Positions 1-64,000 of a stretch of 64,000 nt of DNA are shown here, piece after piece (within the stretch, counting starts at the first letter, position 1; each line of letters opens with the position of its first letter). The translations under genes and the position numbers were made by a program. The DNA comes from Mucilaginibacter sp. OK283. Lineage in GTDB: Bacteria; Bacteroidota; Bacteroidia; Sphingobacteriales; Sphingobacteriaceae. The notes under the pieces were generated by a model. It worked only from the letters and a program-made list of their open reading frames with translations, ran no database searches and was not told the DNA's origin. The DNA is taken from assembly GCF_900110415.1 (NCBI RefSeq), contig NZ_FODR01000001.1, forward strand, positions 806,001 to 870,000. Direction: 5' to 3'.

Positions 1-1902
1 CGGCGAGTGGGGGTTGGTGTTTACGTAGGTGCGCAGGAACGCGTCCCTGGTTTTTACCCTCCAGATGCGGGCTATGGACAGGAAGAAGCGCTGATCCGGC
101 GTAAAGCCGTCAATTTGGGTGTTGCCTTTGCCTTGTTCGGTCATTTTAAAGGCGTCGTAGGCAATGGCTATGCCGCCATTGTCGGCGGTGTTTTCGCCCA
201 GGGTGAGCGCGCCTTTTATATGTACGGAATCTAAAACGGTAAACGAGCCATATAAACTGGCCAGCTGTTTTGTTTTCGCCCTAAACTTTTCGTAATCTTC
301 TTTTGTCCACCAGTTTTTTACATTGCCGTCTTTATCAAACTGCGCGCCCTGATCGTCAAAGGCGTGGGTCATTTCGTGGCCAATTACCATGCCGATGCCG
401 CCGTAATTGATAGCGTCGTCTGCCGAAAAGTCGAAATAAGGGAATTGCAGGATGCCCGCCGGGAAAACAACCTCGTTAAACGACGGGTTGTAATAAGCGG
501 TAACCGTAGATGGCGTTGTGCCCCATTCTGTTTTATCAACCGGCTTGTTCAGTTTGGCCAATTGAGTTTGATAGTCGTTTTGTTTCAACCACAGAATGTT
601 TTCAAAGTATTTGCTGCGGTTAATCTGTACCTTATCGTAATTGCGCCATTTATCGGGGTAGCCTAATTTTTTGGTGATGGCGTATAATTTTTCTTTGGCT
701 TTTTGTTTGGTGCTGTCGCTCATCCAGTCCAGGTGGTTGATCCTGTTTTCGAACGATTTTTGCAGGTTGTTTACCAATACCAGCACGCGTTTTTTGGCAT
801 CCTCGTTAAAATATCGTTTTACATACAATTGCCCCAAAGCCTGCCCCAAATAATTGTCGACGTTTTGCGTCATGATTTGCCTGCGGGTTTTTTGTACGGC
901 CTGCCCGTTTAATACTTTGTTAAACTCAAACGAGGCATCTACAAATGGCTTGCTCAGTATTTCGGCGTAGTTTTGGAGGGTGGCGGCTTTTAAATAAATT
1001 TTCCAGTCGGTTATGGGTACCGATTTCAGCAATCCGTTCAACTTATCGTAATAAGCGGGCTGGCCCATATCCAGTGAGTCGGTTTTGGCACCCAGTTCGG
1101 CCAGCAATATTGGCCAGCCTATGTTAGCCTGTGTTTTGCTGATGGCGGCAACCGCCACCTTATGGTAATTGGCATTAACATCCCTTAATTGGATATTGGT
1201 TTTATGCGATGCCGCGTTTTGCCGCTCGATGCCGTAAGCAATAGCTGCATTTTTTGTGGCGGCGGCAGGGCTACTCCCGGTTAACCGGAACAGCGTGCTT
1301 ATGTATTTTTTGTAGGCCTGCTGAATGCCAAGCGTAGATGAATCTGTTTTAAAATAATAATCCCTTTCTGGCAAGCCAATGCCGGTTTGGGATGCATGGG
1401 CAATATTGATGCTGCTGTTTTTGTTATCGGGATAAATACCAAAGTCGATAATAAGGCCGTTGCCTGCTTTTAGCTGCGCGGCTACAAATTTGATGAGTGA
1501 GGGTACATTGGCAATGGCGTCAATTTGTGCCAGTACCGGTTTAATGGGCTGGTACCCGCGCTGGTTAATGGTTGCGGTATCCATACCCGAAGCATAAAAA
1601 TCGCCCACCTTCTGGTCGATACTGCCCATGGGGTTCCGGGCTTTTGAAACGCTATCCAGGATATTTTGCAGCAACAGTTTTTGCGGGATGTTCATGAAAC
1701 TATATGAACCCACGCCCGATTGATCGGCAGCAATTTTGGCGGTATCGTACCAGCGCCCGTTAACAAAGCGAAAGAAATTATCGCCGGGTTTTGTCAGGGA
1801 GTCGATACCGGCAACATCAACAAAACCTTTTTTATGATCGTCCTGGTATTTCCAGGCACCCAAAACAACTATTGCTACACACAGGTAAAATACTTTATTC
1901 AT
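1..1902 (-). CDS. M13 family zinc metallopeptidase, 3' end outside window
   Basis: Neprilysin/PepO-type endopeptidase, expected to act on peptides outside the cytoplasm. The open frame runs from ATG (complement of 1900-1902) through base 1 without a stop, giving 634 residues. A hydrophobic N-terminus (residues 4-16) looks like a signal sequence or anchor. The zinc motif HEMTH is at 364-378 (about residue 509) and the third ligand motif ENTAD at 181-195 (about residue 570), the normal 61-residue spacing of the family. The visible end reaches the conserved NPHSP region, so only about 40 C-terminal residues are missing. It reads away from the GNAT/pepT pair, with a 500-base intergenic region upstream. 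Confidence 0.93.
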   Translation of the reverse strand, partial: MNKVFYLCVAIVVLGAWKYQDDHKKGFVDVAGIDSLTKPGDNFFRFVNGRWYDTAKIAADQSGVGSYSFMNIPQKLLLQNILDSVSKARNPMGSIDQKVGDFYASGMDTATINQRGYQPIKPVLAQIDAIANVPSLIKFVAAQLKAGNGLIIDFGIYPDNKNSSINIAHASQTGIGLPERDYYFKTDSSTLGIQQAYKKYISTLFRLTGSSPAAATKNAAIAYGIERQNAASHKTNIQLRDVNANYHKVAVAAISKTQANIGWPILLAELGAKTDSLDMGQPAYYDKLNGLLKSVPITDWKIYLKAATLQNYAEILSKPFVDASFEFNKVLNGQAVQKTRRQIMTQNVDNYLGQALGQLYVKRYFNEDAKKRVLVLVNNLQKSFENRINHLDWMSDSTKQKAKEKLYAITKKLGYPDKWRNYDKVQINRSKYFENILWLKQNDYQTQLAKLNKPVDKTEWGTTPSTVTAYYNPSFNEVVFPAGILQFPYFDFSADDAINYGGIGMVIGHEMTHAFDDQGAQFDKDGNVKNWWTKEDYEKFRAKTKQLASLYGSFTVLDSVHIKGALTLGENTADNGGIAIAYDAFKMTEQGKGNTQIDGFTPDQRFFLSIARIWRVKTRDAFLRTYVNTNPHSP

Positions 1903-2420
1903 AAACAGTCAATTTGTTTAAAGGTAATTACTTTTTGGAATATGTTGGGGTAGGGAAAGGGGGGAATTTCAAATGGGGGTGCCTGCACCTCTCCGCCCCT
2001 CAAACGCTATCGCGTGTTGTATTCATCTTTTAACAAAAGAAAAATGTCGAACGAGCAGGCGCAGGGCAAAAGAGGGGGGCGAAGAGAAACTATATCCTGA
2101 GCGACAGCGAAAAATCTTTAACGTCTTGTATCACGAAAGGCTAAGACGATGCAGGGGGTATAAGTTCTCCTCACGCCTCATTCGGGACATTTTCTTTCTT
2201 TAATCAGATGTGTACACTCAGTAGTCTATTGAGAGAGGTGCAGATGCCAATGAGCGCAAAAGCAGGGGGGCACCGCACGACTATAAAACGTGCACCTGAA
2301 CGCTTGACTTAACCCCTATCTTCCCTTCCCCAAGTAAGCAATTGCACACTCTCCCGCTCTTTTATTTCTTTCGAACATTATGGTGTCCAGAGCGATAAAA
2401 GATAGAAACTCAGTCGTTCC
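1903..2420. other. Intergenic region with dispersed repeat, no gene
   Basis: About 520 bases between the M13 peptidase start and the end of the GNAT gene. The reading frames here are short and not protein-like. It contains one copy of a dispersed repeat (about 2041-2188) that recurs inverted near 13263-13406. The promoter of the M13 gene should lie here but I could not identify it with confidence. Confidence 0.6.
2041..2188 (+). repeat. Dispersed intergenic repeat, copy 1
   Basis: Shares blocks with the complement of 13263-13406: AAAATGTCGA, GAAGAGAA followed by CTATATCCTGAGCG, AGCGAAAAATCT, TTGTATC/TACATC, AAGGCTAA, TGCAGGG and TTCTCCTC. Similarity is interrupted by small insertions. Neither copy codes for protein. 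It behaves as a small non-autonomous dispersed element; its mobilising enzyme is not visible here. Confidence 0.6.
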
Positions 2421-2915
2421 TTACAACTCTTTTCGCATCACATAATCATTCATCCAGTAAGGGCCTATGGCGATGTCTTCTTCATAAGCAATTACAAAGC
2501 CCATTTTTTCATAAAATGATTTGGCCTGGTTATACCGGTTTACGTTAAGTTCGAGAACTTTTTTTCCTGCCTCCCTGGTCTTTTCCGCTATTTCGTTTAT
2601 CAATATTTTTCCGTAGCCTTTGCCTTGTGTTTGCGGCAGGCAGTATAATTTGTGCAGTTTATATATGTCGGGGTTTTCATCGCGCGGCGAGTATGCCGCA
2701 AAAGCAACGGGTGTGCCCTCTTCTGCCAGTAGCAAATAGGTTTGTAGGTTTTGGAAAATTTGTTTTTCTATTTTTTCTGCCGAATAAATCTCGGCCAGCA
2801 TAAATGCAATTTGCTCTCGCTCCAATATAGCCGAGTAGGTTGCCCACCAGGTGGTATCAGCTATTTGCAGTATGGTATCAATATCGTTAACTGTTGCCTT
2901 CCTTATAGTATACAT
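2421..2915 (-). CDS. GNAT family N-acetyltransferase
   Basis: A single-domain GNAT enzyme of 164 residues that would transfer an acetyl group from acetyl-CoA to an amine; the substrate cannot be told from sequence. The acetyl-CoA pyrophosphate loop is seen as QGKGYG in the middle of the protein, followed by the typical LNVNRYNQAKSFYEKMGF helix-strand that closes the fold. It starts 48 bases after the stop of pepT on the same strand and is probably cotranscribed with it. No membrane or export signal. Confidence 0.9.
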   Translation of the reverse strand: MYTIRKATVNDIDTILQIADTTWWATYSAILEREQIAFMLAEIYSAEKIEKQIFQNLQTYLLLAEEGTPVAFAAYSPRDENPDIYKLHKLYCLPQTQGKGYGKILINEIAEKTREAGKKVLELNVNRYNQAKSFYEKMGFVIAYEEDIAIGPYWMNDYVMRKEL

Positions 2916-2963
2916 TTTTTATATTTCTGTTAATCTCAAAATTGCTTTCTGCTTTAAGCTTTA

Positions 2964-4214
2964 TCAGGCTTTTTCTTCCCATATCATACAAAGATGCAAA
3001 ATGGTTTCTACCGCCTTTTGCATATCCTGTACCGATACCCATTCTTGCTTGCTGTGAAAGGCGTGTTCGCCGGCAAAAATATTGGGGCAGGGCAGGCCCA
3101 TGAACGATAGCCTGGAACCATCGGTGCCGCCCCGTATACTGCACAATTTGGCGGTTAAGCCTGTACGGTTTATGGCTTCCATAGCGTTGGCAACAATTTC
3201 GGGATGCTGCTCCAGCACATTTTTCATATTACGGTACTGCTGACTGGTGGTTAAGGTATAGGCAGAATTTGGGTATCGCTTTAAAACTTTGTCGGCCGTT
3301 TTCCGAATTACCTCCGCATGGCTTTTCAAATTATCCTCGTCAAAATCGCGGATAATAAAATCAATACCGGCCGTTTCAACATGGCCTTCTATGCTCACAG
3401 GATGCACAAAGCCCTGCATTGCTTCCGTATGCTCCGGCGATAGTTCGTCCGGCAAAGCCGCTACAATTTCGCCGGCTATTTTTATGGCGCTTTCCATTTT
3501 ACCCTTCGCAAAGCCAGGGTGTGCGCTTACACCTTGTATGATCAGCCGGGCGCCATCGGCGCTAAAGGTTTCATTTTCCATATTGCCGGCGCTTTCGCCA
3601 TCAATGGTATAGGCAGCATAAGCACCAAGTTTGGCAATATCAACATGATCTACCCCGTGCCCTACTTCTTCATCAGGCGTAAATAATATCCTGATATCGC
3701 CATGCTTTATTTCGGGATGATTGATTAGCTGGTAACAGGCATCCATAATTTCGGCAACACCGGCCTTGTTATCAGCGCCCAACAGGGTTGTGCCGCTGGC
3801 TGTTATTACATCATGTCCAAATTGATTTTTAAGATCGGGATGCTCTGCCAGTTTAATAACCTGGGTGTTATCATCAGGAAGTATAATATCCTGGCCCCGG
3901 TAATTTTTATGTACAATAGGTTTTACATTGGCGCCGCTGCAATCGGGCGCTGTATCCACGTGTGAGCAAAAGCAAATTACGGACACCTGTTTACTGGTAT
4001 TTGATGGAATAGTGGCGTATACATAACCAAATTCGTCGAGGTGGGCATCATGTACACCCATGGCCAGCAACTCATCAACCAATAGGCGGCTTAAGTTTTT
4101 TTGCTTTTCTGTTGATGGAAACGTAACCGAAGTGGGGTCTGATTGCGTATCAATGGCAACATACCGTAAAAAGCGGTCGGTCACTGTAAAACTTAGCGGG
4201 GAATTAAAACTCAT
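2964..4214 (-). CDS. pepT: Peptidase T (tripeptide aminopeptidase)
   Basis: Cytoplasmic M20 metallopeptidase that removes the N-terminal residue of tripeptides. The 416 residues match the family's length of about 410. Dizinc-site residues are visible: SHVDTAPD (His85, Asp87), GADNKAG (bridging Asp148) and TPDEEVGHG (catalytic Glu182 and ligand Glu183). The late segment CSIRGGTDGS and the FAGEHAFHS ligand segment are also intact. First gene of a probable two-gene unit with the downstream GNAT gene. The start ATG (4212-4214) gives the usual N-terminus. Confidence 0.95.
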   Translation of the reverse strand: MSFNSPLSFTVTDRFLRYVAIDTQSDPTSVTFPSTEKQKNLSRLLVDELLAMGVHDAHLDEFGYVYATIPSNTSKQVSVICFCSHVDTAPDCSGANVKPIVHKNYRGQDIILPDDNTQVIKLAEHPDLKNQFGHDVITASGTTLLGADNKAGVAEIMDACYQLINHPEIKHGDIRILFTPDEEVGHGVDHVDIAKLGAYAAYTIDGESAGNMENETFSADGARLIIQGVSAHPGFAKGKMESAIKIAGEIVAALPDELSPEHTEAMQGFVHPVSIEGHVETAGIDFIIRDFDEDNLKSHAEVIRKTADKVLKRYPNSAYTLTTSQQYRNMKNVLEQHPEIVANAMEAINRTGLTAKLCSIRGGTDGSRLSFMGLPCPNIFAGEHAFHSKQEWVSVQDMQKAVETILHLCMIWEEKA

Positions 4215-4288
4215 AAGCTATATTAGTAAAATTTTAAAGCCGTTTGTAAATCAGCATCTGCTTTTGTAAATATTGATAAAAATTAACG

Positions 4289-5050
4289 TTGAAAAAATAT
4301 ATTCTGTTTTTTGTTTTGACGCTTGCTGCTGTAACCGCAGAAGCACAGACTTATTACAACTATAACCAGGTTGGCTTTTCTATTAGTGGGAGTTATGGAA
4401 AGGCTGAAGCAGATTTAAAAAAGCAAGATTACCATCCGGCGTTTGGTGCTGCATTTGTATATAACTACAGCCCATATCTACCTATTGCTTTTGAACTACA
4501 AAAAGGTACATTTTCGGGAGGTAGCCGTAATCCGTCTATTGATAAGTCGGGCCGGATTTTCAATAACAATTATCTTTCATTAAATATCCACGGAGATTTA
4601 CAGGCTGGCGAAATTATCGACTACGCGGATAGCTGGTTTTTAGACCGGGTGAAAGGTTTTTACATTGGCACCGGATTGGGCTTTGTGTTTAATAAAATGA
4701 CAGATATTCAACGTACCAATCAGATTTTGGCTAATGCCGCGATAGGTGATACTGAAGGTTTCCAAGGTAAAAACTCAAGCGTCAATCTAATAGTGCCGAT
4801 AAGATTAGGCTACGAATTTAAGATTTACGGGGGCGATGAATCAATACCCTTGTGGGGAATTGATATAGGGATACAACATTACTATGCTTACGGTGAAGGT
4901 ATTGATGGATACAATGATCCAACAAGTAAATATAAAAATAACGCAACAGATCAGTATACCTATTTTACAATTGGCGTTAAATATAACTTTGAATTATCAT
5001 TCCTGCCGAGAACATCGTATAATAAACCAATAAGAAGATTTGGCTATTGA
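4289..5050 (+). CDS. Exported outer-membrane beta-barrel-like protein
   Basis: A 253-residue protein of unknown role. The start appears to be TTG at 4289, which begins a clear signal peptide (MKKYILFFVLTLAAVTAEAQ) with a signal peptidase I site after AEAQ. The rest is rich in alternating aromatic and polar residues (for example LSLNIHGDL, FYIGTGLGF, YFTIGVKYNF), typical of a small beta-barrel such as porin-like or OmpW-like proteins, and it ends in a strand-like segment plus a short tail. Its stop overlaps the TTG start of the next gene by four bases, so the two are translationally coupled. I do not recognise a named family. Confidence 0.75.
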   Translation: MKKYILFFVLTLAAVTAEAQTYYNYNQVGFSISGSYGKAEADLKKQDYHPAFGAAFVYNYSPYLPIAFELQKGTFSGGSRNPSIDKSGRIFNNNYLSLNIHGDLQAGEIIDYADSWFLDRVKGFYIGTGLGFVFNKMTDIQRTNQILANAAIGDTEGFQGKNSSVNLIVPIRLGYEFKIYGGDESIPLWGIDIGIQHYYAYGEGIDGYNDPTSKYKNNATDQYTYFTIGVKYNFELSFLPRTSYNKPIRRFGY

Positions 5051-5403
5051 ACATAGAAGAATTACGCGATTATTGCCTGCAAAAACCAGGTACAACCGAA
5101 GGGTTCCCATTTGGCGAGGAAACCCTTGTGTTTAAAGTTGCCGAAAAAATATACTTGCTCATAGGTCTTACCAATGGCAACCGTTTCAACGTAAAATGCG
5201 ACCCCGAACTTGCCATTGAACTGCGCGAGCGTTACCCGGAGGTTATTCCCGGTTATCACATGAATAAAAAATTATGGAACACGGTTTATATGGATGGCTC
5301 TTTAACCCGCAGGCAGCTTTGCGAAATGATTGACCACTCTTATGAGCAGGTGGTAAAAAGTTTATCAAAAAAGCTGCAGGCAGAGCTCTCGGATTTAACA
5401 TAG
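5047..5403 (+). CDS. MmcQ/YjbR family DNA-binding protein
   Basis: A 118-residue cytoplasmic protein of the MmcQ/YjbR (CyaY-like fold) family, thought to bind DNA; its precise function is unknown. Diagnostic features are LRDYCLQKPGTTEGFPFG at the N-terminus, FKVAEKIYLLIGL, the PGYHMNKKLWNTV loop and MIDHSYEQVVKSL at the end. The start is TTG at 5047, inside the TTGA that also holds the stop of the preceding gene. Both genes of this pair use TTG starts. Confidence 0.85.
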   Translation: MNIEELRDYCLQKPGTTEGFPFGEETLVFKVAEKIYLLIGLTNGNRFNVKCDPELAIELRERYPEVIPGYHMNKKLWNTVYMDGSLTRRQLCEMIDHSYEQVVKSLSKKLQAELSDLT

Positions 5404-5483
5404 CAGCGAATGTTTTGCAGCTGTCTTTGAATCTCGATTCTTTTCTCCCTCATTTGTAACGGAATTATTCCACATCTTAAACC

Positions 5484-5512
5484 TTGAATCTTCACGCTTG
5501 ATTCTATCTTTG
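5484..5512 (+). promoter_or_regulatory. Predicted Bacteroidota-type promoter for the M14 peptidase
   Basis: A -7 box TATCTTTG at 5505-5512 is preceded by TTG at 5484-5486 at about the expected 19-base spacing for the -33 element. The box lies 15 bases upstream of ATG 5528, which supports that start rather than the in-frame ATG at 5498 that precedes the box. Confidence 0.6.
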
Positions 5513-5527
5513 GCCAAAAGTAATTTC

Positions 5528-7273
5528 ATGAGATCATTTTTATCGGCTATACTTCTTTTTTTTGTTTGTATCAGTGCTAATGCCCAGTTAACGCCGTTTG
5601 AGCTCAGCAAGGATAAAAACTATACGGCTACCTATGCCGAGGTAATTAGTTACTATCAAAAGGTAAATAAACTGTATCCGCAGCAAATGAAAATGATTAA
5701 TTACGGTACAACCGATGTGGGTAAACCGTTAACATTGATTGTGCTATCAAAAAATGGTGTTTTCGATCCCGCGCTGATAAAAAAACAGGATAAACGCGTA
5801 TTGCTTATCAACAACGGTATTCACCCCGGCGAGCCGGAAGGGATTGATGCCAGCATGATGTTGGTGCGCGATCTGCTTAAAAAGAACCAGTTGCCAAAGG
5901 ATGTTGTGATTTGTTTAATTGCGCTTTATAACATCGATGGCAACCTTAACCGCGGCCAAAGTCGTGTAAGCCAAAACGGACCGGTAGCCTATGGCTTCCG
6001 TGGCAACTACCGCAACCTTGATTTAAACCGTGATTTTATTAAAGCTGATAGCCGCAACGCGCTTGCTTTTACACAGATATTAACCACCTGGAAACCGGAA
6101 GTGTTTTTAGATAACCACACCAGCGATGGGGCCGACTATCAGTATGTGATGACACTGATAGAAACCCAGAAAGATAAGCAAAACCCGATACTGGCCGATT
6201 ATACCTCGAAAACATTAACACCCTACCTTTATAGCCACATGAAAAAAAGCGGCTATGAGATGATTCCTTATGGCGCAGGTGAAGAAGGCCTGCCAGACTC
6301 GGGTATCGTGAGCTTTTTGGAAACGCCCCGGTTTGCAACCGGCTTTACTGCCCAGCATAACATCATTAGCTATATTACTGAAACCCATATGTTAAAAACC
6401 TTTGACAAAAGGGTTTATGCAACGTATGATTTTATGCAGCATTTGATTGACATAAACCAGCGTGATGCTAAACTGATTGGCGACCTGAAGAAAAAAGCCG
6501 ATGCGGCCGTTATCAGCCAAAAAACATTCCCCTTAAAATGGGAGGTGGATATGAAAGCTGTGGATACCATCACCTTTAAAGGGTACGAGGCCGGCTACAA
6601 AATAAGCGATGTAAGCGGGCTAAAACGCTTGTATTATGACAGGAGTAAGCCTTATACCAAAGTCATTAAATTTTACAATACCTATAAAGTAACCGCGACA
6701 GCTGATAAGCCCCTGGCTTACATAATACCACAGGCATGGGGTAAAGTGATAGACCTTTTTAAGCTGAATGGTGTAAAAATGCAGCAACTGGCACATGATA
6801 CCACGTTAAACCTGCAGATGTATTACTTTGGCGATATTAAAACACCAACACGCCCGTTTGAAGGCCATTACCTGCATAGCAGTGTGCAATTAAACCCCGT
6901 TGATATGGCCGTGAAATTTTATGCAGGCGATTACGTTGTATATACCAACCAGGCCATTAACCGGTATATTGTAGAAACATTGGAACCACAGGGTGTTGAT
7001 TCATTTTTTGCCTGGAACTTTTTTGATTCGATGTTGGGCGAAAAGGAATACTTTTCGGACTATGTTTTTGAAGATAAAGCCGCCGACCTGCTAAAGAAAG
7101 ATCCCGCCCTGAAACAAAAGCTGGATGATGCCAAAACAAAAGACCCGCAACTGGCCAACAGCGCGCAGGCGCAGCTGTTTTTTGTATATAAAAATTCGCC
7201 TTACTTTGAAAAAACATACATGCGCTACCCGGTAGGCCGCATTTTAAACGATACAAAACTCGACCTTAAATAA
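5528..7273 (+). CDS. M14 family zinc carboxypeptidase-like peptidase, exported
   Basis: A 581-residue peptidase related to zinc carboxypeptidases. ATG 5528 is chosen because it begins a signal peptide (MRSFLSAILLFFVCISANAQ) and follows a promoter box. The HxxE zinc motif is seen in NNGIHPGEPEG (His99, Glu102) and the third-ligand region in FLDNHTSDGAD. The extra C-terminal 250 residues are typical of the large Bacteroidota members and contain no recognised separate enzyme domain. The next gene, a rhomboid protease, starts at the very next base after the stop, so the two form an operon. Periplasmic or surface peptide trimming is likely; the substrate is unknown. Confidence 0.9.
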   Translation: MRSFLSAILLFFVCISANAQLTPFELSKDKNYTATYAEVISYYQKVNKLYPQQMKMINYGTTDVGKPLTLIVLSKNGVFDPALIKKQDKRVLLINNGIHPGEPEGIDASMMLVRDLLKKNQLPKDVVICLIALYNIDGNLNRGQSRVSQNGPVAYGFRGNYRNLDLNRDFIKADSRNALAFTQILTTWKPEVFLDNHTSDGADYQYVMTLIETQKDKQNPILADYTSKTLTPYLYSHMKKSGYEMIPYGAGEEGLPDSGIVSFLETPRFATGFTAQHNIISYITETHMLKTFDKRVYATYDFMQHLIDINQRDAKLIGDLKKKADAAVISQKTFPLKWEVDMKAVDTITFKGYEAGYKISDVSGLKRLYYDRSKPYTKVIKFYNTYKVTATADKPLAYIIPQAWGKVIDLFKLNGVKMQQLAHDTTLNLQMYYFGDIKTPTRPFEGHYLHSSVQLNPVDMAVKFYAGDYVVYTNQAINRYIVETLEPQGVDSFFAWNFFDSMLGEKEYFSDYVFEDKAADLLKKDPALKQKLDDAKTKDPQLANSAQAQLFFVYKNSPYFEKTYMRYPVGRILNDTKLDLK

Positions 7274-7903
7274 ATGGATTACCTTATTGCAACACCTGTA
7301 GCATCTTTGATATTTGCTATAACGCTGATTGTTTCTGTTATGGCGTTTTACAATCAGAACTTATATGGAAAATTAATGCTACACCCCTATAATGTTTCGC
7401 GCGGGCATTATGTTTATACTATTATAACCAGTGGCTTTATCCATAAGGATGTGATGCACCTGGTGTTTAATATGTTATCGTTTTATTTTTTTGCTTTTAC
7501 GCTTGAGCAAACCATAGGGCATTGGCAATTTGGTATGTTATATATGGTAAGCCTTATTTTAAGCGATATGCCATCGGTAATAAAACACAAGGAAAATTAT
7601 AGCTATTACAGCCTTGGTGCTTCGGGTGCCATAAGCGCTGTAATATTTGGATTTATATTGTATTACCCCATAGCGCAAATGGGGTTGCTTATTTTACCTT
7701 TTATGGTACCTGCATTCGTATTTGGTATTTTATACCTGGTGTATTGCAGCTATGCATCCAAATACAGCCGGGATAATATTAACCACGATGCCCACTTATA
7801 CGGTGCATTGGCAGGCTTACTCATTACGTTTTTATTAAACCCGCCGGTATTATCAGAATTCATTCACCAGGTTACCGGGAAAGTTCAATCGTTGCTGCAC
7901 TAA
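7274..7903 (+). CDS. Rhomboid family intramembrane serine protease
   Basis: A 209-residue polytopic membrane protease that cuts transmembrane segments of substrate proteins. The catalytic serine lies in GASG (Ser117) and the histidine in HDAHLYGALAG (His174); HLVFNMLSF carries the conserved His and Asn of the second membrane helix. Five to six hydrophobic helices are visible. ATG directly abuts the stop of the M14 peptidase, so translation is coupled. Its last 32 bases overlap the convergent gene ending at 7872. Confidence 0.92.
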   Translation: MDYLIATPVASLIFAITLIVSVMAFYNQNLYGKLMLHPYNVSRGHYVYTIITSGFIHKDVMHLVFNMLSFYFFAFTLEQTIGHWQFGMLYMVSLILSDMPSVIKHKENYSYYSLGASGAISAVIFGFILYYPIAQMGLLILPFMVPAFVFGILYLVYCSYASKYSRDNINHDAHLYGALAGLLITFLLNPPVLSEFIHQVTGKVQSLLH

Positions 7904-8861
7904 CAAAATCGCCATTGGCATTAAACAGGAAGCTCATGGGGGCATTGGGGTTTTTAATGATCTCTAACAGCAGAAAACCCCAGTTTTTCCAAAAGCTTTC
8001 CAGTACCTGGCCATAGGTTTTGTTCATCCAATCATCAAACAAGGGTTTGCTGCTGGTACCGCGTAAGGGGGCGGCTTCTATGTAAATGGTATCGCCCACC
8101 GGCATCACCTCATATTCTGGCAGGCGGTTAAACAGGTAGGCCGAGTAAAAGAAGCGCGCGTTCACCTCCTCAAACTGGATGGGGTGTAAGGGCTGACCGG
8201 CAATTTTATCCAGCATTTCCTGGTGATAGCGGCCATTTGAGCCATTATCCTGCAGACATATTACCAGGCCAAAATCATTTATCCGCAGCGAGAATGTCAG
8301 GGTATTGATCTCATCGCGATAGCCAAAAACATTATCGGCATTATCAACCTTAAACAAAGCAATGCTGTAGGGTTTAAAGCCATCCAACTCGATAGGCAGG
8401 TTAAGCGTTTGCAGCATCAGGTGCAGGTTGCTAAACCGGTGAATAATGGCCTGCGAAATATTAAACTCTTCGCCCTGCGCATGCTGCTGGCGGATGCCGG
8501 CCTGTATCTCGTTAAAAATTATACCGTATAATAATTTGCCGGCCCATTGAAATAGCTTCAACTCATCAAGTTCTTTTACAGCTTCATAGCCCGTTTCAAA
8601 CGCGGCGGCTATTTCGGCCTCCAGCGGTTCCAGATATTGTTCGTTTACGGTTGCGCTGCAAGGTAGTTTCAGGTCCTTATACGTGGCCATACTTTCGTCG
8701 AGCAATTTAAAGGGCTTGTCTTCCAGGTTATAACGGCTCATGAGCCATTGCGGAAAAACCTGTATCTTTTCTTCTTCAGAATTTAAAGTCTCGCCCGTAA
8801 GGAAACATTTGCTGTTGCTGAAATTAAAACGCTGAAACGGTGAATAAATTTGTGCCGGCAT
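7872..8861 (-). CDS. Conserved hypothetical protein
   Basis: A 329-residue protein, probably cytoplasmic, with no family I can name. I choose the ATG at 8859-8861 (MPAQIYSPFQRF) over the upstream in-frame ATG at 8888 because a -7 box (TATCTTTG) lies five bases before it. The N-terminus has KCFLTGETL and then FPQWLMSRY, faintly like HNH nuclease zinc-knuckle proteins (Cys...PxW), but the second Cys and the catalytic His are absent, so nuclease activity is not supported. The gene overlaps the convergent rhomboid gene by 32 bases and is divergent from the dipeptide epimerase gene. Confidence 0.75.
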   Translation of the reverse strand: MPAQIYSPFQRFNFSNSKCFLTGETLNSEEEKIQVFPQWLMSRYNLEDKPFKLLDESMATYKDLKLPCSATVNEQYLEPLEAEIAAAFETGYEAVKELDELKLFQWAGKLLYGIIFNEIQAGIRQQHAQGEEFNISQAIIHRFSNLHLMLQTLNLPIELDGFKPYSIALFKVDNADNVFGYRDEINTLTFSLRINDFGLVICLQDNGSNGRYHQEMLDKIAGQPLHPIQFEEVNARFFYSAYLFNRLPEYEVMPVGDTIYIEAAPLRGTSSKPLFDDWMNKTYGQVLESFWKNWGFLLLEIIKNPNAPMSFLFNANGDFVSAATIELSR

Positions 8862-8866
8862 GGCCG

Positions 8867-8874
8867 CAAAGATA
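8867..8874 (-). promoter_or_regulatory. Predicted -7 promoter box (TATCTTTG) for the hypothetical gene
   Basis: On the minus strand the box reads TATCTTTG and ends five bases before ATG 8861. With the Bacteroidota sigma factor the transcript would begin at or next to the start codon. Confidence 0.5.
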
Positions 8875-8915
8875 AGCACGAAATTCATTCTAAACTTTTA
8901 GCTTTGGTTTTTAAC

Positions 8916-9935
8916 ATGGAACTGACATATCAACCCTTCGAATTACAACTTAAACACGCTTTTACCATAGCCAAATTTTCGCGCACCACCACGCCGGTTA
9001 TGCTGGTGCAGGTAAAACATGAGGGCTTTACCGGTTACGGGGAAGCATCGATGGTGCCTTACATGGGCGAAAGCCACCAAAGCGCCACCGAGTTTTTAAG
9101 TAAAGTTGATATAGGCCGGTTTAGTTATCCATTTGATTTTGGGTCGGTAATCAGTTACTTAGATAGTATTGCGCCCGGTAATCCTGCGGTAAAGGCGGCG
9201 ATTGACATTGCCCTGCATGACCTGGATGGTAAGGTTAAAGGGCAGTCCTGCTGGCAGCTTTTTGGCAGCAACCCGGCCCTGATGCCCGTAACCAGTTTCA
9301 CTATCGGCATTGATACGCCCGAGATGATTATCAAAAAAGTAAAGGAAGCCGAAGGTTTTAAAGTGATTAAGGTAAAGCTTGGCCGCGATACCGATAAAGA
9401 ACTCATAAGCACCATTCGTTCGGTTACAAACGTGCCATTATACGTAGATGCCAACCAGGGCTGGACAGATTTGCAGCAAAGCCTGGATATGACCTATTGG
9501 CTGCAGGAGCAGGGTGTACGACTGATAGAGCAACCCATGCTTAAAACCGACCCCGACAGCAATGCCTGGCTCACAGAGCGCAGCCCTATCCCCATTATTG
9601 GTGATGAGGCCGTACAGCGTTTTGAGGATGTAGAGAAAGCCAAAGGCGTATACACGGGCATCAATATCAAACTCATGAAATCGGGCGGGATGTATGAAGC
9701 TAAACGAATGATAAACAAAGCACGCGAACTGGGCCTGCAAATTATGATTGGTTGCATGACCGAAACCAGTTGCGCCGCATTGGCCGGTTTAGCCCTCGCC
9801 CCCCAATGCGATTGGGTTGACCTGGACGGCCCCTTCCTGGTAAGCAACAACCCCTACCAGATGCCCGGTTTTGCCGATGGCAAGTATATCTTAAATAACG
9901 ACCCCGGATTGGGGATTCACACCAATTTTAATTAA
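8916..9935 (+). CDS. L-Ala-D/L-Glu (dipeptide) epimerase
   Basis: Enolase-superfamily enzyme that epimerises dipeptides such as L-Ala-D-Glu released from peptidoglycan, feeding murein recycling. ATG 8916 (MELTYQPFELQLKHAF) gives 339 residues, the normal family length; the longer in-frame start overlaps the neighbouring promoter. Catalytic and metal residues are present: KVK (Lys152, Lys154), VDANQGW (Asp178), IEQP (Glu205), IGDE (Asp230) and NIKLMKSGG (Lys252). The gene is divergent from the hypothetical gene, sharing a 54-base promoter region. Confidence 0.92.
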   Translation: MELTYQPFELQLKHAFTIAKFSRTTTPVMLVQVKHEGFTGYGEASMVPYMGESHQSATEFLSKVDIGRFSYPFDFGSVISYLDSIAPGNPAVKAAIDIALHDLDGKVKGQSCWQLFGSNPALMPVTSFTIGIDTPEMIIKKVKEAEGFKVIKVKLGRDTDKELISTIRSVTNVPLYVDANQGWTDLQQSLDMTYWLQEQGVRLIEQPMLKTDPDSNAWLTERSPIPIIGDEAVQRFEDVEKAKGVYTGINIKLMKSGGMYEAKRMINKARELGLQIMIGCMTETSCAALAGLALAPQCDWVDLDGPFLVSNNPYQMPGFADGKYILNNDPGLGIHTNFN

Positions 9936-10014
9936 CACGAATTTCACGAAGTAAAGCGAATTTTCTCAAATCTGCTTGGTTAGATAAATTCAAATAATTT
10001 GCCCGATATATAAG

Positions 10015-10109
10015 ATTCGTGGAATTCGATTCAATTGATAAAATTCGTGTCTCATAAATTCGTGTCTGTTTAAGATTCGTGTAATTCGCCTAAATTCGTG
10101 ACATTCGTG
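10015..10109 (+). repeat. Six copies of ATTCGTG before the desaturase gene
   Basis: ATTCGTG occurs at 10015, 10043, 10058, 10075, 10094 and 10103, with further ATTCG partial copies between and complementary CACGAA copies near 9937-9951. The block fills the gap between the epimerase stop and the desaturase start, ending five bases before ATG 10114. It is non-coding; spacing is irregular. Confidence 0.6.
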
Positions 10110-10113
10110 TGAA

Positions 10114-11598
10114 ATGAAAGCATTAATCATCGGTTCGGGCATAGCGGGCATCGCGACAGCGATAAGGCTTGCGGTGCAAGGGCACCAGGTTGAGGTTTTT
10201 GAGGCGAACAGCTATCCTGGCGGTAAACTATCTGAATTTGAACAGGATGGTTTTCGCTTTGATGCCGGGCCAAGCCTGTTTACCATGCCGCAGTACGTGG
10301 ATGAGCTTTTTACCCTTGCAGGTAAAAACCCTAAAGATTTTTTTTGCTACCAGAAGCTGGATAAAGTTTGCCGGTACTTTTATGAAGACGGCACCCAATT
10401 AAACGCTTATGCTGATACTGAGCAATTTGCCGCCGAGGTAAGTAATGTTACCGGCGAACCTGTTGCATCAGTAAAAAAATACCTGGCCAACAGTGCAACT
10501 ATCTACAATATAACCAATCACGTTTTCCTGGAACAATCGCTGCACAGGCTTAAAACATTTTTGAGACGGGATACTGCAAAGTCGGTTTTGGGGCTACCGG
10601 GAATAGATGCCTTCCGGACAATGCACAAGGCTAACGCGGGTTATTTTAAGGATGACCGCCTGGTGCAGTTTTATGACAGGTATGCCACCTACAACGGATC
10701 AAATCCGTATGCTGCCCCGGCCACCCTGAACGTGATACCGCATTTAGAGCAGCATTACGGCGCTTATTTTCCTGTTGGTGGTATGTATAGCATCACCAGC
10801 AGTTTGGTTAAACTGGCCGAATCATTGGGTGTTATATTTCATTACAACTCAAAAGCAGATGAGATCGTTTTAGATGACCGCAAAGCTACCGGCCTTAAGG
10901 TAGGAGGTAACATCATCAACGGCGACGTCATCATATCCAATATGGATGTTTGGTTCACCTATCAAAGGCTGCTTAAGTCGTATCCCGGGTTGTTTCCTAA
11001 GAGAATCCTTGGCCAGGAGCGTAGCAGCTCGGCGCTGATATTTTACTGGGGTATCAGCAGGCGGTTTCCAGAACTTGATTTGCATAACATCTTTTTCAGC
11101 ACCGATTACAAAGCCGAGTTTGACCATATCTGGAAGGATAAAAACATCTTTCATGATCCTACTATCTATCTCAATATCAGCTGTAAATACAAGCCGGATG
11201 ATGCCCCCGACCGCTGCGAAAACTGGTTTACCATGATCAACGTACCGGCCAATGTGGGGCAGGAATGGGATACACTGATTGCCACCGCCCGCGAAAACAT
11301 CCTCAAGAAACTCACCCGTATTTTGGGCGACGATATCGAAAGCCTCATCGTTTCCGAAACCATGCTCGACCCGCGGCGCATCCAAACCAAAACTTCATCG
11401 TACCAGGGCTCGTTGTATGGCACCAGCAGCAACAGCCGGTTCGCGGCATTTTTGCGGCACGCCAATAAATCGTCCAAAATTGAAAACCTGTATTTTTGCG
11501 GGGGGAGTGTCCATCCGGGCGGTGGGATTCCGCTCTGTTTACTCTCGGCAAAAATCGTAAGCGGGTGGATTGCCGATGATTTTTCTCCAACTTCTTAA
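10114..11598 (+). CDS. Phytoene desaturase/CrtD-type carotenoid oxidoreductase
   Basis: A 494-residue FAD-dependent desaturase or isomerase of the CrtI family. The N-terminal dinucleotide fold is seen as IIGSGIAGIATA followed by the acidic end of strand two (VEVFEAN) and YPGGKLSEF; the C-terminal FAD segment is CGGSVHPGGGIPLCLLSAKI. Within Bacteroidota, stand-alone genes of this kind act in carotenoid biosynthesis, either as phytoene desaturase or as the 1-hydroxycarotenoid 3,4-desaturase CrtD; no other carotenoid gene lies nearby to decide. A membrane-associated enzyme in this family usually has no true membrane helix, as here. Confidence 0.85.
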   Translation: MKALIIGSGIAGIATAIRLAVQGHQVEVFEANSYPGGKLSEFEQDGFRFDAGPSLFTMPQYVDELFTLAGKNPKDFFCYQKLDKVCRYFYEDGTQLNAYADTEQFAAEVSNVTGEPVASVKKYLANSATIYNITNHVFLEQSLHRLKTFLRRDTAKSVLGLPGIDAFRTMHKANAGYFKDDRLVQFYDRYATYNGSNPYAAPATLNVIPHLEQHYGAYFPVGGMYSITSSLVKLAESLGVIFHYNSKADEIVLDDRKATGLKVGGNIINGDVIISNMDVWFTYQRLLKSYPGLFPKRILGQERSSSALIFYWGISRRFPELDLHNIFFSTDYKAEFDHIWKDKNIFHDPTIYLNISCKYKPDDAPDRCENWFTMINVPANVGQEWDTLIATARENILKKLTRILGDDIESLIVSETMLDPRRIQTKTSSYQGSLYGTSSNSRFAAFLRHANKSSKIENLYFCGGSVHPGGGIPLCLLSAKIVSGWIADDFSPTS

Positions 11599-11781
11599 AT
11601 CGATTTTTTTGAGCAAAAAAGCACATTTTTATAGCTAAAAACAGCAAAAAATACATACAAACCTGCTATTATTCCGATAAAAAAACTACAAAAATTAACA
11701 CTTTTTATCACTTTAAAAAGTACCCTCGCTTTTATTAAAAATTTTCCCGCCAAAGTTCCCCCTTCAGGGGGTTAGGGGGCT

Positions 11782-11789
11782 TATATTTG
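11782..11789 (+). promoter_or_regulatory. Predicted -7 promoter box (TATATTTG) for the Xaa-Pro aminopeptidase
   Basis: TATATTTG ends four bases before ATG 11794, so the expected transcription start falls on the start codon. The 195 bases upstream are AT-rich with no other feature apart from a short CCCCCTTCAGGGGG hairpin near 11758-11771. Confidence 0.5.
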
Positions 11790-11793
11790 CGGC

Positions 11794-13197
11794 ATGGATC
11801 TTCAACTATTCGATAAGCAGGTTTATGCCGATAGGCGGCAAGTGTTAACCCAAAGCATGGTCAACGATGGCCTTATTGTGCTGCTGGGCAACGAGGAAAG
11901 CAGCATGAACTATAAGGATAACCATTTCAGCTACCGCCAGGATAGCAGTTTTCTGTATTACTTCGGGCTGGATGTTGCCGGGCTGGCCGCAGTGATTGAT
12001 ACCGACACCGGCGAGGCCCTGATCTTCGGCAACGAGCTGAGCATCGACGACATTATCTGGACCGGCGTATTGCCAACCGTGAGCGAGATGGCGGCCCTGG
12101 TTGGTGTTACCCAAACCCGCCCGTACAACGATATTACCCACTACATCCACAAAGCGCAAACCACCGGGCGCAAGGTGCATATACTGCCGCCTTACCGCCC
12201 CGAAAATAAAATTAAACTGGCCGCCTGGCTCAATGTGAGCCTGCAGGATGTGGCCGATCACGTTTCGGTAAAACTCATCAAATCCGTAATTGCCCAGCGG
12301 GTGATTAAAACCCCGCTGGAGATTGCCGAAATGGAAAAAGCGGTATCCATTAGTGTAGATATGCAGCTGGCCGTTATTAAAAATACCCGCCCCGGCATTA
12401 AGGGCTACGAGTTGGTGGCCAAAGCCAACGAGGTAGCCATTGCGGCCAACTCCCGCCTGGGCTACCCGGCCATTATTACACCCCGCGGCGAAACCCTGCA
12501 TACCCATTACTACGGGCATACCTTGCAGGATGGCCAGATGCTGCTATCCGACATCGGCGCCGAAAATGCCATGCACTACGGCGGCGACCTTACCCGCACC
12601 GTGCCCGTGGGCGAACGGTTTACTACCCGCCAGGCCGAACTATACGAGGTGGTGCTCAACTCCATGGACCACGCCATCAGCATGCTGAAACCGGGTGTGC
12701 GATACAAGGACATTCACCTGGCTGCCTGCCAAAAACTGGTAGAAGGCCTGAGTCAGGCAGGCATCATGAAAGGCGACCCTGCTGAAGCCGTTGCCGCCGG
12801 CGCGCATACCATGTTTTTTCAATGCGGCCTGGGCCACATGCTGGGCATGGATACCCACGATATGGAAGACCTTGGCGAACCCTACGTAGGCTACACCGAC
12901 ACCCTGAAAAAAGAAACTACCGTTTTCGGCCTCAAATCCCTGCGCCTGGGCCGCGAGCTGGAAGCCGGCTACGTACTCACCATCGAACCCGGCATCTACA
13001 TCATCCCCGAACTAATCGACCGCTGGCAGGCCGAAAAAAAATATGCCGACTTTATCAACTACGACGTACTGAACACCTACCGCGATTTCGGCGGCATCCG
13101 TGTAGAGGATAACTTTTTGATAACCGATACCGGCAGCCATTTGCTGGGTAAGTACTTGCCCAAGAGTTTGAAGGAGATAGAGGGGGTGAAGGGGTAG
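11794..13197 (+). CDS. Xaa-Pro aminopeptidase (M24B, PepP type)
   Basis: Cytoplasmic metallopeptidase removing N-terminal residues that precede proline. The 467 residues contain an N-terminal AMP_N domain (about 1-150) and a C-terminal pita-bread domain. Dimetal ligands are visible in order: SDIGAENAMHYGGDLTRT (two Asp), GLGHMLGMDTHD (His), TIEPGIYI (Glu) and GIRVEDNFLIT (Glu). Local GC content is higher than in the neighbours, with stretches rich in GCC and ACC codons. It is followed by a 440-base repeat-containing intergenic region. Confidence 0.95.
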   Translation: MDLQLFDKQVYADRRQVLTQSMVNDGLIVLLGNEESSMNYKDNHFSYRQDSSFLYYFGLDVAGLAAVIDTDTGEALIFGNELSIDDIIWTGVLPTVSEMAALVGVTQTRPYNDITHYIHKAQTTGRKVHILPPYRPENKIKLAAWLNVSLQDVADHVSVKLIKSVIAQRVIKTPLEIAEMEKAVSISVDMQLAVIKNTRPGIKGYELVAKANEVAIAANSRLGYPAIITPRGETLHTHYYGHTLQDGQMLLSDIGAENAMHYGGDLTRTVPVGERFTTRQAELYEVVLNSMDHAISMLKPGVRYKDIHLAACQKLVEGLSQAGIMKGDPAEAVAAGAHTMFFQCGLGHMLGMDTHDMEDLGEPYVGYTDTLKKETTVFGLKSLRLGRELEAGYVLTIEPGIYIIPELIDRWQAEKKYADFINYDVLNTYRDFGGIRVEDNFLITDTGSHLLGKYLPKSLKEIEGVKG

Positions 13198-13262
13198 ATG
13201 TGCAGATTTCAGATGTGCAGATGGTTTTTTGAGGTAAGGTTGGTGCTATATAATAAACGACG

Positions 13263-13406
13263 TCGAACGAACGAGGTACGAGGAGAAATCTGCCCTGCAA
13301 TACGTTAGGCTTTGAGATGTAAGATGTATAAGATTTTTCGCTACGCTCAGGATATAGCTTCTCTTTCGCGCCACACAATCCTACCGCGTGCGCTATCGAC
13401 ATTTTC
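13263..13406 (-). repeat. Dispersed intergenic repeat, copy 2 (inverted)
   Basis: Complement of this stretch matches 2041-2188 in block order (AAAATGTCGA, GAAGCTATATCCTGAGCG, AGCGAAAAATCTTATAC, AAGCCTAACG, TGCAGGG, TTTCTCCTCG). See copy 1. Confidence 0.6.
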
Positions 13407-13497
13407 GTTTAGTTAAAAAATGTGTACACAATAGTTCTATGAACAGGAAAACACCTTTGTTGGGTGAATGGTTAATCGGGCTAAAATATTCTTATAT

Positions 13498-13539
13498 GGT
13501 GAGTGGTTGATTGCTGTTCGCGGCAATCAACTACTCACC
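13498..13539. terminator. Hairpin of the TGAGTGGTTGATTG family
   Basis: Arms 13498-13514 and 13523-13539 pair over 17 bases with one mismatch around an 8-base loop. There is no T-run, so it is either a protein-assisted terminator or a repeat hairpin. The arm sequence recurs at 46856-46869 and 48168-48233. Confidence 0.5.
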
Positions 13540-13585
13540 TAATCCGGCCCAATAAACTTGCCCTTAAATAATTAACACTAAGCTA

Positions 13586-13615
13586 TTGCCAGAAATTTTG
13601 AAAACCGTAACTTTG
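13586..13615 (+). promoter_or_regulatory. Predicted Bacteroidota-type promoter for the TPR gene
   Basis: TTG at 13586-13588 and TAACTTTG at 13608-13615 with 19 bases between them match the -33/-7 arrangement. Start codon 13638 lies 22 bases downstream of the box. Confidence 0.6.
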
Positions 13616-13637
13616 CAAACTTAATTTTGTTATAACA

Positions 13638-14315
13638 ATGTCAAAAACCCAGGCGAATACCAAAGTTGCAACACCGGATACTACTTTCGGCCAGAGTGGC
13701 AACTTCGTACGCGAGAATCAAAAAAGCTTACTTTTTATAGGCGGTGCTGTAGTGGCCCTTATTGTAATTTACTTTTTATACCTTAAAGTGTACTTAGGTC
13801 CGCTGGAAACCAAGGCCGCCAATCAAATGTATGTTGCGCAGGATTTTTGGGCTAAAAAAGACTGGGACAAAGCCATCAACGGCGATGCCAGCTACCCGGG
13901 CTTCAAAAAAATAATAAGCGATTACAGCAATACCAAAGCTGCAAACCTGGCTTATTTTTACCTGGGCACCGCTTACCTTAACAAAGGCGAATACCATAAA
14001 GCGATAGAAAACCTGACCAATTACCGCGGCGATGACAGCATGGTTGCTGCCGAAGCTTTTGGAAGTGCAGGTGATGCTTATGTTGAGCTGAAAGATTACA
14101 GCAATGCCGCAACCTATTTTAACAAAGCTGTTGATAAGGCAAAAAATAAATTTTTATCGCCGCTTTACCTTAAAAAATTAGGTTTGGTTTACGAAGAAAC
14201 CAAAGACAATAAATCGGCAAGCGAGGCTTACAACAGGATTAAAACAGAATATCCTGAAAGCGCCGAAGCACAAAATATTGACGAGTACATTGCTCGTGTA
14301 GACGCGAAGCTATAA
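13638..14315 (+). CDS. Tetratricopeptide-repeat membrane-anchored protein
   Basis: A 225-residue protein with one N-terminal transmembrane helix (about residues 31-50, LLFIGGAVVALIVIYFLYL) followed by a periplasmic tail of TPR repeats (about 85-220), seen as NLAYFYLGTAYLNKGEYHKAIENL and AFGSAGDAYVELKDYSNAATYF. The arrangement resembles YfgM, a periplasmic chaperone-network ancillary factor, but this is architecture only. The gene stands alone with its own promoter and is followed by the hairpin repeat at 14475-14562. Confidence 0.85.
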   Translation: MSKTQANTKVATPDTTFGQSGNFVRENQKSLLFIGGAVVALIVIYFLYLKVYLGPLETKAANQMYVAQDFWAKKDWDKAINGDASYPGFKKIISDYSNTKAANLAYFYLGTAYLNKGEYHKAIENLTNYRGDDSMVAAEAFGSAGDAYVELKDYSNAATYFNKAVDKAKNKFLSPLYLKKLGLVYEETKDNKSASEAYNRIKTEYPESAEAQNIDEYIARVDAKL

Positions 14316-14474
14316 TTTCGGATTCGGAATTCAGATGTTCGATTTCGGATTTGCAGATTGGTAATATTACCTTTGGCAAATCAGGAATCGAACATTTGGT
14401 TTATAACCACCTGTCATGCTGAGTGGTAAAATTTCCGAAACTCTGAAGGGGGAATGACAATCAAAAATAAACGA

Positions 14475-14562
14475 CTGTCGTCCTGAGGTACGAAGGATCT
14501 ATTCGCGAACTTTTCTATCGGTCAGGCACAGCTGATAGATCCTTCGTGCCTCAGGATGACAG
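14475..14562. repeat. Palindromic repeat, GTCATCCTGAGG family, copy 1
   Basis: Arms 14475-14502 and 14535-14562 (28 bases each) are complementary apart from two positions that would both form G-U pairs in RNA. The arms carry CCTGAGG, CGAAGGATCTAT and their complements. Related copies are at 31665-31747 and 57264-57347. It lies between the TPR gene and ribH. A partial related hairpin (GTCATGCTGAG) precedes it near 14411. Confidence 0.8.
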
Positions 14563-14587
14563 GTTAAAAAAATAACGAAAATAAACA

Positions 14588-15082
14588 ATGGCATCGCAAT
14601 TAAAAAACCTTTCAGATTTTTCGCATACCACCATACCATCTGCGGCGCCGTACCGTTTTGGCATTGTGGTGGCCGAATGGAACGCCGAAATTACCAACGC
14701 GCTATACCAGGGCGCTTACAATAGCCTGGTTGCCAATGGGGCTTTAGCCGATAATATTATGAGTTATACGGTACCCGGCAGTTTTGAGCTTACATCCGGC
14801 GCCGACCTGCTGCTAAAAACCGGAAAGCTTGATGCCGTAATTTGTTTGGGTTGCGTAATACAGGGCGAAACCCGCCACTTTGATTTTATTTGCAATGCGG
14901 TTGCAAATGGTGTAAGCAATGTTGCCGTAAAATATGCAAAACCTGTTATATTTGGGGTATTAACTACTGATAATCAGCAGCAGGCTATTGACCGCGCGGG
15001 CGGCAAGCATGGCAATAAAGGCGACGAAGCCGCAATTACCGCTATAAAAATGGCAGCGCTGGCCGAAACATTGAAGGGTTGA
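14588..15082 (+). CDS. ribH: 6,7-dimethyl-8-ribityllumazine synthase
   Basis: Penultimate enzyme of riboflavin synthesis, joining the ribityl-aminopyrimidine with 3,4-dihydroxy-2-butanone 4-phosphate. The 164 residues match the family. Substrate-binding motifs are visible: AEWNAEIT near residue 30, PGSFEL near 65 and GETRHFDFI near 95 with the catalytic His97. The gene is isolated from other rib genes, as is common in this phylum. Cytoplasmic, expected to assemble into a capsid-like or pentameric complex. Confidence 0.95.
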   Translation: MASQLKNLSDFSHTTIPSAAPYRFGIVVAEWNAEITNALYQGAYNSLVANGALADNIMSYTVPGSFELTSGADLLLKTGKLDAVICLGCVIQGETRHFDFICNAVANGVSNVAVKYAKPVIFGVLTTDNQQQAIDRAGGKHGNKGDEAAITAIKMAALAETLKG

Positions 15083-15112
15083 TTTACGTTATACTGTTAA
15101 GCACAAAACACA

Positions 15113-15223
15113 ATGAAAAAATTTATTTACATAGCTATTATAACGCTTGCGGCTGGTAGCATATCGTCATGCTCAAACAAATTATGCCCTGCTTATGGTT
15201 CATACCCTAAGAGTGGCCGCTAA
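15113..15223 (+). CDS. 36-residue lipoprotein
   Basis: A very small gene: ATG 15113 to TAA 15223. The peptide begins MKKFIYIAIITLAAGSIS and then has a lipobox-like SSCS with the acceptor Cys near residue 20, leaving a 17-residue mature tail with the motif NKLCPAYGSYPKSGR. It is 30 bases after ribH and is directly followed by a strong terminator, so it could end a ribH transcript. I recall short lipoproteins with a CPAY motif in other Bacteroidota, but cannot name a function. Confidence 0.7.
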   Translation: MKKFIYIAIITLAAGSISSCSNKLCPAYGSYPKSGR

Positions 15224-15243
15224 CAGGAAAATGTCATTTTTGT

Positions 15244-15273
15244 AATCTGCCGACCACTATCGGCAGATTTTGT
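15244..15273 (+). terminator. Rho-independent terminator after the small lipoprotein
   Basis: AATCTGCCGA (15244-15253) pairs perfectly with TCGGCAGATT (15260-15269) around a 6-base loop and is followed by a short T-rich stretch. It ends the ribH/lipoprotein unit. Confidence 0.8.
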
Positions 15274-15460
15274 GTTATAATTACGTTTGTGACAGAGTCA
15301 AGAGGTTAGAATAAAGAGTTAAGACAAAAATAAAATATTACAGTCAGGCAATGTATGCCCATGTAATATTTATAAAAACATCTTATACCTTTTAGCAGAA
15401 ATTGCATACATCATTGCAGCTATCTTGATACTTGGTTCTTGATACTAAATACTAAAAAAA

Positions 15461-15790
15461 ATGAACTGGATATTGCTTACGTCGGCCGACCAGCTGCACG
15501 AGATAAAGAACCGTAATGGTTACAGCCTGATTTTTAAACATAGCACCCGCTGCTCTATCAGTATGATGGCCAAGCGCCGTTTTGAGCTGGATTGGGAAGA
15601 CCTTCCCGAAGATATGCCCCTTTACTTTTTAGACCTGATTAGCTACCGCGAGTTATCGGCCCAGGTGGCCCAGCTTTTTCATGTTCACCACGAGTCGCCG
15701 CAATTGTTACTGATCAAAGACGGCGAGTGCGTGCTTGATCAATCGCATGGCGCCATTTCTGTAGAAGAAGCGCTAAGTGTTTTAAGTTAA
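15461..15790 (+). CDS. ytxJ: Bacillithiol system redox-active protein YtxJ
   Basis: Thioredoxin-fold monothiol bacilliredoxin, 109 residues, thought to remove bacillithiol from protein thiols. The redox Cys31 is in KHSTRCSISMMAK, the family signature, and the cis-Pro region is seen in HESPQLLLIKDG. Its presence suggests the organism makes bacillithiol. Stand-alone gene; promoter not identified. Confidence 0.9.
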   Translation: MNWILLTSADQLHEIKNRNGYSLIFKHSTRCSISMMAKRRFELDWEDLPEDMPLYFLDLISYRELSAQVAQLFHVHHESPQLLLIKDGECVLDQSHGAISVEEALSVLS

Positions 15791-16084
15791 TGTCCCTCGG
15801 CAGGCAGCCAACAGCCTGCCAACCTATAGTGCCGGCGATACAATACGTTTTTACCGACGGCAGGAGGCCCGTTTTCTTATGAAATTGGGGCTGCAATTGT
15901 TTTAGGAAGCCCGGGCTTTACCTCTCCCTGATAGTATCTGCATCAAGTTTTGTTAAAAGGCGCAGAATCCGGTGAACAATATTTTCAATATTGGATATCC
16001 GCCGGAAGCCCTGCCAGCTATTGACGTATAGAAAGTTCAATAGAAGTGTGCAAATATTTTCAAAAAAAAAATCTGAAAAAAATT
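15791..16084. other. Intergenic region, little content
   Basis: Just after ytxJ there is a hairpin without a T-run: GGCAGGC (15799-15805) and GCCTGCC (15814-15820). The rest shows short partial palindromes (AATATTTTCAATATT near 15988) but no gene. The ArsR operator/promoter follows. Confidence 0.5.
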
Positions 16085-16130
16085 GCGTAGTTAAATAGCT
16101 ACATTTATATTTGTAGTCAAATAGCTACGC
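16085..16130 (+). promoter_or_regulatory. Promoter with flanking operator repeats for the ArsR operon
   Basis: Two 15-base direct repeats, TAGTTAAATAGCTAC at 16088-16102 and TAGTCAAATAGCTAC at 16114-16128, differ at one base and bracket a -7 box TATATTTG at 16106-16113. The outermost GCGTAG and CTACGC are inverted to each other. A regulator bound to both repeats would cover the promoter, so autorepression by the ArsR protein encoded immediately downstream is the simplest reading. Confidence 0.75.
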
Positions 16131-16131
16131 A

Positions 16132-16455
16132 ATGAATTTAAGACGAGACGTGTTTCAAGCCATAGCCGATCCAACAAGAAGGGCTATACTGCTGTTGGTT
16201 GCCTCACAATCTATGACGGCAGGCGCAATAGCATCAAACTTTGACACTGCGAGGCCAACAGTTTCAAAACACCTGCAAATACTTACCGAGTGCGAATTAC
16301 TTGAGCAAAAGCAAACCGGCCGGGAAATATACTATTACATTAATGCAAAAAACATGAAAGAAGTAGCCGACTTTATTGAGCCATTCCGCAAGATGTGGGA
16401 TGACCGGTTTAATAAACTGGAAGATATCATGAAAAACTATCAATCAAAAAAATAG
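16132..16455 (+). CDS. ArsR family transcriptional regulator (autorepressor type)
   Basis: A 107-residue winged-helix repressor. It has the typical start [17 protein letters not shown], and a recognition helix region around [18 protein letters not shown]. No metal-binding CxC motif (ELCVCDL) is present, so it resembles the SdpR-like subgroup that pairs with SRPBCC proteins rather than metal sensors. The start codon is four bases after an operator repeat. First gene of a five-gene operon; the next gene starts six bases after its stop. Confidence 0.9.
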
Positions 16456-16460
16456 CATAT

Positions 16461-16928
16461 ATGGAACTGAAAACAAAAATAGATGCCGGGGAAGGTCAAC
16501 AGTACCTGGTGATTACCAGGGAATTTGATTTGCCGTTAGAATTGCTGTTTAAAGCTCATGTAGAGCCCGAAATTGTTGAGCAATGGATGGGGACCAAGGT
16601 TTTGAAGCTCGAAGGCAAAAAGCACGGCAGCTGGCAATTCGAAACATCTGATGCCAAAGGGAACGTAGTGTTTAGGGCCAATGGGGTTATCCACGAGTTT
16701 GTTCCGGAGCAAAAAATTACCCGCACATTTGAAATGGAAAACACGCCTTTTCCTGTTCAGCTTGAGTTTTTGGAATTTGAGCGGCTTACCGATGCTACCA
16801 GTAAGATCAGCATCCGCATTGTATATAAATCAGTTGAAGACAGGAACCAATTGCTGAAGCTGCCCTTTGCCCAGGGCCTTAATATGGCGCATAACCGGTT
16901 GCAGGATATAGTAAGCAAATTAAAATAA
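16461..16928 (+). CDS. SRPBCC (AHSA1-like) domain protein
   Basis: A 155-residue single-domain protein of the START/Bet v1-like SRPBCC fold, which forms a ligand-binding cavity. Typical features are ITREFDLPLELLFKAHVEPE, WMGTKVLKLE, GSWQF and the helix at the C-terminus. Pairing of this domain with an ArsR regulator is a recurrent arrangement; the ligand is unknown. Six bases from the regulator and nine from the next gene. Confidence 0.88.
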   Translation: MELKTKIDAGEGQQYLVITREFDLPLELLFKAHVEPEIVEQWMGTKVLKLEGKKHGSWQFETSDAKGNVVFRANGVIHEFVPEQKITRTFEMENTPFPVQLEFLEFERLTDATSKISIRIVYKSVEDRNQLLKLPFAQGLNMAHNRLQDIVSKLK

Positions 16929-16936
16929 TACACATC

Positions 16937-17338
16937 ATGACAAAAAAAAATAAAATCATTTATTGGGTTGCCACTATCTGGCTTGCATTAGGTATGGTAT
17001 CAACCGCGGCAGTACAATTGCTTAAAATGAAAGAGGGGCAGGGCGGGGTTGATAGCATCATACACCTGGGTTACCCCGTCTATTTTTTAACCATAATAGG
17101 TGTTTGGAAATTTTTAGGGGTTATAGCGGTGCTGATACCTAAATTTACTTTGCTGAAAGAATGGGCTTACGCCGGATTTTTCTTTGTGACATCGGGGGCG
17201 GCATTTTCGCATATTGCGTCAGGCCATCCGGCTATTGAGATATTTCCGTCATTATTATTGTTAATCCTGACCGTAGTGTCGTGGTATTTCAGGCCTGCCG
17301 ATAGAAGATCAATTCAGTTAACCAATAAAAACGAATAG
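16937..17338 (+). CDS. DoxX family membrane protein
   Basis: A 133-residue membrane protein with four predicted helices (about residues 7-25, 45-65, 75-95, 100-120). The DoxX-like signature includes the first helix with WLALGMVSTAAVQLLKM and WKFLGVIAVLIPKF. These proteins often accompany redox or organic-compound stress genes; its function is not established. Its stop is one base before the next ATG. Confidence 0.85.
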   Translation: MTKKNKIIYWVATIWLALGMVSTAAVQLLKMKEGQGGVDSIIHLGYPVYFLTIIGVWKFLGVIAVLIPKFTLLKEWAYAGFFFVTSGAAFSHIASGHPAIEIFPSLLLLILTVVSWYFRPADRRSIQLTNKNE

Positions 17339-17339
17339 C

Positions 17340-17897
17340 ATGAATCTAAATTTGTCGCCAGAACATCGCGAAGATCTACTCAAAGTATTGGAAGCCCGCT
17401 TTGAGAAAAACAAGAGCCGCCATAGCAGTGTTGAATGGATTAATGTACAAGCAAAGCTGGAAGCGGATACAAAAAAATTATGGTCGCTTAACGAAATGGA
17501 AAAAACCGGCGGCGAACCGGATATTGTTGCTTATGATAAAAGCACAAACGAGTACATTTTTTTCGATTGCTCGGCCGAAAGTCCCAAAGGTCGCAGAAGC
17601 CTTTGTTATGACCGTGAAGCGCATGAGGCAAGAAAAGAATTTAAACCGGAAAATAACGCCGTTGATATGGCGGCTGCCATGGGTATTGAGCTTTTAACAG
17701 AAGAGCAATACCGGGAACTGCAAAAGCTTGGGAAGTTTGATTTGAAAACATCGAGCTGGGTAAAAACACCTGCCGGTATCAGGAAACTTGGCGGGGCTGT
17801 TTTTTGCGATCGCCGTTATGATACCGTATTCCTTTATCACAACGGGGCCGAATCCTATTATGCTGCCAGGGGTTTCCGTGGCTGGCTAAAAGTGTAA
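17340..17897 (+). CDS. DUF4256 domain protein
   Basis: A 185-residue cytoplasmic protein covering the whole DUF4256 family length. Recognisable conserved blocks are LEARFEKNKSRHSSVEW, GGEPDIV, FFDCSAESPKGRRSLCYDREA and SYYAARGFRGWLKV at the very end. Function unknown. Fourth gene of the ArsR operon, separated by a single base from the DoxX gene. Confidence 0.88.
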   Translation: MNLNLSPEHREDLLKVLEARFEKNKSRHSSVEWINVQAKLEADTKKLWSLNEMEKTGGEPDIVAYDKSTNEYIFFDCSAESPKGRRSLCYDREAHEARKEFKPENNAVDMAAAMGIELLTEEQYRELQKLGKFDLKTSSWVKTPAGIRKLGGAVFCDRRYDTVFLYHNGAESYYAARGFRGWLKV

Positions 17898-17930
17898 ATT
17901 TGTGCAAGCGATAAATTTAAACCCGAGAAT

Positions 17931-18512
17931 ATGATAAATCCTAAGGTTGATTTTTATTTTAACAAAGCCCAAAAGTGGCAACAGGAACTGGAACAACTGA
18001 GAATGATTGTTCTTGACTGTGGCCTTACCGAAGAATTAAAGTGGGGCGTTCCTTGCTACACCTTTCATAAAAGCAACATTGTTTTAATACATGTATTTAA
18101 AGAATATTGCGCGGTTTTGTTTTTTAAAGGCGCGTTGTTAAATGATGCCAATGGTATTTTAATACAACAAACAGAAAATGTACAGGCGGCGCGCCAGGTG
18201 CGCTTTACCAACGTAACGGAGATAGTTGAAATAGCCTCCATCCTGAAAACCTATATTTATGAAGCTATTGAAGTAGAAAAAGCAGGTTTGAAAGTGGAGT
18301 TTAAAAAAACTGCAGAATTTACAATTTCTGAAGAGTTTCAACATAAATTGGATGGGATGCCGACCCTGAAAACTGCTTTTGATGCATTAACCCCCGGACG
18401 GCAAAGGGCATACATGCTGCATTTTTCGGCCCCCAAACAAGCCAAAACCCGGCAGGAAAGGGTTGAAAAATGCATACCGCAAATTCTTAACGGAAAAGGC
18501 TTAAATGATTAA
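17931..18512 (+). CDS. YdeI/OmpD-associated family protein (DUF1801 fold)
   Basis: A 193-residue cytoplasmic protein. The N-terminal DUF1801 part includes EELKWGVPCYTF and HVFKEYCAVLFFKGA; the C-terminal part has the YdeI motif LTPGRQRAYMLHFSAPKQAKTRQERVEKCIPQI, split here only by my reading of domain borders. YdeI proteins in other bacteria have been linked to resistance to cationic peptides, but this is family knowledge, not evidence of function here. Last gene of the ArsR operon, followed by a terminator. Confidence 0.85.
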   Translation: MINPKVDFYFNKAQKWQQELEQLRMIVLDCGLTEELKWGVPCYTFHKSNIVLIHVFKEYCAVLFFKGALLNDANGILIQQTENVQAARQVRFTNVTEIVEIASILKTYIYEAIEVEKAGLKVEFKKTAEFTISEEFQHKLDGMPTLKTAFDALTPGRQRAYMLHFSAPKQAKTRQERVEKCIPQILNGKGLND

Positions 18513-18533
18513 TCTTGATAACAGATAACCAAT

Positions 18534-18575
18534 CTTTAAAGGTCATCACTGCATCATGCTGGCCTTTGAAGTTTT
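18534..18575 (+). terminator. Terminator of the ArsR operon
   Basis: CTTTAAAGGTCA (18534-18545) pairs with TGGCCTTTGAAG (18560-18571) over 12 bases including two G-U pairs, followed by TTTT. Confidence 0.65.
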
Positions 18576-18954
18576 AAAAATGGGATTGGGAAATTAAATT
18601 CTATATACTTACCTGGTGCCATGCGTTAAATGCACCTTTTTACGGGCAGCTATAATCAACCGCCTGAAACGAGACTATAACCATTATATACTACCCAATT
18701 TGTTTTAGGCATACCATTTAAGGCCCGCACATGGGCAGTTTTTTTTGCCTGGCTTACTTGCTATCGTACCCGTCGCCATTGCAATTTTAAAATATTCTGA
18801 ACTGGCCAATATCACTTCGCGGCCAAATTTTTTAACGGGTTTATACCTGTTATTTTGAAACTAAAACCTGTTTTGCTCAAAACATAACCTTGACTGCTCA
18901 TTATGCGTTAAAGACCAATAAGTTAAATAAACACGCTAATTAATTGGCTTATAC
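18576..18954. other. Leader region of the chemotaxis operon, no gene seen
   Basis: About 380 AT-rich bases. A weak GC hairpin with a long T-run lies at about 18724-18748 (GCCCGCACATGGGC then eight T). No convincing promoter box or open frame. The chemotaxis operon promoter must lie here. Confidence 0.4.
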
Positions 18955-19266
18955 ATGGAAAATGTTTCTTTCGAAAATACTTTAATAAGCAACACCGGTA
19001 TACAGGTACTGATTAGCGGCAGCCTGGAGATCAGGGATGCTGCCGAAATAAAAAATGAGCTTTTGTTGCTCCTTACCAATCATGGCCACGTTGAGTTACT
19101 TTTTAAAAATATCGAAAAAATAGACCTCACAGCTTTACAACTGCTCATGGCCTTATCGCGAAGTGCATCAGACCAGGGCAAAAAAGTTGACTATATTTTT
19201 GAGCCAACGGCATACATCAGCGAAGTGTTAAATAATTCGGGGTTTAATAAATTCATATCTGTTTAA
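18955..19266 (+). CDS. STAS domain protein heading the chemotaxis operon
   Basis: A 103-residue anti-sigma-factor-antagonist-like protein. The region that carries the phosphorylatable DSxG in SpoIIAA-type proteins reads EKIDLTALQLLMAL, so a Thr occupies the usual Ser position. No kinase or anti-sigma gene of the RsbW type is adjacent. Its stop overlaps the start of the CheY-like gene (TAATG), so it is expressed in step with the chemotaxis proteins. The role in signalling is inferred from position only. Confidence 0.85.
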   Translation: MENVSFENTLISNTGIQVLISGSLEIRDAAEIKNELLLLLTNHGHVELLFKNIEKIDLTALQLLMALSRSASDQGKKVDYIFEPTAYISEVLNNSGFNKFISV

Positions 19267-19640
19267 TGAACGGTGCAAGCAAAACAGTGTTATTGGTTGA
19301 TGACTCTGAAATGGTGATAAGGTTGATAAGCTCCATGCTTAAAAAAGCAGGCTACCAGGTTTTAACCGGTTGCGATGGCGAAGATGCTTTAATTCAATTT
19401 GATAAAAAAAATATCGACCTGGTGATTACCGATCTTAACATGCCCAATAAAGATGGCCTGCAACTGATTAACGAGATAAGAAACATGCAGTATTACCGCT
19501 TTTTACCTGTTGTGCTATTTGTTTCGGATAGTACCATCAGTATACGCGATTACATCAAAACTTCTGGCGCAACTGTGTTATTGAACAAAGATGCTATCAA
19601 AGAAAAATTGGTTTCCACGGTTAAAAAAATGATAGGATAA
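19266..19640 (+). CDS. CheY-like single-domain response regulator
   Basis: A 124-residue receiver domain with acidic pocket residues Asp12-Asp13 (VDDSE), phospho-acceptor Asp56 (VITDLNMP), the switch Ser region (LFVSDS) and the conserved Lys (LLNKDAI). No output domain. It most likely is the diffusible output of the CheA kinase encoded next. Coupled on both sides: TAATG with the STAS gene and with cheA. Confidence 0.9.
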   Translation: MNGASKTVLLVDDSEMVIRLISSMLKKAGYQVLTGCDGEDALIQFDKKNIDLVITDLNMPNKDGLQLINEIRNMQYYRFLPVVLFVSDSTISIRDYIKTSGATVLLNKDAIKEKLVSTVKKMIG

Positions 19641-21643
19641 TGGACCAATACCAACAAAACTTTAGCGACGATGCCATGGAGGTGATAGCCGATATGGAAA
19701 AGAGCCTGCTTTTAATGGAAACCAGTCCGGACGATCCTGCGCTGATACAGCAGGTTTTTAGGGCCATGCATACCTTAAAGGGCAATAGCTCGATGTTTGG
19801 CTTTAAGGTAATTACAGAATTTACTCACCACCTTGAATCAATATACGAACACGTACGTAGCGGGCAGAAAAAAATCACTAAAGAAATTATTGATGTTACC
19901 CTCGATTCGCTTGACCACTTAACTTACCTGGCAAAAAACCAGGGCGAATTGGATATTCAGCATCAAAAAACACACGATAGCCTTACTGCAAGAGTAGTGA
20001 AAATTTTGAAGGATATTTTGGCCGGAGTAAACATAGAAAGCAACCCGCTTGGCCCGGTTGCCCAAGCAGCAGCATATGAAAATAACGGGTTAAAAAATTA
20101 TCACATCATTTTTGCGCCCGATAAAGAGATATTTTACAATGGCACTAATCCTGTTTACCTGTTAGAGGAATTGCAAACACTTGGTAACTGTACAGTTATT
20201 CCAAATATCGACGACATCCCTTCGTTGCAGGATATCGAGCCAACATATTGTTACACCTCCTGGGATATTTACCTTGCTACCGGCGTTGATATCGATACCA
20301 TCAGGGAGGTGTTTGTTTTTGTTGAAGGCCGGTGCAAGCTCGAAATTAATTTAATGCCCCAGCCCGAAGAGGCCATGCTGCAGCAAAATGAGAGCGCCGG
20401 CTATCCCGAAGAAGCTAAAGATGTTGTGCCGCAGGTTTCAAAAACGGCAGCTGCAGAACCAGTCAAAAAAAACGTGATATCGAGCATCAGGGTGCCATCC
20501 GAAAGATTAGACAGCCTCATGAGCCTTGTAAGCGAGTTAATGACCTTACAGGCCAAGCTTGGCACACTTACCGACCAAAACCCGCAATCGGAGTTATTGG
20601 CAGTTACCGAAAACCTCGAGAAAATATCAACCAGGCTTCGGGACAACGCATTTAGTATGTGCCTTGTGCCTATTAAAAATATGCTCAACCCGTTTAACCG
20701 CCTGGTTAGGGACCTGGCTAACGAGTTGAATAAAGAAATAGATTTTGTTACCGAAGGCACCGATACCGAACTGGATAAAAATATCATGGAGGGCCTGGCC
20801 GACCCAATCATGCACCTCCTCAGAAACAGCATCGATCATGGCATCGAATACCCGGATGACAGGGTTAAGGCTGGCAAAAAAAGGCATGGCAAAATTTTAT
20901 TCAAGGCCTTTTGCGCCGGGGTTAATGTTTACATCGAAATTCAGGATGACGGAAAAGGCATCGACCCGCAAAAAATAAGGGATAAGGCCATACAAAAAGG
21001 AATTATTGGCAAAGATGAAGTACTGAGCGAAAAAGAAATATTCAACCTTATTTTCCTCCCCGGTTTTTCAACTGCAGAACAGGTAAGTGAAATTTCGGGC
21101 CGGGGTGTGGGTATGGATGTTGTAAAACGCAGGATTGAAGATATCAGGGGGCAGATTAAAATAACTTCTCAGCCAAATACCGGCACAACCATTACTATAA
21201 AATTACCAATCACGGTATCTATTATTGATGGCCTGCTGGTAAAAATTAACGATGTTTCATTTGTTATTCCGCTGGCGGCCGTCGATCGTTGTTTTGAAGC
21301 GCCTGCCGTGCAGCAACTAAACCGCTTCAACAACCTCATCATACTTGATGGCGAACAAATCCCTTTCATCAGCTTAAGCGAAGAATTTGATGGCAAAGAA
21401 AACCTGTCGGGTTCGCAGGAAATCATATTGGTATACTACGATGAAAAAAGGGTAGCCTTAATTGTCGATAATATCGTTGGGAAATTTCAGGCCGTTTTAA
21501 AGCCGCTTGGGAGATATTTCCAGAACATGGACCACATTTCGGGGGCAACCATATTGGGGGATGGCAAAATTGCTCTTGTATTAGATACCAATAAAGTTGT
21601 TGAAGAATACTTACACCAAAAACGCCTTGCAATATGTCAATAA
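19640..21643 (+). CDS. cheA: Chemotaxis histidine kinase CheA
   Basis: A 667-residue soluble kinase. Order of domains: P1/Hpt with phospho-His44 in AMHTLKGNS (about 1-110); a P2-like domain (about 150-245); dimerisation helices (about 280-345) starting at SSIRVPSERLDSLMSL; ATPase domain (about 345-520) with HLLRNSIDHGIE (N box), DDGKGI and ISGRGVGMDVVK (G boxes); and a C-terminal CheW-like domain. It transfers phosphate from ATP to the CheY-like regulator and CheB under receptor control. cheW starts ten bases before its stop. Confidence 0.95.
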   Translation: MDQYQQNFSDDAMEVIADMEKSLLLMETSPDDPALIQQVFRAMHTLKGNSSMFGFKVITEFTHHLESIYEHVRSGQKKITKEIIDVTLDSLDHLTYLAKNQGELDIQHQKTHDSLTARVVKILKDILAGVNIESNPLGPVAQAAAYENNGLKNYHIIFAPDKEIFYNGTNPVYLLEELQTLGNCTVIPNIDDIPSLQDIEPTYCYTSWDIYLATGVDIDTIREVFVFVEGRCKLEINLMPQPEEAMLQQNESAGYPEEAKDVVPQVSKTAAAEPVKKNVISSIRVPSERLDSLMSLVSELMTLQAKLGTLTDQNPQSELLAVTENLEKISTRLRDNAFSMCLVPIKNMLNPFNRLVRDLANELNKEIDFVTEGTDTELDKNIMEGLADPIMHLLRNSIDHGIEYPDDRVKAGKKRHGKILFKAFCAGVNVYIEIQDDGKGIDPQKIRDKAIQKGIIGKDEVLSEKEIFNLIFLPGFSTAEQVSEISGRGVGMDVVKRRIEDIRGQIKITSQPNTGTTITIKLPITVSIIDGLLVKINDVSFVIPLAAVDRCFEAPAVQQLNRFNNLIILDGEQIPFISLSEEFDGKENLSGSQEIILVYYDEKRVALIVDNIVGKFQAVLKPLGRYFQNMDHISGATILGDGKIALVLDTNKVVEEYLHQKRLAICQ

Positions 21644-22107
21644 AACTGCAAACACAATCTTACTTAACGTTTAAGCTTCAAAACGAGCTTTTTGCTATCA
21701 ATGTGGGCGATGTATTAGAAATTTTAGAAATGAGCCCTATTACTAAAGTGCCCAAATCGCCGGCATTTATGAAAGGGGTAATTAATTTACGAGGCAACAT
21801 TTTGCCCGTAATGGATGCCCGCAACAAGTTTGCCATGCCCGATGCCGAATTTACTATTGATACCTGTATTGTGGTATTAAATATTGATAGCGGAAAAGAA
21901 CCATTACTGGTAGGCGCCATTGTCGATTCGGTACAAAAGGTAATAGATATCCCCGATGAAGACATACAGGTTTCGGCAAGTATGGGCGCTATGTACCGCG
22001 AGGATTTTATAACCGGCATTGGAAAGGTAGAGGACAACTTTGTGATGATATTAAATATCGATAAAGTTTTCTCGGCCGACGATGTGTATGCTATTACTGA
22101 AAGTTAA
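21634..22107 (+). CDS. cheW: Chemotaxis coupling protein CheW
   Basis: A 157-residue CheW domain linking receptors to CheA. Conserved blocks are YLTFKLQNELFAINVGDVLEI (split by the family strand pattern), ITKVPKSPAFMKGVINLRG and the VLPVMDAR-like stretch NILPVMDARNKF. The ATG lies inside the end of cheA, indicating coupled translation. The first receptor gene follows after 15 bases. Confidence 0.95.
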   Translation: MSIKLQTQSYLTFKLQNELFAINVGDVLEILEMSPITKVPKSPAFMKGVINLRGNILPVMDARNKFAMPDAEFTIDTCIVVLNIDSGKEPLLVGAIVDSVQKVIDIPDEDIQVSASMGAMYREDFITGIGKVEDNFVMILNIDKVFSADDVYAITES

Positions 22108-22122
22108 TTTTTAAACGTTTAT

Positions 22123-23682
22123 ATGATATTACAAAACATAAAAGTTTCGGCCAAACTTTACATCCTGGTTGGCGTCCTGTTCCTCACAATTGGGGCAATT
22201 GGTATTAACGGGCAGCTTAATTTAAAAGAAGTAAACGGATCGCTCCAAACTGTATTTGAAGACCGTATTGTGTGCCTTAAACAATTAAAAGCTGTTTCAG
22301 ACATGTACCTTATCAATATTAAAGGTGTTACTCAGCAAATAAATGATGGCAGTATCAATTTTAAAACCGGCAAAAAAAGAATAGCAAAGGCGCAAAAGGA
22401 AATTAAGACTAATTGGGCGGCGTATGTAGCAACCGGCGCTATTCCCGAAGAAAAAAAACTATCGGCACAAACTACAGAGCTGATGGCCAGCACAGATGAA
22501 TCGTTAGAGTCGCTTAAAGTTCTTATGGACAAAGAGGATAAGCCCGCGGTAGCGTCCCTTGCTTTCAGCGATGTTAACCCCAAAATTGATTCTATTCTCA
22601 ATAATGTTAATGCGCTTGTTGATATCCAGGTTTCAGTAGCAAATGACGAATATATAAACGGCCAAAATGTATATTCAACGGCTAAAACCCATGCCTATAT
22701 CGTGATATTTTCGGGCATAACCATTTCGCTATTACTGGCCTTTTTTATCATTAAAAACATCAACAGTATTGTTGCCAAGCTTAAAGACCTGGTTTCATAT
22801 GCCCAGGTAGCTTCAGAAAATATTTCATCGGCCAGTTCGCAAATGAGTTCATCGGCGCAGCAAATGTCTGAGGGCGCTACAGAACAGGCTGCATCTGCCG
22901 AAGAGGTTTCGTCGTCAATGGAGGAAATAGTATCCAGCATACAGCAAAACACCGAAAACGCTTTGCAAACCGAAAAAATAGCCCTAAAGGTTGTTGAAGA
23001 TATTGTTGAAGGCAACAAGGCGGTTAATATTACCGTACAATCCATGAAAGAGATTGCCGAGCGGATTTCAATTATTGGTGATATTGCCCGCCAAACCAAT
23101 CTTTTAGCGTTAAATGCCGCTGTTGAGGCCGCAAGGGCCGGCGATAACGGGCGCGGTTTTGCCGTGGTAGCTGCCGAAGTAAGGAAACTTGCCGAACGCT
23201 GCCAAACTGCAGCCCATGAAATTAACAACCTGTCTAAATCGGGTGTAACTATAGCCGAGAGATCGGGTAAGTTACTCGATTTAATTGTGCCCGAAGTTCA
23301 GAAAACGTGTAAGCTGGTGCAGGAAATTAGCATATCCAGTATGGAGCAAAATACCGGCGCCAATGAAGTTAATAATGCCTTGCAGCAATTAAACCAGGTT
23401 ATACAGCAAAATGCTGCAATTTCTGAAGAGATGGCTGCAAGTTCGGAAGAGCTTTCGGGCCAGGCAGATCAGTTGAAGGATATTGTAAATTTTGACATCG
23501 GAAACGATGTTAAATCCCGGACAGAGATACGACGGGTTCCGGCTGTTAAACCATACCAGAAAACTTTTGCCGGTAGCCATTATCCGGTTAAGAAGAAACC
23601 CGTACCCGAACGTTTTTATAAAGGTATCAACATAGATATGAACGGGAAAGACCCGATAGACGAAAAATATGAGAAATATTAA
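22123..23682 (+). CDS. Methyl-accepting chemotaxis protein lacking HAMP
   Basis: A 519-residue receptor: membrane helix near 11-31, a four-helix-bundle ligand domain (about 32-185), second helix near 190-210, then the signalling bundle with the hairpin tip [18 protein letters not shown]. In contrast to the next gene there is no HAMP domain: the second helix runs on through [17 protein letters not shown] into the methylation helices, a gap of about 37 residues relative to the neighbour. The C-terminus ends DEKYEKY, resembling a CheR/CheB tether. Sixteen bases after cheW. Confidence 0.93.
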
Positions 23683-23706
23683 ACCGAACTTAAACGACCA
23701 GATGTT

Positions 23707-25356
23707 ATGAACAATATTAAAATTTCGACAAAACTATTTGTCATGGTTTTCCTCACTTCATTTACCCTTGTGGCAATAGGTTTATATGGGCTGAACAACT
23801 TAAGCAACGTAAACGGATCGCTGGAAACGGTATTTAAGGACCGCGTAGTATGCCTTAAACAGCTGACTTTAATTGACGAAATGTACGCTATAAATATTGA
23901 AGGCGTTACTCAAAAAATGAAGGACGGCGTTATTGATTTAAAAGCGGGTAAAAGAAAAATCATCAGGGCCCAGGAAGAAATTGATGCCAACTGGAAAGCC
24001 TATACAGCTACCTATGCCACACCTGAAGAAAAAAAACTGTCGGCTCAAACCGAAGAGCTGATGCGCAATTCCGACGAATCGTTGGAGTCGCTCCAGTCGA
24101 TTATAGACAAAGAGGATAAAGTTGCCCTGTCAGCTTTTGCCCAAAATGAGCTATCTCAGAAAATAGACCCCATTATAAGCAATATCAACGCATTGATTGA
24201 CCTACAGGTAGCGGTATCTAAAGAGGAGTATGACAAAGGCCAGGAAATATATTCAGACGCAAAAGTGCACTCTTATATTATTATATTATTTGGCATAGCC
24301 ATTTCACTATCAATATCATTGCTTATTGTATACAGCATCAAAAAGGCCATTTTAAATGCAACAACAGTAGTATCAAAACTTGCCGAAGGAGATTTAACCG
24401 TTGATATTAACGTGGCTAACAATGATGAGATTGGCTTTTTGCTGGAAGATTTAAAAGGCATGATCAATAAGTTTAAAAATGTTATTTCGTACGTAAGCTC
24501 GGCTTCTGATAATATTGTGGCGGCAAGCCAGGAGTTAAGCTCATCGTCGCAGCAAATGTCTGAAGGGGCTACCGAACAGGCTGCCGCTACCGAACAGGTT
24601 TCGTCGTCGATGGAAGAGATGGTGGCAAGCGTACAGCAAAACACCAACAACGCCCATCAAACAGAAAAAATAGCCATTAAGGCCTCGGCCGATGCCCAGG
24701 ATGGCAGTGTTGCTGTTAATGAAGCGGTTAGCTCGATGAAGCTTATTGCCGAGAAAATTACCATTATAAGCGATATAGCGCGGCAAACAAATATACTTGC
24801 CCTTAACGCTGCCGTTGAGGCCGCGCGCGCCGGCGACCAGGGACGGGGCTTTGCCGTTGTTGCAGCCGAGGTAAGGAAACTGGCAGAAAAATCGCAGGTT
24901 GCCGCAACCGAGATTAATGAACTTTCAAAATCGAGCGTTACCATTGCCGAAAAATCGGGCAGGCTCCTGGGCGAAATTGTGCCTAATATTCAGCATACGG
25001 CCAAACTGGTTGAAGAAATTAACGCGTCAAGTTCTGAACAGAACCTGGGCGCGGGCCAAATCAATAGCGCCTTGCAACAACTAAACCAGGTTACCCAGCA
25101 AAATGCCGCTACCTCCGAAGAGATGGCTGCCAGCGCCGAAGAGCTTTCATCCCAGGCCGATCAGCTAAAGGAAATTATTTCATTTTTCAGGTTCGAAAAC
25201 GGCTCAAAATACAAGGCGTCAATTGCCCAGCCTAACTCGTTAACAAGGCCCAGGAGGAATACAGCCAAAGTAAGCCATCTTCCAAAATACAAATCATCCT
25301 CAAACGGGGTTAGCTTGAACATGGATAGCCTTGATGCCGATTATGAAAAGTTTTAA
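23707..25356 (+). CDS. Methyl-accepting chemotaxis protein with HAMP
   Basis: A 549-residue receptor, paralogue of the preceding one with the same four-helix-bundle sensor (shared blocks such as [20 protein letters not shown]). After the second membrane helix comes a HAMP domain (about residues 210-262, [23 protein letters not shown] region), then the methylation helices and the tip [18 protein letters not shown]. The tail [12 protein letters not shown] ends in DYEKF. It follows the first receptor by 24 bases. Confidence 0.95.
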
Positions 25357-25379
25357 CATGATGTTTTGAGCTGTCCCGT

Positions 25380-26237
25380 ATGGTATATTTTAATATTGAT
25401 AGTTTTGATAATTCCAAAATGACCGACCTGGACTTTAACAGGCTAAGTACATTTATTTATACCAATTATGGAATTAAGTTGCCGCCATCAAAAAAAATAA
25501 TGCTGGAGGGACGTTTGCTTAAACGGCTCAGAACTTTAAATATACCATCATATAAAAAGTATTGCGAGTTTATATTCAGCAACGAAGGCCAGCGTTCTGA
25601 ACTTATTCACATGATTGATGTGGTGACTACCAATAAAACCGATTTTTTCAGGGAATCTGTACACTTTGATTATTTATCAAATAACATATTGCCCGGGGTT
25701 TTTCGCGATTATTCCGCCGCAAAACCTTTTAAGGTATGGAGCGCCGGCTGCTCTACCGGCGAAGAGCCCTATACATTGGCCATGGTTTTAAGCCTGTTTG
25801 CCGAAACACATATGGGTTTTAGCTTTAATGTATGGGGTACCGATATTTCGAGCAGGGTTTTGCAGGCTGCGGCATTAGCGGTATATACCGAAGATAAAGT
25901 GGCCCCCGTGCCAATTGCATTAAAACGCCAGTTCCTGCTTAAAAGCAAGGATGTGCATAACAAAACTGTGCGCATTGTACCCCAGTTACGGGAAAAAGTA
26001 AAGTTTGGCCGTTTAAATTTCATCGACGAAGATTTTGGCCCGATAGCAAATTTCAATGTCATTTTCTGCCGCAATGTTTTGATTTATTTTGACCGGCCAA
26101 CACAGGAAAAAGTTATTCTGAAGCTATGTTCGAAATTAGAGCCGGGAGGGTATTTGTTCCTGGGCCATTCAGAATCCGTGTCGAATATGAATTTACCATT
26201 AACGCAAATACGCCCCAATATTTTTAAAAGGAAATAA
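25380..26237 (+). CDS. cheR: Chemotaxis protein methyltransferase CheR
   Basis: A 285-residue enzyme that methylates glutamates of the receptors using S-adenosylmethionine. Visible features: N-terminal helical domain with FIYTNYGIKLPPSKKIMLEGRL (shortened here), VTTNKTDFFRE, SAM-binding WSAGCSTGEEPYTLAM, and the C-terminal FCRNVLIYFD and LFLGHSES. The inserted beta-subdomain that binds receptor tethers would lie between residues about 160 and 200. Twenty-three bases after the second receptor. Confidence 0.95.
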   Translation: MVYFNIDSFDNSKMTDLDFNRLSTFIYTNYGIKLPPSKKIMLEGRLLKRLRTLNIPSYKKYCEFIFSNEGQRSELIHMIDVVTTNKTDFFRESVHFDYLSNNILPGVFRDYSAAKPFKVWSAGCSTGEEPYTLAMVLSLFAETHMGFSFNVWGTDISSRVLQAAALAVYTEDKVAPVPIALKRQFLLKSKDVHNKTVRIVPQLREKVKFGRLNFIDEDFGPIANFNVIFCRNVLIYFDRPTQEKVILKLCSKLEPGGYLFLGHSESVSNMNLPLTQIRPNIFKRK

Positions 26238-26258
26238 ACGGCCACTATTATTTTTATA

Positions 26259-26741
26259 ATGGATAGATATTATTTATACCCCGGGTCGATTTTTGCGAGC
26301 AGAAAGCCTCACATTGTCGATACTATTTTAGGCTCATGTGTAGCAGTGGCCCTTTGGGACCCGGTATTGGAATTTGGAAGTATTAACCATTATATGCTGC
26401 CGTACTGGAATGGTGAAGGCACACCATCAAATAAGTATGGCGACATTGCCATCCCGGCTATTATTAATAAAATGCTGGCCTTGGGCAGCAATAAAAGTAA
26501 TTTAAGGGCCAAGGTATTCGGAGGTTGCGAAACTGGCGCCCCCAATGGCGTATTCCATATTGGCGAACGCAATATCGGGCTGGCTATTGAGGTGTTAAAA
26601 AAGGAGCAAATACCGGTTTTAAGCCATAATGTTGGAGGATACCGTGGGCGGAAGGTTTTATTTTACTCGGAAAGTGGTAAGGTAATGATCAAATATATTA
26701 AACAAAACTTTCCTGATCAGCAAATAGATACCAAGGGCTAA
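26259..26741 (+). CDS. cheD: Chemoreceptor glutamine deamidase CheD
   Basis: A 160-residue deamidase converting specific receptor glutamines to glutamates. Catalytic Cys27 in GSCVAVALWDP and His44 in SINHYMLP are present, along with KVFGGCETG and NVGGYRGRKVLF. No CheC or CheX phosphatase partner is encoded in the window. Followed after 12 bases by cheB. Confidence 0.94.
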   Translation: MDRYYLYPGSIFASRKPHIVDTILGSCVAVALWDPVLEFGSINHYMLPYWNGEGTPSNKYGDIAIPAIINKMLALGSNKSNLRAKVFGGCETGAPNGVFHIGERNIGLAIEVLKKEQIPVLSHNVGGYRGRKVLFYSESGKVMIKYIKQNFPDQQIDTKG

Positions 26742-26753
26742 TACCTCACCCGT

Positions 26754-27839
26754 ATGAAGAATAAAATTAAAGTTCTTATTGTTGACGACTCTGCCATATT
26801 CAGGCAATTGCTGGGCAAAATTTTAAGCGCCGACCCGGTAATTGAAGTTATGGCCACAGCAGCCGACCCATATATTGCAGCAAGCAAAATGACCATGCAG
26901 GTTCCGGATGTTATTACCCTTGATTTGGAAATGCCCCGCATGGATGGGATTACCTTTCTTAAAAAAATAATGTCCCAGCACCCTATTCCGGTCATCATTA
27001 TAACCGGGCACACCGGGAGGGATATGGAAGTAACGCTGAAAGCATTGGAGTACGGTGCTGTTGAGGTACTTACAAAAGAGATGTTTAACGAGCACGCCCT
27101 CACTAATGAAGTCAGAAGCCGGATTTGCGAAATTGTTAAATCGGCAGCACTTACCAAAATTGCCCGCAAATCCATTGCCGAAAAACCTTCGGTGGTGCCT
27201 AAATTATCAGCCGATGCCGTGCTGCAATACGTTAAACCTAAAAACCAAAGCATTATTAGTGATAAAGTAATTGCAGTAGGGGCATCAACCGGCGGTACCG
27301 AAGCCATAAGGGTATTTTTAGAAGGCCTCCCGGTTGATATTCCGGGTATTGTAATAGTACAGCACATGCCCGAAAACTTTACCCGCCTGTTTGCCGAGCG
27401 GCTGGACGGTTTATGTAAGATTGGCGTTAAGGAAGCAGAAGACGGAGACCTGGTTAAGCCCGGCATGGCCTTAATAGCCCCCGGGAACCGCCACCTTTTA
27501 CTTAAAAGAAGAGGATCGCAATATTATGTTGAGTTGAGTGATAGTCCGCTGGTAAACCGGCATCGCCCGGCTGTGGATGTATTATTCCGCTCTACAGCTA
27601 TTTATGCCGGGCAAAATGGCATCGGAATAATTTTAACAGGCATGGGCGACGATGGTGCGCGGGGCTTACTTGAAATTAAGCAGGCAGGCGGTAAAACCAT
27701 AGCACAGGATGAAAGTTCCTGTGTTGTGTTCGGAATGCCAAAGGAAGCTATTTTGCTGAATGCTGCCGATAAGATTTTACCGTTAAAAGATATTTCGCGA
27801 TACGTAGTCCAACTGGTGAACGACAAGAGGTTTGTTTAA
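26754..27839 (+). CDS. cheB: Chemotaxis-specific protein-glutamate methylesterase CheB
   Basis: A 361-residue two-domain protein: receiver domain with VDDS and phospho-acceptor Asp57 (ITLDLEMP), and C-terminal methylesterase with catalytic triad motifs [11 protein letters not shown] (Ser), VQHMPENF (His) and [10 protein letters not shown] (Asp). It reverses CheR methylation when phosphorylated by CheA. Last gene of the chemotaxis operon; no strong terminator was seen in the 83 bases before the next gene. Confidence 0.95.
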
Positions 27840-27922
27840 ACAGAGGCTAATTGCATTAAAGCCTGAAAATTAAATGCGGCAGATGTAATTCCTCGTCAGC
27901 ATAAAAACAGCTAAATTGCCGT

Positions 27923-29269
27923 ATGAAATACATTACCATCTCCCTGCTGTTGTTCATTACTGCAGCCGCCTCGGCCCAAACCATCATCAAACCCGATGCC
28001 CGGATTAAACAAATGGCCGATGAGGTATCCTCCCAAAACATTGAAACAACCATTCGCAAACTGGTAACCTTTAAAAGCAGGCATACCCTAAGCGATACAA
28101 CCAGCAAAACCACCGGCAGCGGCGCGGCACGAAACTGGATAAAGGCCGAAATGGAAAAATATGCCCTGGAATCGGGCGGGCGGATGACCGTTGCTTTTGA
28201 TACATTCACCCAGCCAAAAGGTACAAGGATTGATAAGCCGGTAAAGCTGAAAAATGTACTGGCTATACTGAAGGGTACCGACCCAACAGATAGCCGTGTT
28301 TACCTGGTATCGGGCCATTATGATTCACGGATTAACGATGTGATGGACGCAAACGGGGTGGAGCCTGGGGCTAATGATGATGCATCGGGCACGGCGCTTT
28401 CGATGGAGCTGGCCAGGGTGATGGCCAAACGCCAATTCCCGGCCACCATAATTTTTATGGCCGTGGTAGGCGAGGAGCAGGGCCTTTACGGTTCAACCAA
28501 TGTGGCCAAACGCGCCAAAGCCGAAAACTGGAACGTAGATGCCATGCTGAACAATGATATTGTAGGCAATACTCATGGCATGGAAACCGATTTAAAGGAT
28601 AACCGCAGTGTTAGGGTGTTCAGCGATGGTATCCCCACCAATGCTACCGATAAGCAGGTGGCTGCGCTAAAATCATTGGGCGGCGAAAATGACAGCCCAT
28701 CGCGCGAGTTGGCCCGGTATGCCAAAGAAACCGGCGAACGCTACGTTGACCAGCTGGATGTAAAATTGATATACCGCCGCGACCGCTACCTGCGCGGCGG
28801 CGACCACCTCCCGTTTTTAGAACAGGGCTTTACCGCGGTAAGGTTTACCGAAATGAACGAAGATTTTAACCGCCAGCACCAGAACATCCGCACCGAAAAC
28901 GGTGTAGACTATGGCGACCTGCCCGACTTTGTTGATTTTAACTACGTACAAAAAGTAGCCCGCATGAACCTGTCGGTACTGGCCAACCTGGCATTGGCCC
29001 CTGCCCGGCCCCAAAATGTAGGCATCATAACCAGCGACCTCACCAACAAAACCAAACTTACCTGGGAAGCGCCATCTACAGGCAAAAAGCCCGCCGGCTA
29101 TTACGTACTGATGCGCGAAACCACCAGCGCCTTTTGGGAACGTAAGTTTTATGTAACCGATACAACGGCTACGCTGGCCTACTCCAAGGATAATTACTTT
29201 TTTGCGGTACAGGCTGTGGATGCTGATGGGCATGAGAGTTTGCCGGTGTTTCCCAAGCCGATACGTTAA
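27923..29269 (+). CDS. Exported M28 family aminopeptidase-like protein
   Basis: A 448-residue secreted zinc peptidase. Signal peptide MKYITISLLLFITAAASAQ. Cocatalytic zinc ligands are visible in VSGHYDSR, GANDDASGTA and VVGEEQGLYG, and later in GGDHLPF. A C-terminal extension of about 90 residues (from about residue 355, PQNVGIITSDL) looks like a fibronectin type III-like domain with the closing FFAVQAVDADGHES. The gene is followed after 11 bases by a membrane protein gene. Confidence 0.9.
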   Translation: MKYITISLLLFITAAASAQTIIKPDARIKQMADEVSSQNIETTIRKLVTFKSRHTLSDTTSKTTGSGAARNWIKAEMEKYALESGGRMTVAFDTFTQPKGTRIDKPVKLKNVLAILKGTDPTDSRVYLVSGHYDSRINDVMDANGVEPGANDDASGTALSMELARVMAKRQFPATIIFMAVVGEEQGLYGSTNVAKRAKAENWNVDAMLNNDIVGNTHGMETDLKDNRSVRVFSDGIPTNATDKQVAALKSLGGENDSPSRELARYAKETGERYVDQLDVKLIYRRDRYLRGGDHLPFLEQGFTAVRFTEMNEDFNRQHQNIRTENGVDYGDLPDFVDFNYVQKVARMNLSVLANLALAPARPQNVGIITSDLTNKTKLTWEAPSTGKKPAGYYVLMRETTSAFWERKFYVTDTTATLAYSKDNYFFAVQAVDADGHESLPVFPKPIR

Positions 29270-29280
29270 ATATTAGGGGG

Positions 29281-29856
29281 ATGGAACTTCAGTATGTTAT
29301 CAACTTGGTTGTAAAAGGTATCTTCGAAGGCACCCTCGTTATAACCCCTTTGCTTATTATTGTTCATCTTTTTAAGATCCGGCTATTTAAAATTGATAAA
29401 CAAGTATTAATACAGTCTGTCAACACCTGTTTACTTTTTGGATCGGTAATGTTTTTAATATCGTTATTTGCCGAATTTTTTAGGGCCTATTATTCTCAGG
29501 TAGAATACGAACAGTATGTTTTTGTTAACCGTTACAGCGGCCCCTTTTGGTATTTAGGTTTTGTAGAGATTGCTTGTAAACTGTTAGTGCCTCAAATACT
29601 ATGGTTTAAAAGACTTCGGAAGTCTATATACACTTTAATGGTGATCTTTAATTTATGGGTCTTTTTATATATAATAAGGTTTGCGTTCGTGTTATTTACA
29701 CCAGTGTGGCGAATGAGAACTTCTCCAAATGCGGGTGCAGGGATCAATTACCAAATAGGCTACCCCTGGCAAGACCTCTTGGTTTATACCATACTTTTAA
29801 CAGCCGTCTATTTTATTTTGAAAAGAAAATCTTTAACCAGGGCCGTATTGGTCTGA
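29281..29856 (+). CDS. Integral membrane protein of unknown function
   Basis: A 191-residue protein with about five hydrophobic helices (near residues 10-30, 48-68, 88-108, 115-140, 165-183). A good ribosome-binding-like AGGGGG precedes ATG 29281. The four-helix pattern with basic loops resembles small DUF2975-like or quinol-related membrane proteins, but I do not recognise a specific family. Probably cotranscribed with the M28 peptidase upstream. Confidence 0.7.
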   Translation: MELQYVINLVVKGIFEGTLVITPLLIIVHLFKIRLFKIDKQVLIQSVNTCLLFGSVMFLISLFAEFFRAYYSQVEYEQYVFVNRYSGPFWYLGFVEIACKLLVPQILWFKRLRKSIYTLMVIFNLWVFLYIIRFAFVLFTPVWRMRTSPNAGAGINYQIGYPWQDLLVYTILLTAVYFILKRKSLTRAVLV

Positions 29857-29894
29857 TCGTGATTAATTTTGCTTCAAACTAACGCATCTCGTCA

Positions 29895-30767
29895 ATGCAA
29901 AAAAACAAAATTCCAATACGTCCATTATTAGCAGTTTTAGGTTCGATATTAAGCGTACAGGTAGGGGCTGCTATTGCTAAGGGATTGTTTCCGGCTCTCG
30001 GTGCTTCAGTTACCGCCACCTTGCGGATAGGATTATCGGCATTGATACTGCTTGTCGTGAACAGGCCAGGGTTAAAAACATTAACCCGCGAACAATGGAA
30101 TGCGGTTATCCCTTACGGTTTATGCCTGGGTGCCATGAATTTAATTTACTACCTGGCCTTATCGCGTATTCCGTTGGGGATAGCAGTCACCCTTGAGTTT
30201 ATGGGGCCGTTGCTGCTTGTGGTGTTTAGTTCAAAACGCACCATCGAATTTTTATGGGTACTACTGGCCGCAGGCGGAATTGTATTGATGACACCCTGGA
30301 ATAACACCAATATTGATTTGTTTGGCGCGGGCATGGCTTTGCTGGCCGGTGCCTTTTGGGCCGGCTATATTGTGTTGGGCCGGCGGGTATCTGCGGTGTT
30401 AAATGGCGGTCAGGCCGTTACCATAGGTATGCTGTTTGCGTTAATGGCGACATTGCCATTTGCTTTCGCAAGTGACGGGATGATGAATTTTAAAAGCAGT
30501 ATGATTATCCCGGCTATGGGGTTGGCGTTATTTTGCAGCGCCATTCCGTTTTCTTTAGAGATGTACGGACTTAAATATATCCCCACCAAAACATTCAGTA
30601 TCCTTATGAGCATGGAACCAGCCGTTGGCGCCATCTGCGGGTTGATATTTTTGAAAGAATATCTCTCCATACAGGAATATGCCGCCGTAATATTGGTGGT
30701 AATTGCAAGCGCCGGGGCAACAATTGGTAACCGGCAGGAGATGGGCAACATAACACCGGAAGGTTAA
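29895..30767 (+). CDS. rhtA: EamA/RhtA-type drug/metabolite transporter
   Basis: A 290-residue ten-helix transporter with two EamA halves. The closest family by eye is RhtA, the threonine/homoserine exporter: LSVQVGAAIAKGLFP, YLALSRIPLGIAVTLEFMGPL and SAIPFSLEMYGLKYIPTKTF are RhtA-like. It would export amino acids such as threonine, homoserine or analogues from the inner membrane. Gene symbol by similarity. Begins 38 bases after the preceding gene. Confidence 0.87.
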   Translation: MQKNKIPIRPLLAVLGSILSVQVGAAIAKGLFPALGASVTATLRIGLSALILLVVNRPGLKTLTREQWNAVIPYGLCLGAMNLIYYLALSRIPLGIAVTLEFMGPLLLVVFSSKRTIEFLWVLLAAGGIVLMTPWNNTNIDLFGAGMALLAGAFWAGYIVLGRRVSAVLNGGQAVTIGMLFALMATLPFAFASDGMMNFKSSMIIPAMGLALFCSAIPFSLEMYGLKYIPTKTFSILMSMEPAVGAICGLIFLKEYLSIQEYAAVILVVIASAGATIGNRQEMGNITPEG

Positions 30768-31101
30768 TATATTGCAGGCAAAAAGCTTATTTAAAGAACC
30801 TGGTCCTTTCGAACCCTTGAAGGGTGGGCAGCAGCGTAGAAAGGGTTCGAAATCTTTTACGCCCTGCATCTCAAAGAGTTGTTCGGAATGTAGGTTGGAT
30901 ATAGCAAACCCAAAATTGGCATGGCGTAACTCGTAGGGGCAACCAGGTATAAACATATCAATACCCGCTTGGCATGGGCAGCTGAAAGCTGCAACCATGG
31001 TACCCACGAGCTAAAAGCTCGCGGGAGCGATGTATGCAAATCAAAAGCCCTCTCCTTTGGAGAGGGTTGGGTGAGGCTCTTTTTTTTACTAAGTTTGTAT
31101 T
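30768..31101. other. Intergenic region with palindromic repeats
   Basis: No gene. Contains an imperfect palindrome CCTTTCGAACCCTT...AAGGGTTCGAAA (about 30805-30851), a second one GCAGCTGAAAGCTGC (30979-30993), a third GAGCTAAAAGCTC (31007-31019) and the first copy of the CCTCTCCTTTGGAGAGG repeat at 31037-31077. Confidence 0.6.
31037..31077 (+). repeat. CCTCTCCTTTGGAGAGG repeat, copy 1
   Basis: Forty-one bases starting CAAATCAAAAG with the palindromic core CCCTCTCCTTTGGAGAGGG and ending GGGTGAGGC. Other copies: 31621-31651 (inverted) and 31810-31851 (direct). Confidence 0.8.
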
Positions 31102-31245
31102 ATGTATTTCTTTAGAAAAAAAGATCCCAACAGGCCGGATAACATTAACCTGCGCATTATGCATTTTATAAATGCACTGGCCATCCTGATGTTTTTAGCG
31201 GGCATCATCTATAAGCTGATACAAGTGTTCATACTTAAAAAATGA
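31102..31245 (+). CDS. 47-residue single-helix membrane protein
   Basis: ATG 31102 to TGA 31245. The peptide begins MYFFRKKDPNRPDNINLR and continues into one hydrophobic helix (about residues 23-43, FINALAILMFLAGIIYKL). Its stop overlaps the ridA start (ATGATG), so both are translated as a pair. Short proteins with a KKDPNRP...NLR.MH pattern appear conserved in Bacteroidota (I recall a DUF6728-type family, not certain). The overlap with a real gene and the protein-like composition support it as genuine. Confidence 0.7.
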   Translation: MYFFRKKDPNRPDNINLRIMHFINALAILMFLAGIIYKLIQVFILKK

Positions 31246-31619
31246 TGGAAATAATAAACACCAATAACGCGCCTGCACCTATCGGGCCGTACAGCCAGGC
31301 TACTGTTGCCGGTAATTTTGTATTTGTATCTGGCCAGATACCCCTTAACCCCGCCACCGGCGAGCTGGTTACCAGCGGTATTAAAGATGAAGCCGTTTTA
31401 GTAATGGAAAATATTAAAGCTATTTTAACCGAAGCAGGCATCGGCTTTGTCAACGTTGTAAAAACCAGCATATTTTTAACCGACCTTGGCAATTTTGGCC
31501 AGGTAAATGAAGTATACGGCACCTACTTTACATCAAATTTCCCCGCCCGCGAAACGGTACAGGTATCGGCATTACCAAAAGGCGTTAATGTAGAGATATC
31601 GGTTATTGCGGTAAAATAA
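31242..31619 (+). CDS. ridA: RidA family protein (enamine/imine deaminase)
   Basis: A 125-residue YjgF/RidA protein that hydrolyses reactive enamines and imines such as 2-aminoacrylate. Conserved pieces: NAPAPIGPYSQA, VFVSGQIPLNP, the Arg in FPARETVQVSALP (equivalent to the catalytic Arg105) and the Glu in VNVEISVIAVK. ATG 31242 overlaps the stop of the small upstream protein; a second in-frame ATG at 31245 is equally possible. Forms trimers in the family. Cytoplasmic. Confidence 0.94.
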   Translation: MMEIINTNNAPAPIGPYSQATVAGNFVFVSGQIPLNPATGELVTSGIKDEAVLVMENIKAILTEAGIGFVNVVKTSIFLTDLGNFGQVNEVYGTYFTSNFPARETVQVSALPKGVNVEISVIAVK

Positions 31620-31620
31620 A

Positions 31621-31651
31621 GCCTCACCCCGGCCCTCTCCAAAGGAGAGGG
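31621..31651 (-). repeat. CCTCTCCTTTGGAGAGG repeat, copy 2 (inverted)
   Basis: Begins on the base after the ridA stop: GCCTCACCCC, a two-base spacer, then CCCTCTCCAAAGGAGAGGG. Opposite orientation to copies 1 and 3. Confidence 0.8.
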
Positions 31652-31664
31652 AGGAGCGACTATA

Positions 31665-31747
31665 TGTCATTGCGAGGAACGAAGCAATCGCGAACTACGA
31701 ACATCCGCCCTGAAAAGTAGGAGATTGCTTCGTTCCTCACAATGACA
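31665..31747. repeat. Palindromic repeat, GTCATTGCGAGGAACGAAG family, copy 2
   Basis: Arms 31665-31689 and 31723-31747 (25 bases) pair with one mismatch around a 33-base loop. Related to 14475-14562 and 57264-57347, sharing GTCAT, GAGGAACGAAG and the inverted layout. Confidence 0.8.
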
Positions 31748-31809
31748 TAATCCTTTGTGATGGAGAGATACTGAGGATGACGATTATAACACATGGTTTA
31801 ACAAACACG

Positions 31810-31851
31810 CAAATCAAAAGTCCTCTCCTTTGGAGAGGATTTAGGTGAGGC
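31810..31851 (+). repeat. CCTCTCCTTTGGAGAGG repeat, copy 3, abutting recG
   Basis: Starts CAAATCAAAAG like copy 1, core CCTCTCCTTTGGAGAGG, ends GGTGAGGC two bases before the recG ATG. The 3' end supplies an AGGTGAGG that sits where a ribosome-binding site would be. Confidence 0.8.
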
Positions 31852-31853
31852 CT

Positions 31854-33956
31854 ATGGATCCTTTTCAAACACCACTTACATATTTAAAAGGCGCGGGCCA
31901 AACCCGGGCCGAGGTGTTGAAAAAGGAATTGGGTATTGCCACTTTTGAAGATTTGCTGCGCCATTTCCCCTTCCGGTATATCGACCGGACTAAATTTTAT
32001 AAGGTAAAAGATATTAATCCCGATTTGCCTTACGTGCAGGTTTTGGCCCGTGTTATTAGCAAGCAAATTGTTGGCGAGAAGCACACCAAACGGCTGGTTG
32101 TACAAACCCGTGATGATACCGGCACGTTGGAACTGGTTTGGTTTAAAGGCATCAACTGGATAGATAAAACTATTGTGCCCGGCACGGTATACATTGTGTT
32201 TGGCAAGGCTGGTTTCTTTAACGGGCAAGCCCAAATGGCGCATCCCGAAATGGAAATCTACTCGCCTGCCAATATGCAGCGGCAGGGTAATGCTACCTTG
32301 CAGCCGGTTTACAACTCTACTGAAAAGCTTAAGCAATTTCAGCTGGATAGCAAAGGCATCCAAAAATTAACGGCTACTTTACTTGGCCTGCACGCTAAGG
32401 ATATTAAAGAAAATTTGCCCTTGTACATTATCCAGCACTTTAAGCTCCTGGGCAGGGCCGAGGCTTATCGCAACATCCATTTCCCGGCCGACGCCAATTT
32501 GCTGAACGAGGCTTTGCACAGGCTTAAGTTTGAAGAATTGTTTTTGCTGCAGCTTAAACTCCTGCGCAATAAAATGTTGCATACTCAAAAGTTTAAGGGT
32601 AATGTATTTAGCACTGTAGGCCATTACTTTAATGATTTTTACCACCATAAACTACCTTTCCAGCTAACCACGCCGCAAAAGCGGGTGTTAAAGGAGATAA
32701 GGCAGGATACCCAGCGCGGCGTGCAAATGAACCGCCTGTTGCAGGGCGATGTAGGCAGCGGCAAAACCGTTGTTGCCCTGATGGCGATGTTGATTGCTAT
32801 TGATAACGGCTTCCAGACCTGCATTATGGCGCCCACCGAAATATTGGCTAGCCAGCATTACCAAACCATCAGCAGTTTGGTTGGCGATGGTTTTATCGAG
32901 GTGGCCCTGCTCACCGGATCAACCAAACAAAAAGACCGCAGGGTGCTGCACCAGAAACTGGAAAGCGGCGAAATGAAGATACTGATTGGTACCCACGCCC
33001 TGATAGAGGACAAAGTACAATTCAAAAACCTGGGCTTCGTGGTGATTGATGAGCAGCACCGTTTTGGGGTAGAGCAGCGGGCCAGGCTTTGGCGAAAGAA
33101 CGTTGTACCGCCCCATATCCTGGTGATGACGGCAACCCCCATCCCCCGCACCCTGGCCATGACCCTGTACGGCGATCTGGATGTATCTGTAATTGATGAG
33201 TTGCCGGCTGGCCGTAAGCCTATTCAAACACTGCATTTTTTTGATAACCAGCGCCTGCGGGTGTTTGGTTTTATGAAAAAGGAAATTGCCCTGGGCCGGC
33301 AAATTTATATTGTGTACCCGCTGATTAAGGAAAGCGAAAAACTGGACCTTAAAAACTTGGAAGAGGGCATCGAAATTATCTCGCGTGAGTTTCCGTTACC
33401 CGGGTATAAGATCAGCATTGTGCATGGCAAATTAAAACCCGCCGATAAGGAGTTTGAGATGCAGCGCTTCATCAAAGGGCAAACTCAAATTATGGTGGCC
33501 ACCACCGTGATAGAGGTTGGGGTTAACGTGCCCAATGCCTCGGTAATGATAATTGAAAATGCCGAGCGTTTTGGCCTGTCGCAACTGCACCAGCTGCGCG
33601 GTAGGGTAGGGCGCGGAGCCGAGCAATCATACTGTATTTTGATGAGCAGCCACAAGCTAAGCCACGACGGTAAGATCCGCCTGGATACCATGGTGAAGAC
33701 TAACAACGGTTTCGAAATCTCCGAGATCGACCTGCAGCTGCGCGGCCCCGGTAACCTGGACGGTACCCAGCAAAGCGGCGTGCTCGACCTGAAGGTTGCC
33801 AACCTTGCTACCGACCAGGAGTTGTTGTTTAAGGCCCGCAAAACGGTGGAGCAAATTTTTGCCAAAGACCCCCAATTGGCCCTGCCCGAAAACCAGGTGC
33901 TGCACCATGCCTTCGAAACAAAAAATGCCGGTTTAAGCTGGGATAAAATTTCCTGA
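31854..33956 (+). CDS. recG: ATP-dependent DNA helicase RecG
   Basis: Branch-migrating helicase that remodels stalled replication forks and Holliday junctions. From ATG 31854 (MDPFQTPLTYLKGAG) it has 700 residues, normal for RecG; a GTG nine bases upstream falls in the repeat. Domains: wedge/OB-fold (about 1-240), helicase core with GDVGSGKT (Walker A), DEQHRFG (Walker B), VMTATPIPRTL (motif III), and the RecG-specific QLRGRVGRG and GNLDGTQQSG. Unlinked to spoT or rpoZ here. Cytoplasmic. Confidence 0.96.
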   Translation: MDPFQTPLTYLKGAGQTRAEVLKKELGIATFEDLLRHFPFRYIDRTKFYKVKDINPDLPYVQVLARVISKQIVGEKHTKRLVVQTRDDTGTLELVWFKGINWIDKTIVPGTVYIVFGKAGFFNGQAQMAHPEMEIYSPANMQRQGNATLQPVYNSTEKLKQFQLDSKGIQKLTATLLGLHAKDIKENLPLYIIQHFKLLGRAEAYRNIHFPADANLLNEALHRLKFEELFLLQLKLLRNKMLHTQKFKGNVFSTVGHYFNDFYHHKLPFQLTTPQKRVLKEIRQDTQRGVQMNRLLQGDVGSGKTVVALMAMLIAIDNGFQTCIMAPTEILASQHYQTISSLVGDGFIEVALLTGSTKQKDRRVLHQKLESGEMKILIGTHALIEDKVQFKNLGFVVIDEQHRFGVEQRARLWRKNVVPPHILVMTATPIPRTLAMTLYGDLDVSVIDELPAGRKPIQTLHFFDNQRLRVFGFMKKEIALGRQIYIVYPLIKESEKLDLKNLEEGIEIISREFPLPGYKISIVHGKLKPADKEFEMQRFIKGQTQIMVATTVIEVGVNVPNASVMIIENAERFGLSQLHQLRGRVGRGAEQSYCILMSSHKLSHDGKIRLDTMVKTNNGFEISEIDLQLRGPGNLDGTQQSGVLDLKVANLATDQELLFKARKTVEQIFAKDPQLALPENQVLHHAFETKNAGLSWDKIS

Positions 33957-34036
33957 GGCTTCCATTATTGCCGCAAAATATTAAATTTGTTTCCGACTGA
34001 CTTCATTTGATAAGCGCACAGAAATTTCTTTGCAAG

Positions 34037-34118
34037 AAAGGTGATCCAAAGGTGTTGTAAAGGTATCTGCAGGTAACCGAAAGGTTATTCAAAAGGTGGC
34101 CAAAGGATACTGAACGGT
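34037..34118 (+). repeat. Eight AAAGGT-like hexamers in helical phase
   Basis: AAAGGT or near-identical hexamers start at 34037, 34048, 34059, 34069, 34080, 34092, 34102 and 34113, spacings 11, 11, 10, 11, 12, 10 and 11 bases (mean about 10.9). Between recG and the M28 peptidase gene; ends 41 bases before ATG 34160. Confidence 0.75.
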
Positions 34119-34159
34119 GACCCGCAAGAGTGCTTATCGCATAAAAAACAAACATTTAA

Positions 34160-35545
34160 ATGAAAAGAAAATTTACTTTTTTAATCTCCTCCCTGCTGTT
34201 ATCAGCCAACCTCATCCATGCCCAGGATTCATTAATGATCCGCAAAATTTACGACGAAGCCCTTGTAAACGGCAAAAGTTATGAAAGCCTGCGCTACCTG
34301 TGTAAAAACATAGGCCAGCGTATCAGCGGCTCGGCCAACGCCCAAAAAGCTGTGGAATACAGCAAAAAACTGATGGAAAGCTATGGCTTCGATAAGGTTT
34401 ATTTACAGGAAGTTATGGTGCCCCATTGGGTACGCGGTGCCAAAGAAACAGCTTTTATTATTGATGGCAAAAAACGTATCCCGGTGCCTATTGCCGCCCT
34501 GGGGATGACAGTTGCTACCCCTAAAGAAGGTATTACAGCCAATGTTATTGAGGTACAAAGTCTTAAAGAGCTGGCAACCCTTGGAGAAGCGGCTATTAAA
34601 GGCAAAATCGTATTCTTTAACCGTGCTTTTGATCCACGGTTTATTGAAACCGGACAAGCCTACGGAACCGCTGGAGATCAGCGCTTTATGGGGCCTGCTG
34701 TCGCCGCCAAATATGGCGCAGTAGGCGTTATAGTGCGTTCGCTGACAGAGAGTTTAGATGATTACCCCCATACCGGCGCTACCCTGGCCGATAAAGATGG
34801 CAAAAATATCCCGGCCGCGGCAATATCTACCAAAGCGGCTAACAAGCTGAGTGCCATGCTTAAAATGCGTAAATTCCCGGCAGCTAAATTTTATTTTAAA
34901 CAAAGCTGCCAGTTATTGCCCGACGTATTATCCTACAACGTAGTTGGCGAACTGACTGGCACAGAGCATCCTAATAAGTTCATCACGGTAGGCGGCCACC
35001 TTGATTCCTGGGACCTGGCCGAAGGCGCGCACGACGATGGTACCGGTGTAATACAATCGGCCGAGGTGCTAAGGATCTTTAAGGCAATAGGTTACAAACC
35101 TAAAAACTCCGTTCGGGCGGTGTTTTTCATGAACGAGGAGAATGGCCACAAAGGCGGCACCAAATACGCCGAACTTGCCGCTCAAAATAAGGAGGAGCAC
35201 ATTGCCGCTATAGAAACCGACGAAGGCGGCTTTACCCCGCGGGGCTTCAGCTTTTCGGATGTATCTAAAGATTTTATAACAAAAGTGAACACCAACTGGA
35301 AATCAATATTAGAGCCATACGAAGTTGACCAGCTGACTATAGGTGGGTCGGGAACAGACATTGAGCCGATGAAAGAAAAGTTGCCAAGCGTTGTGCTGAT
35401 CGGCTTTCGCCCTGATTCTCAGCGCTATTTTGATATCCACCACACACCAAACGACGTATTTGAAAACGTAAACAAACGCGAGCTTGAACTGGGGGGTGCC
35501 GGTATCGCAGCGCTGATTTACCTGATAGATCAGCACGGATTTTGA
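34160..35545 (+). CDS. Exported M28 family metallopeptidase with PA-like insert
   Basis: A 461-residue secreted zinc aminopeptidase. Signal peptide MKRKFTFLISSLLLSANLIHA. Residues about 110-240 form a PA-like lid domain (KGKIVFFNRAFD, AAKYGAVGVIVRS). Zinc ligands are seen in VGGHLDSWDLAEGAHDDGTG, MNEENGHKGG, IETDEGG and DIHHTPND. It resembles carboxypeptidase Q-type M28 enzymes. Different subfamily from the M28 gene at 27.9 kb. Followed by a strong terminator. Confidence 0.92.
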   Translation: MKRKFTFLISSLLLSANLIHAQDSLMIRKIYDEALVNGKSYESLRYLCKNIGQRISGSANAQKAVEYSKKLMESYGFDKVYLQEVMVPHWVRGAKETAFIIDGKKRIPVPIAALGMTVATPKEGITANVIEVQSLKELATLGEAAIKGKIVFFNRAFDPRFIETGQAYGTAGDQRFMGPAVAAKYGAVGVIVRSLTESLDDYPHTGATLADKDGKNIPAAAISTKAANKLSAMLKMRKFPAAKFYFKQSCQLLPDVLSYNVVGELTGTEHPNKFITVGGHLDSWDLAEGAHDDGTGVIQSAEVLRIFKAIGYKPKNSVRAVFFMNEENGHKGGTKYAELAAQNKEEHIAAIETDEGGFTPRGFSFSDVSKDFITKVNTNWKSILEPYEVDQLTIGGSGTDIEPMKEKLPSVVLIGFRPDSQRYFDIHHTPNDVFENVNKRELELGGAGIAALIYLIDQHGF

Positions 35546-35582
35546 TGCGTAGATGATTATTTATTGATGAATTAATTTTTCC

Positions 35583-35611
35583 GCCGCATGTGTCCTCACA
35601 TGCGGCTTTTT
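35583..35611 (+). terminator. Rho-independent terminator after the M28 gene
   Basis: GCCGCATGTG (35583-35592), loop TCCT, CACATGCGGC (35597-35606), then TTTTT. Perfect 10-base stem. Confidence 0.9.
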
Positions 35612-35620
35612 GCATTAAGG

Positions 35621-35702
35621 ATAGTAGCGGATACCCGTCAATGTGGCTAAGGCCCGTGCAGTATAAGCGCATAGCCTGACCCGAGGAACGAGGGTAATGC
35701 CC
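35621..35702 (+). repeat. Dispersed repeat with AGCGGATACC and GTGCAGTATAAGC
   Basis: Blocks AGCGGATACC, CTAA, GTGCAGTATAAGC and ATAGC reappear in the same order at 63620-63695. Non-coding; inner CCCGAGGAACGAGGG is a short hairpin. Confidence 0.55.
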
Positions 35703-35823
35703 CAATCTGAATTTTAATAGGTACGATTTACCACCGGCACTTCCACAGGCGTTTTTTTGCTAAAATCTGCACATTTGTAATCTGAAATCTGCAGATTTTT
35801 TAAAAATCCTGAAAATCGTGTTG

Positions 35824-35831
35824 TAAATTTG
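35824..35831 (+). promoter_or_regulatory. Predicted -7 promoter box (TAAATTTG) for the MFS gene
   Basis: TAAATTTG followed by CGGCAC, 21 bases upstream of the GTG start at 35853. Confidence 0.5.
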
Positions 35832-35852
35832 CGGCACATCTAAAACAACACT

Positions 35853-37175
35853 GTGACCGAAGAAGGCGAGAGTAAACCCAAAATTGATTCCTTTGCAGCA
35901 TTGCGATATAAAGATTTCCGGTCTTATATCGGTATGCGTTTTTGTTTCACCTTTGCATATTCTATGCAAGCCGTTATAATCGGTTTTTATATCTATGAGT
36001 TAACAAAAGACCCATTTGCTTTGGGTTTGGTAGGCTTATGCGAGGCTATTCCCGCGGTTTGTATCGCTTTATACGGCGGTTATATTGCTGATAAATCTGA
36101 GAAACGTAAGATGTTGCTGTTAATATTCAGTGGGGTGATATTCACCTCGATGGTGATGTTTACTGTTACGCTTAAAAGCATGAGCGATATTATTCACGTA
36201 GGTTGGGTGGTTCCTATAATTTACGTGATGATATTTTGTAACGGAATTGCAAGGGCGTTTTATGGTCCGGCTACTTTTACTATTTACGCGCACAGTATTC
36301 CTAAGGAAGTTTACCCCAACGGCAGCACCTGGAGCAGTTCGAGCTGGCAGGTGGCATCCATTGTGGGCCCGGCTGCGGGCGGGTTGATCTATGGCTATTC
36401 TGATAAATTTTTTGGTATAAGCGGCATTACTGCAACTTTTGGTTGTATTATCTTTTTTCTCATAGTATCATTAATACTGGTTGCGCGTTTACGCAAATAT
36501 CCGCCTGTTTTTGTGCCTAAGGAGAGTATTTATAAAAGTCTTTCAGAAGGAATTTCCTTTGTGTTTGGCAATAAAATGATGATAGGGGCCATGAGCCTCG
36601 ATTTATTCTCGGTGTTTTTTGGCGGCGCCGTTGCGTTACTACCAGTGTTTGCCAACGAAATATTGAAGGTAGGAGCCGAAGGTTTGGGAATTATGCGGGC
36701 AACATCGTCATTGGGGGCTGTATTAACCATGCTGGTGATGACCAGGTTTTCGCCTATGGGCAAGCCATGGCGCAATTTGTTGATAGCGGTAACCGGGTTT
36801 GGGTTGTCTATCATTTGCTTTGGTTTATCTAAAAGCTTTTACCTGTCATTGTTGTTTATATTTACCGAAGGAGCTTTTGACAGTGTAAGCGTAATTATCC
36901 GTGGTACAATTATGCAGTTATTAACGCCCGAACATATGCGCGGGCGGGTATCGGCTGTTAACCAGATGTTTATCGGCTCATCAAATGAGATAGGAGCTTT
37001 TGAATCGGGCACGGCGGCACGTTTATTAGGCACGGTGCCGTCGGTTATATTTGGCGGTAGCATGACTATGCTCATTGTGGGTATAACGTATTTAAAAACC
37101 AAACGGCTTGTACCGCTATCCTTAAGCCAAATACAGCCACCGAGCGTTGCGAAGGGAGAAATGGCTGTTAAATAA
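35853..37175 (+). CDS. MFS transporter, EntS-like (MFS_3)
   Basis: A 440-residue inner-membrane transporter with 12 predicted helices. The start is probably GTG 35853 (MTEEGESKPKIDSFAALRYKDF). The loop between helices 2 and 3 has GGYIADKSEKRKMLL, the MFS motif A, and RGRVSAVNQMFIGSSNEIGAFESG in the second half is typical of EntS-like exporters. The substrate is unknown; family members export siderophores or drugs. Single gene with its own promoter. Confidence 0.88.
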   Translation: MTEEGESKPKIDSFAALRYKDFRSYIGMRFCFTFAYSMQAVIIGFYIYELTKDPFALGLVGLCEAIPAVCIALYGGYIADKSEKRKMLLLIFSGVIFTSMVMFTVTLKSMSDIIHVGWVVPIIYVMIFCNGIARAFYGPATFTIYAHSIPKEVYPNGSTWSSSSWQVASIVGPAAGGLIYGYSDKFFGISGITATFGCIIFFLIVSLILVARLRKYPPVFVPKESIYKSLSEGISFVFGNKMMIGAMSLDLFSVFFGGAVALLPVFANEILKVGAEGLGIMRATSSLGAVLTMLVMTRFSPMGKPWRNLLIAVTGFGLSIICFGLSKSFYLSLLFIFTEGAFDSVSVIIRGTIMQLLTPEHMRGRVSAVNQMFIGSSNEIGAFESGTAARLLGTVPSVIFGGSMTMLIVGITYLKTKRLVPLSLSQIQPPSVAKGEMAVK

Positions 37176-37293
37176 AATAGCGCGCGGAAGGAACTTGTTT
37201 CGGTAACCCAATACCAAGTAGTACACTTCAGGCGGGCCACCTACCCTCTGGGACCTGAAAACAAGTCCGAGATAACGTTTATGTCATTGCGCT

Positions 37294-38241
37294 CTACCCC
37301 AGCACGCTATCTACCCAGGCCTTGCCCCAGTTTTCCACTTCATCGGTGCTCCAGAGTGATGGATAAAAAATGCGTTTCTGAAAGCGCGGAGGCAGGTATT
37401 TTTGCCAGTTGGTACCGCCGGTGGCTTTTATTTCTTCGGGTTCGCGGTTAAGATAGCGCACGGCCGATTTGTAGTGCGATAGCGGCCAGTTTACGTTTAC
37501 ATTTACATCCAGCTGGCACAATTCGGCTTTTAACTCAGGTGTAAGGTTGCCTTCGGCTTCAAATTTTAAAGCCAGTGAGTTAAAATTATAGTTAGCATTT
37601 GCCTTACCCAGCTCTATAAATGTTTTGGCATACTTTTTTTCGAACTGTTTAAGTGTCAGCGTTTTTTTACCGGTTGATAATTCGGTAGCGCCAAACTTCC
37701 AGTACAGGTATTCAAATTGCTCTTCAATAGTGGCTGTACGTAGTTCCTCGCGTTTATCTTTGGCTACCAGGTTGATAAAGTCGGTGGCATATATCTCGAT
37801 CATCCTGTACTGGCCCGATTGAAAACCGCTGGCGGGTAATAACGACATCCTGAACTTCAGGAACTGCTCTTTTTCCATCCCGTCAACCATAATCTCGAAT
37901 GATTGGGTTAACGCGCCAAAATACCTGTTAATGCGCTTTAAACGCGCAGTAAAAAAAACGACAGTTAAGGGCTGGGCGGCAGCTATCTGCTGGCACTCAT
38001 GCAATACCAGCTTAAAATATAATTCGGTTATCTGGTGATAGATGATAAAAATCTCTTCGTCGGGAAAGGGCGTTTTAGGGCTTTGCAGGCTCAATAATGT
38101 ATCCAGGTGTATATAATCCCAGTAGGTTAAAAAATCGGCGTATAGCAGCCCGTCAAGGTAGGAGTTCATATCCTGGCCCATGGCCTCGTATTTTTCCTGT
38201 AACTGCGCCAGGCGCCCTTCAATTTCGGGAGAGAATTGCAT
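37294..38241 (-). CDS. kynA: Tryptophan 2,3-dioxygenase
   Basis: Heme enzyme opening the indole ring of tryptophan, first step of the kynurenine route. From ATG 38241 (MQFSPEIEGRLAQL) it has 315 residues, slightly longer than many bacterial forms. Diagnostic: LLYADFLTYWDYIHLDTLLSLQ (split), FIIYHQITELYFKL with active-site His69, RMSLLPASGFQSGQYR, and the C-terminal SHYKSAVRYLN (probable heme-ligand His) followed by ATGGTNWQKYL. A TACCTTTG box lies three bases upstream. Other kynurenine genes are not in the window. Confidence 0.92.
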   Translation of the reverse strand: MQFSPEIEGRLAQLQEKYEAMGQDMNSYLDGLLYADFLTYWDYIHLDTLLSLQSPKTPFPDEEIFIIYHQITELYFKLVLHECQQIAAAQPLTVVFFTARLKRINRYFGALTQSFEIMVDGMEKEQFLKFRMSLLPASGFQSGQYRMIEIYATDFINLVAKDKREELRTATIEEQFEYLYWKFGATELSTGKKTLTLKQFEKKYAKTFIELGKANANYNFNSLALKFEAEGNLTPELKAELCQLDVNVNVNWPLSHYKSAVRYLNREPEEIKATGGTNWQKYLPPRFQKRIFYPSLWSTDEVENWGKAWVDSVLG

Positions 38242-38244
38242 AAT

Positions 38245-38252
38245 CAAAGGTA
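38245..38252 (-). promoter_or_regulatory. Predicted -7 promoter box (TACCTTTG) for tryptophan dioxygenase
   Basis: On the minus strand TACCTTTG ends three bases before the ATG at 38241, predicting a leaderless transcript. Confidence 0.5.
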
Positions 38253-38327
38253 GCAAAAATGGTATGAGGTTAAATAGGGTAAAGTGACATCAAAAATTAA
38301 AACATTTCTTGACGCGGGCTGTCTTAT

Positions 38328-38496
38328 GTCTGAATCAGAATTTACAGAATTAAAGAATTTTCAGAATTAAAAAAATGAAAACGCGTGGCTTAATATTTTG
38401 TCCGATTTATTCTGTTCATTCTCAAATTCTGTAAATGGCATAGCCCTCTTGAACACCTTTGAAAACAATATACGTGTGAAAAATTCTGATTCAGAC
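38328..38496. repeat. Perfect 16-base inverted repeat around 137 bases
   Basis: GTCTGAATCAGAATTT (38328-38343) and its exact complement (38481-38496). Inside, ACAGAATTAAAGAATTTTCAGAAT (just after the left arm) and a complementary ATTCTGTTCATTCTCAAATTCTGTAAAT (about 38410-38437) form a second paired layer. Located between the divergent dioxygenase and universal stress genes; right arm ends 16 bases before ATG 38513. Confidence 0.75.
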
Positions 38497-38512
38497 AATA
38501 ACCTTAAACATC

Positions 38513-38980
38513 ATGAAAATCAGTAAAATATTAATAGGTATTGATGATAGCACATACGCGCATAATGCCGCAGCATATGGGTTTGATATTGCACATACTT
38601 ACAAGGCTGCAGTTGGTTTGGTTCATATTATCGAGCCGGCTGTTTTTCCGCCAGACGCCAATGATAGCTTAGTAGGAATGCCGATTGGAACTATGGGGAT
38701 AGATCAGTCTGAGTTAATTGATATCCAATCCAGGCAATCTTCATCGCTAATTGATAATATTAAAAAGGAATATGCGGGCGAGCTTGAAGTTACCTCGTTT
38801 ACCGATTTTAATATTACTGCCGATGGTATACTTAGCTGTGCAAAACAATTTAATGCCGATCTGATTGTATTAGGCACTCATAGCCGCACTGGCCTTGATC
38901 GTTTCCTTATGGGCAGCGTAGCCGAAAACGTTGTTCGCCATTCAACTATCCCGGTATTGGTTGTTCCTTTTATCGCTTAA
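38513..38980 (+). CDS. Universal stress protein (UspA family)
   Basis: A 155-residue single Usp domain. N-terminal [19 protein letters not shown] and C-terminal [35 protein letters not shown] (cut into the usual GxHxR...GS..V...PVLVV signature) match the ATP-binding UspA type. Cytoplasmic, probably dimeric, role in stress survival by family. Its 5' region is covered by the 16-base inverted repeat. Confidence 0.93.
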
Positions 38981-39124
38981 TCAGGGTCGGGGTTCGTGTG
39001 GTCTGGCTCGGGGGGCGAGTTGCCAGGTTCGGGGTTCGGGCAGCGAGGTTTGTGTAAAACTTTAAATCGGGAGTGCAGGTCAATAACCCCGTAACCCGAA
39101 CCGCGCAACCCGATCCTCGTAACG
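38981..39124. other. GGTTCGGG-rich intergenic stretch
   Basis: About 140 bases with several CGGGGTTCG/GGTTCGGG copies on the plus strand (38985-39035) and complementary CCCGAACC/CCCGATCC copies (39095-39117), giving a degenerate palindrome between the convergent usp and serB-like genes. Possibly a bidirectional terminator-like structure. Confidence 0.5.
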
Positions 39125-40414
39125 CTAATAAAGCAGTCTGAATTTAATGGTATGCTCAATCGCCTTTAACTCGTTGAGCACCTGGGTGTCATAGCCAGTA
39201 TTTACATCGGTAATTACGTATCCTATTTGTGGATTGGTAACCAGAAACTCGCCAACAATATTGATATTGTGGCGGGCAAATACATCGTTTATTTTAGCCA
39301 GGATGCCGGGCACGTTTTTGTGGATGTGGATTAAACGGTGTGCATTGTTAACCCTTGGCGGCTGTAAATCCGGAAAATTGCAGCTGGTATGTGTTTTGCC
39401 CTCGTTCATGAAAGCCAAAACCCTTTTTGGCAAAAAATCGCTGTTATGCGGGTTATGCCTCGGATCGTCAAATATAATAATGCCATTTTCGGTGGCTGTT
39501 TCGGCAAGTTTGTTATTGCATTTGCCAAAAATACCTATCACTTTTAACCGGCCGGAATTTTGTACCTGCTCGGGCGTTGGCTGGTGGTCTTCATCGCAAA
39601 ATAAAACACCGGCTTCTTCTAAATATTTATCTTCAATCTCATCCCGGTTACGAATGTTGTACCCTTCTTTTTTCATCTGAGCCTGTGCCTCTTCATCAAT
39701 TGCACCAACTACTAGGCATTTAATGCGGTTTTTGGGATATGATATGGCGCGAGGTAATTTGTTCAGGTACAGGAACTCGTCAAAGCTTGGGGTAACGTGG
39801 TCGGCCTTTTCGGTTACCGATTTACGCTCAATATTTTCGGTAAAGGCATAAAACTTCTTGATCATGCCCGATTCCTTCAGCTGGAAATCGGAGTAGCCAT
39901 CGCCTATGCCATAAATATCGCCGGGCAGTTGCAGCTCTTTAAGCAATTTAACCTTACCCCCTTCTTGCGACAGCGGGTTGGTGCGGTCATAACCTATAAT
40001 ATTGCCTTCGTCGTCAAACTCGAAAGTATTGGCGTATATGTTTTCTTTTTTAATATGATACTCGGTAACTACAGGCGTAATAAACTCTTTAAAACCGCCG
40101 GATACGATCAAAACCTCGTCCTGGTGATTTTTAAAAAAGATGGTATTGCGCGAGAATGAAGTAGATACCTTTTTTTTAAGATGGCTGATGAGTTGCTTTA
40201 AATGATCGCGGTTGGCACATAATAATTTAACCCGGGCTTCTAAACTTTGGGTAAAGGATAGCCTGCCTTCCATCGAGGCATTGGTTAAATCTTCTATCTG
40301 TTTGTAAATACCCTCACGGTCGGGATGATTTTTGAGGGATATGCGGGCCAGTTCGTCAAGGGCCTCAACCTGTGTAAACGTGCTGTCGAAATCAATAATA
40401 AAGTACTGCTCCAT
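39125..40414 (-). CDS. serB: Phosphoserine phosphatase fused to SerA remnant with ACT domain
   Basis: A 429-residue protein. ATG 40414 (MEQYFIIDFDSTFTQ) is chosen because the phosphatase motif starts directly after it; the longer frame overlaps the upstream gene. Residues 1-225 are a HAD-type SerB phosphatase: DFDSTFT (Asp8, Asp10), SGGFKEFI, and GIGDGYSD. Residues about 230-340 resemble the N-terminal part of phosphoglycerate dehydrogenase (RIKCLVVGAIDEEA, LKVIGIFGKC, NGIIIFDDPRHN) but the NAD-binding half is missing. Residues about 348-429 are a SerA-type ACT domain (LIHIHKNVPGILAKIN ... IKFRLLY). Likely serine synthesis with serine sensing. Confidence 0.88.
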   Translation of the reverse strand: MEQYFIIDFDSTFTQVEALDELARISLKNHPDREGIYKQIEDLTNASMEGRLSFTQSLEARVKLLCANRDHLKQLISHLKKKVSTSFSRNTIFFKNHQDEVLIVSGGFKEFITPVVTEYHIKKENIYANTFEFDDEGNIIGYDRTNPLSQEGGKVKLLKELQLPGDIYGIGDGYSDFQLKESGMIKKFYAFTENIERKSVTEKADHVTPSFDEFLYLNKLPRAISYPKNRIKCLVVGAIDEEAQAQMKKEGYNIRNRDEIEDKYLEEAGVLFCDEDHQPTPEQVQNSGRLKVIGIFGKCNNKLAETATENGIIIFDDPRHNPHNSDFLPKRVLAFMNEGKTHTSCNFPDLQPPRVNNAHRLIHIHKNVPGILAKINDVFARHNINIVGEFLVTNPQIGYVITDVNTGYDTQVLNELKAIEHTIKFRLLY

Positions 40415-40484
40415 CTTGGGTGCAAATGTGCGAATTTTTTTGTTGATAGGATAAGTAGAGTTTTTTTTGTTGTCATGTGGCAAC

Positions 40485-41471
40485 TCACTTCCCAAACCGC
40501 TTGCCATATTTAATAGCGGGCAATTCGATATACCGGTGCATTAGCCCGGAAATAAACACCAGGAATATCAATATCGCCACGTCAAAAACAATATTTAAAG
40601 CAACATTGGTTTGTATCGCGGTGGTTTTCAAATGCCCTAACAAATAGATGCCGATGGGCACGTGTACCAGGTAAAGCGAATAGGAAACATCGCCATAACG
40701 GCTAAGCAAGTTGTTTTTTAGCGGTTTAAAGTGGTTGATAACAATAAGCGCCCCAGTAATTAAGCAAAGTACAATGTAAATATAGGATTGATGGGTTGCA
40801 TAAAAATCAACTGCTGTAAAAGCCAATAAGGCTATATTAAACCATTTATAGGCAGGCTGATGCAACAACTGGTATAAGGCTACACCAAGGCTAAACAATG
40901 GCCACAGGTTTAAAAAGAACAAAGGCCCCGATTCAAATCGGGGTAAAACGATACTCAACAGCGTAACCACTGTTAAAGCAATTATAAAATATTGTTTTTT
41001 AAAAAAGGCGCAGGCAAACACAGCCAGGTAAAAAAATACCTCGTACGATAGTGTCCAGTACACCCAGTTGATGGTTTTTATATCGGTTATGGGCGTTGTG
41101 GTAAGTGTAATTGTGGCTAATATGCCCGAAATATTTTTAGGAAGCACTGCTACAGAATTTACATGGTTTATCACCTTGAGTAATAAAACTATACCAGCAG
41201 TAATAACCAGGCTAAACCAATATGGCGGGAAAATACGGAAGAAGCGCCTTACCGCAAATTCGGTTGGTTTTTTGGCATGGTGCAGCGCAATGAGTATACA
41301 ATAACCGCTTATGATAAAAAATACAGGTACACCCAGGTGTCCGTATTTACAAAAATTGCGATACCAGTTATCAATAGGTTTTATAGGCTGGTTAAGATGA
41401 AAAAAAACTACCCATGAAGCTGCCAGTATCCTCAGCAAATCTATCAGGTGGTTTCTTTTGTCGGGTTGCAT
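40485..41471 (-). CDS. Acyltransferase family membrane protein (OafA/YrhL type)
   Basis: A 328-residue membrane protein with about ten helices of the acyltransferase 3 family, which O-acylates surface polysaccharides. Hallmarks: NHLIDLLRILAASWVVFFHLNQP, HLGVPVFFIISGYCI and RRFFRIFPPYWFSL. The catalytic-type Arg/His are present in the first helices. The gene lies upstream of the serB fusion on the same strand, 70 bases apart, and may be cotranscribed. Confidence 0.9.
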   Translation of the reverse strand: MQPDKRNHLIDLLRILAASWVVFFHLNQPIKPIDNWYRNFCKYGHLGVPVFFIISGYCILIALHHAKKPTEFAVRRFFRIFPPYWFSLVITAGIVLLLKVINHVNSVAVLPKNISGILATITLTTTPITDIKTINWVYWTLSYEVFFYLAVFACAFFKKQYFIIALTVVTLLSIVLPRFESGPLFFLNLWPLFSLGVALYQLLHQPAYKWFNIALLAFTAVDFYATHQSYIYIVLCLITGALIVINHFKPLKNNLLSRYGDVSYSLYLVHVPIGIYLLGHLKTTAIQTNVALNIVFDVAILIFLVFISGLMHRYIELPAIKYGKRFGK

Positions 41472-41542
41472 TTGAAAAATGAATGGGCAAGGTAATGATA
41501 TTGTATTTGAATCTGTTTCGAAGCAAAACAGATTTGTTGTAG

Positions 41543-41980
41543 TTATCTTTTCTTGTTTTTATTTTTTTTTGCCTTGTGGGGCATCTGCTTTTGTTTTATC
41601 GCATCATAAGCTTCCAAAAGCTCTTTTCTTATTTGTTTTAGTTTGGCCGGAAAAAGTAAATACAAATCCTCATGGTTATCGAATTTTAATTTTGCTGCCC
41701 AGCTTATAACTAAAGTAAAGAGTTTTCGAGTGCAAATTCAACTGTTCCTATACAATTATCAACAAAACGAAAGCATTTTAAGGTGATGGACTTGTCATTT
41801 GCATCAAATGTTTTTGCGTATATCTTGCAAAACAACTTACTTGTAGTAGAAAAAGATCGTCATAGTCCTCGTCTAAAACTTTATCTTTTATTTCAGAAGA
41901 TTTGGCAAGGTCCCGGTTTGAAAATGAATATTTCGGTTCTCCGGTTTGGGTAACGCCCTTTCTAAAAAATGGAAGTTCAT
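41543..41980 (-). pseudogene. Frameshifted remnant of an unknown protein gene
   Basis: Three minus-strand frames join into one protein-like sequence: ELPFFRKGVTQTGEPKYSF... through VLDEDYDDLFLLQVSCF (about 41835-41975), then KIYAKTFDANDKSITLKCF...GTVEFALE (about 41725-41840), then KLKFDNHEDLYLLFPAKL...LLEAYDAIKQKQ to TAA at 41543. At least two frame shifts separate the parts, and a third is needed to reach ATG 41978-41980. Content is protein-like but I do not recognise the family. No homopolymer explains the shifts, so decay is more likely than sequencing error. Confidence 0.5.
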
Positions 41981-42007
41981 TGCTGTGCTATAGCGGTGCA
42001 CTTTGTG

Positions 42008-42730
42008 CTACTTCTTATCAGGTTTGCGGATATCTTTCGCCTTATTAAAAGTTGCTAAACAGCTATCCAGCGGTTGACCCTGTTTATAAATGCAATCGCA
42101 GAAAACTTCACAAGCTGCGGGGTTTTTGCTGGAAGTACATTGATTTCTGCATTCAGCTTCAGAGTTGCCTGGTACGATCTCATATAAATAGAAAGAACCG
42201 ACAATGATAAAAGCCAGGACTGCGAAGGAACCTGCAAAAAATATGATCCGAAGACGCCTGCCCAGGGGCTTTTTTAACACCTGAGGCGCCGTTTTCGGCT
42301 GCTTAAATGGCAAAATGTATTTTAAACGATCGTAGTCCCAAATTAGTAAAAACAAGTTTGCCAATAACAGCATCGTGACGCCCCGGGTACCGTCAAAGCG
42401 GGTAGCATAAGTCAGCACGCAAATGTTGACGATGAAGCAAAAATACATCAGTGCACCGAGAAGGGCTGTTCTCGGGATCAGTAATAATATAGCTGTTATA
42501 ATTTGAGCAACTCCAATAAAGGCATAGTAATATCCTGTGAGATGTAAGGCATCGAAATAATGTCCCAGGGGGTTATTGGACGGCAGGCCTGCGGCGAATC
42601 GTTCGCCCATGATTTTAATATAGCCTGCGGGAATAAAGCTGGCTGCCAGAGCGACGCGGCAAAAAACAGCAAACCGTTTAAACCACTTATCAGCTTTGAC
42701 CTCGTAGTATAGTTCTTCAATTCTACTCAT
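42008..42730 (-). CDS. DoxX/MauE-like membrane protein with Cys-rich tail
   Basis: A 240-residue membrane protein. Helices near 20-38, 63-85, 90-108, 118-135 form a DoxX/MauE-like four-helix core (FCRVALAASFIPAGYIKIMG, FIGVAQIITAILLLI). After a cytoplasmic loop comes a fifth helix (about 163-185) and a tail of about 45 residues with six Cys (AECRNQCTSSKNPAACEVFC...) that would lie outside. Overlaps the upstream small membrane protein gene by eight bases, so both are coupled. Function unknown; redox or thiol chemistry is inferred only from the tail. Confidence 0.75.
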   Translation of the reverse strand: MSRIEELYYEVKADKWFKRFAVFCRVALAASFIPAGYIKIMGERFAAGLPSNNPLGHYFDALHLTGYYYAFIGVAQIITAILLLIPRTALLGALMYFCFIVNICVLTYATRFDGTRGVTMLLLANLFLLIWDYDRLKYILPFKQPKTAPQVLKKPLGRRLRIIFFAGSFAVLAFIIVGSFYLYEIVPGNSEAECRNQCTSSKNPAACEVFCDCIYKQGQPLDSCLATFNKAKDIRKPDKK

Positions 42731-43061
42731 GATTTTTACGGGTGATTATTTTACTGAGGAGATAATAAAGAACTAATGCCATGGCGGTCCAGTATAAAGC
42801 AAACGCAAAAACCAAAATTGGAGGTGCCGGATCCGGCTCTTTAAATAAAGGCGGCAAGGGTCCTATCAAAACCATTTTGATAGGGTATAAAATTGCGGCT
42901 ACGGTGCTCTTCCAGGCTATTGATGATCCGGTTCCCGGGAACCATTCGCCGGTTACAGGAAAGAGCCGAACTTCAGATCCCAAAATTGAATTAGACATAA
43001 ATTGAAATGCAAACGCCGAAACGAGGAAGAGAATAACGAATTTTGTTCTTGTAATCTTCAT
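42723..43061 (-). CDS. Small membrane protein, unknown family
   Basis: A 112-residue protein from ATG 43061 (MKITRTKFVILFLVSAF). It has an N-terminal signal-anchor (8-24), a middle helix (about 50-68, WKSTVAAILYPIKMVLI) and a C-terminal helix (about 82-104, ILVFAFALYWTAMALVLYYLL). A loop carries PLPPLFKEPDPAPP. The longer in-frame start at 43130 is less likely because MKITRTKF begins a classic N-terminus. First gene of a two-gene unit with the DoxX-like gene. Confidence 0.65.
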   Translation of the reverse strand: MKITRTKFVILFLVSAFAFQFMSNSILGSEVRLFPVTGEWFPGTGSSIAWKSTVAAILYPIKMVLIGPLPPLFKEPDPAPPILVFAFALYWTAMALVLYYLLSKIITRKNHE

Positions 43062-43223
43062 ACCGCTGGTTTTTATATTTAACAAAAGAACTTTGAAAAA
43101 CAAAGTTAAATAAGTTGTTTTATATTTCAATGTATTTTAAGAAAATTTTAAACTGAGATACTACCGGAAAGCTCGTTGCAAAGCATCAATAAATTCGGCT
43201 TTAGTTTTTTTGATAATGAATTA

Positions 43224-44192
43224 TTATTGGCCTAATGCTTCACAGATCTCCAGAACGGTTTTACTTATTGGCTTAAACTCAATCCCGATTGCATTCTTAA
43301 TTTTCGAGTTATCAAACTCCCGGATCACCGATGCCGCCTGTGCCGATGTTTTATCGATAGCCGGATCGCCACCTGTTAACGCGGCTATTACTGCGGCACC
43401 GCGCCAGCCAATTTCCATTACCCAGGGTTTGGCTAAAATGGCGGGCGGCTTAATCCCAAATCCGTTTGCTGCTTCGGTAGTTATAGATTGATAGGTGCGA
43501 TTTTCGGCGCTGATAATGTAGCGCTCGGCGGTGATAACACTGTTCATCAAGCCAACCATACATTTGGCCACATCCTCCACATCAACAAAGCCAATAGTGC
43601 CGGCAGTATAAAATTTAAGGCCTTTACGGATGGTTTCAAACAAAGCACCGCTGCCAGCTTTACCCGCGCTTGCACCAATAATAAGCGATGGATTCACAAT
43701 TACAGCATCCAGCCCTTCGGCAATACCGCGCCATACTTCCATCTCACTCTCCAGCTTTGAAATGGCGTAACCGTCGTTTTCTGTTGATTGTTCCAGGTGA
43801 TGGTTTTCGGTCGTAAGGTCGCCGGGTTTGGCCAGGCCTATGGCGGCTATCGAGCTTACGTGAACCATCCTGATGCCCTTTTCGGCACATAAATTAACGA
43901 GGTTGGCCGTGCCGGTCACGTTAGTATTGATCATCGGCTTTTTATCGGCCGATTTTAACGACACCCACGCCGCGCAATGATAAACCTTGGTTACGCCAGC
44001 CAAGGCATTTTCCAAAGCAAAAATATCAAGAATGTCGGCCTCCACCCATTCAATTTGCGATTGAAAAGGAGCAAGTAAGGCAGGTATGGTTGATGTAGCC
44101 CGTTTGGTGCAACGAATGTTTGAGCCAGATGTAACCAGCAGTTTCGCCAGTTCGGCCCCGAGAAAACCTGTTGCGCCAGTAATTAGAATCAT
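43224..44192 (-). CDS. NAD(P)-dependent epimerase/dehydratase family protein
   Basis: A 322-residue extended short-chain dehydrogenase. ATG 44192 (MILITGATGFLGAELAKLL) sets the Rossmann motif TGATGFLG at the N-terminus; the longer frame consists of repeat-derived residues. Conserved VSSIAAIG (Ser), GYAISKLESE (Tyr-Lys catalytic pair) and NPSLIIGASAGKAGSGALF are present. Substrate unknown, perhaps a sugar nucleotide, steroid-like compound or flavonoid-like ketone. Divergent from the arginase-fold gene across a 247-base palindromic region. Confidence 0.88.
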   Translation of the reverse strand: MILITGATGFLGAELAKLLVTSGSNIRCTKRATSTIPALLAPFQSQIEWVEADILDIFALENALAGVTKVYHCAAWVSLKSADKKPMINTNVTGTANLVNLCAEKGIRMVHVSSIAAIGLAKPGDLTTENHHLEQSTENDGYAISKLESEMEVWRGIAEGLDAVIVNPSLIIGASAGKAGSGALFETIRKGLKFYTAGTIGFVDVEDVAKCMVGLMNSVITAERYIISAENRTYQSITTEAANGFGIKPPAILAKPWVMEIGWRGAAVIAALTGGDPAIDKTSAQAASVIREFDNSKIKNAIGIEFKPISKTVLEICEALGQ

Positions 44193-44200
44193 ATATACGG

Positions 44201-44438
44201 ATTTCAGATGTGCAAATATGTTCATAAATGTGCAGATTTTAGATGTGCAGATATGCAGATGCAGGATTTTGATTTTTGAGTGCCTGTTTGGTTTGTTATT
44301 CGTCAATTCTACTCATTCAATGATTCTGAAAATTCAGTTCAGGCAAAAAATGTTCACCTGAAATCTGCCCATCAATCATTTGCACATCTGCCCATCAATC
44401 TGCACATTTGCACATCTGCACATTTGCACATCGAACAT
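44201..44438. repeat. TGCACAT heptamer palindromic cluster
   Basis: Three ATGTGCA heptamers on the left (44211-44259) and five TGCACAT heptamers on the right (44378-44431), facing each other between divergent genes. Between heptamers the linker alternates GAT/AAAT, so runs such as TTTGCACATCTGCACAT appear. The block ends directly before ATG 44440. Confidence 0.75.
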
Positions 44439-44439
44439 T

Positions 44440-45621
44440 ATGTCCTTAGCTGATTTTTTTAAACCCATCGATCTGAAAAAGATCACTCCTAAAAAGGGCT
44501 ACTATACCAGTCAGCTTGGCGATAAAATTGTGCATTATTCTGTCGATTTTCCCAACCTGGAGGAGAAAACCGACATGGCCATCATTGGCGTTATGGACGA
44601 TCGGAATGCTACAGATAACCAGGGCTGTGCCCTTGGGCCCGACTATATCCGCGAGAAACTTTACCAGCTTAATGAGGGTGGCTACAACTTAAAAATTGCC
44701 GACCTGGGCAATATCGCCGCAGGCGCATCAGTTACCGATACCTACTTTGCGCTTAAAACCGTGGTATCCGAACTGGTAAAAAAAGATATTATCCCCATTA
44801 TTTTAGGTGGCGGGCAGGATTTAACTTACGCCCAATACCTGGGTTACGAGGATTTGGAACAGAAGGTTGACCTGGTGGTAGTAGATGCCCGTTTTGACCT
44901 TGATGAGGACGAAACCCCGGCCGGATTGGAAACAACATCGCAATCATACCTCAACAAAATATTTTTGCACGATCCTAATTACCTTTTTAATTTTAGCAAC
45001 CTGGGGTACCAAACTTATTTTGCCAGCCAGGAAAGTTTGCGGGTGATGGATAAGCTTTATTTTGATGTACACCGCCTTGGCGAACTAAGCGGCAACATTG
45101 CTGTAACCGAGCCCGCCATTCGCAACGCCAGTATGGTAAGCTTTGATGTGGGGGCCATCCGATCGGCCGATGCTGCAGGCAACGCCAATGCTACCCCCAA
45201 CGGCTTTAACGGGCAGGAGGCCTGCCAGCTATGCCGGTACGCCGGTTTTAATGATAAGCTAAGCTCTATAGGCTTCTATGAATTTAACCCGGCCTATGAT
45301 AATAATGGCCAAACGGCTATGTTGCTGGCGCAGATGATCTGGTATTTTATTGATGGTTTTTACGGCCGCAAGCGCGATTTTCCGCTCAATCCAAAATCGC
45401 AATACCTTATTTACAAAACCAGCCTGAAGCATGAAGACCAGGAGGTTGTATTTGTGAAAAGCAAAAAATCAGATCGCTGGTGGATGCAGGTGCCCTATCC
45501 AACAGGGGGCTCAAAAAACGAACGTTTTCACCTGGTGCCCTGCAGTTATGCCGACTATAAAACGGCCACATCCGGCGAGTTGCCCGACCTTTGGTGGCGC
45601 ACTTATCAAAAATTAAACTGA
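44440..45621 (+). CDS. Arginase-fold protein lacking metal ligands
   Basis: A 393-residue ureohydrolase-family protein (formimidoylglutamase type annotations are common). ATG 44440 (MSLADFFKPIDLKK) is used since upstream codons come from the repeat. Against the six manganese ligands of arginases: GGDH reads GGGQD (Gln126), DAHxD reads DARFD (Arg151) and SFDVD reads SFDVG (Gly238), so three of six ligands are replaced. Catalysis is therefore doubtful. The C-terminal 90 residues (SLKHEDQEVVFVKS, LPDLWWRTYQKLN) are an extension of this Bacteroidota group. Function unknown. Confidence 0.85.
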   Translation: MSLADFFKPIDLKKITPKKGYYTSQLGDKIVHYSVDFPNLEEKTDMAIIGVMDDRNATDNQGCALGPDYIREKLYQLNEGGYNLKIADLGNIAAGASVTDTYFALKTVVSELVKKDIIPIILGGGQDLTYAQYLGYEDLEQKVDLVVVDARFDLDEDETPAGLETTSQSYLNKIFLHDPNYLFNFSNLGYQTYFASQESLRVMDKLYFDVHRLGELSGNIAVTEPAIRNASMVSFDVGAIRSADAAGNANATPNGFNGQEACQLCRYAGFNDKLSSIGFYEFNPAYDNNGQTAMLLAQMIWYFIDGFYGRKRDFPLNPKSQYLIYKTSLKHEDQEVVFVKSKKSDRWWMQVPYPTGGSKNERFHLVPCSYADYKTATSGELPDLWWRTYQKLN

Positions 45622-45677
45622 TAATTGCAATTATAGCAGCATTTTAACGTTATCAATCCTTATAGTTTTTAACACTG

Positions 45678-46850
45678 ATGAAGAAAATATTTTTTTTAAT
45701 TATAACCTTATTACCGGCCATTGCATATGCCCAAAGTACCGATACCTTTACTATAAATGGTAAATTGGGTAATATAGGCGCGCCTGCAAAAGTTTATTTA
45801 TCGTATCAGCTGGGCGCCAACAGCGTTATTGATTCGGCCGATATTGTAAATGGTGTTTTTAGTTTTAAAGGTTCGATGCTAAACCCGGTTAATGCCACGC
45901 TGGTGGTTGATTACAAAGGCCTGGGAATAGAGAAGTTTACCCAGCAATATAGCGATGGCCGGGCATTATCAAAAAATGCCGATAACCTTAACTTTTTTAT
46001 TGATAAAGGCACGCTGACTATTACCAGTAAAGATTCTGTTTCAAAAGCGCAGATAACCGGCTCGCAGCTTAACCTTGATAATATTAAACTACAGGCCCAG
46101 CTGAAAAGTATCAACCTGCGCGGTGAGCATTTGATGGCCGAAGTGAAGGCCGCTACACCTGAGCAACAAAAGTCGCCCGCATTTCAGAGTGCTATACAAA
46201 GTAAGTATAAAGCATTGCAAACGCTGCAAAGCTATACCTTAAAAAGCTTTATAACCGATAATCCTAATAGTTACCTAAGCCTGCTGGCTTTAAGTTCGGT
46301 AGGTGGCCCGGCTCCTGATCCCGGTGAAATTGAGCCTTTGTACAACTCGCTTTCGGCCGATGTAAGAAATACCGAAGCAGGTAAAGTGATGAAAGCGCAG
46401 CTTGATGCCCTGAGGGTTACGGCAATAGGTGCCACAGCGCCCGATTTTGTGCAAAATGACGCGAATGGTACGCCGGTTAAACTTTCGTCATTCAGGGGCA
46501 AATATGTTTTGCTTGATTTTTGGGCTTCGTGGTGCGGACCCTGCCGCCAGGAAAATCCTAACGTGGTGCGTAACTATAATAAGTATAAAACCAAAAACTT
46601 TACTATTGTTGGCGTATCGTTAGACAGGGCCGACAGCAAATCGGCCTGGCTTGCGGCTATCAAAAGCGACGGATTGGACTGGACCCAGGTATCTGACCTT
46701 AAGTATTGGAATAACGCTGCCGCGGCCCTTTATTCGGTAACCTCCATCCCACAAAACTACCTGATTGGCCCTGATGGAAAGATCATCGCCAAAAATCTTC
46801 GTGGCGAAGACCTTGATGCCAAGCTGGCTGAGCTTTTTGGGAAGATATAG
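45678..46850 (+). CDS. TlpA-type thiol-disulfide protein with DUF4369, copy 1
   Basis: A 390-residue exported protein: signal peptide MKKIFFLIITLLPAIAYAQ, DUF4369 domain (about 25-130, INGKLGNIGAPAKVYLSYQ), a helical linker, and a C-terminal thioredoxin domain (about 250-390) with WCGPC in DFWASWCGPCRQENPNVV. It would reduce or exchange disulfides in the periplasm. The second copy follows 178 bases downstream. Gene duplicates like this are common in Sphingobacteriaceae. Confidence 0.92.
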   Translation: MKKIFFLIITLLPAIAYAQSTDTFTINGKLGNIGAPAKVYLSYQLGANSVIDSADIVNGVFSFKGSMLNPVNATLVVDYKGLGIEKFTQQYSDGRALSKNADNLNFFIDKGTLTITSKDSVSKAQITGSQLNLDNIKLQAQLKSINLRGEHLMAEVKAATPEQQKSPAFQSAIQSKYKALQTLQSYTLKSFITDNPNSYLSLLALSSVGGPAPDPGEIEPLYNSLSADVRNTEAGKVMKAQLDALRVTAIGATAPDFVQNDANGTPVKLSSFRGKYVLLDFWASWCGPCRQENPNVVRNYNKYKTKNFTIVGVSLDRADSKSAWLAAIKSDGLDWTQVSDLKYWNNAAAALYSVTSIPQNYLIGPDGKIIAKNLRGEDLDAKLAELFGKI

Positions 46851-46855
46851 ATTAG

Positions 46856-46869
46856 TGAGTGGTTGATTG
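46856..46869 (+). repeat. TGAGTGGTTGATTG motif, copy after TlpA 1
   Basis: Directly after the stop of the first TlpA gene, followed by GGTTAGATTAGGT; the same string follows the second TlpA gene at 48168. Confidence 0.75.
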
Positions 46870-47028
46870 GGTTAGATTAGGTCGATTGTGTTGGCTCGAA
46901 AAAATTAAAAAGTTGTTGAGTGGTTAATTGTCATTGTTTGAGTAAATCCAAAACAATGTAACTTTTTGTTGACTATAAGTAATATATAGTTTTTACGTAT
47001 TATATTGCAGTTTAAACTTTATCGCTTT

Positions 47029-48162
47029 ATGAAAAAGATAATATTATTTGCATTAACTACTTGGCCTGCTATTGTTTTTGCCCAGGATAACAAGTATGAT
47101 ATACAAGGTAAAATAGGTGATTTTAATGCTCCTGCCAAAATGTACCTGGAATACAGGTTCCCGAAGGGTAAACCCATTTATGATTCATGTACCGTGGTTA
47201 ATGGTAAATTCCATTTTGCAGGCTCGGTTGGTGCAGCACCACTTAACGCTTATTTATTGTTTAACTCAAAAGGTACCGGCACGGGTAAGGCCGATGGCTA
47301 TCGGGCCATTTATCTTGAACCTGGTTTAATAAACATAAACGCAACTGATAAAATAGAAAATGCGACAGTTGATGGCCCTAAAACCAACCAGGAAAACGAG
47401 AAATATCAGTTGCTGCAAAAGCCCGTAAATGAAGCTTATACCGCTTTGGACGAAAAGCAGAAAGCGGCCACGGACGAGCAAAAGGCCTCTCCTGAATATA
47501 TTAAAAAAGCAAAAGCCGACGAAAAAGCGATTGACGAGATGAGCGCGGCTATAGATAAAAAATTCATCAGAGAAAACCCCAATTCAATCATCAGCCTGAA
47601 TGCCCTTGAATCATTAGCCTACAGCGCCGATTATGTAGATCTTAAACCTTTATATGACGCCCTAACGCCTGCTGTAAAAAGTACCGACGCAGGTAAGGCA
47701 TTAGGCGAGAGGATGCCTAAGCTTAAGGCTGTAGCCCTGGGCGCTGTTGCACCGGAATTTGCCGAGGCTGATACCAGCGGAAAAGTTATCAACCTGTCTT
47801 CATTCCGCGGGCAATATGTTTTGATTGATTTTTGGGCATCATGGTGTGGCCCCTGCCGCAGGGAAAACCCCAATGTGGTAAAAGCTTATAACCATTACAA
47901 AGGTCAAAAATTTACCATCCTGGGCGTATCGCTTGATAAGCCAAATGCTAAAGACAAATGGTTGGCTGCCATTCACAAAGACGGCCTAACCTGGAACCAC
48001 GTTTCTGATCTTAAATTTTGGGATAGCAAAGCGGCAGGTTTATACGCCGTTCGCGGCATCCCGCAAAACTTTCTGTTAGATCCCAACGGAAAAATAATTG
48101 CCAAAAACCTGCGCGGCGACGATCTGGAAGATAAACTTGCCGAGATTTTTGGGAAAATATAG
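47029..48162 (+). CDS. TlpA-type thiol-disulfide protein with DUF4369, copy 2
   Basis: A 377-residue paralogue of the preceding gene: signal peptide MKKIILFALTTWPAIVFAQ, DUF4369 domain (IQGKIGDFNAPAKMYLEYR), a charged helical linker richer in Ala/Lys/Asp (EKQKAATDEQKASPEY), and the thioredoxin domain with WCGPC in DFWASWCGPCRRENPNVV. C-termini of both copies are nearly the same (KIIAKNLRG...DKLAEIFGKI). ATG 47029 starts the signal peptide; the upstream in-frame start is not needed. Confidence 0.92.
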   Translation: MKKIILFALTTWPAIVFAQDNKYDIQGKIGDFNAPAKMYLEYRFPKGKPIYDSCTVVNGKFHFAGSVGAAPLNAYLLFNSKGTGTGKADGYRAIYLEPGLININATDKIENATVDGPKTNQENEKYQLLQKPVNEAYTALDEKQKAATDEQKASPEYIKKAKADEKAIDEMSAAIDKKFIRENPNSIISLNALESLAYSADYVDLKPLYDALTPAVKSTDAGKALGERMPKLKAVALGAVAPEFAEADTSGKVINLSSFRGQYVLIDFWASWCGPCRRENPNVVKAYNHYKGQKFTILGVSLDKPNAKDKWLAAIHKDGLTWNHVSDLKFWDSKAAGLYAVRGIPQNFLLDPNGKIIAKNLRGDDLEDKLAEIFGKI

Positions 48163-48167
48163 TTTGG

Positions 48168-48233
48168 TGAGTGGTTGATTGAGTTAGATTAGGTTGATTA
48201 AGTTAGCCAGGTAAAAACCCAATCAACCACTCA
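48168..48233. terminator. Hairpin of the TGAGTGGTTGATTG family between convergent genes
   Basis: TGAGTGGTTGATTG (48168-48181) and its complement CAATCAACCACTCA (48220-48233) form a 14-base stem; the flanking GGTTGATTA/TAATCAAC extend partial pairing. Located between the second TlpA gene and convergent purD, so it may end both transcripts. Confidence 0.65.
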
Positions 48234-48258
48234 CTCAATCAACCTAATCAACTGCCTT

Positions 48259-49533
48259 CTAAAGCAGGTCAAATCCAATATCTTTCCTGAAGTACATGCC
48301 GTCGTAATAAATACGGCTGGCATCGGCTGTGGCTTGTTGCAGGGCGTTAAACATGTTGTCTTGCAGAGTAGTTATTGCCAAAACTCGGCCGCCTGTGGTA
48401 ATCACGTTTTCGCCGTCAAGGCTGGTGCCTGCGTGAAATACTATACTGTCGCGCACGTTTTCGGTGCCGGTTATTACTTTGTTTTTTAGGTATTCGCCGG
48501 GATAGCCGCCTGCTACCATAACCACGGTGGCGGCAGTTTTCGGCGAAATAATCAGCTCTTTTTCGTTAAGGTTACCTTCGGCTACGCCCTGCAGCAGGTC
48601 AACAAAATCGCTGTCGATGCGGCGCATTACGCTTTCGGTTTCAGGGTCGCCCATGCGGCAGTTGTATTCTATCACCCAGGGTTCGCCATCTTTATTCATC
48701 AGGCCTATAAAAATGAAGCCTTTGTATGGGATGCCATCTTTTTTCAAACCCTCTACCGTTGGGATGATAACTAAATCTTCAACCTTTTTAATATAGGCGG
48801 CATCTGCAAACGGTACGGGCGAGATTGAACCCATGCCGCCGGTGTTCAGCCCGGTGTCACCTTCGCCAATACGTTTATAGTCTTTAGCTTCAGGTAGTAT
48901 TTTGTAGTTGCTGCCATCGGTCATTACGAAGACAGATAGTTCAATGCCTTGCAGGAATTGTTCAATGACCACACTTGAGCTGGCATCACCAAATTTGGCT
49001 TCGGCCAGCATTTGGGTAAGCTCCAGTTGGGCTTCTTCAAGCGATGTACAAATAAGCACACCTTTGCCGGCGGCCAAGCCATCGGCTTTAAGTACAACGG
49101 GAAGGCCGGCGGTGGCCAGGTAAGTAAGACCCTCTTGCAAAGTATCTTTAGTGAAAGTTTTATAAGCAGCCGTAGGGATGTTATGCCTTTGCATAAACTG
49201 CTTGCTGAAATCCTTACTACCCTCTAACTGGGCTGCTTCCTGTTGGGGGCCTACAACGGGTACATTTTTTAATTGCTCGTCGGCCAAAAAGAAATCATGA
49301 ACGCCTTTTACCAGCGGCTCCTCGGGGCCTACCAATACCAGGTTAATGCCTTGTTCCAATACCAGTGCCTTAATGCCCTCAAAATCGGTAACCTTAATGT
49401 TAACGTTGGTGCCGTACTGGTGAGTGCCGGCATTGCCGGGGGCTATAAAAAGCTTTTCACATTTAGGGCTTTGCGCAATTTTCCAGGCGAAGGCGCTTTC
49501 CCTTCCGCCCGAACCGAGGATCAGGATATTCAT
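48259..49533 (-). CDS. purD: Phosphoribosylamine-glycine ligase (GAR synthetase)
   Basis: ATP-grasp enzyme of purine synthesis joining phosphoribosylamine and glycine. 424 residues, the standard length. MNILILGSGGRESAFAWKIAQS begins the N domain; later GPEEPLVKG, ADGLAAGKGV (ATP-grasp loop), GGMGSISPVP and GDPETE(S) are typical. A -7 box (TATCTTTG) lies five bases upstream of ATG 49533. Not clustered with other pur genes. Cytoplasmic. Confidence 0.96.
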   Translation of the reverse strand: MNILILGSGGRESAFAWKIAQSPKCEKLFIAPGNAGTHQYGTNVNIKVTDFEGIKALVLEQGINLVLVGPEEPLVKGVHDFFLADEQLKNVPVVGPQQEAAQLEGSKDFSKQFMQRHNIPTAAYKTFTKDTLQEGLTYLATAGLPVVLKADGLAAGKGVLICTSLEEAQLELTQMLAEAKFGDASSSVVIEQFLQGIELSVFVMTDGSNYKILPEAKDYKRIGEGDTGLNTGGMGSISPVPFADAAYIKKVEDLVIIPTVEGLKKDGIPYKGFIFIGLMNKDGEPWVIEYNCRMGDPETESVMRRIDSDFVDLLQGVAEGNLNEKELIISPKTAATVVMVAGGYPGEYLKNKVITGTENVRDSIVFHAGTSLDGENVITTGGRVLAITTLQDNMFNALQQATADASRIYYDGMYFRKDIGFDLL

Positions 49534-49538
49534 GGGGG

Positions 49539-49546
49539 CAAAGATA
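49539..49546 (-). promoter_or_regulatory. Predicted -7 promoter box (TATCTTTG) for purD
   Basis: Minus-strand TATCTTTG ending five bases before the ATG; predicts a transcript starting at or next to the start codon. Confidence 0.55.
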
Positions 49547-49982
49547 GTTTTTTTGGATGAGTAGCATTACTATGGGTGTTCGCTTTTTTGAGTGGATACA
49601 GGTAGTGTTCGGGCTTTGTTTGTTAATTTGTTGTTTTATAGTTGTTTAGGTGTTCGGGTTGTTTAAGGTTCAAAAATAGCTTTTGTTGATAATCAATTAG
49701 TTATGTATTTTGGTTTAGTTTGCTCCGAACACCTGTTTTGAATAAAATTTCGAATTTTCCGGGCAACATTACGGTGCGATGTTTGGTACCTGCCGGCTCC
49801 CGAAATGAACCCAATGAGCACCCGCTGGCCCCCGGTAATACACCGCAGTATACCTGTAATCACCCTATCGGCACTGCCAGAAAAAAAATATTTTTGCGTA
49901 TTGACGGGAATAAAATATTGAGATATATTTACGTTAAATAGCAGCCGCGCTACCTCGTGTTAATAACCTGCCAACCTTTATC
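49547..49982. other. Intergenic region, no feature recognised
   Basis: About 440 bases between divergent purD and the discoidin lipoprotein gene. AT-rich near 49600-49700 with TTGTT-rich runs; a TTTACG followed by TTAAATAGC near 49930. No convincing gene or promoter box. Confidence 0.4.
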
Positions 49983-51716
49983 ATGAGTAAAATTTTGCGC
50001 ATATTGCTTCTAATAATTGCTACTTTATTTGCGGGCTGCAACAAAGATGTAGTAGAAATAAACACAAAATCTGCAATTACGTCTAACAGCCAAAGCCTGA
50101 AAATATCGCCGGTACATACCGATATTCCTGTTGTGAGCATTTCGGCATCATCAACCTATCCTATGTGGGACGCATCAAATGCAATTGACAGTAATACTGC
50201 TACCAGCTGGAGCTCGGCCAGGCATTTAAGTTCAAATGGTGTGGAGTTTGTTCAATTTTATTTTAGCGGTGCCGTTGATATAAATTACGTGAAGCTTACC
50301 CCAAGGTACGGCAGCAATAATGCAGGCTTATGCTTCCCCTTAAATTTTACAATTTATTATTATACGGGTTCATCATGGGTGGCGGCAAAGGCGTTCACTA
50401 ATTTTGCTAATCCGCAAAAAAGCGACAACTATGATTTGCCGGTGACCATACCGCTGCCGGTTACTGTGCATGCCAGCGGCATAAAAATAGAAGTTACCGG
50501 GCTACGCGCCGATGGCCCAAACTATTATTTCCAGCTGGCGGAAGTTGCCGCGGGATTTGATGACGGCTTCAATCATTTTAAATGGACCGGCAATGATAAC
50601 GCGGTCAGGCAAAACCGGATTAATAACGCCGGTTCGGACTCATTTAACCCGGACCGCATTTTCAACTGGACACAAGACGACCGCGACCCCATAATCCGGG
50701 GCACAACCAACGCTATTAATCCTAATATTTATGCGCCAAACATAGTTTATAACGGCAGCAATTGGCATATTTATTATGGTGGCTGGGACAATACATCAGC
50801 AAAAAACGACCGGATATTTACAACGGTTACTTATGACGATTTTTTAACTTTTGGCACCCATACTTTAGTGATTGGCAATGGCGACAGGCGCCACGTAAAC
50901 AACGAAACTGTATTAAAGAAGCCAGATGGCAGCTGGCTGATGTATTATACTTCGTTAGCTCAAAACTCGGTTGCCAACAAGCCCAGCTTTGCAACCTCGG
51001 CCGATGGCATTGCCTGGGCCCCAAATACCGGCTCGGGCAATGCCTTTTTAAATATGGCCAATTACCCTAACTGGGCCACTGCCGATGTAAACGGATCAAA
51101 TGTTGCCTATCTTGAAAACGGCATCTATCATTTGTATTTTAATGATTTTGCAACCAGGCCCAAAGCGGTCCATCATGCGGTAAGTACCGATGGGATAAAT
51201 TTCAATTACACCGGCGATGCGCTGGCCGAGAATCTTGTTGCACAGGACGTAAAAGCCTTTACGTACAACAATGCCACTTACTATTTAATGGGAATGCACC
51301 ATAACCGGCAGGAATTAAGATACAGCCTAAGCAACAGCCTTACCAGTTTTCCGGCCAGCAGCTTTTTGCTGGGCAATTACAATGCAGCCGATTTATATAT
51401 TGTGTCGATGGGGTTTGTAACCAATGCCAACAGGTTATACGGCATTATTTATGGCGCAGGGCCTACAGGCGATTTGAGCCACAATTCGTTACACGCCAGG
51501 TGGCTTACAAAAAAAATAATTTTTATAAGCGACAGAACAAACGCCCGCTGGGGCGATATTGAAAGAGCGCACGGGCCAAACCAGGTTGTATTATACATGA
51601 GTACCGTGATGGAAACCGGCCGCTTTTATGTTTACGACACCGACGGAACCACCCTGCTGTATACCAGCCCGCAGGTTACTATGCGTTCGGGTGATGTGTG
51701 GACGTATAAGCAATGA
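49983..51716 (+). CDS. Discoidin-domain beta-propeller lipoprotein, possible glycoside hydrolase
   Basis: A 577-residue surface lipoprotein. The signal sequence ends in the lipobox LFAGC with Cys19. Residues about 50-185 form an F5/8 type C (discoidin) carbohydrate-binding domain (ISASSTYPMWDASNAIDSN, GIKIEVTGLRADGPN). The rest (about 235-520) has repeated short strands such as APNIVYNGSNWHIYYGG and NGIYHLYFNDF, typical of five-bladed beta-propeller glycosidases of GH43/GH32/GH117 kind. Catalytic residues cannot be assigned with certainty. Single gene; not in a SusCD locus. Confidence 0.8.
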   Translation: MSKILRILLLIIATLFAGCNKDVVEINTKSAITSNSQSLKISPVHTDIPVVSISASSTYPMWDASNAIDSNTATSWSSARHLSSNGVEFVQFYFSGAVDINYVKLTPRYGSNNAGLCFPLNFTIYYYTGSSWVAAKAFTNFANPQKSDNYDLPVTIPLPVTVHASGIKIEVTGLRADGPNYYFQLAEVAAGFDDGFNHFKWTGNDNAVRQNRINNAGSDSFNPDRIFNWTQDDRDPIIRGTTNAINPNIYAPNIVYNGSNWHIYYGGWDNTSAKNDRIFTTVTYDDFLTFGTHTLVIGNGDRRHVNNETVLKKPDGSWLMYYTSLAQNSVANKPSFATSADGIAWAPNTGSGNAFLNMANYPNWATADVNGSNVAYLENGIYHLYFNDFATRPKAVHHAVSTDGINFNYTGDALAENLVAQDVKAFTYNNATYYLMGMHHNRQELRYSLSNSLTSFPASSFLLGNYNAADLYIVSMGFVTNANRLYGIIYGAGPTGDLSHNSLHARWLTKKIIFISDRTNARWGDIERAHGPNQVVLYMSTVMETGRFYVYDTDGTTLLYTSPQVTMRSGDVWTYKQ

Positions 51717-51740
51717 TTGATTAGTGGTTTTTCCTTTTTT

Positions 51741-51974
51741 ATGTTTATTTTAAGGACGACCTTTTTCACTGCTTTGCACATGATGATCATTGTAGCTTTT
51801 ATTTTTGCCAAAATCGGCTCGAAGCGCGTTATCGGGGGCTTCACCAGCTTTTTGCTTTGTTTATTTTTAGCGCCGGCAGGCTGGTATCTTGTTTTGTCAT
51901 CAAGGCGATTGGATGACCAGGTGTCAGACGCTGCGTTGATAATTGAATTTAGTCAGGGAAAAAGGGAAATATAA
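51741..51974 (+). CDS. Small two-helix membrane protein, hypothetical
   Basis: From ATG 51741 it codes 77 residues with two hydrophobic stretches (MFILRTTFFTALHMMIIVAFIF shortened, and GGFTSFLLCLFLAPAGWYLVL). A TTG start at 51717, next to the preceding stop, would add eight residues. No family recognised; a phospholipid-D-nuclease-N-like pattern (WYLVLSSRR) is only suggestive. Start 25 bases after the discoidin lipoprotein gene. Confidence 0.5.
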   Translation: MFILRTTFFTALHMMIIVAFIFAKIGSKRVIGGFTSFLLCLFLAPAGWYLVLSSRRLDDQVSDAALIIEFSQGKREI

Positions 51975-52003
51975 TTGGTTGCAGAAAATAGCTTCTATCC
52001 GTC

Positions 52004-52027
52004 CAGGTTCTCCTGGAGAGGAACCTG
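52004..52027. terminator. Hairpin between convergent genes
   Basis: CAGGTTC (52004-52010) and GAACCTG (52021-52027) flank TCCTGGAGAG. The same CAGGTTCTC/GAGGAACCTG pattern recurs in the repeat cluster at 54.3 and 55.2 kb. Confidence 0.5.
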
Positions 52028-52043
52028 AACGAATGAAATGTTG

Positions 52044-52523
52044 TTATTTATACCGAAGCAAATAAATTTTATGCAGCGCCATAAAAGAGAAAAAGAGGCC
52101 TGCCAGTATAACTAAAGAACGCAGCCAATTCATCCCGCTCCATTCCGATACTGTTCTTTTAAGCAAATCAACATCGGTGAGTTGGGCAGTCTTAAACATA
52201 ATGTCATTGCGGGGATAGAAATAGGCAAAGGTGAATACATCGGCTAAAATGTATAAAACAAACGCTGCTCCTAGACACAACCGGATGGAAGGAGATGTTT
52301 TCCAAAAAAGTACCAGAACTACCAGGCCCAACACCTGGTTCACAGGCGAAAATATCCTGAAGAAATTTCCGGGGTTTACCGTTTTAAAATAATCTCTTGT
52401 AACGGCAATGGAGTGAGGAATATCGCTTCCCCACGATTTTACATCAACCAGGGAAGTATACAGGTTTACAAACAGCAGGCCGCAGGCAATACTGATAGAA
52501 GCAAATAAAATTATTGTTTTCAT
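52044..52523 (-). CDS. DUF1772-like membrane protein
   Basis: A 159-residue protein with four helices (about 4-22, 60-78, 84-100, 132-152). The arrangement NPGNFFRIFSPVNQVLG and LADVFTFAYFYPRND resembles DUF1772/anthrone-oxygenase-like proteins; function here is unknown. It follows the AraC-type regulator on the same strand (48-base gap), which may control it. Confidence 0.75.
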   Translation of the reverse strand: MKTIILFASISIACGLLFVNLYTSLVDVKSWGSDIPHSIAVTRDYFKTVNPGNFFRIFSPVNQVLGLVVLVLFWKTSPSIRLCLGAAFVLYILADVFTFAYFYPRNDIMFKTAQLTDVDLLKRTVSEWSGMNWLRSLVILAGLFFSFMALHKIYLLRYK

Positions 52524-52571
52524 GTTTTTTTTTCTGCAAAGATGGCTACCGGATGGGCCGCAGAATTGTAT

Positions 52572-53378
52572 TTAACGGACATCTGTATAAATATGCCCCT
52601 TTATTTTGCTCATGTTCCGTTTGTATTCGCCGGGTGTTATTGCCGCGTAAGCTTTAAAAGTTTTGATAAAATGCGATTGATCGGCGAAATGACTTTGAAA
52701 AGCAATTTCCGTCAACGATAATTCGCCCTGGTGAATTAAATCCACCGCATGCAGGTATTTTTTGTAAAGTAAAATTTCTTCGGTATTCATTCCCGTTGCA
52801 TCAAAAAGTTTCCTTGATAAATGACGGGGTGAATAGCATAGTGAATTTGCCAGCACAGTTACCGACGCATCATGTTGATTAGGTGCGTATATAAAACTAT
52901 TCATTAATTGTTCGCGGGGTTGCCAGGCAATCAAATTTGGCCTGAGCCAGGCCAGGAAAACAGATACCCGCGCATCAAAATCATCTTGTTCGGCAAGTTG
53001 CTGCCAAAGTGAGTTGAATGTTGAATCAAGCAAGGTTAAGTCGACTGTAATATTTAAAAACTCGCAGGCGGGCACTTTAAAAATCTCTTTTATGGCCAAA
53101 GGTTGAAACTGGACACCAAAAAAAACCTGTTGTTTGGGGAGATGAAGCTGTATTGGCGTTGTGTTGAATCCACTAATAAAGCAATTGGATAAATAATGTA
53201 ATTTGCCGCCAAGTTGGGCCGGAATAAATGAGCTGTCGCTAAAGTTGAAAATAACCTCTACTACGCCTTTGGGTATAATGTATTCCTTATGAAACTGGTG
53301 GAAAGTATCAACCTGCCAAATAGCATGGATAGCATGCTTAAAGCAATACTCGGTGGGTATATAGTGATTGTAGTTCAA
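52572..53378 (-). CDS. AraC family transcriptional regulator
   Basis: A 268-residue regulator. The N-terminal part (1-150) is a DUF6597-like sensing domain (YIIPKGVVEVIFNFSD). The C-terminal double helix-turn-helix is seen in VTVLANSLCYSPRHLSRKLF and LTEIAFQSHFADQSHFIKTFKAYAAITPGEYKR (family pattern; shortened). Likely activates the neighbouring DUF1772 gene; target sites were not identified. Cytoplasmic. Confidence 0.9.
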   Translation of the reverse strand: MNYNHYIPTEYCFKHAIHAIWQVDTFHQFHKEYIIPKGVVEVIFNFSDSSFIPAQLGGKLHYLSNCFISGFNTTPIQLHLPKQQVFFGVQFQPLAIKEIFKVPACEFLNITVDLTLLDSTFNSLWQQLAEQDDFDARVSVFLAWLRPNLIAWQPREQLMNSFIYAPNQHDASVTVLANSLCYSPRHLSRKLFDATGMNTEEILLYKKYLHAVDLIHQGELSLTEIAFQSHFADQSHFIKTFKAYAAITPGEYKRNMSKIKGHIYTDVR

Positions 53379-53626
53379 TTTTTAAGGAATTGATTATAAG
53401 GCCCCGTTTAAAAATTATCACTAATGCGGCCAGGAAGCTGAAGATGTGAAATTTCAATTCCTTCGGCTTTGTCGGTTAATATAAAGGAACGGATTTTTAT
53501 TTTTCGATGCAAGCTACTCAGCGTGAATTGTTTGCGTGCCATCAGGTTCTTTTAGATTGATACTTATCAGCTATAAATAAAACACGATGTTATTTCGCCT
53601 GTTAAACAGAAGGAGGTAAAATAAAA

Positions 53627-53875
53627 ATGATGTGGCAGAAAATTGATAACAAACTTTACAGGGCATTTAAATTTAAAGATTTTTCGGAAGCATTTTCTTT
53701 TATGACCCGGGTGGCCTTGCTGGCCGAATCGAATAATCATCACCCCACCTGGAAAAATGAATGGAATAAAGTTGAAATCTGGCTGTCGACTCACGACCAG
53801 GGAGATATCGTTACTGATAAGGATAGATCGTTAGCCTCCTCTATTGATAAAATATTGGAAGGTGTTTCGGTTTAA
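53627..53875 (+). CDS. 4a-hydroxytetrahydrobiopterin dehydratase (pterin-4a-carbinolamine dehydratase)
   Basis: An 82-residue pterin dehydratase recycling the cofactor of aromatic amino acid hydroxylases or involved in molybdopterin/pterin metabolism. Conserved [41 protein letters not shown] and VTDKDRSLA match PCD. A clear ribosome-binding AGGAGG (53611-53616) precedes ATG 53627. No aromatic hydroxylase gene is nearby. Short but full length for the family. Confidence 0.9.
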
Positions 53876-53931
53876 GGTTTTTGTGTTCTGCGAGATCCTT
53901 TTGCAGATGAATCTATCGGAATGGCGGTTAC

Positions 53932-53997
53932 AAAATAGTTCATAGCCCGGTACGCGGTCTCAGGGTCCTTTTTCAAAGAGACCCTGAGGGGACATAA
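53932..53997 (+). repeat. CTCAGGGTC hairpin repeat, copy 1
   Basis: About 65 bases starting AAAATAGTTCATAGCCCGG. CTCAGGGTC (53959-53967) and GACCCTGAG (53980-53988) form a perfect 9-base stem around CTTTTTCAAAGA. Ends GGACATAA. Confidence 0.85.
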
Positions 53998-54041
53998 GAG
54001 CCCCTCAAAGCAATTGAGCGTTTTCAACCCCGTAGGGGTAT

Positions 54042-54148
54042 AACATTTGTAGAAAAGATAGAAAAATAATGCCCGTGCCGTAGGTACGGAACTTATGTGG
54101 CGTACCTACGGCACGCAAAAATGTTAAATTACGATTGCTACAAATGTT
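54042..54148. repeat. Composite two-layer palindrome
   Basis: Inner stem GTGCCGTAGGTACG (54075-54088) and CGTACCTACGGCAC (54101-54114), 14 bases with no mismatch; outer stem AACATTTGTAG (54042-54052) and CTACAAATGTT (54138-54148), 11 bases. Flanked by small hairpins CCCCGTAGGGG (54029-54039) and GCTCCGATGGAGC (54151-54163). The AGGTACG core type is one I have seen as a dispersed repeat in other Bacteroidota. Confidence 0.85.
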
Positions 54149-54229
54149 TTGCTCCGATGGAGCAGCCTGTCATTTTCTTAACTTAATAGCTTGAAGGAGA
54201 GGAACCAGAGGGAGGATGCCTGTTGTATT

Positions 54230-54295
54230 GAAATAGTTCATCGCCTTGCATGCGGCCTAAGGGGCTTTTTTCAAAGAGACCCTGAGAGGACATAA
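54230..54295 (+). repeat. CTCAGGGTC hairpin repeat, copy 2 (degenerate)
   Basis: Aligns with copy 1 but the left arm reads CTAAGGGGC while the right arm keeps GACCCTGAG, so the stem is broken. Directly followed by the TTCGGTGTTGGACATTCG repeat. Confidence 0.75.
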
Positions 54296-54340
54296 CTTCG
54301 GTGTTGGACATTCGAAATTCAGTGTTCGATATTATTTTTA
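54296..54340 (+). repeat. TTCGGTGTTGGACATTCG repeat, copy 1
   Basis: Forty-five bases CTTCGGTGTTGGACATTC...GTGTTCGATATTATTT. Direct copy at 55457-55500, inverted copy at 56634-56677. Confidence 0.85.
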
Positions 54341-54396
54341 CTTTTGTCCCCTCAGGTGCTCTCGCAGAGGAACCTGAAGGAGAATTGCTATCGTAT

Positions 54397-54463
54397 AAAA
54401 ATAGTTCATAGCCCGGTACGCGGCCTCAGGGTCCTTTTTTCAAAGAGACTTTAAGGGGACGTA
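54397..54463 (+). repeat. CTCAGGGTC hairpin repeat, copy 3
   Basis: Same unit, right arm altered to GACTTTAAG. Preceded by a CCTCAGGTGCTCTCGCAGAGGAACCTGA hairpin (54349-54376, described in parts: CTCAGGT / ACCTGA arms). Confidence 0.75.
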
Positions 54464-54544
54464 AAGTTGAATTTTTTGCCTTTTCGACTTAGACCTTAAG
54501 ACTTTGGGCTAAATACAATCCGCCAATTTATTGTTGACACATCC

Positions 54545-55153
54545 CTAACTATATATCCACATCAGCATCCGTTTTTTTTGCTTCCTGATCAGCGCATCGA
54601 CAATTTTAAGGGTGTTGTTTGATATGGCGGGGCAGCCCCAGCCTTCGGGCGTACCGTTGGGATATACATCGGCTTCGGCAACTTTTTCCCAGGAGTGGAA
54701 TACGATTTGCCTGACATAGGCATTATTATTGGTGCTCTCCAACCCGGTTAAAAAGTATTTTACGTGGATGCCCCAGGCGCTGTAAGCCCGGCCATTAATC
54801 TGGTATTTCCCCAGGGCGGTACAATGGCTGCCGTCACTATTGCTGAAAACGGGTTTGTCTTTTGTCCACACGCCCGACCACGGCGCACTGGCGCAGCCAT
54901 GGCTTACCAGGCCGGTAATCATGGTATCGTTTTTACGAAAATCCCAAACCATAAATCGCTTAACACCCGAGTGCAGGCTCATGTCTATCAAAATACAGTA
55001 ACGGGCATTGTAGCCTTTCTGTTTGCAAAAAGCAAGGCTTTGTTTGGCCTTTTGCCTGGTACGGTTAACGTCGATATGCGGGGCAGCAGCGTTAGCGGCT
55101 GCGGTTAACAGCAGGAACTGCAATAGGGCGAGGAATTTAAGATAAGGTTTCAC
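54545..55153 (-). CDS. Murein L,D-transpeptidase catalytic domain (YkuD-like) protein, exported
   Basis: A 202-residue protein with signal peptide (MKPYLKFLALLQFLLLTAAANA, first 22 residues). The catalytic region of the YkuD_2 type is seen as IVFHSWEKV (His) and EGWGCPAIS with the nucleophile Cys, preceded by LIDMSLHSGVKRFMVWDF and SHGCASAPWS. These enzymes make or modify 3-3 crosslinks of peptidoglycan; for this subfamily activity is predicted, not shown. Flanked on both sides by hairpin repeats. Confidence 0.88.
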   Translation of the reverse strand: MKPYLKFLALLQFLLLTAAANAAAPHIDVNRTRQKAKQSLAFCKQKGYNARYCILIDMSLHSGVKRFMVWDFRKNDTMITGLVSHGCASAPWSGVWTKDKPVFSNSDGSHCTALGKYQINGRAYSAWGIHVKYFLTGLESTNNNAYVRQIVFHSWEKVAEADVYPNGTPEGWGCPAISNNTLKIVDALIRKQKKRMLMWIYS

Positions 55154-55296
55154 CGGTAATTAATAAATATTGTGATGATGTGAAACGTTTGAAAGAAGCG
55201 ATTAGTATTCAGGGGGGTGCGTTTTAAATTTTCCGGGCCTTTTGGCCTCTCAGGTTCTCTCAGAGAGAAACCTGAGGGAATGGATGCCTGATGTGT

Positions 55297-55456
55297 AAAA
55301 ATAGTCCATAGCCCGGTACGCGCCCTCAGGGTCCTTTTTCAAAGAGACCCTGAGGGGACACAACCTGAGGGAATGGATGCCTGATGTGTAAAAATAGTCC
55401 ATAGCCCGGTACGCAACCTCAGGGCCCTTTTTCAAAGAGACCCTGAGGGGACATAA
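55297..55456 (+). repeat. CTCAGGGTC hairpin repeat, copies 4 and 5 in tandem
   Basis: Units at 55297-55363 and 55390-55456, 93 bases apart; the linker GAATGGATGCCTGATGTG is also duplicated. Both carry the hairpin with the loop CTTTTTCAAAGA. Confidence 0.85.
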
Positions 55457-55500
55457 CTTCGGTGTTGGACATTCGAAATTCAGTGTTCGATATTATTTTA
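55457..55500 (+). repeat. TTCGGTGTTGGACATTCG repeat, copy 2
   Basis: Nearly identical to 54296-54340, again placed immediately after a CTCAGGGTC unit, so the two repeats travel as a pair. Confidence 0.85.
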
Positions 55501-55562
55501 CTTCTGTTTTCCCTTAACTTAATAGCATTAAAGAGACCCTGAGGCCGCACATCATGCAATAA

Positions 55563-56429
55563 TTAGTTATTAAAGCCTGCAACCGCCGCAATCTCAATCT
55601 GTGCCTGGCGTGGTAACTCCTTAACGGCTATGCAAACCCTGGCCGGGAATTTATGGTGAAAATATTTGCTGTAAACAGTGTTGGCAGCAGCGTAGTTATC
55701 CATGCTGGTAAGGTAGATGGTTACATTGACCAGGTCCTGGTAGTTAAGTTTATTTTTACGCAATACCTTGCCAAGGTTTTCCATTACCTGTGTTGCTTCT
55801 GCTTCAAATCCGTTGCTTACCAGTGTGCCGGTGTTATCAATTCCAATCTGCCCGGATATATACAATGCATCGCCGTAAATATAAGCATCAGAAAAGGGCA
55901 GGCCTGTTTTAGTTTCGCCGGATTTAGCCTTCCCATTATTCTGTTGCTGAATTTCCGTACCTTTCCTGTCAACCTGTATCCAGTATTCAACTATTTTTCC
56001 GTTGTAAACCCTGTAAACAGCGCTTCCTATTTCAGTTACTGGCAGCCCTGTAGCTTTAAATTCGTCCACATCCCCAATTTGATTGCCGGTTTGTTTCCAG
56101 CGGGCATAAACTTTGTCGTTACCGGCAATAAGTTCGGTAATTTCAAATTGGTAACCGCCATAGCTTTGCAGGAATTCATTGACATGCTGCCTGTAGTTTT
56201 CCGGTGTCCTGACAACGGTTTCCGGGTGCTCTGCATTAAGCTGATGTGCTTTTACCGAATCTGCCATAAATTCTGAGGCCCTTTCGGGTGATTTTCCGGA
56301 ACGAACGATTTCTAAAAAAGCCCTTACTGTTTTTTCTGATTGTTGTGTAGTGCTCATAATTGTATTTTGTGCTTTGCTGCCAAAGGATATTGCTAATAAA
56401 AGCAATAGCGTAATGGTGTAATTTTTCAT
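55563..56429 (-). CDS. Exported SnoaL/ester cyclase-like domain fused to RidA domain
   Basis: A 288-residue protein. Signal peptide MKNYTITLLLLLAISFGSKAQ. Residues about 28-155 resemble the SnoaL/NTF2-like fold (RAFLEIVRSGKSPERASEFM, VYARWKQTGNQIGDV, YNGKIVEYWIQVD). After a Gln/Lys linker, residues about 175-288 are a RidA domain with YISGQIGIDNTG, VTIYLTSMDNY, the catalytic-type Arg in FPARVCIAVKELP and the Glu in QIEIAAVA. A periplasmic RidA fused to an NTF2 domain is uncommon; the biological role is unknown. Confidence 0.85.
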   Translation of the reverse strand: MKNYTITLLLLLAISFGSKAQNTIMSTTQQSEKTVRAFLEIVRSGKSPERASEFMADSVKAHQLNAEHPETVVRTPENYRQHVNEFLQSYGGYQFEITELIAGNDKVYARWKQTGNQIGDVDEFKATGLPVTEIGSAVYRVYNGKIVEYWIQVDRKGTEIQQQNNGKAKSGETKTGLPFSDAYIYGDALYISGQIGIDNTGTLVSNGFEAEATQVMENLGKVLRKNKLNYQDLVNVTIYLTSMDNYAAANTVYSKYFHHKFPARVCIAVKELPRQAQIEIAAVAGFNN

Positions 56430-56565
56430 GATCCTGAGTTTAAATTAACGCAACAAATTTGAGCAAATATTTAAAAGCATAACAGATACAGTTTTTGCTT
56501 ATTTAGACATAACAGATTGATTTTGGAAGTATAAAGCGCGGGAGAGAATGCGCCTGTACGTTGAG

Positions 56566-56630
56566 ATGGCTCATTCACCTGGCATGCGGCCTCAGGGTCC
56601 TTTTTCAAAGAGACTCTGAGGGGACAAAAG
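56566..56630 (+). repeat. CTCAGGGTC hairpin repeat, copy 6
   Basis: GGCATGCGGCCTCAGGGTCC then TTTTTCAAAGAGACTCTGAGGGG; one mismatch in the right arm (GACTCTGAG). Directly followed by the inverted TTCGGTGTTGG copy. Confidence 0.75.
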
Positions 56631-56633
56631 GAC

Positions 56634-56677
56634 AAATAATATCGAACACTGAATTTCGAATGTCCAACGCCGAAATT
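56634..56677 (-). repeat. TTCGGTGTTGGACATTCG repeat, copy 3 (inverted)
   Basis: Complement matches 54296-54340 and 55457-55500. A further partial copy follows at about 56696-56722 in plus orientation (TGGACATTCGGTGTTCGATATT). Confidence 0.8.
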
Positions 56678-56796
56678 TTTCCTTCATTATCCGATATTGG
56701 ACATTCGGTGTTCGATATTAAACCGACCTTAATTCCTTAACTTAATAGCATTAAAAAGGGCCCGGGCGACAAAATTGTTTTGAGTGCTATCTATTA

Positions 56797-57045
56797 TCAA
56801 ACAGCCGTAATCAGCGCAGCTCCGGCTTCGTCGATGTGCACGCGGCAATCGGCAACAGAAATATGGTGTTTGAATTTGCCGATGGGTTCAATCCAATCGC
56901 GCGAGGTAAAAACAGGGGCCTGGATGTTTACAGATTCTACCAGGATCTCTTGGCCATCCAGCACCAGCCGCCAGCATTTGTCATGGCCGTTGCTTTCGGT
57001 ATTAAAACGGATTTGGGCAAGGTTAACTTGTATATTCATTATCAA
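56797..57045 (-). CDS. Conserved small hypothetical protein
   Basis: An 82-residue cytoplasmic protein with no signal or membrane helix. MIMNIQVNLAQIRFNTESNG begins it; GHDKCWRLVLDG, FTSRDWIEPIGKFKHHIS and VHIDEAG look conserved in Bacteroidota (from memory of similar short proteins). The third residue Met (57039) is an equally good start. No function can be given. Confidence 0.65.
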   Translation of the reverse strand: MIMNIQVNLAQIRFNTESNGHDKCWRLVLDGQEILVESVNIQAPVFTSRDWIEPIGKFKHHISVADCRVHIDEAGAALITAV

Positions 57046-57263
57046 TAGGGGTATTGTAAATAATGATGTAGAAACGCCTGGCTTTAAGGATTATTATTTT
57101 GACGGATGGGGCGTTACCAAATTGTTACAAAATCTTGTTTACAGCCTCCGCAGCTCAAAATTCAACATATCATGGTAGGCGCAAAGGATTTATCGGGAGC
57201 CTTTGTATCTGTAATGTATAGCTGATAGATTCTTCGTATTTACCTATGACAAATCCCATTTTC

Positions 57264-57347
57264 CTGTCATCCTGAGGAACGAAGGATCTATCAGCTATGC
57301 ATGACCGATAGAAAAGTTGGCAAATGCTTCGTTCCTCAGCATGACAG
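57264..57347. repeat. Palindromic repeat, GTCATCCTGAGG family, copy 3
   Basis: Arms CTGTCATCCTGAGGAACGAAG (57264-57284, one base over the quoting limit in full: core CATCCTGAGGAACGAAG) and CTTCGTTCC...ATGACAG (57327-57347) pair with one mismatch. Upstream GATAGATTCTTCGT (about 57224-57237) pairs with ACGAAGGATCTATC of the left arm, so alternative folds exist. Confidence 0.75.
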
Positions 57348-57452
57348 TCTTTTATTTTTAAATGTCATTCCTCCTTCATAGTTTACCTAAATTTGATAAC
57401 TACCCACGACATATTGGGTTTTGGATAAACATTGGGCTTTGAACGCCGGCTA

Positions 57453-57599
57453 CGACTCACCCCGGCTACGCTACGCTGGCCGACCCTCTCTCCGGCTTAC
57501 GCCGCAAAGAGGGTGAAGCTCAATTTTGGTTTTATTGCCCCTCTATGCGACGCAGTCGGAGAGCGGGGCAGACGGGCGGTGCCTCGTCGGGGTGAGTCG
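57453..57599. repeat. 147-base interrupted palindrome
   Basis: Terminal arms CGACTCACCCCG (57453-57464) and CGGGGTGAGTCG (57588-57599), 12 bases, perfect. Inside are further hairpin pieces CCCTCTCTCCGGC...GCCGCAAAGAGGG (57484-57513) and CCCCTCTATGCG...CGGAGAGCGGGG (about 57539-57567). Confidence 0.75.
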
Positions 57600-57721
57600 A
57601 CTAGCCGACATATATCATTTCTCCCTTCAAAATCCGCGGATTTCGCTAACCAGGATTGACACGGGAATTAGGCATTTCCTGCTAAATTTTGATACACGGT
57701 ACAAGCGATTGGGTATTGCTG

Positions 57722-60394
57722 TTAACGGTATTCGGAGACCTGGACGGCTTCGGGCGCTAAATGGCTTGATGCGGGCAGGCCTATAGTAAAAACAGATCCG
57801 CTGCCTTCCTCGCTATCAATGGTAATATAGCCGCCGAGCGCCTCAATATGGCTTTTGACCAAAAATAAGCCCAGTCCCTTACCTTCAATATTTAAATTGA
57901 ACCTTTTATAGGGCTTAAAAATGCTGTCCCGGTGTTTTATTAAATCAATGCCTATGCCGTTATCTTCTACGGTAACTATGGTACCTGTAACATCATCAAC
58001 AATAGTGATAGTTACGCGTGGCGAATTGTTTGATCGGTATTTGATGGCGTTGCTCACCAGGTTATAAAATACACTGTACAAATAAGCCTTATGCGAGTAA
58101 ATGATATGCGAGCCGCCGTGTATAGAAACCTCGACCTCCGTATGGTATATAACATCTTCAAGGTCGGTAACTACCTGGGCTATCAATGCGTTTAAATCAA
58201 TTTTTTCTTTGGTAAGGGCTGTCGAACCATCGGTGATGGATACAATTTGGCTTAAGTCTTTTATAACGCTATCCAGCCTGTTCACTACAATTTTTAAATC
58301 GTGTGTGCATCTGGCTACCGTATCGGGGTCGTCGCTATCCAGTTCCAATAAATTTGCTATCCCCATGATATTAGCCACCGGCGACCGCAGGTTATGCGAT
58401 ACAATGTATCCAAACTGGTTAAGCTCCTTGTTACGTTCATATAAATCGCCGGCAAACAGTTTAAGCTCCAGTTCTGCCTTTTTTTGTTCGGTAACATCGC
58501 GCTGAATGGCCACATAGTGGGTTAAAATGCCCTTGTCGTCCATTACCGGATTAATAGAAAAGTTTGCCCAAAACTCTTCTCCGTTTTTTTTGTAGCTGAT
58601 GGTGGTAATTTCGCATGGCTGGCTTTTACGTAAGGCTATACCCAGGCGCCGCAATTCGGCCACGTCCGATTTTGGGCCTTGCAGTATCAGGGGCGTTTTA
58701 CCCATTACTTCATCGGCATTATAGCCTGTCATCCTGGTAAATGCTTCGTTTACATAAACAATGTGCGGCCCCAATCCATCAAACATGTTGGCATCGGTAA
58801 TTAAAACAGCATCGGTAGTGTGCGTTATTATAGATTGGATTAGTTTTAAATGGTGCACTTCTGTTTTACGTTTGGTAATATCATGCATAGCGCCTACCAT
58901 CCTTATGGCTTTACCCTTGGCGTTGCGTATTACAAAACCCCTGTCAACAACATAAGCGTAAGTGCCATCGGCTTTCAGGTAGCGGTATTCGTCTTTCCAT
59001 TTGGTTTCGGTGCCGTCAATTACGGCGTAAATGCCTTTTATTAATTTATCTATATCTTCCGGGTGTATATGGTTTGTCCATGAACTGATGTTGCGCTGAA
59101 TGCTTTCGCTGTTATATCCAAAAATAATTTCGAAGCCCTCGCCCCAATATAAGTTGTCATTTTCCAAATCCCAATCCCAAATAGCGTCTGAAGTTGCCTT
59201 GGTTACATAATTATAGCGCAGGTTAATTTCTTCCAGCGATAACGATAAAAGCTTCCGGGGCGTAATATCCTGCACCGTTCCCCGGAAAACTGCCGGCTGA
59301 TTGCTGTTACCGGCAACCAGTTTGCCAATTTCATGTACCCATTTCATCGATCCATCGGGCAAAATAATACGGTATTCAAAATCTATTTCCCTGGCGTTAT
59401 TTACGGCAAAGGCCTGCTCCCGGGCAAACCGCTCCCTGTCATCGGGGTGAATGGTTTTATAAAACAGGCTGTAATCGGCCGCGAACGAATCCCTGTCGGC
59501 CCCCCAAATGGTATATACCTCGTCAGACCAGTACCTGTTTTTGCCATCCAATTGCACCTGCCAATAGCCCAACCCGGCAATTTTTGTAGCAATACGTAGT
59601 TTCTCTTCCGAGTTTTTTAGTTCGTTTTCTGCTTTTAGTTTCTCTGTTATATCATTTACGAGCACCAGTGAAGCTTTGCGGCCATTAAACTCAATGACAT
59701 GACCGGTAACTTCAACGTGTATCAGATCGCCGTTTTTTTTCAGGTGCCGCCAGCTTTTTTTGTGGATAGAGCCATAAGATGCTTCGCTTTTTGTGGCTTC
59801 ATTAATAAGGGCAATGTCTTCCGCGGGGCGTACCTGCCTGATGTTTAACTTTAAAAACTCCTCCCTGCTATAGCCATATTTTATCAATGCTTCTTCATTG
59901 CAATCCACAATCTGCAGGGTTTCAAAATCCCAGATAAACATGGGCGATGGGTTGTTATCAAAAAGGAGCTTGTATTTTTGTTCGGATTCGGTTAAGGCTG
60001 CTTCCTTGTTTTTTTGGTCGGATATATCGCTAAAAGCAATAACTATTCCTTTAAAAATGCCATTATCAATAATTGGACTTGAGGAATGCCTGATATTGAA
60101 CGCCGATCCATCGGCCCTCCGGTAAACATGGTCAAGATTGTGTTGTCCGTTAACGGCCTTATTTACGGTGCATATGGCGCATTCGCTTTCGGGGTATACG
60201 TTACCATTTATGTCGCGATAATGGATAAGGCTATGCATGTTTTTGCCAATGCAGGCCTGGCGCGGGTAACCAAGCATCTGTGTGGCCGCCTGGTTAATAA
60301 ACATACAATTGCCTTGGGTATCAATGCCATATACGCCCCTGTTCAGGGTGTCAACAATTTGCTCAAAGTTTAAATAGTGCTGTTCGGCAGGCAT
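57722..60394 (-). CDS. Cytoplasmic multi-PAS sensor histidine kinase
   Basis: An 890-residue soluble histidine kinase. Five PAS domains in a row (about 10-120, 125-245, 250-375, 380-505, 510-635), with PAC-like ends such as DISDQKNKEAAL, DITEKLKAENEL, DITPRKLLSL, DITKRKTEVHHL and DVTEQKKAELEL. A HisKA-type H-box follows (SHNLRSPVANIMGIANLL) and the ATPase domain shows NLVSNAIKY (N), VEDNGIGIDL (G1), and GKGLGLFLVKSHIEALGG (G2). No membrane helix, no receiver domain and no cognate regulator adjacent, so the output is unknown. Confidence 0.94.
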   Translation of the reverse strand: MPAEQHYLNFEQIVDTLNRGVYGIDTQGNCMFINQAATQMLGYPRQACIGKNMHSLIHYRDINGNVYPESECAICTVNKAVNGQHNLDHVYRRADGSAFNIRHSSSPIIDNGIFKGIVIAFSDISDQKNKEAALTESEQKYKLLFDNNPSPMFIWDFETLQIVDCNEEALIKYGYSREEFLKLNIRQVRPAEDIALINEATKSEASYGSIHKKSWRHLKKNGDLIHVEVTGHVIEFNGRKASLVLVNDITEKLKAENELKNSEEKLRIATKIAGLGYWQVQLDGKNRYWSDEVYTIWGADRDSFAADYSLFYKTIHPDDRERFAREQAFAVNNAREIDFEYRIILPDGSMKWVHEIGKLVAGNSNQPAVFRGTVQDITPRKLLSLSLEEINLRYNYVTKATSDAIWDWDLENDNLYWGEGFEIIFGYNSESIQRNISSWTNHIHPEDIDKLIKGIYAVIDGTETKWKDEYRYLKADGTYAYVVDRGFVIRNAKGKAIRMVGAMHDITKRKTEVHHLKLIQSIITHTTDAVLITDANMFDGLGPHIVYVNEAFTRMTGYNADEVMGKTPLILQGPKSDVAELRRLGIALRKSQPCEITTISYKKNGEEFWANFSINPVMDDKGILTHYVAIQRDVTEQKKAELELKLFAGDLYERNKELNQFGYIVSHNLRSPVANIMGIANLLELDSDDPDTVARCTHDLKIVVNRLDSVIKDLSQIVSITDGSTALTKEKIDLNALIAQVVTDLEDVIYHTEVEVSIHGGSHIIYSHKAYLYSVFYNLVSNAIKYRSNNSPRVTITIVDDVTGTIVTVEDNGIGIDLIKHRDSIFKPYKRFNLNIEGKGLGLFLVKSHIEALGGYITIDSEEGSGSVFTIGLPASSHLAPEAVQVSEYR

Positions 60395-60604
60395 CCGGTG
60401 TAATTAACTTCCCCTTTTTTACGCAGGTTAAACACAACTTGTTGTTATTGTTTGCATTTTAGTAACCAGCCGGGTTATAACAGGAAGGTGTTTATAAAAC
60501 AGGTTTATTATATTATTATTAGTGGCCGGGTTGGCAAATATTAATTATTAAAACAAATGTAACCTTTGTTTAAGCGGTGCGTACAAATCAAAAATGATTA
60601 AATT

Positions 60605-60796
60605 ATGGATATTGTTGTAATACTGGGTGCCATACTATTGGGTTTAGGTATTTTATTAATAGCGGCTATTCTGTTTTTTAGCGGGGTAAAATATATTCAA
60701 AGAAAATATTACCCCACCTGGAAATTTCCGGATTATATTAGCGTGGGATATGCCGAATACCTGTACAGGAAGTATATAAAAAGAAGTAAATCTTAA
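60605..60796 (+). CDS. Small single-helix membrane protein
   Basis: A 63-residue protein: one N-terminal helix (about 4-27, VVILGAILLGLGILLIAAILFF) then a basic, Tyr-rich tail (KYIQRKYYPTWKFPDYIS, YAEYLYRKYIKRSKS). Followed by a strong terminator, and divergent from the PAS kinase gene. No family recognised; compact and protein-like, so probably real. Confidence 0.6.
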   Translation: MDIVVILGAILLGLGILLIAAILFFSGVKYIQRKYYPTWKFPDYISVGYAEYLYRKYIKRSKS

Positions 60797-60853
60797 CCCT
60801 GAAATCCAAACCTGCCCTGCAAGATTTAAATTAAAAGATAAGGTGAAGGCTAT

Positions 60854-60897
60854 CCGCCCGCCACAAGTGCATAGCACCCTGAATGGGGGCGGTTTTT
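60854..60897 (+). terminator. Rho-independent terminator after the small membrane protein
   Basis: CCGCCC (60854-60859) pairs with GGGCGG (60887-60892), followed by TTTTT; inner bases GTGC/GCAC add pairing. Confidence 0.65.
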
Positions 60898-60898
60898 A

Positions 60899-63370
60899 TT
60901 AATTATTGTTATTGCTGCTGCCTTCCTTTAAATCATCATTATTGATGGTTTTTTTAGGTTTTTTGGGCTTTTGAACAGACATGCCACCAAACTTATAAGT
61001 AAACGTTACCTCGATGCTGCGGTTGTGCATTATGTTTACGGCATTCTGGTTAATGTTGCCTGAATTAACAACTGTAGGTATTCTGAAGCCGTTAGTCAGA
61101 AAGTTATCTGCGCCAATGCCAATACTGCCTTTTTTGTTGGCAAACTTCCTGTTAAAACTTAAATTATATACTCCGAAACTTCCCTGGTAACCCTGTAGCT
61201 GTATTTGGCGCGAACGGTGGAAGGCAAATGCCTGTACCGAGTACTTGTCTGACAGGTCATAGCTGCCAAATATGCGGTAGTTGGCCACCCAGCCATGGTT
61301 GGATGCCCGGAAAAGCGGATCGGGGTCCTGGTTATCCAAATCAAGGTAATACATATCAAGGCCGCCATTAAGGCTTAGCTTGCTGGTGAGTGTAAGGTTG
61401 GCCGATAGGCTCATACCATAGGCATTTTGCTTGCCCAAATTTTGATAGCTGGTTTTTATAGTATCGCCGCTGCTTGTCCGGATGGTTTGGATAGCATCGT
61501 TGGTATTGCGCATAAATGCCGAAATATTGAAATGGTTACTTTTAATATTGGTGCTGTAGGCCAGTTCAAAATTGTTGGTAAACTCGGGCTGCAGGCCAGG
61601 GTTACCGCTGGTTATATTCAGTGGGTTGGATGCCTGGATATTGGGGTTTAAAAACTCGATGGATGGGCGCTGAATGCGGCGGTTGTAGCCCAGTTTAATC
61701 ATATCGCCATTATCAAACTTTTTGCTGATGTTGAGGCTGGGTACCAGTATGCCATAGTTGGGAATGGTAACTGCCTGCCCGCTCAGAAAATCGGCGCTGA
61801 TGGAGGTATACTCGTACCGGGTACCTGCTTTAATGGTGTAATTCTTAAAAGGGTTAAAGGTAAATGATAAATATCCCGATGCCACATTTTGCTTGTAGTT
61901 AAACGCGTTTGACAGGCTGGCCGACGATACCGGCTGATAATTGAGTGAGCCGTCGGCTGCCGACAGGTACGTGTAATCGCTGGTTACTGTTCTGATAATA
62001 TCCTTGGCGCCAAATTCCAGCAGCTGGTTTTTGGCAAGCGGTGTTTGGTAATCGGCCTCCAGGGTAAGCTCCTTATTAACGCTGTTGTTATTATTTTTTA
62101 ATCCGCCAATTGACGATCCATCGCTTTGATCAAGAAAAATACTTTCAAAATTATTGTGGCGGTTATTCTGGCTGTACTCTGTCAGGAAGCTGAATTCGCG
62201 CTCGGGCTTTTTGCCGGTGAGGGTATAGGTTAACGTAGCATCAACCGAAGTGGAGTTGTTGGTGATATTGTTTTTTTGTAGGGACGAACCGGTAAGTACG
62301 TCATTCAGATAGCTATTGGTCAAAAAGTTATCCTGTACAGTTGGGTGGTTGTTGGCGCCAAATACCACGCCAAGGCTAAGTGAATTGTGCTCGTTAATAT
62401 CATAATCAACCCCCGCGTTATAACGGGCAAACAAAAATTTATTATGCGTATTGGCCGATTGTGTGGTGAGCAGGGCATCGCCCGAGGTAAGGCTGGTTAT
62501 GGTTTGGCTATTGTTAAACTCGCCGGGGATATTGTAACCTGTACGGCCAAAACCACCCAACGAAAAAGTGAGCTTACCTGTTTTGTAGCCGCCGTTAAGG
62601 CCCAGGTCGGCGCCGCGTGTGCCGGCTGCCGAGTTTAAGTTTAGCGTAAGCCCCTGCAGTGTGTTTTGTTTCAGGATGATGTTGATGATTCCGCCCGATC
62701 CTTCTGCATCGTATTTGGCCGATGGCGAAGTGATCACCTCCACGCTTTTAATCAAATCGGCAGGGATTTGCTTTAACGCGTCAGATATGCTTGCCGAAGC
62801 CATAGCCGAGGGTTTGCCATTGATAAGCACTTTAATGTTTGAGCTGCCACGCACGCTCACATTACCGTCAAGGTCAACCGATACCATGGGTACGCGTTTC
62901 ATTACATCTGTGGCATCGCCGCCGCGGGCAGTCAGGTCGTTTTCGGCGTTGTATACGGTGCGGTCTATCTTCTCTTCAATCAATGCTTTTTTGCCGGTAA
63001 CCTGTACTTCCTTCAACAGCTTACTATCGGGGCTAAGCAATATGCGGCCCAGCTTAAGCATACCGCCATCAACTTTAATATTGGCGATGGTTTTATTGGC
63101 ATAGCCCAAAAAGTTTATCCTTAAGCGGTAAGTACCGGCAGGTAATTTATCGATGGTAAATTTACCGTCGGTGGCAGTTATTGTGCCGTTTACAACCTTA
63201 TTGCTCGCCTGGTCAAAAACAGATACGGTAGCATAATCCACGGGTTTCTGGCTCACCGAATCGATAACAGTACCGGTAATGCCCGTGCCTGCATCGGTAA
63301 TTAGGTTAGCTGCTTTTACCATGGTGAAAGGTAAAAGGAACAAGAGCAGGAATTGTAATTTTAGTTTCAT
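60899..63370 (-). CDS. TonB-dependent-receptor-like outer membrane protein (OMP_b-brl_3)
   Basis: An 823-residue outer-membrane protein. ATG 63370 (MKLKLQFLLLFLLPFTMVKA) is a good signal peptide. Residues about 30-125 are a carboxypeptidase-regulatory-like beta-sandwich (GTVIDSVSQKPVDYATV, GKFTIDKLPAGTYRLRI), then a plug domain (KRVPMVSVDLDGNVSVRGSSNIKVLINGKPSA region, with SPSAKYDAEGSGGIINI) and a large barrel of the OMP_b-brl_3 type ending TFTYKFGGM plus a 30-residue Lys/Asn tail. Likely uptake or surface role; substrate unknown, no SusD partner is adjacent. Confidence 0.93.
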   Translation of the reverse strand: MKLKLQFLLLFLLPFTMVKAANLITDAGTGITGTVIDSVSQKPVDYATVSVFDQASNKVVNGTITATDGKFTIDKLPAGTYRLRINFLGYANKTIANIKVDGGMLKLGRILLSPDSKLLKEVQVTGKKALIEEKIDRTVYNAENDLTARGGDATDVMKRVPMVSVDLDGNVSVRGSSNIKVLINGKPSAMASASISDALKQIPADLIKSVEVITSPSAKYDAEGSGGIINIILKQNTLQGLTLNLNSAAGTRGADLGLNGGYKTGKLTFSLGGFGRTGYNIPGEFNNSQTITSLTSGDALLTTQSANTHNKFLFARYNAGVDYDINEHNSLSLGVVFGANNHPTVQDNFLTNSYLNDVLTGSSLQKNNITNNSTSVDATLTYTLTGKKPEREFSFLTEYSQNNRHNNFESIFLDQSDGSSIGGLKNNNNSVNKELTLEADYQTPLAKNQLLEFGAKDIIRTVTSDYTYLSAADGSLNYQPVSSASLSNAFNYKQNVASGYLSFTFNPFKNYTIKAGTRYEYTSISADFLSGQAVTIPNYGILVPSLNISKKFDNGDMIKLGYNRRIQRPSIEFLNPNIQASNPLNITSGNPGLQPEFTNNFELAYSTNIKSNHFNISAFMRNTNDAIQTIRTSSGDTIKTSYQNLGKQNAYGMSLSANLTLTSKLSLNGGLDMYYLDLDNQDPDPLFRASNHGWVANYRIFGSYDLSDKYSVQAFAFHRSRQIQLQGYQGSFGVYNLSFNRKFANKKGSIGIGADNFLTNGFRIPTVVNSGNINQNAVNIMHNRSIEVTFTYKFGGMSVQKPKKPKKTINNDDLKEGSSNNNN

Positions 63371-63943
63371 GCCCCAAATAAAAACCAATACAACCGTTTG
63401 GTAAAACGCGATAGACGGGCGTAAAGAAATAATCGACCACGGGGCAAATCACCGGGACGGAGGGTTGTTTAAGTATAGCGGGCAAGGCTTCATCGGCACA
63501 AATGGGCGTTTGGTCGATAGATGGGGAGCAATAGATCGTAACAGGGCCTGATGTTCTAAGGATATCCAAAACAGTTGATAAAACCGAGTACAGCTCGCTA
63601 CCCCCTTCCCCCCGTTAGCGATAGACGCGGATACCGGCCTCGTGCCTAACGCCTGTGCAGTATGAGCAGATAGCGCGGGCAGCAGGTAACGGCATGAAAA
63701 GAATCAGTACGCTGGCAATCAATCCTTTTGTCACGATTATTTTACACGATATTTCTTGGCAAACGGGGTATTTTATTTGTGGGCTTTAATATTGGGAGCT
63801 ATATATTAATTACATTGACAACATACAATAATACGCATGTTTGTTAAAAACCGTACAGCGCTATGGTTGATGCTTATAGATATTTATTGTAACCAATAAT
63901 GTATTTAAACGTTTAATTTAATTAAATAATTTAACCCGAAGCT
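63371..63943. other. Intergenic region upstream of a partial gene
   Basis: About 570 bases. Repeat copy related to 35621-35702 lies at 63620-63695. The rest near 63720-63940 is AT-rich and probably the promoter region of the gene starting at 63944. No complete gene. Confidence 0.5.
63620..63695 (+). repeat. Dispersed repeat with GCGGATACC and GTGCAGTATGAGC, second copy
   Basis: Same block order as 35621-35702 (GCGGATACC, CCTAA, GTGCAGTATGAGC, ATAGC). Confidence 0.55.
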
Positions 63944-64000
63944 AATGCGGCATGGTGCTTTACGGATAGCCCTTATTTACATCATTATCAGTTTGCTCTG
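63944..64000 (+). CDS. Start of a membrane protein gene, probably a PAS sensor histidine kinase (partial)
   Basis: ATG 63944 opens 19 codons without stop up to the window edge. The peptide MRHGALRIALIYIIISLL resembles the N-terminal helix (ALRIALIY.I...LW) that begins many membrane PAS histidine kinases in Bacteroidota. Too short to prove. Confidence 0.45.

Follow-up and report, generated by a model that had tools for sequence, protein, structure and literature searches.

Intergenic hairpin repeats in Mucilaginibacter sp. OK283: probable REP/REPIN remnants of a RAYT-spread family together with an unrelated MITE-like element

Genes and repeats of the cluster

The window is the whole stretch of DNA analysed, 64,000 nucleotides of contig NZ_FODR01000001.1 (positions 806,001 to 870,000), and all coordinates given here are positions within it. 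Near its right end, short repeats are crowded into the gaps around two genes, one coding for a YkuD_2 L,D-transpeptidase-like protein and the other for a SnoaL and RidA fusion, with a dehydratase gene on the left flank. The features are listed below.

53627-53875, + strand: flanking gene, pterin-4a-carbinolamine dehydratase (PF01329)
53932-53997, - strand: unit 1, solo right-hand hairpin with spacer remnant (model match 53956-53994, 57.6 bits)
~54010-54200, no strand assigned: another palindromic element, with a GTGCCGTAGGTACG inverted pair at 54075-54088 and 54101-54114
54230-54295, - strand: unit 2, right-hand hairpin, decayed (match 54254-54292, 45.5 bits)
54296-54339, + strand: companion copy 1, right portion of a MITE-like element
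54342-54464, no strand assigned: full inverted dimer (REPIN-like) including unit 3; hairpin 54345-54381 (+), spacer, decayed hairpin 54422-54461 (-)
54545-55153, - strand: gene within the cluster, YkuD_2 L,D-transpeptidase-like (PF13645)
55240-55363, no strand assigned: full inverted dimer including unit 4; hairpins 55243-55279 (+, 41.3 bits) and 55322-55360 (-, 61 bits)
55362-55456, - strand: unit 5, 93-nt tandem duplicate; hairpin 55415-55453 (-, 60 bits)
55457-55529, + strand: companion copy 2, running to the terminal repeat TTAACTTAATAGCATT (55514-55529)
55563-56429, - strand: gene within the cluster, SnoaL + RidA (Ribonuc_L-PSP) fusion
56564-56629, - strand: unit 6, solo right-hand hairpin (match 56588-56626, 55.7 bits)
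56624-56752, - strand: companion copy 3, the longest in the window, inverted; positions 1-129 of the 150-nt consensus at 96% identity

A preliminary description of the region, made from the sequence alone, had reported six hairpin units alternating with a second, companion repeat. Both repeats are real: a 30-nt core of the units gives five matches with at most three mismatches and the companion gives three copies in the window, and neither was recovered in any of 100 shuffles. The six units of 66 nt (starts 53932, 54230, 54398, 55298, 55391 and 56564) are 76-100% identical to the first, and none of the six overlaps a gene of the window, as had been stated. Units 4 and 5 form the reported 93-nt tandem (~55269-55361 and ~55362-55454). 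The count of six is nevertheless incomplete, since the cluster holds eight related hairpins. With the hairpins of opposite orientation at 54345-54381 and 55243-55279, units 3 and 4 become complete inverted dimers, and the fullest units are inverted dimers of ~124 nt with the (C/T)GTC end outward. Nor is one stem common to all six units, as the arms of units 2 and 3 are decayed (45.5 and 36.4 bits, against 55.7-61 in the others). No Rfam family is present in the window at gathering scores, and a search of the literature on REP, RAYT or MITE sequences of Mucilaginibacter found nothing on these repeats.

The companion repeat

The companion had been described as a 45-base partner that three times directly follows a hairpin unit. 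This holds for copies 1 and 2, which start at the identical base after their units (54296 and 55457); copy 3 lies ~5 bases beyond its unit and in the opposite orientation. The 45 bases are part of a ~150-bp MITE-like element with terminal inverted repeats of 16-17 bp (AATGCTATTAAGTTAA / TTAACTTAATAGCATT), and the companion is a fragment of this separate element and not a partner of the REP-like hairpins. The palindromic element at 54010-54200 also terminates in the companion's terminal repeat (CTTAACTTAATAGC), and this arrangement recurs at G000:C29:326.8k.

There are ~30 companion places in the window's genome if weak matches are counted, and those outside the window never coincide with a listed place of the hairpin model. 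Conversely, three genomes (G017, G030 and G068) carry 14-44 hairpins and have no companion match at E≤1e-6. In G060, a strain of the same species, 13 companion-element sites outside the cluster were fetched, of which 8 match the loci examined in the window's strain and 5 do not. Four of the unmatched sites were checked in the window's genome: one (L305) has a clean empty counterpart there, and for the other three (L309, L315 and L316) the gap holds other DNA. The insertion in G060 opposite the clean empty site has a 12-13-bp target duplication, the direct repeats of which differ by one mismatch, and dates from after the separation of the two strains.

MITEs with long target duplications have terminal inverted repeats, no coding capacity, and a duplication of the target. 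The companion element resembles them in its inverted ends, its lack of coding sequence, its target duplication, and its empty site in the sister strain. It differs in that no autonomous partner was found: the terminal repeats, with at most one mismatch, occur at 10 sites in the window's genome, and inverted pairs among these lie <0.25 kb apart. It differs also in that some copies sit between the arms of hairpin palindromes and have no direct repeat. We suppose that the element was moved by a transposase different from that of the hairpins.

An appearance of palindrome-into-palindrome insertion is shown by the companion copies at C15 and C18, and at C29 by a different element with the same ends; most of the copies seen do not follow this pattern.

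Structure and spread of the hairpin family

The training set of the hairpin model (R1) comprised 33 hairpins, three of them from a RAYT locus in genome G026. The model finds matches (E≤1e-3) in 42 of the 61 genomes of the genus sample, the window's own included. The own genome has 14 matches, of which 13 are listed by place, these being the cluster and three other places, with weaker matches elsewhere; the highest count is 44, in G068. Such copy numbers are low for the REP class. The counts proposed in the preliminary description therefore show that the repeats are not confined to the cluster.

The stem has 13 pairs and a conserved, one-sided bulged T, and it starts with CC; in most rows of the hairpin alignment the tag is (C/T)GTC, in place of the canonical 5' tag GT[AG]G. 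Pairing is kept in 93.9% of stem cells, with only 32-53% in slid structures. Stem cells changed on both sides number 34, compared with 9.9 in shuffles, and 6 of the 13 pairs change on both sides, a count that 24 of 500 shuffles also reach. The 150 hits listed, from 28 genomes, include 28 neighbour pairs within 300 nt: 17 have the tags outward, 2 inward, and 9 are on the same strand.

A clade of RAYT genes adjoins the hairpins in relatives

An initial scan of Y1 transposases in eight hairpin-bearing relatives covered 34 loci, four of them in the window's genome, and yielded one tag-pattern match, ~0.6 kb from an IS200-like gene. A locus on G026:C4 has a RAYT gene flanked left and right by hairpins, and the RAYT search was therefore redone using the G026:C4 protein. 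This protein query finds 14 loci of one clade, one in each of 14 of the 61 genomes.

Hairpins (E≤0.05) adjoin all 14 clade loci and none of 20 control Y1-transposase loci (16 distant RAYTs and the four own Y1 genes; Fisher p 7e-10). Since the G026 locus supplied training hairpins for R1, the flank test is independent of training at the other 13 loci. At 12 of the 14 loci a + hairpin lies to the left of the gene and a - hairpin to the right; of the two exceptions, L155 is matched on a single side and L161 lies where its contig begins. Within a locus, the left and right hairpins resemble each other more closely (0.89) than they do between loci (0.766), a value that none of 20000 permutations reaches, in a comparison of 15 loci with one hand-picked hairpin per side. 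Among named genomes, Pelobium included, hairpins are present at all 11 RAYT loci (L197-L207), three of which (L202, L205 and L206) may duplicate genomes already counted. Hairpins of the CGTCTCCGCAGAG type occur in Chitinophaga- and Flammeovirgaceae-labelled genomes.

The clade proteins are 189-191 aa long with an HUH-Y spacing of 82-84 residues, and in 10 aligned proteins the HUH and Y residues are invariant. The HUH motif is NHVH or NHIH in eight of the ten and NHAH in two, and the Y motif is YIHHNP in eight, YVHRNP in L153 and YIHNNP in the remaining one. Both clade proteins tested pass NF047646 (REP_Tyr_transpos) with 82.2 and 81.1 bits (cut-off 80); the L152 protein falls just under the Pfam Y1_Tnp cut-off (21.9 against 23).

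Every one of the 14 genomes with a clade RAYT has hairpins (median 10.5), as do 28 of the other 47 (median 1; Fisher p 0.003), a test that is partly circular, the RAYT loci themselves holding hairpins, and that ignores relatedness. Many hairpins may be present despite the absence of a clade RAYT, as in G015 (30), G017 (19) and G021 (17).

The species of the window

Neither of the two genomes of the window's species that were searched yielded a clade RAYT, and so the hairpins of this species look like orphans. The nearest RAYT of the window's genome is 27% identical and has no hairpin nearby. The genome's own Y1 transposases (four PF01797 loci) were considered as mobilisers and rejected, as R1 has no matches at these loci and Blast gives short matches at chance level.

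In strain G060 the segments of the cluster stand in a different order, with breaks at unit boundaries. This strain has 11 hairpins at four places, all of which correspond to places in the window's genome; three match on both flanks, and the fourth (L182, compared with C19:128k) on one flank only, which makes it clean neither as a shared site nor as a new one. Comparison of the two strains revealed neither a new hairpin insertion nor an empty hairpin site.

Origin of the cluster

The cluster most probably consists of REP/REPIN remnants of a family spread by a RAYT and orphaned here, piled up between genes with an unrelated MITE-like element. A dedicated RAYT, working on the single strand in its folded form, would have spread inverted dimers of the bulged, (C/T)GTC-tagged hairpin. 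This RAYT, a Y1 HUH transposase that appears most like those of Bacteroidetes subclass 2.6, would cut and move the hairpins, and it was presumably lost in the lineage of the window, where recombination and tandem duplication would now be the main sources of change in the orphans. The preliminary description had likened the repeats to REP/REPIN-type elements mobilised in trans. The kind of element is borne out by the dimers, the dispersal, and the adjacency to RAYTs in relatives; mobilisation within this species is not, given two genomes in which no clade RAYT was found, hairpin places in the second strain that all have counterparts in the first, and no empty hairpin site. Of the two outcomes that the preliminary description had named as refuting, repeats confined to this place and repeats kept as terminators at identical sites in all relatives, neither was obtained.

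That the hairpins are conserved terminators of transcription at these genes, whether intrinsic or bidirectional, is very improbable. They do have strong GC-rich stems in intergenic gaps, with predicted folding energies of about -19 to -21 kcal/mol for the best units, but the well-kept hairpins have no T-run after them, and a terminator scan returned 5 sites against 4.9 expected by chance, only one of which overlaps a unit, as a 5-pair stem (54254-54266) in a decayed one. Moreover, the YkuD-type gene has no hairpin within 1.5 kb at the 10 other loci tested, in 10 genomes, and the same hairpins adjoin RAYT genes in relatives.

Two further explanations concern how the hairpins moved. That they form a classical MITE moved by a DDE transposase, with the RAYT association incidental, would agree with the mutually inverted dimer ends (GTCCCC..GGGGAC), but we consider it quite unlikely in view of the contrast between 14 of 14 clade RAYT loci and 0 of 20 controls, the matching of left and right hairpins within loci, and the one-sided bulge and tag, a strand asymmetry expected of single-strand recognition. 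It is also quite unlikely that units and companion move whole as one composite element. The separate distributions of the two repeats count against this, both in the window's genome and in the hairpin-rich genomes without companion, and no strain-specific insertion of unit plus companion within one target duplication was seen at the sites examined. The shared junction base of companion copies 1 and 2 favours a composite, as does the enclosure of companion elements between half-hairpin palindrome arms at C15:50.4k and C18:501.8k; the identical junctions could come from duplication of one segment, and segments are re-ordered between the strains.

Relationship to known repeats and significance

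REPINs of Pseudomonas are short, non-autonomous inverted dimers of hairpins that lie in intergenic DNA and presumably rely on a RAYT in trans. The hairpins described here share that dimeric form and intergenic position, and they differ in having no GTAG tag, in numbering tens instead of hundreds, and in a species where the clade RAYT was not found.

Among described RAYTs, subclass 2.6 (Bertels group 5) has a median length of 179, a spacing of 82, and the motifs NH[LIV]H and YIH[QN]NP, according to the available portion of PMC6006769, where the associated REPs of Bacteroidetes are reported to lack the GT[AG]G tag and to be atypical, weaker, and recognised by manual inspection. As far as that portion goes, the present family agrees with subclass 2.6 REPtrons in its Bacteroidota host, its Y1 HUH protein, its hairpins adjoining the gene with copies elsewhere, and the missing GT[AG]G. 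Compared by description, it departs from them in its strong stem (13 pairs and a bulge) and (C/T)GTC tag, in the several genomes, the window's included, that carry hairpins without a clade RAYT, and in the Y motif, which has the published form strictly in one of ten clade proteins (L162). From these protein motifs, the subclass 2.6 label may tentatively be applied to the clade.

The CGTC-tagged REP superfamily, which PMC3733652 reports from Bacteroidetes among other phyla, is described there as lacking an associated transposase; its stems are 8-9 bp long and nearly always begin with A-T, and its loops are of 4-5. Our hairpins are similar in having CGTC or TGTC at one end and in forming inverted dimers; as judged from that description, membership in the superfamily is ruled out by the stem of 13 pairs with a bulge, which starts with CC. 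The associated RAYT is a further difference. The E. coli TnpA-REP system, in the part of PMC8266576 that describes it, likewise has a 5' tetranucleotide tag, an imperfect palindrome with a conserved bulge, and a transposase of the same RAYT superfamily, but it has GTAG and two mismatches where the present family has (C/T)GTC and one bulged T, and its RAYT is of another group.

Atypical non-GTAG REPs beside Bacteroidetes RAYTs are already known, and the hairpin family adds another. A broader reading, which we offer as a speculative one, is that bulged (C/T)GTC hairpins and their own Bacteroidota RAYT constitute a REP/RAYT lineage that is guided by another tetranucleotide and extends beyond one genus (Mucilaginibacter and Pelobium, with the CGTCTCCGCAGAG-type hairpins of Chitinophaga- and Flammeovirgaceae-labelled genomes). 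If so, it would be a missing link between the CGTC-tagged repeats, said to be without a dedicated transposase, and the RAYTs, and the window would represent such a lineage after loss of its transposase.

For the Bacteroidota RAYTs whose REPs are called 'atypical' in the accessible sections of PMC6006769, the results provide a REP family defined by sequence and supported by covariation, together with its likely transposase. They also set RAYT-bearing genomes against others in a natural comparison, the latter including two strains of a single species where no such gene was found. Two questions become testable: which guide tetranucleotide a non-GTAG RAYT uses, and what becomes of a REP population after its RAYT has disappeared. 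The lesson of the window itself is a modest one, that of an intergenic graveyard of repeats still being shuffled by recombination.

Organization of the hairpin cluster

The window corresponds to positions 806001-870000 of contig C14 in the 7.19-Mb Mucilaginibacter sp. OK283 genome (G000). The six 66-nt hairpin repeats (units 1-6) placed between 53932 and 56677 in the preliminary description are present at those coordinates, and none of 100 shuffled sequences contains a match to their core. By a covariance model of the hairpin (R1), the cluster contains eight hairpins: those of units 1-6, all on the minus strand, and two more on the plus strand (54345 and 55243) that had been missed.

Hairpin elements of the cluster
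54342-54464: fullest element; hairpin, ~40-nt spacer and inverted hairpin, GTCCCC-type ends outward
55240-55363: fullest element; hairpin, ~40-nt spacer and inverted hairpin, GTCCCC-type ends outward, the left one drifted
Units 1 and 6: solo right-hand hairpins
Unit 2: part of the left arm retained
Unit 5: tandem copy, 93 nt

The consensus of 33 sequences is (C/T)GTCC followed by CCTCAGGGTC-T-CTC, a loop, and GAG-GACCCTGAGG. The stem comprises 13 pairs and one bulged T, which is invariant in all 33, and 93.9% of stem cells are paired; double-sided changes occur in 34 cells versus 9.9 in shuffles, and affect six of the 13 pairs, a number reached by 24 of 500 shuffles. When the structure is slid, 32-53% of cells pair, a control biased toward the proposed structure because that structure was read from the same sequences.

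Several other repeats lie nearby. GTGCCGTAGGTACG forms an inverted pair at 54075-54114, and four copies precede a subclass-1.2-type Y1 transposase gene (YIENQEEHH) elsewhere in the genome (L031, G000:C17:162190); at least one copy is near four of 22 IS200-like Y1 loci versus one of 42 RAYT (REP-associated tyrosine transposase) loci. Subclass 1.2 transposases are reported without REPs. Beyond the cluster are two long palindromic repeats, at 57202-57347 (TGTCATCCTGAGGAACGAAGG-type, resembling CGTC/TGTC-tagged repeats with A-T first pairs) and 57453-57599 (CGACTCACCCCGGCTACG-type), and similar sequence occurs in locus L045.

Distribution of the hairpin

The hairpin is found in 42 of the 61 genus-sample genomes, G000 included (E<=1e-3). 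G000 has 14 matches at this threshold, of which 13 are listed by place: seven in the cluster and six over C18:449.6k, C19:128k and C29:37k; the fourteenth is taken to be that at 54422 in the cluster. A weaker match (34 bits) lies at C20:154.8k. A family-wide sample yields the hairpin in nine of 81 genomes (E<=1e-4), these being three of the six from its own genus plus six from three other genera. Among the 150 hits listed there are 28 close neighbour pairs: 17 with the (C/T)GTC tags outward, two with tags inward and nine on the same strand. No hairpin lies within 1.5 kb of the YkuD-type gene in the 10 other genomes examined.

Association with a RAYT gene in relatives

In one relative (G026) a Y1 transposase ORF is flanked on both sides by hairpins, and its protein as query returns a tight clade of loci (L150-L163), one per genome in 14 of 61 genomes, with a second copy in G061 outside the 14 loci returned. 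Matches to R1, which was trained on 33 hairpins, three of them from one of these loci, adjoin all 14 (E<=0.05). At 12 a plus-strand hairpin lies left of the gene and a minus-strand one right; the exceptions are L155, matched on a single side, and L161, at a contig start. At L163 the gene is broken. Two proteins of the clade were tested against NCBIfam REP_Tyr_transpos and both exceed its cut-off; the L152 protein scores slightly under the Pfam Y1_Tnp cut-off. Left and right hairpins are more alike within a locus than between loci (15 loci, one hand-picked hairpin per side).

No R1 match lies alongside any of 16 more distant RAYT loci (L164-L179) or of G000's own four Y1 loci. Hairpins were found in named genomes at 11 of 11 loci (L197-L207; RAYT identity 58-75%), Pelobium manganitolerans included, although three (L202, L205 and L206) are possible repeats of genomes already counted. 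Thirty-three further loci (L208-L240) gave matches at E<=0.001 for L209, L220 and L221, at 0.0011 for L210 and at 0.07 for L229; the tag is kept in L209, L210 and L221, with a variant in L220. Four genomes (G015, G017, G021 and G030) carry 14-30 hairpins each, yet the clade RAYT is unmatched; either it has been lost or missed (G015 is 71% complete), or another enzyme serves them.

Comparison with a second strain

The proposal of REP/REPIN-type elements mobilised in trans is partly supported. The RAYT-flanking hairpins in relatives support it as to kind, but the clade RAYT itself was found neither in G000 nor in the second strain of the species (G060) in the search of the 61-genome genus sample; the best hits are RAYTs of 26-27% identity, and the distant RAYT of G000 has no hairpin alongside. 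G060 has 11 hairpins at E<=1e-3, seven of them listed by place, and 11 also in the stretches examined; they are spread over four places, one of them the cluster. Both flanks agree with G000 at the cluster, C29:37k and C18:449k, and L182 of G060 corresponds to C19:128k on one flank only. L182 contains a full dimer, and C19:128k two left-hand hairpins. The block 54000-54347 is on opposite sides of the YkuD-type gene in the two strains, to its left in the window and to its right in G060, whose cluster has no hairpin pair spaced 93 nt. Since the G060 places correspond to those of G000 and the cluster order has changed, the hairpin family looks inactive in this species and altered by recombination.

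The strains also differ around the cluster: in place of ~1.56 kb of the window (51987-53551), which encodes an AraC-type regulator and an Anthrone_oxy-domain protein, G060 (L180) has ~130 bp, and it has ~1.39 kb extra at window position 57488.

The companion element

The 45-base companion repeat is real, but belongs to a longer element of 150 nt with ends AATGCTATTAAGTTAA..TTAACTTAATAGCATT, found in 29 of 61 genomes (E<=1e-6). G000 lacks one of the G060 copies (L305) and has the uninterrupted site at C19:80734-81039; this is the one clean empty site among four G060 companion sites tested. The filled site is bordered on both sides by the direct repeat GGGGAGA(C/T)TTACA. Because members of the IS200/IS605 group, to which RAYTs are related, are not known to duplicate their target on insertion, this sequence signature points to a classical MITE rather than a RAYT-moved element.

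Elsewhere in G000, the companion element sits between the arms of a REP-type hairpin, without a direct repeat, at C15:50.4k (L017/L042) and C18:501.8k (L026/L058), as does a different element with companion-type ends at C29:326.8k (L049), as if one palindrome had entered another's tip.

Relationship to known systems

What is observed for this family is its dimeric form, its bulge and tag, and its association with a RAYT gene in relatives. In E. coli TnpA-REP, tag and bulge both matter (PMC8266576); by analogy, the RAYT would recognise a single strand of the folded hairpin together with its (C/T)GTC tag, make a cut and spread the dimer. The kind of system is already known, because subclass 2.6 genes, mostly from Bacteroidetes, are described in PMC6006769 as having atypical structures on their flanks that lack GT[AG]G. 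The clade RAYT is similar to subclass 2.6 in motif spacing, length and host, but the Y motif is matched strictly by one of 10 clade proteins. The literature searched yielded no description of the hairpin family, of its consensus or of its apparent orphan state. We consider it likely that these are REP/REPIN hairpins spread by a RAYT and orphaned here, accompanied by a separate MITE-like element.
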